NCBI GenBank assembly: GCA_023433985.1
Contig: JAEYTN010000406.1
Span: 1-18,178, forward strand
Length of the DNA: 18,178 nt
Direction of reading: 5' to 3'
Source of the DNA: Pseudomonadota bacterium
GTDB lineage: Bacteria > Pseudomonadota > Alphaproteobacteria > Rhizobiales > Devosiaceae
Shown: positions 1 to 18,178 of the stretch, in pieces
How positions within the stretch are numbered: the first letter of the stretch is position 1
Layout: each line of letters begins with the position of its first letter
Translations under genes and position numbers: made by a program
Notes under the pieces: generated by a model
What the model was told of the DNA's origin: nothing
The model's database searches: none
What the model saw: the letters and a program-made list of their open reading frames with translations, nothing else

Positions 1-223
1 GCTCTACGTCACCAACGAGGACAAGCCGGGCCATATCGGCCGGCTGGGCACGCTGCTGGGCAGCCTCGGCGTCAACATAGCCAACTTCAATCTCGGCCGC
101 GCCGAGGTAGGCGGCGATGCCATAGCCCTGCTCTCGATCGACGGTTCGGTAACCGCCGACCAGCTCAAGGAAATCGCGGCGCTGCCGGGCGTCAAGCAGG
201 CCAAGGCCGTCGCGTTCAACTGA
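1..223 (+). CDS. serA: D-3-phosphoglycerate dehydrogenase, C-terminal end (partial)
   Basis: This is the last 73 codons of a gene that begins upstream of the window; the reading frame starts at base 2 and ends at TGA 221-223. SerA oxidises 3-phosphoglycerate to 3-phosphohydroxypyruvate, the first step of the cytosolic serine pathway. The visible part is a C-terminal ACT regulatory domain: it opens with the DKPG-hIG turn, followed by the GVNIANF strand and the A-hhhhSID strand, the usual ACT order in long-form SerA, where it binds serine or holds the subunits together. The catalytic and NAD-binding domains are outside the window. A strong terminator follows directly, so this is the end of its transcript. 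Other ACT-domain enzymes are possible, but the pattern fits SerA best. Confidence 0.85.
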   Translation, partial: LYVTNEDKPGHIGRLGTLLGSLGVNIANFNLGRAEVGGDAIALLSIDGSVTADQLKEIAALPGVKQAKAVAFN

Positions 224-231
224 TACGAAAG

Positions 232-256
232 AGGCCGGGCACTCCCCGGCCTTTTT
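232..256 (+). terminator. rho-independent terminator of serA
   Basis: A perfect 8-bp stem (AGGCCGGG at 232-239 with CCCGGCCT at 245-252) closes a 5-nt loop and runs into T252-T256. It begins 8 nt after the serA stop codon. Confidence 0.85.
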
Positions 257-337
257 CCGCCTCTGGCCGAGAGCGGGACGTGCCGGTCGGTCAATGCCAT
301 CGAGCCCGGCCAGGCTCCGCCTCTCGCCCCGCAGGCC

Positions 338-355
338 GCTGACAGGGCTGTCAGC
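338..355. repeat. small inverted repeat between two terminators
   Basis: GCTGACA (338-344) and TGTCAGC (349-355) form a 7-bp stem with a GGGC loop. It sits in the 243-nt gap between serA and the next gene (224-466), between the two terminator hairpins. No gene was recognised in the 257-366 stretch. It could be part of a short untranslated RNA or a chance structure. Confidence 0.35.
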
Positions 356-366
356 AGCAGACGAAA

Positions 367-399
367 GGGGCGCCGGGCAGCAAACCGGCGCCCCTTCTT
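367..399. terminator. bidirectional terminator hairpin
   Basis: A perfect 10-bp stem (GGGGCGCCGG at 367-376 with CCGGCGCCCC at 385-394) has an 8-nt loop. It is followed on the plus strand by TTCTT and on the minus strand by TTTCGT. It lies between plus-strand serA and the minus-strand membrane protein gene ending at 467, so it can end transcripts from both sides. Confidence 0.65.
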
Positions 400-454
400 C
401 AGTGCGGGGGAAGCGACCACCTGACGGTCCCAGCGCAAATGGGTCCCGATCCCC

Positions 455-472
455 GCCTGAAGTTGTTCAGGC
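455..472. repeat. inverted repeat spanning the stop codon of the 130-aa gene
   Basis: GCCTGAA (455-461) and TTCAGGC (466-472) pair over a GTTG loop. The TGA stop of the minus-strand gene (467-469) lies inside the right arm. There is no T-run on either side, so it is not a typical terminator. It may protect the mRNA 3' end or be incidental. Confidence 0.35.
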
Positions 473-859
473 CGCGGCGCGGGCGCTAGCCCGGCCGAGG
501 CCCACCTCCTGCAAGATGGCGAGGATGGCCACCGCCGCGGCCTGCACGATCACGAAGACTACGCCCAGCATGGACAGCGGCCAGACGCCCATCGCCATCA
601 CGGCGACGCTGCCGAGGACCCATAGCGCGTTGATGCCGACGACCAGCATCGTAAGACCTCGCGAGATATCGACGCGGCTGCTGACCCAGCCGACGAAGGC
701 AGCGAAGGCGATCAGTCCCAGGCCGACCGGCATGCTGAAGGTGGCGGGTATCCCCGTGAAATCTGCGAGAAGGCCGGCGGCAGCCGCCATCAGCGCGCCG
801 GTGGCGGCGGTGGCAATCGCGTCGGCAACGAGGGCAAAGCGTACGAGCCTGGTCTGCAT
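467..859 (-). CDS. small four-helix membrane protein, function unknown
   Basis: This 130-residue protein is almost entirely hydrophobic, with four predicted membrane segments at about residues 8-31, 44-61, 69-90 and 95-116, joined by short loops. I see no catalytic motif and cannot name a family; it resembles the small uncharacterised inner-membrane proteins often placed beside a regulator. The ATG at 859-857 is chosen because GGAG lies 8 nt upstream on the minus strand. It is divergent from the XRE-family regulator gene starting at 973, with 113 bp between them, which suggests that this regulator controls it (inference). The bidirectional hairpin at 367-399 probably ends its transcript. That it is a real gene is supported by the membrane topology and the ribosome binding site; its function is unknown. 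Confidence 0.75.
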   Translation of the reverse strand: MQTRLVRFALVADAIATAATGALMAAAAGLLADFTGIPATFSMPVGLGLIAFAAFVGWVSSRVDISRGLTMLVVGINALWVLGSVAVMAMGVWPLSMLGVVFVIVQAAAVAILAILQEVGLGRASARAAA

Positions 860-866
860 GAAAGAA

Positions 867-891
867 CTCCGTTTTCCTTGAGATGACGGAG
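867..891. promoter_or_regulatory. candidate operator (inverted repeat) in the divergent intergenic region
   Basis: CTCCGT (867-872) and ACGGAG (886-891) form an inverted repeat with a 13-nt spacer, so the arm centres are about two helical turns apart, as expected for a dimeric HTH regulator. The left arm overlaps the ribosome binding site of the minus-strand membrane protein gene. The likely binder is the XRE-family protein encoded from 973. Six-base arms can occur by chance. Confidence 0.3.
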
Positions 892-943
892 CAACAACTG
901 CATGTGTCAGGGCGCGCGGTCGATTAAGCCGGAGGTAATTGCC

Positions 944-976
944 GTGATGACCAGCCGGGTTAGCATGAGGGTATGA
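944..976 (+). CDS. 10-codon leader mini-ORF overlapping the XRE gene start
   Basis: A GTG at 944 (followed at once by an in-frame ATG at 947) lies 8 nt after a perfect GGAGG at 931-935. It opens a reading frame of ten codons (peptide MMTSRVSMRV) that stops at TGA 974-976. The stop overlaps the ATG of the XRE gene (973-975) in the classic ATGA arrangement. The regulator gene itself has only a GAGGG placed 2 nt from its ATG, too close for efficient initiation. This makes translational coupling from the mini-ORF plausible. It is too short to judge by composition. Confidence 0.4.
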   Translation: MMTSRVSMRV

Positions 977-1785
977 GCAGAAGCATCGCTGCCCCCCAGG
1001 ACCGTACCATCGGCGACCACATCCGCGAATGGCGGCAGCATCGGCGCATCAGCCAGCTGGCGTTGGCGCTTGAGCTCGAGCTCAGCCAGAAGCACCTGAG
1101 CTTCATCGAATCGGGCCGCTCCATCCCCAGCCGCGAGGTGGTGCTGCGGATCGCATCGGGCCTCGACGTGCCGCTGCGCATCCGCAACCTGATGTTGCTC
1201 GCGGCCGGATACGCGCCGCGCTACCTGGAGCGCCCGCTCGATCACCCGGATCTCGCGGCAGCACGCGACGCCGTCGAACTGGTGCTGAGAAGCTACGAGC
1301 CGTTCCCCGCCATCGCCATCGACCGCGGCTGGAACCTGGTGGCGGCCAATGGCGCCACGCAGATGCTGTTCAACATCGTGCAGGACCCCGCACTGCTCGA
1401 GCCGCCGGTTAACGTCCTTCGGGGCAGCCTGCACCCGCGCGGCCTGGCGCCGCTGATCGAGAACTACGACGAGTGGTCGCGCAACATCCTGAAGCGCCTC
1501 GACGCCGAACTTGAGGCAACCGGCGACGCCGACCTCCGCGAGTTGATCGCCGAACTGGAGGCGCTTACGGGGCTCACGGCGCCGCGCGATGGTCGCGAGG
1601 ACTTTGCCGGCGTCTTCGTGCCGCTGAAGCTTCGGCTGCCCGCCGGCACGGCGACGTTCATCTCCACCACCACCGTGTTCGGCACGCCGACCGAGGTGAC
1701 CCTCTCCGAACTCGCCATCGAGGCCTTCCTTCCCGCCGACGCCGCAACGTCGGAAATGCTGCGGGCGCAGGCGGGTGCGGCTTAG
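973..1785 (+). CDS. XRE-family transcriptional regulator with MmyB-type C-terminal domain
   Basis: This 270-residue cytosolic protein has an N-terminal helix-turn-helix at about residues 15-68: a QLALALELELSQKHLSFIE recognition region followed by the SGRSIPS turn typical of Cro/C1-type HTH. Residues ~105-265 match the layout of the MmyB-like ligand-binding domain, including the DRGWNLVAAN stretch after the linker, the NVLRGSLHPRGLAP region and a C-terminal FGTPTEVTLSELAIE region. Regulators of this family usually repress or activate an adjacent or divergent gene, here probably the membrane protein gene at 467-859. The ATG at 973 is the only start before an in-frame TAG at 961. Its stop codon overlaps the stop of the convergent ATP-grasp gene. 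The ligand cannot be told from sequence. Confidence 0.85.
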   Translation: MSRSIAAPQDRTIGDHIREWRQHRRISQLALALELELSQKHLSFIESGRSIPSREVVLRIASGLDVPLRIRNLMLLAAGYAPRYLERPLDHPDLAAARDAVELVLRSYEPFPAIAIDRGWNLVAANGATQMLFNIVQDPALLEPPVNVLRGSLHPRGLAPLIENYDEWSRNILKRLDAELEATGDADLRELIAELEALTGLTAPRDGREDFAGVFVPLKLRLPAGTATFISTTTVFGTPTEVTLSELAIEAFLPADAATSEMLRAQAGAA

Positions 1786-2774
1786 CGCACTTGCGCCGGC
1801 GTTGCCTCGCCGGCTCCCACCGGAGAGGAACTTGGCTGAACCTCATCGAGCCAGCGGTGCAGCGCAGCCGCATAAAGCCTGCGCCAACCGCGCTGCGGCG
1901 TGCTGAGGAACCACGATTTTCTCAGGTCCCAGCTGGCATTGCGGAGCTCGGCGAGCCGGTTCACCACCGATTTTCCCGATTGCGGATAGACGGTGAGTTC
2001 CGAGAAATAGATCTCGCCGTCGAGGCTGTAGAGATCGACCCTGATATGGTCGAACGGCTGGCCCAGCTTCTCGGCAGCGTCGCGCATCCGTGTGAAGGTA
2101 TCCGGCAGCGGCAATGCCGCCCACGTCGTCCATCGGGGGTCCGCCGGCAGCGGTGAGCCGTTGCGTTCGTAGACGCACCAGTTGTCGGTGCCATCCGCGT
2201 TGCGGCGCTTGACGTAGATGTAGCAGGTGCGCCCGGCGCTGGTGTGGAACTTGTATTCGGTGGCGACGGGACGACCGTCCGGTTCCTGAAGCATTGCCTC
2301 GACAAGGATGCATTTGCGGGCGTTCCGATAGCCCCACTCGCCTACGAACCGGGCATATGTCCGTCGAACCCAGCCGGACGCGCGGCGCAACATCTGCTTC
2401 CGGTCGAACTGGCCGTCGCGCACCAGGATGTTCCATCCGGAGCCGTGATTGGCTTTGATCGCCACATTGCCCGCCAGCAGCTCGGCTGGAATCTGTTCGG
2501 GGTCGGTGCCCTGCCACAGCACGGCAGCGGTCTTCAAATCGGGCGCATGCTGCCACACATAGTCCTTGGCCGCCAGCTTGTCGCAACACATCGAGAACAT
2601 TGGGTTGTGGTCGAATATCTTCCGCCACAGGAACTTGTCGCCGTCGCTGGCGGGGGCCGCCGGGTTGGGAAAGAAGTCCGTCTTGCCGCGCAGCGAGCGG
2701 CGCCAGACTCCGGGATGGCGCAGCAGGCTCCAGATCCGCACGGTACCCAGCAGCAGCCGGTCGTCGGTTCGCAT
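1782..2774 (-). CDS. TupA-like ATP-grasp protein
   Basis: This 330-residue protein has the signature of the TupA-like ATP-grasp family (named after teichuronopeptide synthesis). It shows a DK-AAK-YV region near residue 65, the ATP-binding KANHGSGWNILV stretch at 107-118, EYKFH at 173-177, and the metal/ATP-binding HIRVDLY...GEIYFSELT segment at 243-261. ATP-grasp enzymes join a carboxylate to an amine or thiol through an acyl phosphate; members near polysaccharide or natural-product genes add amino acids. The frame is open further upstream, but the ATG at 2774 fits the family start. It lies 10 nt after the stop of the NAS-like gene with GAGG between, indicating translational coupling. The substrate is unknown. 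The enzyme probably acts on the product of the upstream SAM enzyme (inference). Confidence 0.8.
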   Translation of the reverse strand: MRTDDRLLLGTVRIWSLLRHPGVWRRSLRGKTDFFPNPAAPASDGDKFLWRKIFDHNPMFSMCCDKLAAKDYVWQHAPDLKTAAVLWQGTDPEQIPAELLAGNVAIKANHGSGWNILVRDGQFDRKQMLRRASGWVRRTYARFVGEWGYRNARKCILVEAMLQEPDGRPVATEYKFHTSAGRTCYIYVKRRNADGTDNWCVYERNGSPLPADPRWTTWAALPLPDTFTRMRDAAEKLGQPFDHIRVDLYSLDGEIYFSELTVYPQSGKSVVNRLAELRNASWDLRKSWFLSTPQRGWRRLYAAALHRWLDEVQPSSSPVGAGEATPAQVR

Positions 2775-2784
2775 GCCTTCAGCC

Positions 2785-3585
2785 TCACGGTCCACCGTCA
2801 GCACCCGGGCGACGACGTCTGGTGAACACGTCTTGCGACAGCCGCACAATGGGCCCGCGGCCGGTGATCTCGAGTTGCGGGATCTGGTCGGGAAAACTGC
2901 TCTCCAGCCAGAGCCGGCCCAGCGATATCGGCTCCCACAGCACGATGCGAACGTCCTCCGGCGCCGTTTCCAGGATGCGCGCAATCACAGCCCGCTTGGG
3001 CGAAACCATGCTCGCGACATAGACGAGGTCGGCCCCGGCGTAGTCGAAACTCGCGCCGTCGCAGAGTTCCGTCCGCATCCGGTCATAGCCAAGCTTTCGG
3101 GCGAGCGCGGCGGCCGAGTCGACGGCATCCGGAACCACGTCGAGGCCGATGATCTCGCGCGCGTCGGTAGTCTCATGCAGATAGAACATGGTGACCGGGC
3201 GCCACCCGCAACCCACCATCACGATGCGCTGCATGCCAGGCTTCGCAACATGCGCGGCCAGGTCGGCCAGGCGGTTCAGCATCCCCATCGCGTTGGGCGT
3301 GGCGAGGGATCGAAACGAGGCGGGCGCCTCAATCTCTGTCTCCAGGAGCTTTCTGGTATCCGCCGTCTCGAGGCGGACGACATAGGCGTTGAACTCGCTC
3401 GACAGCGCAGGCCGAATGCCGAGCAACCCCGGATCGCGCTCCAGCATGCGCTCCGCCTCCGCCGGCCCCATGGCATCGGCGAGGCCGTCAATTGCGCGGA
3501 TCAAGTCGAACGTATCGCGGTCGGCGGGGGAGGACAGGATCGCTGCAAGGGCGGCATGCGAGTCCTGGGAGTCTTCTGCAATCAT
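2785..3585 (-). CDS. nicotianamine-synthase-like SAM-dependent enzyme
   Basis: This 266-residue protein has a helical N-terminal half (residues 1-115) and a Rossmann-type SAM domain (118-255). Three blocks match the nicotianamine synthase pattern rather than ordinary methyltransferases. VGCGWRPVT (124-132) aligns with the family's GSGPLPLT loop. DVVPDA (149-154) aligns with DIDPxA. DLVYVASMVSPK (186-197) aligns with DVVFLAALVGxxK. An upstream SEFNAYVVRLE segment (63-73) recalls the family's NYxxL-xxE region. Such enzymes transfer aminobutyrate groups from SAM to make nicotianamine- or staphylopine-type metal chelators. The ATG at 3585 has AGGTG 7 nt upstream. The gene is coupled to the ATP-grasp gene and lies 200 nt after an EamA exporter gene. 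A divergent class I methyltransferase of other function remains possible. Confidence 0.6.
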   Translation of the reverse strand: MIAEDSQDSHAALAAILSSPADRDTFDLIRAIDGLADAMGPAEAERMLERDPGLLGIRPALSSEFNAYVVRLETADTRKLLETEIEAPASFRSLATPNAMGMLNRLADLAAHVAKPGMQRIVMVGCGWRPVTMFYLHETTDAREIIGLDVVPDAVDSAAALARKLGYDRMRTELCDGASFDYAGADLVYVASMVSPKRAVIARILETAPEDVRIVLWEPISLGRLWLESSFPDQIPQLEITGRGPIVRLSQDVFTRRRRPGADGGP

Positions 3586-3687
3586 GTCGGCACCTGTCGC
3601 TCCACCCCATCAGGGCATGGCCTGGCGCTGCAGTACGTCTAGAACGCAGAACGCGGACAGCCACCCGCCCCGGCTGGCCGCGTCGGC

Positions 3688-3716
3688 AAGTTATGAGAAA
3701 GAGGTATCCGCTTCAA
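3688..3716 (-). promoter_or_regulatory. weak candidate promoter for the NAS-like/ATP-grasp pair
   Basis: The 201-nt gap 3586-3786 holds no gene. On the minus strand it contains CTTGAAG (the -35 TTGAAG is plus 3711-3716) followed 16-17 nt later by ATAACTT (plus 3688-3694), a mediocre sigma-70-like pair. The same stretch can also be read as CTTGAA with a CTCATA block 14 nt on, vaguely sigma-32-like. No convincing terminator of the upstream EamA gene was found here, so read-through is possible. Confidence 0.25.
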
Positions 3717-3786
3717 GGTACCCGCGAAAATTCAGCTGTTGGAAAGCGGCCTACCTTGCCGCGGACCTCAGCGGCCCCTTTTTGCC

Positions 3787-4731
3787 TCACGCGCGCCGTG
3801 CGCTCCACTCGGCCAGTACGATGCCGGCCGCGACCAGGACGGCGGCGAGAATGTGGAAACCTTGCAACACCTCGCCCAACACGATCACCGACCCGATGGT
3901 GCCGAAGAGCGGGATCAGGTTGACGAACAGGCTAGCGCGGTTGGACCCGATCAACTCGACGCCGCGCACGTAGAACATCTGCGACAGGATCGAGGGGAAA
4001 AGGATCGTGTAGGCGACGATCAGCCAACCCACGGTGTCGATGCTTCCGAGGTTGGTGAAGAACCCCTGAATGCCGGGTCCGACACTCGCCTGGTAGGCAA
4101 CGGCCGCGAAGATGGCGCCGACGAACGTGGCAACCATGAAGCTCAGCCAGTTTGTCTGGGGCCGCCAGCGCAGGGCGATCGAGTACCCTGCGTAAACCAA
4201 GCAGGCGAGGATCACCAACAGGTCGCCGACATTCACCTCGAGCTTGAGTATGCGGAGGAGGTCGCCGTGGGTGGCGATCAGCGCCACCCCGACGATGGTG
4301 ACGGCGACGCCTAGCAGTTGCAGTGGCTGCACCTTCAGCCGGAACAGCACGAAGTTCAGCACGATGACGAAGATGTTGACCGCCACCTGCTCGAGCGAGG
4401 CATTGACGCCCGAGGTGAAGTGGGCGGCGATGTACATCAGCATGTTGAAGCTGGTGAAACCGACGGCACCGTAAAGCAGGTAGAGCCACCAGCGGACCTG
4501 GATCCTGGGCCAATCGCGTTGCAGCGGTCGAATGGCGAAGGGCAGCACCAGGATCAGCGCGCCCAGCCAGCGGAGGATCGTCAGCGCGTAGGGGTCGATG
4601 TGGCCGACCGCCATCTTGCCCGCGACGGTATTGCCGCCCCAGAAGATATTGCAGACCACGAGGATGAGGTAGGGCCGGCTCATCACCGCGTCAAAGGCGC
4701 GGGAAAGCGGCGGAGCGCTGGTATCGGTCAT
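3787..4731 (-). CDS. EamA/DMT-family inner-membrane transporter
   Basis: This 314-residue protein has ten predicted membrane helices in two five-helix EamA repeats. Each repeat has the family pattern: the first opens with NIFWGGNTVAGK near residue 30, the second begins near residue 160 (VGDLLVILACLVYAGYSIALRW), and a GE motif lies in the last third (VIVLGEVLQG). DMT proteins mostly export amino acids, nucleotides or other small metabolites. The start is ambiguous: a TTG at 4737 and an ATG at 4731, both with poor ribosome binding sites; I chose the ATG. It lies between the flavin oxidase genes and the NAS-like/ATP-grasp pair, all on the same strand. In pseudopaline systems a DMT exporter works with an NAS-like enzyme, but this gene may instead be an independent neighbour. 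Confidence 0.85.
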   Translation of the reverse strand: MTDTSAPPLSRAFDAVMSRPYLILVVCNIFWGGNTVAGKMAVGHIDPYALTILRWLGALILVLPFAIRPLQRDWPRIQVRWWLYLLYGAVGFTSFNMLMYIAAHFTSGVNASLEQVAVNIFVIVLNFVLFRLKVQPLQLLGVAVTIVGVALIATHGDLLRILKLEVNVGDLLVILACLVYAGYSIALRWRPQTNWLSFMVATFVGAIFAAVAYQASVGPGIQGFFTNLGSIDTVGWLIVAYTILFPSILSQMFYVRGVELIGSNRASLFVNLIPLFGTIGSVIVLGEVLQGFHILAAVLVAAGIVLAEWSARRA

Positions 4732-4746
4732 CGGCAATAGATGTGA

Positions 4747-4771
4747 CGCGGGGCCAGGAGGCGGCCCCGCG
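4747..4771. terminator. GC-rich hairpin between oxidase and EamA genes
   Basis: A perfect 9-bp stem (CGCGGGGCC at 4747-4755 with GGCCCCGCG at 4763-4771) has a 7-nt loop in the 81-nt gap between the minus-strand genes. No T-run follows on either strand. It could weaken read-through or stabilise the mRNA end rather than act as a full terminator. Confidence 0.4.
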
Positions 4772-4812
4772 CCGGACTTATCGACTGTTTCGGCGCCGGA
4801 TGCCAGCCCCGA

Positions 4813-6195
4813 TCAGGCCGGCGGGATGTTGTGGTTGCGCCGGAACAGGTTGTGCGGGTCGTATTGCCGCTTCACCTGCCTGAGCCGGTTCCAGGTGGCC
4901 TCCGGATAGGCAGCGCGGACACGCTCCGGCCCCTCATCACCGACGAAGTTGACGTAGGCGCCCTTGTCGCCCTGGTTGAGCGCCCGGGCGAAGTCGTCGA
5001 TCCACTGCTGCTGCCTGCTCTTGTCCTCGGCGCCATCGTAGAAGGCCGCGAGGCTGACCATGATGCGGCTGTTGCGGTGCGCATATGCCGTCGCATCGGG
5101 CCCAACGCGGCTTGCTGCACCGCCCATCACCCGTAGCTGAACCACGCGCATGGGAGCGGTGGATTCCTCCAGATAGCCCAGGATGGTCGCGCCTTCCTCG
5201 GGACCGATGTGATCCATGAACATGTTCACCGATACGGCGGTCGGGTGATAGTCCTCGGCACCGGGCATCTCGGGGAACATCGCCTTGTAGTATTCGCCGG
5301 GCTTCACGAAGTCGGCGAGCGGCTTGGCGATGGCTCGGAAGGGGGCGAGTGTGCGCTGCGCGTCCTCGTCGGGACCCAGATAGGCCAGCATGCCCAGGAC
5401 AACGAGCTTGCCCACCATGTCTGGCGGCAAGAACGGCATGGGCGGCGCCGGCATGACATTGGCGATGGTCGAAAGCTCGTCGGGCGCGGCATCCGAGGCT
5501 GCGACGAAGCCGGCAACCGTATCTGCCGTCGCAGGCAGGATCAGCAGGCCGCCGGTGAAGTGATCGAGCGGGCTCAGCCGATAGCGGATACGCGTCACCA
5601 CGCCGAAATTGCCGCCGCCGCCACGCAGCGCCCAGAACAGGTCCGGGTGCTGTTCGGCATCGGCAGCAACTACCTTGCCATCGGCAGTCACCAACTCGAA
5701 CGCGAGCACGGAATCTATGGTCAGGCCGAGCTTTCGCGTCAGGTACCCGACGCCACCGCCCAGGGTGATACCGGAGACGCCAACGGTCGCCGCGTCTCCG
5801 AAGCCGACGACCAGCTTGTGGGGAGCGAGCGCCTCGAGCAGTTGCATGGCCGTGACGCCGGCCCCGACCCAGGCGGTCCTGCCGGTCACATCGATGTCGA
5901 TGCGGTCAAGATCACGCACATCGAGCACGAGCCCGCCATTGCTGGTGCTGTGGCCGGCGCTGGAGTGGCCGCCAGAGCGGATGGCCAGTTCGAGGCCGTG
6001 CCCGCGCGCGTGGTTCACCGTGCGCACCACGTCGTCGACGTTGGCGGCACGGACGATGCCGCGGGGCGTCGCGTCGACGCCGCCGTAGACGACCGTACCG
6101 AGTTTCTTGAAGTCACTGTCCGCCGGAGCAACGAACCGGCCGGCGAGACCGGGAGGCACTAGGTTCGCGTCAGCGGAGGGTGAGGTCGTGTTCAT
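4813..6195 (-). CDS. berberine-bridge-type FAD-binding oxidoreductase (copy 1)
   Basis: This 460-residue flavoenzyme has an FAD_binding_4 (PCMH) domain at about residues 40-215 and a C-terminal BBE domain ending in NFVGDEG...YDPHNLFRRNHNIPP. His77 in RSGGHSSAG is the expected covalent FAD attachment site. The second attachment Cys of bicovalent members (CPTVG) is replaced: the motif reads DAATVG, with Ala135 in the Cys position, so a single covalent bond is predicted. Other hallmarks are TLGGGVGYL and DLFWALRGGGGNFGVVT. Such enzymes oxidise alcohols, sugars or alkaloid-like substrates with O2. The ATG at 6195 has AAGGA 7-8 nt upstream. It is a tandem paralogue of the gene at 6342-7715. No Tat or Sec signal was seen, so it is probably cytosolic. 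The substrate is unknown. Confidence 0.9.
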   Translation of the reverse strand: MNTTSPSADANLVPPGLAGRFVAPADSDFKKLGTVVYGGVDATPRGIVRAANVDDVVRTVNHARGHGLELAIRSGGHSSAGHSTSNGGLVLDVRDLDRIDIDVTGRTAWVGAGVTAMQLLEALAPHKLVVGFGDAATVGVSGITLGGGVGYLTRKLGLTIDSVLAFELVTADGKVVAADAEQHPDLFWALRGGGGNFGVVTRIRYRLSPLDHFTGGLLILPATADTVAGFVAASDAAPDELSTIANVMPAPPMPFLPPDMVGKLVVLGMLAYLGPDEDAQRTLAPFRAIAKPLADFVKPGEYYKAMFPEMPGAEDYHPTAVSVNMFMDHIGPEEGATILGYLEESTAPMRVVQLRVMGGAASRVGPDATAYAHRNSRIMVSLAAFYDGAEDKSRQQQWIDDFARALNQGDKGAYVNFVGDEGPERVRAAYPEATWNRLRQVKRQYDPHNLFRRNHNIPPA

Positions 6196-6286
6196 CACAC
6201 TGTCCTTGTCTCTGGTTGGCGCGCTGGGTGGCGGTTACATGGGAGTGACCACCTGCCATTTCCAGATCACCGGCGCGTGAAAAGCG

Positions 6287-6312
6287 CAGCCGGCACCATT
6301 GGGCGCCGGCTG
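6287..6312 (-). terminator. hairpin behind the second oxidase gene
   Basis: CAGCCGGC (6287-6294) and GCCGGCTG (6305-6312) form an 8-bp stem with a 10-nt loop. Read on the minus strand it is followed by CGCTTTT, a weak T-run, 30-55 nt after the stop of the oxidase gene ending at 6342. It may separate the two oxidase genes into different transcripts. The rest of the 146-nt gap shows nothing clear. Confidence 0.45.
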
Positions 6313-6341
6313 GCAGAAGTTTATGGCCTACACACGCATTT

Positions 6342-7715
6342 TCATGCTGCCGGCGGCACGTTATGGTTGAGCCGGAACAGGTTTTCCGGGTCGTAGCGCC
6401 GCTTGATCGCCCGCAGCCGTTCCCACGTCCTCCCCGGGTACGCCGCCTGCCGACGACGGGCGCTGTCGCTGTCGAGGAAGTTGACGTAGCAGCCATCGCT
6501 ACCCGCCAGTGCCTCGATTGCCGCGGTGCCCCAGGCGTCGTGACGCCCCCCGTCTTCACCGCCGCCATGCATGGCGACGTAGGTCACCATGATTGGCGCC
6601 GACCGGTGTGCGAACGCCGTCGCGTCGTTGGAGACGCGGCCTACTGCGCCGCCGAGCACGCGGAACTGGCCGATCTTCATCGGCGCATCGCATGCCTCCA
6701 GCCTGGCCAGCATGTCTCGCGCCTCCGTCACGCCGAACGTCTCGGTGAAGCAGGAGCGCAGCGTCACCTGCGGCCGCATCTCCGGATCCTCGGGGAGATA
6801 CATGCTCGAGTAGGGGGCGGGTCGCACGAGGTCGGCATAGGGCTTGGCCAGGGCGCGGAACGGCGCCAGCGCTTCCTGCGCGCCGTCGGCAGGTCCGGAA
6901 TAGGCCATCATACCGACGAGCACGATACGCCCGTAGAGCTCGGGCGGCAGATACGGCATTGGCGGGCACGGCATCGCCAGCGCAATGGTGGTGAGTTCAT
7001 CCGGCGCTGCCGCTGCCGCGGCGGCAAAGCCGGCCAGCACTTCGGCGGTAGCGGGAAGCACCAGCGGGCCGCCAGTGAACTCAGGCAAGGGGCGCAGTCG
7101 GTACTTCAGGCGCGTGACGACGCCGAAGTTGCCGCCGCCGCCGCGCAGGGCCCAGAACAGGTCAGGGTGACTTTCGGCATCTGCGACGATGATCTCGCCC
7201 GAGGCGGTGACGATCTCTGCCGCCAACAGCGAGTCGATGGTAAGGCCGTCGCGGCGAGCCATGTAGCCGATGCCGCCGCCAAGCGTCAGCCCGCCGATAC
7301 CGACGGTGGCGGAGTCACCAAAGCCGACGATCAGGCCGTGCCGCTCGACAGCGGCGGTGACTTCGCCGGCAGTGAGGCCGGTGCCGCACCACGCGATGCG
7401 GCTAGTGGCGTCGACCTCGATCCCGTTGAGATCGCGCAGGTCGATCAGCAATCCGCCCGTCGTGCCGAAGCTGCCATGACCTCCGGAGCGCACGGCAACC
7501 TCGAGATCGGTCGCCTGCACGAAGTTGAGCACGGCTGCAACGTCGGCAGCATTGGCGACGCGGACGATCGCCGCGGGGCGGTTGTGGGCGTTCGCGATCG
7601 AGCCGAGGCGCAGGGTGTCATAGTCGGGGTGCGTCGGCGTGATCAGCCTGCCGCGAAGGGCCGAGTCGAGCATTTCGATCTGATCTTCCAGGGGAAAGCG
7701 CTTGTCCATTCCCAT
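6342..7715 (-). CDS. berberine-bridge-type FAD-binding oxidoreductase (copy 2)
   Basis: This 457-residue paralogue of the preceding oxidase has the same order of domains and motifs: VRSGGHGSFG with His80 as the covalent FAD site, DSATVGIGGLTLGGG, DLFWALRGGGGNFGVVT, and a BBE end reading YDPENLFRLNHNVPP. The Cys of bicovalent enzymes is Ser135 here. The two proteins are clearly related along their whole length yet diverged, as expected for an old tandem duplication with separated substrates. The frame stays open upstream to 7787. I chose the ATG at 7715; the ATG at 7709 is an alternative, and both have weak ribosome binding sites. It is first of the five minus-strand genes and faces away from purA. 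The substrate is unknown. Confidence 0.9.
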   Translation of the reverse strand: MGMDKRFPLEDQIEMLDSALRGRLITPTHPDYDTLRLGSIANAHNRPAAIVRVANAADVAAVLNFVQATDLEVAVRSGGHGSFGTTGGLLIDLRDLNGIEVDATSRIAWCGTGLTAGEVTAAVERHGLIVGFGDSATVGIGGLTLGGGIGYMARRDGLTIDSLLAAEIVTASGEIIVADAESHPDLFWALRGGGGNFGVVTRLKYRLRPLPEFTGGPLVLPATAEVLAGFAAAAAAAPDELTTIALAMPCPPMPYLPPELYGRIVLVGMMAYSGPADGAQEALAPFRALAKPYADLVRPAPYSSMYLPEDPEMRPQVTLRSCFTETFGVTEARDMLARLEACDAPMKIGQFRVLGGAVGRVSNDATAFAHRSAPIMVTYVAMHGGGEDGGRHDAWGTAAIEALAGSDGCYVNFLDSDSARRRQAAYPGRTWERLRAIKRRYDPENLFRLNHNVPPAA

Positions 7716-7828
7716 AAACTCGCTTTGTGGGGTCAAAAGTGGCGCGTTTTTCGTGCTGGTGCCGTGAACCGCGGCTGAACGCCTCACTCAGAAATGGTGA
7801 ACCGGCGGCCCGACCGGCTTCTGCGGAT

Positions 7829-7857
7829 TTGTCATCGCGTCGCGAGTGGCGTATGGG
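7829..7857 (+). promoter_or_regulatory. candidate sigma-70 promoter of purA
   Basis: TTGTCA (7829-7834) and TATGGG (7852-7857) are separated by exactly 17 nt in the 240-nt gap between the divergent oxidase gene and purA. The -35 is good and the -10 is poor. It would give a leader of about 90 nt carrying the inverted repeat at 7864-7892. Confidence 0.35.
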
Positions 7858-7863
7858 ACAACC

Positions 7864-7892
7864 GCAAATACGGTGCTTCGCCCGGTATTTGC
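7864..7892. repeat. inverted repeat in the purA leader
   Basis: GCAAATAC (7864-7871) and GTATTTGC (7885-7892) are perfect 8-base arms around a 13-nt GC-rich spacer. It stands out in AT content from its surroundings. It could be a regulator site or an RNA hairpin in the purA 5' leader; its centre is about 80 nt before the purA ATG. It does not match a riboswitch that I know. Confidence 0.5.
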
Positions 7893-7955
7893 CCTTCTTT
7901 GCAATTCGAGCGCAGGCAGCGAGGCCGGTGCTCCCGGACAGGGCTTTACGCGCAA

Positions 7956-9245
7956 ATGGCAAACGTGATCGTCGTCGGCAGCCAGTGGGGTGACGAGGGC
8001 AAGGGCAAGATCGTCGACTGGCTCTCCGAGCGTGCCGACGTGGTGGTGCGCTACCAGGGCGGCCACAATGCCGGCCATACGCTGGTGATCGACGGGACGA
8101 GCTATAAGTTGGCGCTGCTGCCCTCGGGCGTGGTGCGTGGCAAGCTCAGCGTCATCGGCAATGGCGTGGTCGTCGATCCGCACCACTTCGTCGAGGAAGT
8201 CGCAAAGCTGGCGGGGCAGGGGGTTAAGGTCACCCCGGATATTCTGAAGATCGCCGACAACGCGCCCCTGATCCTGTCCCTGCACCGCGAACTCGACGGG
8301 GTGCGGGAGAGCGCCAACTCAGGCCTCAAAATCGGAACCACGCGGCGCGGTATCGGTCCGGCCTACGAGGACAAGGTCGGTCGTCGCGCAATCCGCGTGT
8401 GCGACCTCGCCGAGCCGGATACCTTGATGCCCAAGATCGAGCGGCTGCTGGCGCACCACAACGCGCTACGCCGCGGCATGGGGATGCCCGAGCTCAGCGC
8501 CCAGTCGCTGTACGAGGAGCTGACCTCGGTGGCCGGAAAGATCCTCCCTTACGTCGACCGGGTGTGGGACCTGCTGGATACGCACCGCAAGGGTGGCTCG
8601 CGCATTCTCTTCGAAGGCGCGCAGGGCGCACTGCTGGACAACGACCACGGCACGTACCCGTTCGTGACGTCCTCGAACACGGTAGCGGGACAGGCGGCCG
8701 CAGGGTCGGGCCTCGGCCCGACGGCCATCGGCTACACGCTCGGCATCACCAAGGCGTATACGACCCGAGTCGGCGAGGGGCCGTTTCCGTGCGAATTGTT
8801 CGACGACATAGGTCGCCACCTCTCGACCGTGGGTCGCGAAGTGGGCGTCAACACCGGCCGGCCGCGCCGTTGCGGGTGGTTTGACTCGGTTCTGGTGCGC
8901 CAAACGGTCAAAACATCGGGGATAAACGGTATCGCGCTGACGAAACTGGATGTTCTCGACGGCCTCGAAGAGATCAAAGTTTGTGTTGGTTACGAGTTCG
9001 ACGGTCAAAAAATTGACTATTTGCCTGCCTCAATGGGAGCACAAGCTGCTGTTAAGCCGATCTACGAAACCTTGGAGGGCTGGTCGGAAACAACGGCTGG
9101 GGCGAGAAGCTGGTCGGAACTCCCGGCGCAGGCGGTGAAGTACGTCAGGTACATCGAAGAGCTGATCGAGGCCCCGGTGGCGATGCTGTCCACGAGCCCC
9201 GAGCGCTTGGATACCATCCTGGTGCAAGACCCGTTCCAAGACTGA
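7956..9245 (+). CDS. purA: adenylosuccinate synthetase
   Basis: This 429-residue, full-length PurA performs the GTP-dependent ligation of IMP and aspartate to adenylosuccinate, the first committed step from IMP to AMP in the cytosol. The N-terminal [11 protein letters not shown] loop (residues 8-18) carries catalytic Asp13, and GGHNAGHT supplies His41. Further hallmarks are the IMP-binding [10 protein letters not shown], the [21 protein letters not shown] block, TRVGEGPFP, the [11 protein letters not shown]sp/IMP loop and the guanine-binding TKLDVLDG. The open frame extends back to 7794, but the family start is the ATG at 7956, with only a distant AGGG upstream. The third quarter of the gene (about 8880-9080) is visibly less GC-rich than the rest. 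It is followed after 47 nt by a large membrane protein gene with no terminator between. Confidence 0.97.
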
Positions 9246-9292
9246 GGTTTTTTCGCTAAATAGGCACCCAAATCACGGATATCGTGTAGCGA

Positions 9293-11470
9293 ATGGCGGA
9301 CTACAAAGAGCTGTTACGTAGGGCGGTAGAAGCTCTGCCCGAAAACAACGGCGCCGCGCGACGAGCGGTCTACGAGAAGGCGCGTGCCGCCCTCGTGGGG
9401 CAGCTGCGCGCCATCAATCCCCCGCTTGCCGCCCGCGACATCACTGCTCACCGCCTGCAGCTCGAAGACTGCATCCGGCAAGTCGAGCAGGAGGCCAGCG
9501 AAGCGGTGATCGCCGGGCTCGGCTCCGGCAAGGAAGAGGCGCCGCCCCCGCCGCCGGTCTATTTCGAGCCTCCGGCCAAGAAGGCGCCGGCATCGGTTGC
9601 GCGTCCTGTTGCCAAGCCGATCGCGAGTGCCACCGCGAAGGAGCCGCCACGGCCGTTGCCGCCGGGCGGCAGCATCGAAGAGATCATCGCCGCCGCCAAT
9701 GCCGAGCAGGCAGACCCGGCGCCGGCCGAAAGCAAGCGAAGCGTCGTCCGTTCCGATGGCAAGCCGATAGGCAAGCCGGTGCCGAAGCTGGTGCCCAACA
9801 CCCGTCCGCAGGCGCAGATAGCCGCGCCAGTCCGTAGCGTTGCGCCGCCGGTGTTCGAGGAGCCTGAAGAGCAGGAGGAGTTGCCTGTTCCGCCGCCTGC
9901 CCGCCCCAATGGCAAGACCGGCCGGCCGTTGCCTTCCATTGTCGCCCGTGCCGAGGCTGCCAAGAGCCGAACCGGTTCGGCTGCATTCGGCGCGCCGATC
10001 GGTGGTGCCGTTCGCGGCCCCGAACTGACGCCGCGCCGGGAGCTTGCAGCCCCTGCGCCGCGGCTTGACCCGGCACCGCGCGGTGGCCAGGCCGCGGCGG
10101 CGCGGCAGTTCGCTGCCGAGCCGGTTGCCCTGTTCGATGAGCCGCCCGTGGCCGCGGCCATGTCGGCGGTGCGTGAGGTGGAAGTCGAGCCGCAGCAGGC
10201 TGTCGATCCGCAGGATTCGATCGATCGGGCCATCGCAACCCTTGACCGGGAAGCGCGTGGTGAAACTGACGATGAGCCGGAAATCAACGGCGCATTCCAT
10301 GAGGTGCCCGACCTCGAGGAAGACGAGGAGGCCGAGCCGCCGCGTAAGAACGGCTTCCCCAGCGGTATGTTGCGGGCCGATGCACCAGCGGTGCCGCTCG
10401 AGAACCGTCGCAACGGCAAGCCGGTAAAGCCCTCGGCCTTTGCCAAGAACGCTCGGCAGGTCGGGGCACGGCGTGAGCCGGAGCCGACCTTCCCTCGGGC
10501 GCGCGAAGAGAGCGATCGTCGGGGGCTGGGCGCCGTCACCGTCTTCCTGATCGTGTTCGTCGTTCTGCTGCTGGGCGCGGGTGGCGCTGGGTATTGGGCT
10601 TGGCGCGAGGGCTTTATCAACCTCGACCAGATGTTCGGGCGCGCGGCGCCGGTGGAACAGCAGGCGGCCGCAGCGCCGGCTGCACCCGCTGGCGGTACCG
10701 ACGCGCCTGCCACGGGACCCGGCAACACCGATACTCCCGCTGAAGTGGCGCAGCCCGGGCCTGAACTGGCCGAAGACGACCGCCTGACCAGCGACAGTCC
10801 GGCCGTTGCCGAAACGCCAGCGCTGCCGCTCGCCCCTGCCACGCCTGAGCGGCTCGGTGCCGACACGCCTGCACCCGGCAGTGCAGAGGCTGCGGTTGCG
10901 GCGATCGACCCGGCGAACACCGTCGGTGGTCAGTCGCTATTGCTCGAGGCATCGGACAACGGCAAGACCGGCGCGGTTCCCTTCTCCGGCTCGATCGAAT
11001 GGACCAAGGGCACCGACGAGATGGGCCTGCCGACGCTGATCGGCAAAGCCTCGATACCGGCGCGCAACCTGTCCGTCGACCTGCTGATCCGCAAGAATTC
11101 GGACACTAGCCTGCCGGCCAGTCACCTGATGGAAGTGAACTTCAAGGTGACCGACAGCTTTATCGGCGGCTCCATTGCCGGGCTTCCGGGTGTGCTGCTC
11201 AAGAACGAGGAACTCGTTCAGGGCACCCCGTTGGTCGGGGCCTCGGCCCGAGTTGTCGGAAACTCGTTCCTGTTTGCGCTCAGCGCTTCGCCCGAGGATA
11301 TCAACGCCAACAGCACGTTGCTGACCTCGCGCAAGTACATGGATCTGGCGCTGATCTACGCTACGGGCAAGCGGGCTATCATCACGCTGGAAAAGGATCC
11401 GGCCGCCGTGGCGCTGTTCAGCGAGGTGGTCGGCGCCTGGAACGAGAGCAAGGCTGCGTCGGCGCAGTAG
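9293..11470 (+). CDS. large proline/alanine-rich single-pass membrane protein, function unknown
   Basis: This 725-residue protein has four parts. An N-terminal helical domain (1-75) begins with DYKELLRRAVEAL and carries a conserved-looking ARDITAHRLQLEDC segment. A long low-complexity cytosolic region (76-405) is rich in Pro, Ala, Glu and Arg. One membrane helix spans about 413-435 (VTVFLIVFVVLLLGAGG). A periplasmic part has an Ala/Pro/Thr linker and then a folded-looking domain (527-720). I recall similar unnamed proteins beside purA in Hyphomicrobiales but know no function. The topology (cytosolic N-terminus, one helix, periplasmic C-terminus) suits an envelope scaffold or sensor, which is inference. 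The ATG at 9293 has no good ribosome binding site. It is probably co-transcribed with purA and ends at the terminator at 11494. Confidence 0.85.
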   Translation: MADYKELLRRAVEALPENNGAARRAVYEKARAALVGQLRAINPPLAARDITAHRLQLEDCIRQVEQEASEAVIAGLGSGKEEAPPPPPVYFEPPAKKAPASVARPVAKPIASATAKEPPRPLPPGGSIEEIIAAANAEQADPAPAESKRSVVRSDGKPIGKPVPKLVPNTRPQAQIAAPVRSVAPPVFEEPEEQEELPVPPPARPNGKTGRPLPSIVARAEAAKSRTGSAAFGAPIGGAVRGPELTPRRELAAPAPRLDPAPRGGQAAAARQFAAEPVALFDEPPVAAAMSAVREVEVEPQQAVDPQDSIDRAIATLDREARGETDDEPEINGAFHEVPDLEEDEEAEPPRKNGFPSGMLRADAPAVPLENRRNGKPVKPSAFAKNARQVGARREPEPTFPRAREESDRRGLGAVTVFLIVFVVLLLGAGGAGYWAWREGFINLDQMFGRAAPVEQQAAAAPAAPAGGTDAPATGPGNTDTPAEVAQPGPELAEDDRLTSDSPAVAETPALPLAPATPERLGADTPAPGSAEAAVAAIDPANTVGGQSLLLEASDNGKTGAVPFSGSIEWTKGTDEMGLPTLIGKASIPARNLSVDLLIRKNSDTSLPASHLMEVNFKVTDSFIGGSIAGLPGVLLKNEELVQGTPLVGASARVVGNSFLFALSASPEDINANSTLLTSRKYMDLALIYATGKRAIITLEKDPAAVALFSEVVGAWNESKAASAQ

Positions 11471-11493
11471 CAGCTTCCGCGTGACCAAGTGCG

Positions 11494-11526
11494 AGGCTCC
11501 GGAGGCAAGTCCGGGGCCTTTTTCTT
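11494..11526 (+). terminator. rho-independent terminator after the proline-rich protein gene
   Basis: AGGCTCCGGA (11494-11503) pairs with TCCGGGGCCT (11510-11519), 10 bp with one G-T pair and a 6-nt loop. It is followed by T11519-T11523, C and TT. On the minus strand no T-run follows, so it mainly serves the purA-side transcript. Confidence 0.8.
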
Positions 11527-11528
11527 GT

Positions 11529-12167
11529 TCAGTCCATTGCAAGTCGGCCCTCGTCGAGGCGATAGCGGCGGGCAGCCAGTGCCTCGATATCGTCGGCGTG
11601 ATGGCTGACGAGAATGGTAATCCAGCGATGGCGCTCGGTCAGGCCGCGGACAAGCTCACGTACCGTGGTGCGCGTGCTGTCGTCGAGGGCTGAGAAGGGT
11701 TCGTCGAGCAGGAGGATAGGGCGGTCGCGCAGCAGGGTGCGGGCGAGCGCGACACGTTGCTTTTCGCCGCCGGACAGGGTTGCAGCGCGCTGTGCCTCGA
11801 TGCCGGGCAGTCCAACTTCGATGAGGACGGATGCGATCCGCCGGGGGGCCTCTTCGCGCGGTGTGCCGCGAGGCATACCGAAGGCAAGGTTGCGCCCTGC
11901 ACTCAGGTGATCGAAGAGGGTTTCCGACTGAAAGAGGATCGATATTGGTCGCTGCTCGGGCGGCAGGGGCAGCAGGTCAGTGCCGTTCAGCGTGAGAGTG
12001 CCGCTCGTCGGGGTGAGGAAGCCGGCGATGAGGTCGAGCAGGGTGGATTTGCCGGCGCCGCTCTGGCCGCTGACTGCCGTGATCTCGCCAGGTGCGGCGG
12101 TGAAACTCAACTCGTAGCGACGGGTGGCGCCGGGGTGAGTGAAGGTCAGCCGGTCAGCTTCGAGCAT
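11529..12167 (-). CDS. thiQ: thiamine ABC transporter ATP-binding protein
   Basis: This 212-residue ABC ATPase on the cytosolic face powers thiamine import. It has Walker A GQSGAGKS (34-41), Q-loop Gln80, signature LSGGE (131-135), Walker B ILLLDE (151-156) and the switch His189 in ILVSHH. Its short length is typical of ThiQ. The assignment as ThiQ rather than another importer ATPase rests on the thiB-thiP context and the upstream TPP riboswitch. The ATG at 12167 has GGGAGA about 7 nt upstream and overlaps the end of thiP by 14 nt, so translation is coupled. It is the last gene of the transcript. No terminator with a T-run was found on the minus strand behind it. Confidence 0.93.
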   Translation of the reverse strand: MLEADRLTFTHPGATRRYELSFTAAPGEITAVSGQSGAGKSTLLDLIAGFLTPTSGTLTLNGTDLLPLPPEQRPISILFQSETLFDHLSAGRNLAFGMPRGTPREEAPRRIASVLIEVGLPGIEAQRAATLSGGEKQRVALARTLLRDRPILLLDEPFSALDDSTRTTVRELVRGLTERHRWITILVSHHADDIEALAARRYRLDEGRLAMD

Positions 12168-13749
12168 CGGTCAGTCTCCCGAAGAGCCGTGGCAGGAGGG
12201 TGAAGGCGGCGATGGTCAGAAGCAGCATGAGCGCCGCCAACGCGGCAGCGTCGTTGCTGCGATAGGCGCCGAGCGCGCGGTACATGGCGAGCGGCAGGGT
12301 GGTGAAGTTTTCGGTGCCGAACAGCGCGATGACGCCCAGATCGCCAAGGGAGAAGCAGAAGCTGAGGGCAACCACGACGCCGGCATCGCGGCCGATCAGC
12401 GGCCATTCGATATCACGGAACTGGCTCCAACTGCCCAGCCCGAGTGATCGGATCAGCTTGCCGCGGGTGCGGGCGATCGCCTCCAGCGGCGGCGCGAGGG
12501 TGGCGAGTGCGAAGGGGAGCGACAACAAGGCATTGGCGATGAGGACGACCACGGGGGCCGCAACTTCGGGGAGGATGCCGATGTCGCGGACAAGAAGGAA
12601 GGCGCCCAAAGACAGGACCACGGCGGGCACGGCAAGGTAGGCGTAGGCAGGGGCGCCAATGGCCGTGCGGGCAAGCCGGGACAAGGTGGCGGCGCGGGCC
12701 ATGCCTATGGCGAGAGCGAGGAGCAGCGTGAGCGTCGCCGATCCGGCTCCGATGGCGAGGCTGGTGGCGACCGAGCGCCAGAAGCTCGGGCGCGACGCGA
12801 GGTCAGCGATGCCGGGGCCGATACCGTCGACGAGGATAGCGAGGAGCGGGAGGGCGAAGCCGACGATGCCCACCACGAGGATGGTCCATTGCAGGGGACG
12901 GACCCAGCCGGCATCGCGCCAGCGGGTGGGTTGCGAGCGGCCGGTGGCGGCGGAAACCGGGGCAAATGCCGCCGTGGCGACGATGATCGCGGAGCAGATG
13001 GCGATCTGGACGAGCGCGAGTTGCACCGCGCCGGCAAGGTCGAAGTCGAGCCGCACGGCGGCGTAGATCGCGACTTCCAGCGTTTGGTTGGCCGGACCGC
13101 CGCCGAGCAGAAGCACTATAGGGAAGCTGGTGAAGGCGAGGAGGAAAATGATTGCGCCGAGGCCGGGCAGGGTAGGGGCGAGCATCGGCCAATCGATGAC
13201 GGTGAAGCGCTGAGTGGCCGAGAGGCCAAGGCTTTGGCCCATCTTGAGGCGCTGCTCGGGAATGGCGTCGAGACGGGCGAGGAGGATGCGGGCAGCGAAG
13301 GAGGCGTCCAGGATAACGTGTGCGGCGAGGATGCCGCCGAGGCCGAAGATGGGGACCTCGAGCGGGTGGCCGGTAAGAGCCAGGGCGGCTTCGTTGACCC
13401 AGCCTGCACGGCCCCACACTGCCAGCAGGCCGAAGGCGACGATGAGGCCCGGGGTGACGATGGCGGAGGCGAAAAGGCCGACGATCAGGTCGCGCCCCGG
13501 AAAGCGCAGGCGGTTCAAGGCCCAGGCGAGTGCGATGCCGACGGCGAGGGACAGAACGGTAGAGAGGGCGGCCTGTGTCGCCGTCATGCCTACGAGACGC
13601 GCGACGTCGACATTCGATCCCGCCGCGCCGGTGGCGGCGCGGAGGATCGAGGTGAGGGCGAAAACGACCAGGAGGGCGATGCCGAGGGAAAGTGCCGCCC
13701 CGGCTGCAAACCGGAGCGGCCGGCGCGGCAGGCTACTGGAGTGCGCCAA
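12154..13749 (-). CDS. thiP: thiamine ABC transporter permease
   Basis: This 531-residue inner-membrane protein is a fused permease with two copies of the binding-protein-dependent transport domain, each about six helices. The first EAA-type coupling loop is near residues 160-185 (IPEQRLKMGQSLGLSATQRF). The second is near 425-450 (ARTRGKLIRSLGLGSWSQF). The fused double permease is the ThiP architecture. The start is a TTG at 13749, inside the last codons of thiB (17-nt overlap), with a poor ribosome binding site, so coupling to thiB translation is likely; a later alternative codon cannot be excluded. It acts with ThiB and ThiQ. Confidence 0.93.
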   Translation of the reverse strand: MAHSSSLPRRPLRFAAGAALSLGIALLVVFALTSILRAATGAAGSNVDVARLVGMTATQAALSTVLSLAVGIALAWALNRLRFPGRDLIVGLFASAIVTPGLIVAFGLLAVWGRAGWVNEAALALTGHPLEVPIFGLGGILAAHVILDASFAARILLARLDAIPEQRLKMGQSLGLSATQRFTVIDWPMLAPTLPGLGAIIFLLAFTSFPIVLLLGGGPANQTLEVAIYAAVRLDFDLAGAVQLALVQIAICSAIIVATAAFAPVSAATGRSQPTRWRDAGWVRPLQWTILVVGIVGFALPLLAILVDGIGPGIADLASRPSFWRSVATSLAIGAGSATLTLLLALAIGMARAATLSRLARTAIGAPAYAYLAVPAVVLSLGAFLLVRDIGILPEVAAPVVVLIANALLSLPFALATLAPPLEAIARTRGKLIRSLGLGSWSQFRDIEWPLIGRDAGVVVALSFCFSLGDLGVIALFGTENFTTLPLAMYRALGAYRSNDAAALAALMLLLTIAAFTLLPRLFGRLTDARS

Positions 13750-14722
13750 GGGCTTCGTCCACCCACGCCTTGATGTTGTCGGTGAGGGTAGCCTCGTCGA
13801 CCGTCAGCACCTTTGACGGCGCGTCACCGAACTCCGGGGCCAAGGCATCGCCGATATCGAGGACCGGGTACATCCAGTTGGTCGTGGGGATGACGGTCTG
13901 GGCTTCCTCAGTCACCAGGTAAGCAAGGAACTGGCGCGCCAGCTCGGGCTGCTTGGCGGACTTCAGCACGCCGGCGACTTCGATTTGCGGGACGAAGCCC
14001 TCGGTAAAATCGGCGAAGGCGTACTTGTCGTCCTTTTCGGCGACGGCGTGGTAGGCGGGGGAGGTGGTATAGCTCAGCACCATGTCGGCCTGGCCGTCGA
14101 GGAACAGGCCGTAAGCCTCGGACCAGCCACGGGAAATGGTGAGGATGTGGGGCTTCAGGCCCTTCCAGATATCGGGCGCGCGATCGCCGTAGGCGGCGCG
14201 GATCCAGATGACGTTGCCGAGGCCGGGGGTGGAGGAGCGCGGGTCCTCGAGCACTACCTTGAAGCTCGGGGGCAGGGCGATCAGCTCTTCGAACGACCGG
14301 GGCGGGTTCGGCGTCTTCTCCTTGTTATAGACGAAGGCGAAGTAGCCGTAGTCAAAGGGCACGAAATCCGGGTCGGACCAGTCGATCGCGAGCTTGGGCA
14401 GGGTGAGGCCGTGAGCGTCGAAGAGACCGGTTTTCCGGGCTTCCGGGGCCGTCGCCGTGTCTAGGCCGATCACCATGTCAGCGGGGGATGCGGAGCCTTC
14501 GAGCTGCACCTTGCGCAGGGTGGAGATGGCGTCCTCGGAGGTGGTAAACTGCACCGTGCAACCGCAGGTCGCCTCGAAGCCGGTCTTCAGCGCGGGGCCG
14601 GGACCCCATTCGGCGGCGAAGCTGTCATAGGTGTAGACGGTGAGGACGGGCCTATCCTGCGCGAGGGCAGGCAATGCGACGGCGCAGAATGCTGCCGCCA
14701 ACGCGAAGTGCTTGAACGACAT
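13733..14722 (-). CDS. thiB: thiamine-binding periplasmic protein
   Basis: This 329-residue solute-binding protein delivers thiamine, TMP or TPP to ThiP. A Sec signal peptide occupies residues 1-21 with likely cleavage at ALA/QD. The mature start PVLTVYTYDSFAAEWGPG and the later ADMVIGLD, PFDYGYFAFVYN, LEDPRSSTPGLG and VIPTTNWMYPV blocks are characteristic of the ThiB/TbpA family. The ATG at 14722 is preceded by GGAAGGG (plus 14729-14735) at a 6-nt distance, an excellent ribosome binding site. It is first of the three-gene operon, behind a TPP riboswitch, so it should be repressed when cytosolic TPP is high. Confidence 0.96.
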   Translation of the reverse strand: MSFKHFALAAAFCAVALPALAQDRPVLTVYTYDSFAAEWGPGPALKTGFEATCGCTVQFTTSEDAISTLRKVQLEGSASPADMVIGLDTATAPEARKTGLFDAHGLTLPKLAIDWSDPDFVPFDYGYFAFVYNKEKTPNPPRSFEELIALPPSFKVVLEDPRSSTPGLGNVIWIRAAYGDRAPDIWKGLKPHILTISRGWSEAYGLFLDGQADMVLSYTTSPAYHAVAEKDDKYAFADFTEGFVPQIEVAGVLKSAKQPELARQFLAYLVTEEAQTVIPTTNWMYPVLDIGDALAPEFGDAPSKVLTVDEATLTDNIKAWVDEALGALQ

Positions 14723-14765
14723 AACGTTCCCTTCCGTTTGCGGCCATGTGGATTGAAGAGGAACT

Positions 14766-14797
14766 CAATGGTAGGAGGGCCGCGAGGCACCCCATTG
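14766..14797 (-). promoter_or_regulatory. putative riboswitch expression-platform hairpin
   Basis: In the thiB leader between aptamer and ribosome binding site, CAATGG and CCATTG (plus 14766-14771 and 14792-14797) can pair. On the minus-strand RNA the loop carries CCCTCC (plus 14774-14779), partly complementary to the GGAAGGG of thiB. This points to control of translation initiation. No T-run follows, so a transcription terminator is less likely. Confidence 0.4.
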
Positions 14798-14800
14798 CCA

Positions 14801-14882
14801 TCTCAAACTCCCTCCGCCAGCATGACCTGGTTCAGGTTCAATGGGTAACTCTCAGCCACGTGTTCGTGGCACCCCAGCGAGA
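14801..14882 (-). ncRNA. TPP riboswitch aptamer (THI element)
   Basis: Read on the minus strand, the leader shows the full conserved order of the THI box. These are a P1 arm TCTC (plus 14879-14882), GGGGTGCC, a small stem around CACGAACACGTG, GCTGAGAG, ACCC, TGAACCTGA, CAGGTCATGCTGG and GGAGGGA, then the closing GAGA (plus 14801-14804). The RNA binds thiamine pyrophosphate and lowers expression of the thiBPQ transcript. It lies about 80 nt before the thiB ATG. Confidence 0.96.
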
Positions 14883-14889
14883 CGGTCCA

Positions 14890-14918
14890 CAGATAGCCAG
14901 AGTTGCCCTGCCGTGCAA
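14890..14918 (-). promoter_or_regulatory. candidate thiBPQ promoter, overlapping the thiN start
   Basis: On the minus strand TTGCAC (plus 14913-14918) and TATCTG (plus 14890-14895) are separated by exactly 17 nt. The predicted transcription start near 14882 coincides with the 5' end of the riboswitch aptamer. Each box matches only three of six consensus bases, so position is the main support. The -35 box covers the likely GTG start of thiN. Confidence 0.45.
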
Positions 14919-15611
14919 GCGCGTGCCCCTCAGACGAACGTCGCGGTCTTCGATGACCTGCTGGTCATTGTCGGCGGCGGCAGCCTGGATGCCGAGCTGC
15001 TGCGCGAGCTCTACGCGTCGGGCGGCCGCATCGTGGGGGCCGATGGCGGGGCCGACCAGATCGTGGCGGCGGGGCTGAAGCCGGAGCTGATCATCGGCGT
15101 CTTCGATTCGCTGAAGAACCCGCACGCGTGGCTGGGAAAGACCCGGCTGATGCAGATCGCCGAGCAGGAGACGACTGACTTCGAGAAGGCGATCTACTCC
15201 ACGCGGGCACCGGTCACCGTAGCGCTGGGGATGACCGGGAAGCGCTTCGATCACACGCTGGCGGCGCTCGATGCGCTGACGCGCTACGCCGAGCGGCGGA
15301 AGATTATCCTTGTGGATGAAGAGGATGTGGCGGTGGCGCTGACCACCAGCTTCAGCTTCGAGATCGAGCCGGGCGGGCGGGTGTCTATCCATCCGCTGGC
15401 GCCCATCAACTTCTGGCGGTCGGACGGGCTGAAGTACCCGCTCGATGCGGTCAAGCTGGCGCCGGGGGTGCGGACGGGAACCTCGAACGAGGCGCTGAGC
15501 GGGCCGTTTACGATCGTGCCGGAGGAGGGGATACATGCCCCCTACCTGCTCATCCTGTCGCGGCAGCACCTGGCGCCGCTGATCGGCAAACTGCTGCTGG
15601 AAAGCCGCTAG
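14913..15611 (+). CDS. thiN: thiamine pyrophosphokinase
   Basis: This enzyme (232 residues from GTG 14913) transfers a pyrophosphate group from ATP to thiamine, giving TPP in the cytosol. Family blocks are VIVGGGSLD (18-26), the GADGGAD loop (42-48), the TTDFEKA motif (87-93), GMTGKRFDHTLAAL (106-119) and the C-terminal SNEALSGPFTI. The metal-binding G-D-x-D-S motif reads GVFDS here (62-66), so the first Asp is Val63. The frame is open back to an ATG at 14841, but that codon lies in the complement of the riboswitch; the GTG gives a normal N-terminus. It is divergent from thiBPQ, so imported thiamine is activated by a neighbouring gene. The ribosome binding site is poor. Confidence 0.88.
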   Translation: MQARAPQTNVAVFDDLLVIVGGGSLDAELLRELYASGGRIVGADGGADQIVAAGLKPELIIGVFDSLKNPHAWLGKTRLMQIAEQETTDFEKAIYSTRAPVTVALGMTGKRFDHTLAALDALTRYAERRKIILVDEEDVAVALTTSFSFEIEPGGRVSIHPLAPINFWRSDGLKYPLDAVKLAPGVRTGTSNEALSGPFTIVPEEGIHAPYLLILSRQHLAPLIGKLLLESR

Positions 15612-15673
15612 GACGGCGAAATTCTGCCACGGTGGGAGGCTTGGATGCGGCGCTTAAGATATTGGGGCGGCAA

Positions 15674-16513
15674 GTGAAAGTTCTATTGGCGGCGCTGGCG
15701 TTGAGCCTCGCCGGGGTATCGGCCAGCCAGGCCGAAGTGGTCTGTACGCTGGTGGTCGACGCCGAGAGCGGCGGGGTGCTGCTGCAGGAAGGGGGCGGCT
15801 GTGCGCGGCCCGCTGCGCCGGCTTCGACGTTCAAGGTGCCGCTGGCGCTTATGGGGTTCGATGCGGGGATACTGACGGCCGCGGACGCGCCGGCCTGGCC
15901 CTACCGGAAGGAGTATGGCGGCACGCGGCCCGAGGAGAAGGTGACGCTGACGCCGGCGGGGTGGCTGAGGGACTCGGTGCTCTGGTACTCGCGACAGGTG
16001 GTGCAGCGGCTCGGGGCGGCGCGCTTTGCTGGCTATGTAGCTGATTTCCAATATGGAAATGCCGACGTGTCGGGTGATGCCCGCAAGGATAACGGGATGA
16101 CGCGGAGCTGGCTCAACTCATCGCTGCAGGTCAGCCCGGAGGAGCAGGTGGCGTTCCTGAGGCGGATGCTGGCGGGGGAACTGCCGGTGTCGGCGGCCGC
16201 TCGGGACGCGGTGGTGGGGATCATGCCGCGGTTCTCGGCCGGGCCGTGGGAGCTGGCGGGGAAGACCGGGACCTACTACGAGCGGAATGCCGACGGCAGC
16301 TACAACTCAAGGAAGCAGTGGGGCTGGTTCGTGGGCTGGGCCGAGCGGGACGGGGAGCGGCTTGTGTTCGCCTACCTGATCCGGGACCCCAAGAAAACGG
16401 CCGGGGCGGCGGGGCCGCGGGCGCGGGATGCGCTGCTGGCACGGTTCGCGAAATGGGGCGATGGGCAGATTGCCGGCCGGAGCGGCGCGTTCATCGACAT
16501 GAACGCCAGCTGA
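15674..16513 (+). CDS. class D (OXA-type) beta-lactamase family protein
   Basis: This 279-residue penicillin-recognising serine hydrolase is predicted to be exported: residues 1-20 are a signal peptide with cleavage near SQA/EV. Motifs in order are Ser51-T-F-K54 (nucleophile and the lysine that is carboxylated in this class), S101-V-L103 (usually S-x-V), Y127-G-N129, a W146-L-x-S-S-L block matching the class D Trp that supports the carboxylated lysine, and K197-T-G199. The length fits OXA enzymes. The start is uncertain: GTG 15674 gives a clean signal peptide behind GGGGCGG, while GTG 15632 adds 14 residues. It lies 62 nt after thiN and could share its transcript. Whether it confers resistance cannot be told; a class D-like protein without strong hydrolysis is possible. 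Confidence 0.85.
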   Translation: MKVLLAALALSLAGVSASQAEVVCTLVVDAESGGVLLQEGGGCARPAAPASTFKVPLALMGFDAGILTAADAPAWPYRKEYGGTRPEEKVTLTPAGWLRDSVLWYSRQVVQRLGAARFAGYVADFQYGNADVSGDARKDNGMTRSWLNSSLQVSPEEQVAFLRRMLAGELPVSAAARDAVVGIMPRFSAGPWELAGKTGTYYERNADGSYNSRKQWGWFVGWAERDGERLVFAYLIRDPKKTAGAAGPRARDALLARFAKWGDGQIAGRSGAFIDMNAS

Positions 16514-16524
16514 ACGCATTATGA

Positions 16525-16562
16525 ATGAAGAGGGCGCCGCGGTTGAACGGCGCCCTCTTCAT
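16525..16562. terminator. bidirectional terminator between beta-lactamase and rpoH genes
   Basis: Fifteen perfect base pairs (16525-16539 with 16548-16562), core GAAGAGGGCGCCG, close an 8-nt loop between two convergent genes. The A/T-rich outer parts of the stem provide short T-containing tails on both strands. It starts 12 nt after the beta-lactamase stop and ends 13 nt before the rpoH stop. Confidence 0.85.
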
Positions 16563-16575
16563 ACTATTCAATGGC

Positions 16576-17457
16576 TTAGGCGCTTTCGCGCGACCTGTGT
16601 GCCGCTTTTTGGACCGCTTCCTGAACCTTTTCGAAGGCGCGAACCTCGATCTGACGGATGCGCTCGCGACTCACATTGTACTCCTGCGCCAGCTCTTCGA
16701 GGGTAGCCGGATCCTCGCGGAGGCGGCGGGCCTGGAAGATGGCCTTTTCGCGCTCGTTGAGGTCCTGCATCGCATTGGTCAGCAGGCCCATGCGCTCGGT
16801 GAACTCCTCGGACTCGCCCAGGGTCGTTTCCTGGTCGGGCGTGTCGTCTGCCAGCCAGTCCTGCCACTCGGAGGCGCCCTCGTCGGCGCGCATGGGCGCG
16901 TTCAGCGAGGCGTCGCCGGAAAGGCGCTGGTTCATGGAGACCACATCGGCCTCGGTGACGTTCAGCGTCGTGGCGATCTGCTTGATCTGGTCGGGATGCA
17001 GGTTGCCGTCATCGAGGGCGGCGATCTGCCCCTTGATCTTGCGCAGGTTGAAGAACAGGCGCTTCTGCGCTGCTGTGGTGCCGATCTTTACGAGGCTCCA
17101 CGAGCGCAGCACGTATTCCTGGATGGCCGCACGAATCCACCACATGGCATAGGTCGCCAGGCGAAAGCCCTTTTCGGGTTCGAAGCGCTTGACCGCGTGC
17201 ATCAGGCCGACATTGCCCTCGGAAATGACTTCCGAGATCGGCAGGCCATAGCCGCGATAGCCCATGGCGATCTTGGCGACGAGACGCAGGTGTGACGTGA
17301 TCAGGCGCTGGGCGGCGCCGGGGTCGGCGTGCTCCTTGTAGCGCTTGGCGAGCATGAATTCTTCATCCGGTTCCAGCATCGGGAACTTGCGGATTTCCTG
17401 GAGATAGCGGCTGAGGCCGCCTTCGGTCGACAGGATAGGCAGATTGGACTGGGCCAT
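16576..17457 (-). CDS. rpoH: RNA polymerase sigma-32 factor
   Basis: This 293-residue heat-shock sigma factor directs RNA polymerase to chaperone and protease promoters. Region 2 spans about residues 50-120, with the -10 recognition stretch ATYAMWWIRAAIQEYVLRSW. The RpoH box QKRLFFNLR (131-139), which separates it from other sigma factors, follows. Region 4 with its helix-turn-helix is at about 253-282 (LEELAQEYNVSRERIRQIE). The ATG at 17457 is chosen for the GAGGG 6 nt upstream and the family N-terminus; the frame stays open to 17517. It lies downstream of the rluC/rluD-family gene on the same strand but probably has its own promoter. Alphaproteobacteria often carry more than one RpoH; which paralogue this is cannot be seen. 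Confidence 0.96.
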   Translation of the reverse strand: MAQSNLPILSTEGGLSRYLQEIRKFPMLEPDEEFMLAKRYKEHADPGAAQRLITSHLRLVAKIAMGYRGYGLPISEVISEGNVGLMHAVKRFEPEKGFRLATYAMWWIRAAIQEYVLRSWSLVKIGTTAAQKRLFFNLRKIKGQIAALDDGNLHPDQIKQIATTLNVTEADVVSMNQRLSGDASLNAPMRADEGASEWQDWLADDTPDQETTLGESEEFTERMGLLTNAMQDLNEREKAIFQARRLREDPATLEELAQEYNVSRERIRQIEVRAFEKVQEAVQKAAHRSRESA

Positions 17458-17476
17458 GACGCACCCTCTTCTTTCC

Positions 17477-17521
17477 CCCGCGAACGGGCAGATAGCGACC
17501 TCCATCCATGGCGGCATGGAG
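17477..17521 (-). promoter_or_regulatory. structured leader of rpoH mRNA
   Basis: The leader contains CTCCAT/ATGGAG arms (plus 17500-17505 and 17516-17521), an overlapping alternative CCATG/CATGG pair, and a CCCG-TTCG-CGGG tetraloop hairpin (plus 17477-17488) about 20-30 nt before the start codon. Such structures could tune translation with temperature, but the ribosome binding site itself is not clearly sequestered. Confidence 0.3.
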
Positions 17522-17536
17522 CTCGCGCGTCGTGAA

Positions 17537-17564
17537 TATATAGGTCAAATTTCGGCGTTGATAA
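17537..17564 (-). promoter_or_regulatory. rpoH promoter
   Basis: On the minus strand TTATCA (plus 17559-17564) and TATATA (plus 17537-17542) are 16 nt apart in a conspicuously AT-rich island of the 162-nt gap before rpoH. The expected start near 17530 gives a leader of about 73 nt. The strong -10 supports a vegetative-type promoter. Confidence 0.55.
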
Positions 17565-17619
17565 GACCCACCCTGGATGCCTAACGACATCCCGGCGCGA
17601 TGGTTCCCGTCAGCCTCGT

Positions 17620-18178
17620 CTAGCGTGCATACGCCAGATCAAAAGACTCCAGGGCCGCCTGAAGTTCCACCAGATCGTTGGGCAAATCGGCTTCGAAGAA
17701 CAGCTCTTCGCCGGTGGTGGGGTGCTCGAAACCGAGTTCGGCGGCATGCAGCGCCTGCCTGCCCAGCGCCAGAACCGCGGATTTCGGGGCTTCGGGGAGC
17801 CGGTTGACCTTGGTGACGAAGCCAGTCGCGTAGACCGGGTCGGCCACCAGCGGATGGCCGATATAGGCCATGTGCACGCGGATTTGATGGGTCCGGCCCG
17901 TCTCCAGCTCGCAGCGGATGCGGGTAATGTCCCAGCCGTCGCCGCCAAAGCGCTGCTCGACCGCATAGTGGGTGATCGCCTCGCGGCCATCCTTGCGCAC
18001 GGCTTGCTTGAGGCGGGCATTGGCATCGCGGCCGAGCGGCGCATCGACGGCGCCGCGCCCCTGTTCGGTGCGGCCCCAGGCCCAGGCCATATAGGCCCGA
18101 TGCAGCGGTCCGGTGCGGCCATGGTCGGCGAACTGGGCGGCAAGGTGCCGCTGCGCCTGCTCGGTCTTGGCCGCCACC
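17620..18178 (-). CDS. RluC/RluD-family 23S rRNA pseudouridine synthase, C-terminal part (partial)
   Basis: The visible 186 codons run off the right edge; the 5' half, with the S4-like domain and the catalytic HRLD aspartate, lies outside. The segment opens with the VAAKTEQAQRHL stretch that normally follows the catalytic loop. It shows the conserved TRIRCELETGRTHQIRVHM block, HPLVADPVY, and a QALHAAELGFEHPTTGE-type C-terminal core typical of large-subunit uridine isomerases. A valine codon at the edge is internal, not a start. The gene precedes rpoH on the same strand, an order that I recall as common in Hyphomicrobiales. RluD is the most likely member, but RluC cannot be excluded from this part alone. 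Confidence 0.88.
   Translation of the reverse strand, partial: VAAKTEQAQRHLAAQFADHGRTGPLHRAYMAWAWGRTEQGRGAVDAPLGRDANARLKQAVRKDGREAITHYAVEQRFGGDGWDITRIRCELETGRTHQIRVHMAYIGHPLVADPVYATGFVTKVNRLPEAPKSAVLALGRQALHAAELGFEHPTTGEELFFEADLPNDLVELQAALESFDLAYAR

Follow-up and report, generated by a model that had tools for sequence, protein, structure and literature searches.

Introduction

The locus reported here carries a gene like those of nicotianamine synthases (NAS). In the Methanothermobacter enzyme MtNAS, Glu81 and Tyr107 are described as deprotonating the acceptor amine (PMC10491745), and Arabidopsis NAS1 is killed by E77Q and by Y106F (PMC10248798). In staphylopine synthesis, the D-histidine aminobutyrate transferase CntL (PDB 7C9M) has as its partners the opine dehydrogenase CntM and transporters; zincophore clusters carry both exporters and importers, and the 2020 mapping paper states that its own approach finds CntM-dependent systems only (PMC7438024). 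Because searches for NAS-type metallophores have taken the opine dehydrogenase as their anchor in this way, they would overlook any NAS-like enzyme that has a different partner.

Two further systems are relevant. In the capsule of Campylobacter, the C6 carboxylate of glucuronic acid is converted to amides by the TupA-like domain of Cj1438, and this amidation of a capsule sugar acid was the only TupA-type activity found in the literature searched (PMC11800379). The azetidine-2-carboxylate (AZE) synthases are described as sparse, accessory enzymes of the class I methyltransferase fold, for which lateral transfer is suspected and whose neighbours include ATP-grasp, DMT transporter and acetyltransferase genes (PMC11794875). 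In the literature searched, which was mostly open access and covered as titles, abstracts and passages, no pair of a NAS-like and an ATP-grasp gene was found, although a 2009 survey of amidoligases may describe one.

A NAS-like gene adjoining an ATP-grasp gene

The window, that is, the whole 18,178-nucleotide stretch analysed from an alphaproteobacterial contig, carries a NAS-like gene (gene 1) followed by a gene for a TupA-like ATP-grasp ligase (gene 2) (Table 1). The original prediction placed the two genes 10 nt apart with a ribosome-binding region at the junction; the coordinates are exact (spacer 2775-2784), and a GAGG tetramer lies at the gene 1 stop and may be a ribosome site for gene 2, judging from its sequence. 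The longest open reading frame of gene 2 begins further upstream, at a TTG at 2984. The EamA-family gene is a possible exporter gene and is absent from the Mesorhizobium cassette described below, whilst the two BBE-type oxidoreductases are 52% identical across 450 residues. Elsewhere in the window, a 293-aa protein (15632-16513, plus strand) has a penicillin-binding transpeptidase domain and matches a class D beta-lactamase in size, and a 725-aa reading frame (9293-11470, plus strand), which follows the adenylosuccinate synthetase gene, has no Pfam match at E 1e-5.

Table 1. Positions of the gene pair, its neighbours and selected sites in the window
Feature	Position	Strand	Remarks
Helix-turn-helix gene	973-1785	plus	Tail to tail with gene 2, 4-nt overlap
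TupA-like ATP-grasp ligase gene (gene 2)	1782-2774	minus	330 aa from ATG at 2774
GAGG tetramer, ribosome-site-like	2783-2786	minus	Overlaps gene 1 TGA stop; 8 nt before gene 2 ATG
NAS-like gene (gene 1)	2785-3585	minus	266 aa, ATG start
SAM-binding loop VGCGWRPVT (residues 124-132)	3190-3216	minus	G125, G127, P130 invariant in 28/28 and 27/27 rows of two alignments
Glu73, proposed counterpart of MtNAS catalytic Glu81	3367-3369	minus	Sequence alignment by eye
EamA-family transporter gene	3787-4737	minus	PF00892, 1.6e-33; 201 nt upstream of pair, same strand
Two tandem BBE-type FAD oxidoreductases	4813-7787	minus	Upstream of EamA gene; not in Mesorhizobium cassette

The NAS-like protein

The likeness of gene 1 to NAS is clearest in its predicted structure. 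The AF2 model (pLDDT 93.1) adopts the NAS fold over its full length, with an N-terminal helical domain (approximately residues 1-113) followed by a Rossmann domain, and MtNAS and CntL head the match lists of both Foldseek and VIA-align; the absence of a structure from such a list was not counted as evidence. An unrelated methyltransferase family was therefore not the best fold match, and the proposed NAS likeness stands at the level of fold. A check by Pfam search and structural comparison together gave a divided answer: the structural part came out in favour, whilst PF03059, the NAS model with a cut-off of 27.1 bits, failed to match the window protein even when the threshold was relaxed from E <= 1 to E 5. 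Nor did PF03059 match at E <= 0.001 in any of nine Mesorhizobium-group genomes, all of which carry the NAS-like gene.

The first protein-database search with the gene 1 protein returned 29 proteins at E <= 0.001, itself included. The three motifs said to align with NAS were found exactly where predicted, namely the SAM-binding loop, DVVPDA (149-154) and DLVYVASMV (186-194), and G125, G127, P130, D149, A154, A191, V194 and K197 are invariant in the 28-row alignment of the family. The window protein scores 12 bits against the CntL equivalog model, the cut-off of which is 350 bits, and matches to this model in 25 of 28 relatives are weak and far below the family cut-off. General methyltransferase models score at least as well as the NAS and CntL models, and a profile-profile match to NAS (hhalign) covers the Rossmann part alone. 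The support that sequence lends to a NAS identity is thus weak.

These results bear on a different reading, in which gene 1 encodes a methyltransferase of NAS-type architecture that methylates a small amine or carboxylate, the ATP-grasp enzyme then making an N-methylated peptide or amide. Generic methyltransferase Pfam models match 26 of the 28 rows at E <= 5, as against four for the NAS model, and the likeliest counterpart of MtNAS Tyr107 is not kept in the window protein. However, the protein shares its N-terminal helical domain and its whole-length fold with NAS and CntL, the best methyltransferase lying approximately 4 Z units below CntL, and the acidic residue at position 73 has been kept; a methylating role is considered rather unlikely.

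The assignment of catalytic positions should be considered with caution. Position 73 is acidic in all rows of a 27-row alignment (E in 24, D in three). Position 103, picked by eye as the likeliest column for MtNAS Tyr107 (Tyr106 of Arabidopsis NAS1) and at about the same distance from the glycine loop, holds Leu in the window protein; the 27 rows have Y in 20, F in five and L in two. Each residue was paired by eye with its MtNAS counterpart. In the HMM alignment the Glu73/Glu81 region is shifted by one, and hhalign, restricted to the Rossmann part, puts the Tyr107 counterpart at a position other than 103; the chemistry of gene 1 is therefore inferred from its fold.

The TupA-like ligase

The TupA-type identity claimed for gene 2 held up in both comparisons. 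The protein matches PF14305 (TupA-like ATP-grasp) at 1.9e-11 and 44.4 bits, above the cut-off of 25, and its AF2 model (pLDDT 92.9) has a predicted ATP-grasp fold that matches D-Ala-D-Ala ligase, LysX, RimK and carbamoyl-phosphate synthetase. K107, E159, R245, D247 and E259, which we take to be nucleotide- and metal-binding residues, are invariant in all 38 rows of the family alignment. For these 38 sequences NCBIfam gave no match at E <= 0.001, and the PDB sequences gave nothing useful.

In view of the activity of Cj1438, the two enzymes might serve to decorate a polysaccharide of the cell surface: gene 1 would supply an uncommon amino acid, with which the ligase would amidate a sugar acid, much as the Campylobacter domain forms amides at C6 of glucuronic acid (PMC11800379). 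This seems quite unlikely, as no glycosyltransferase or polysaccharide gene was found in the cassette or amongst the 15 window proteins scanned.

Recurrence of the pair

A scan of genome contigs with the single gene 1 protein found no relative, whereas a profile scan found 10 loci, nine from the Mesorhizobium group and one from Undibacterium. A TupA-like gene, 49-54% identical to gene 2, directly follows the NAS-like gene in nine of the ten, and the expected recurrence of NAS-like/ATP-grasp pairs in other genomes was thus borne out by the neighbourhood survey. The NAS-like gene occurs in 10 of 146 Mesorhizobium genomes, and in each of these carriers the two genes lie side by side on the same strand, which is beyond chance. 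The TupA model matches in 54 of the 146 genomes, with 594.8-665 bits in the 10 carriers only and at best 256.4 bits outside them; as the model was built from the carriers' own copies, high scores are to be expected there, and the result lies in the absence of intermediate copies. TupA paralogues are also present away from the NAS-like gene. When contigs were paired by equal length, which is an indirect match, nine of the 49 NAS-like proteins fell on the contig of a TupA hit among those listed.

Beyond the Mesorhizobium loci the NAS-like family is rare. It was found as three full or near-full and 10 partial matches in 397 genomes of the order, as one match and two partial ones in 300 genomes of the Undibacterium order, in one of 43 genomes of the genus Undibacterium, and as four matches in 398 genomes of the phylum, two being known Mesorhizobium copies and two partial. 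Plasmids gave no match with four queries.

A two-gene cassette in Mesorhizobium

The Mesorhizobium cassette is limited to this gene pair and contains neither an exporter nor an importer. Comparison of filled and empty loci (four filled loci, five blastn comparisons) gave the same borders, between which 1900-1930 bp replaces 88-104 bp. The neighbouring glutamine-synthetase-like gene is present in 31 of 31 sampled genomes; across 30 loci, the pair precedes this gene in four, and a HAD gene lies directly beside it in 24 of the other 26, not being found in the remaining two. As the synthetase gene is universal in the sample and adjoins the HAD gene in nearly all loci without the pair, the downstream glutamine-synthetase-like and FAD oxidase genes were rejected as members of the pathway.

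Presence of the pair changes eight times by parsimony on a FastTree phylogeny of the flanking gene, a tree built without support tests from a sample enriched in positives, nine of the ten being included; of 39 loci, 35 remained as tips once three duplicates and one short copy had been removed. In one genome (G146, L037:8796-10507) gene 1 has an in-frame stop and gene 2 a frameshift near its end. The base composition of the pair is like that of its neighbours (0.61 and 0.60 versus 0.62 at L002, a Mesorhizobium-group locus). The two genes are gained and lost together, and they seem to decay together. From the cassette borders, the changes on the tree and the decay in G146 it follows that the two genes move together without the need of any other conserved neighbour. 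The pair is very probably a functional unit. The recurrent two-gene unit, the folds and the conserved residues are what computation has established.

Relatives with other neighbours

In Undibacterium fentianense (L010:7980-11577), a gene for a 626-aa ATP-grasp protein lies 126 nt downstream of the NAS-like gene on the same strand, and a PhyH-type dioxygenase gene comes next on the opposite strand. The arrangement resembles that in the window, but the ligase belongs to a family other than the TupA type, its best NCBIfam match being cyanophycin synthetase (8.3e-90, 302 bits, the cut-off being 877). A second NAS match in this genome (L030) was dropped as a CheR-type methyltransferase by eye.

A more distant relative, which passes the PF03059 cut-off, was found in genome G369 of the order (L028:8017-11833), where a NAS-family gene, a gene for a 278-aa protein and a gene for the ovothiol enzyme OvoA follow one another with end-to-end overlaps of 4 nt each; both NCBIfam cut-offs are passed by the OvoA gene. 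From gene content, this operon may produce a thiol-histidine that carries an aminobutyrate group. The 278-aa protein is ATP-grasp-like by eye, with 20 aligned columns against TupA, but has no Pfam match at E 10 and no useful PDB match, and it was not counted as an ATP-grasp enzyme.

Two other loci were noted. A NAS-like gene with plant-like LMEKHW and DNY motifs (G083, L029:6523-7332) adjoins an acetyltransferase-like gene, in surroundings that look mobile by eye, with resolvase-like and integrase-like genes. A 339-aa NAS/CntL-like protein (G762, L035:7445-8464; NF033601, 1.8e-8) is encoded beside genes for small membrane proteins.

The metallophore question

The lack of an opine dehydrogenase nearby, noted in the original prediction, was upheld by the absence of any match to the family amongst the 15 window proteins scanned against Pfam, and none was found in the 10 proteins around L002. 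The staphylopine dehydrogenase family was found in none of 12 genomes, in a search in which no positive control gave a match. The ATP-grasp ligase may take the place of the dehydrogenase, as had been suggested.

A secreted metallophore, with the EamA protein as its exporter, would agree with the service of pseudopaline by the EamA/DMT exporter PaCntI (PMC5719457), with the frequency of such exporters in zincophore clusters (PMC7438024) and with the position of the EamA gene upstream of the pair on the same strand. However, the Mesorhizobium cassette is without a transporter, and no receptor or ABC importer lies beside the pair in the 10-protein neighbourhood of L002. As zincophore clusters have exporters and importers and this cassette has neither, a metallophore system of this kind is held to be unlikely.

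Discussion

The NAS-like enzyme most likely moves the 3-amino-3-carboxypropyl (aminobutyrate) group of SAM onto a small amine-bearing acceptor, which is probably an amino acid, with release of methylthioadenosine. The TupA-like ligase most likely uses ATP to turn a carboxylate into an acyl phosphate and couples this to an amine, and the end product would be an amidated or peptide-linked aminobutyrate compound. We infer which group is transferred and to what acceptor, in what order the enzymes act, and what the product is and does. Taken as a whole, the statement that the pair combines aminocarboxypropyl transfer with ATP-dependent amide formation is given an even chance of being right; that the pair makes a hitherto undescribed small molecule is probable.

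Gene 1 might instead cyclise SAM to azetidine-2-carboxylate (or homoserine lactone), a product that the ATP-grasp enzyme would ligate into a dipeptide or amide. The genomic setting of the AZE synthases is strikingly similar, and the window too has an EamA/DMT gene upstream. Against this, the signatures FY (looked for within residues 1-40), PFNxxGN and RxxYYxxC given for AZE synthases (PMC11794875) were found in none of 45 family members, and the fold matches are NAS and CntL. Cyclisation of the known AzeJ type was rejected with these signatures absent, whilst cyclisation in general, as by another cyclase that lacks these motifs, is kept as a very unlikely rival to aminocarboxypropyl transfer.

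There is a tentative and somewhat doubtful case for a wider, unrecognised biosynthetic logic, in which NAS-type and ATP-grasp enzymes together would bring the aminobutyrate of SAM into amides or small peptides, the ligase being swapped between lineages (TupA here, the cyanophycin-synthetase type in Undibacterium) and the divergent branch in the OvoA operon perhaps serving a thiol-histidine. The Mesorhizobium cassette is the minimal, two-gene case. At a single site, some close sister genomes carry it and others lack it; nature thus already provides the comparison needed to find the metabolite, which makes other roles of NAS-type enzymes a directly testable question.

Amongst known systems, MtNAS (PDB 3FPE/3FPJ) shares with the gene 1 protein the whole-length fold, the order of domains, the glycine loop, the D-x-x-x-x-A block and the VAxxxxPK block, but identity in the structural alignment is 17-18%, and the window protein differs in having Leu at the likeliest counterpart of Tyr107 and an ATP-grasp gene directly downstream. 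CntL differs in its company: the conserved partner of the gene 1 family is an ATP-grasp ligase in place of CntM, and no transporter is conserved. The C-terminal domain of Cj1438 belongs to the same family as gene 2 (PF14305) and has a known amide-forming activity, but it acts on a capsule sugar acid (PMC11800379), whereas the partner of gene 2 is a NAS-like gene and no glycan gene is near. The AZE synthases AzeJ and VioH have in common with the gene 1 family a SAM-cleaving class I fold, patchy accessory genes and ATP-grasp neighbours, and differ from it in that their motifs are missing in 45 of 45 members of the family, and in the N-terminal domain, which is of the NAS type in the family. As described (PMC11794875), the AZE synthases with ATP-grasp neighbours are the nearest precedent for the pair.
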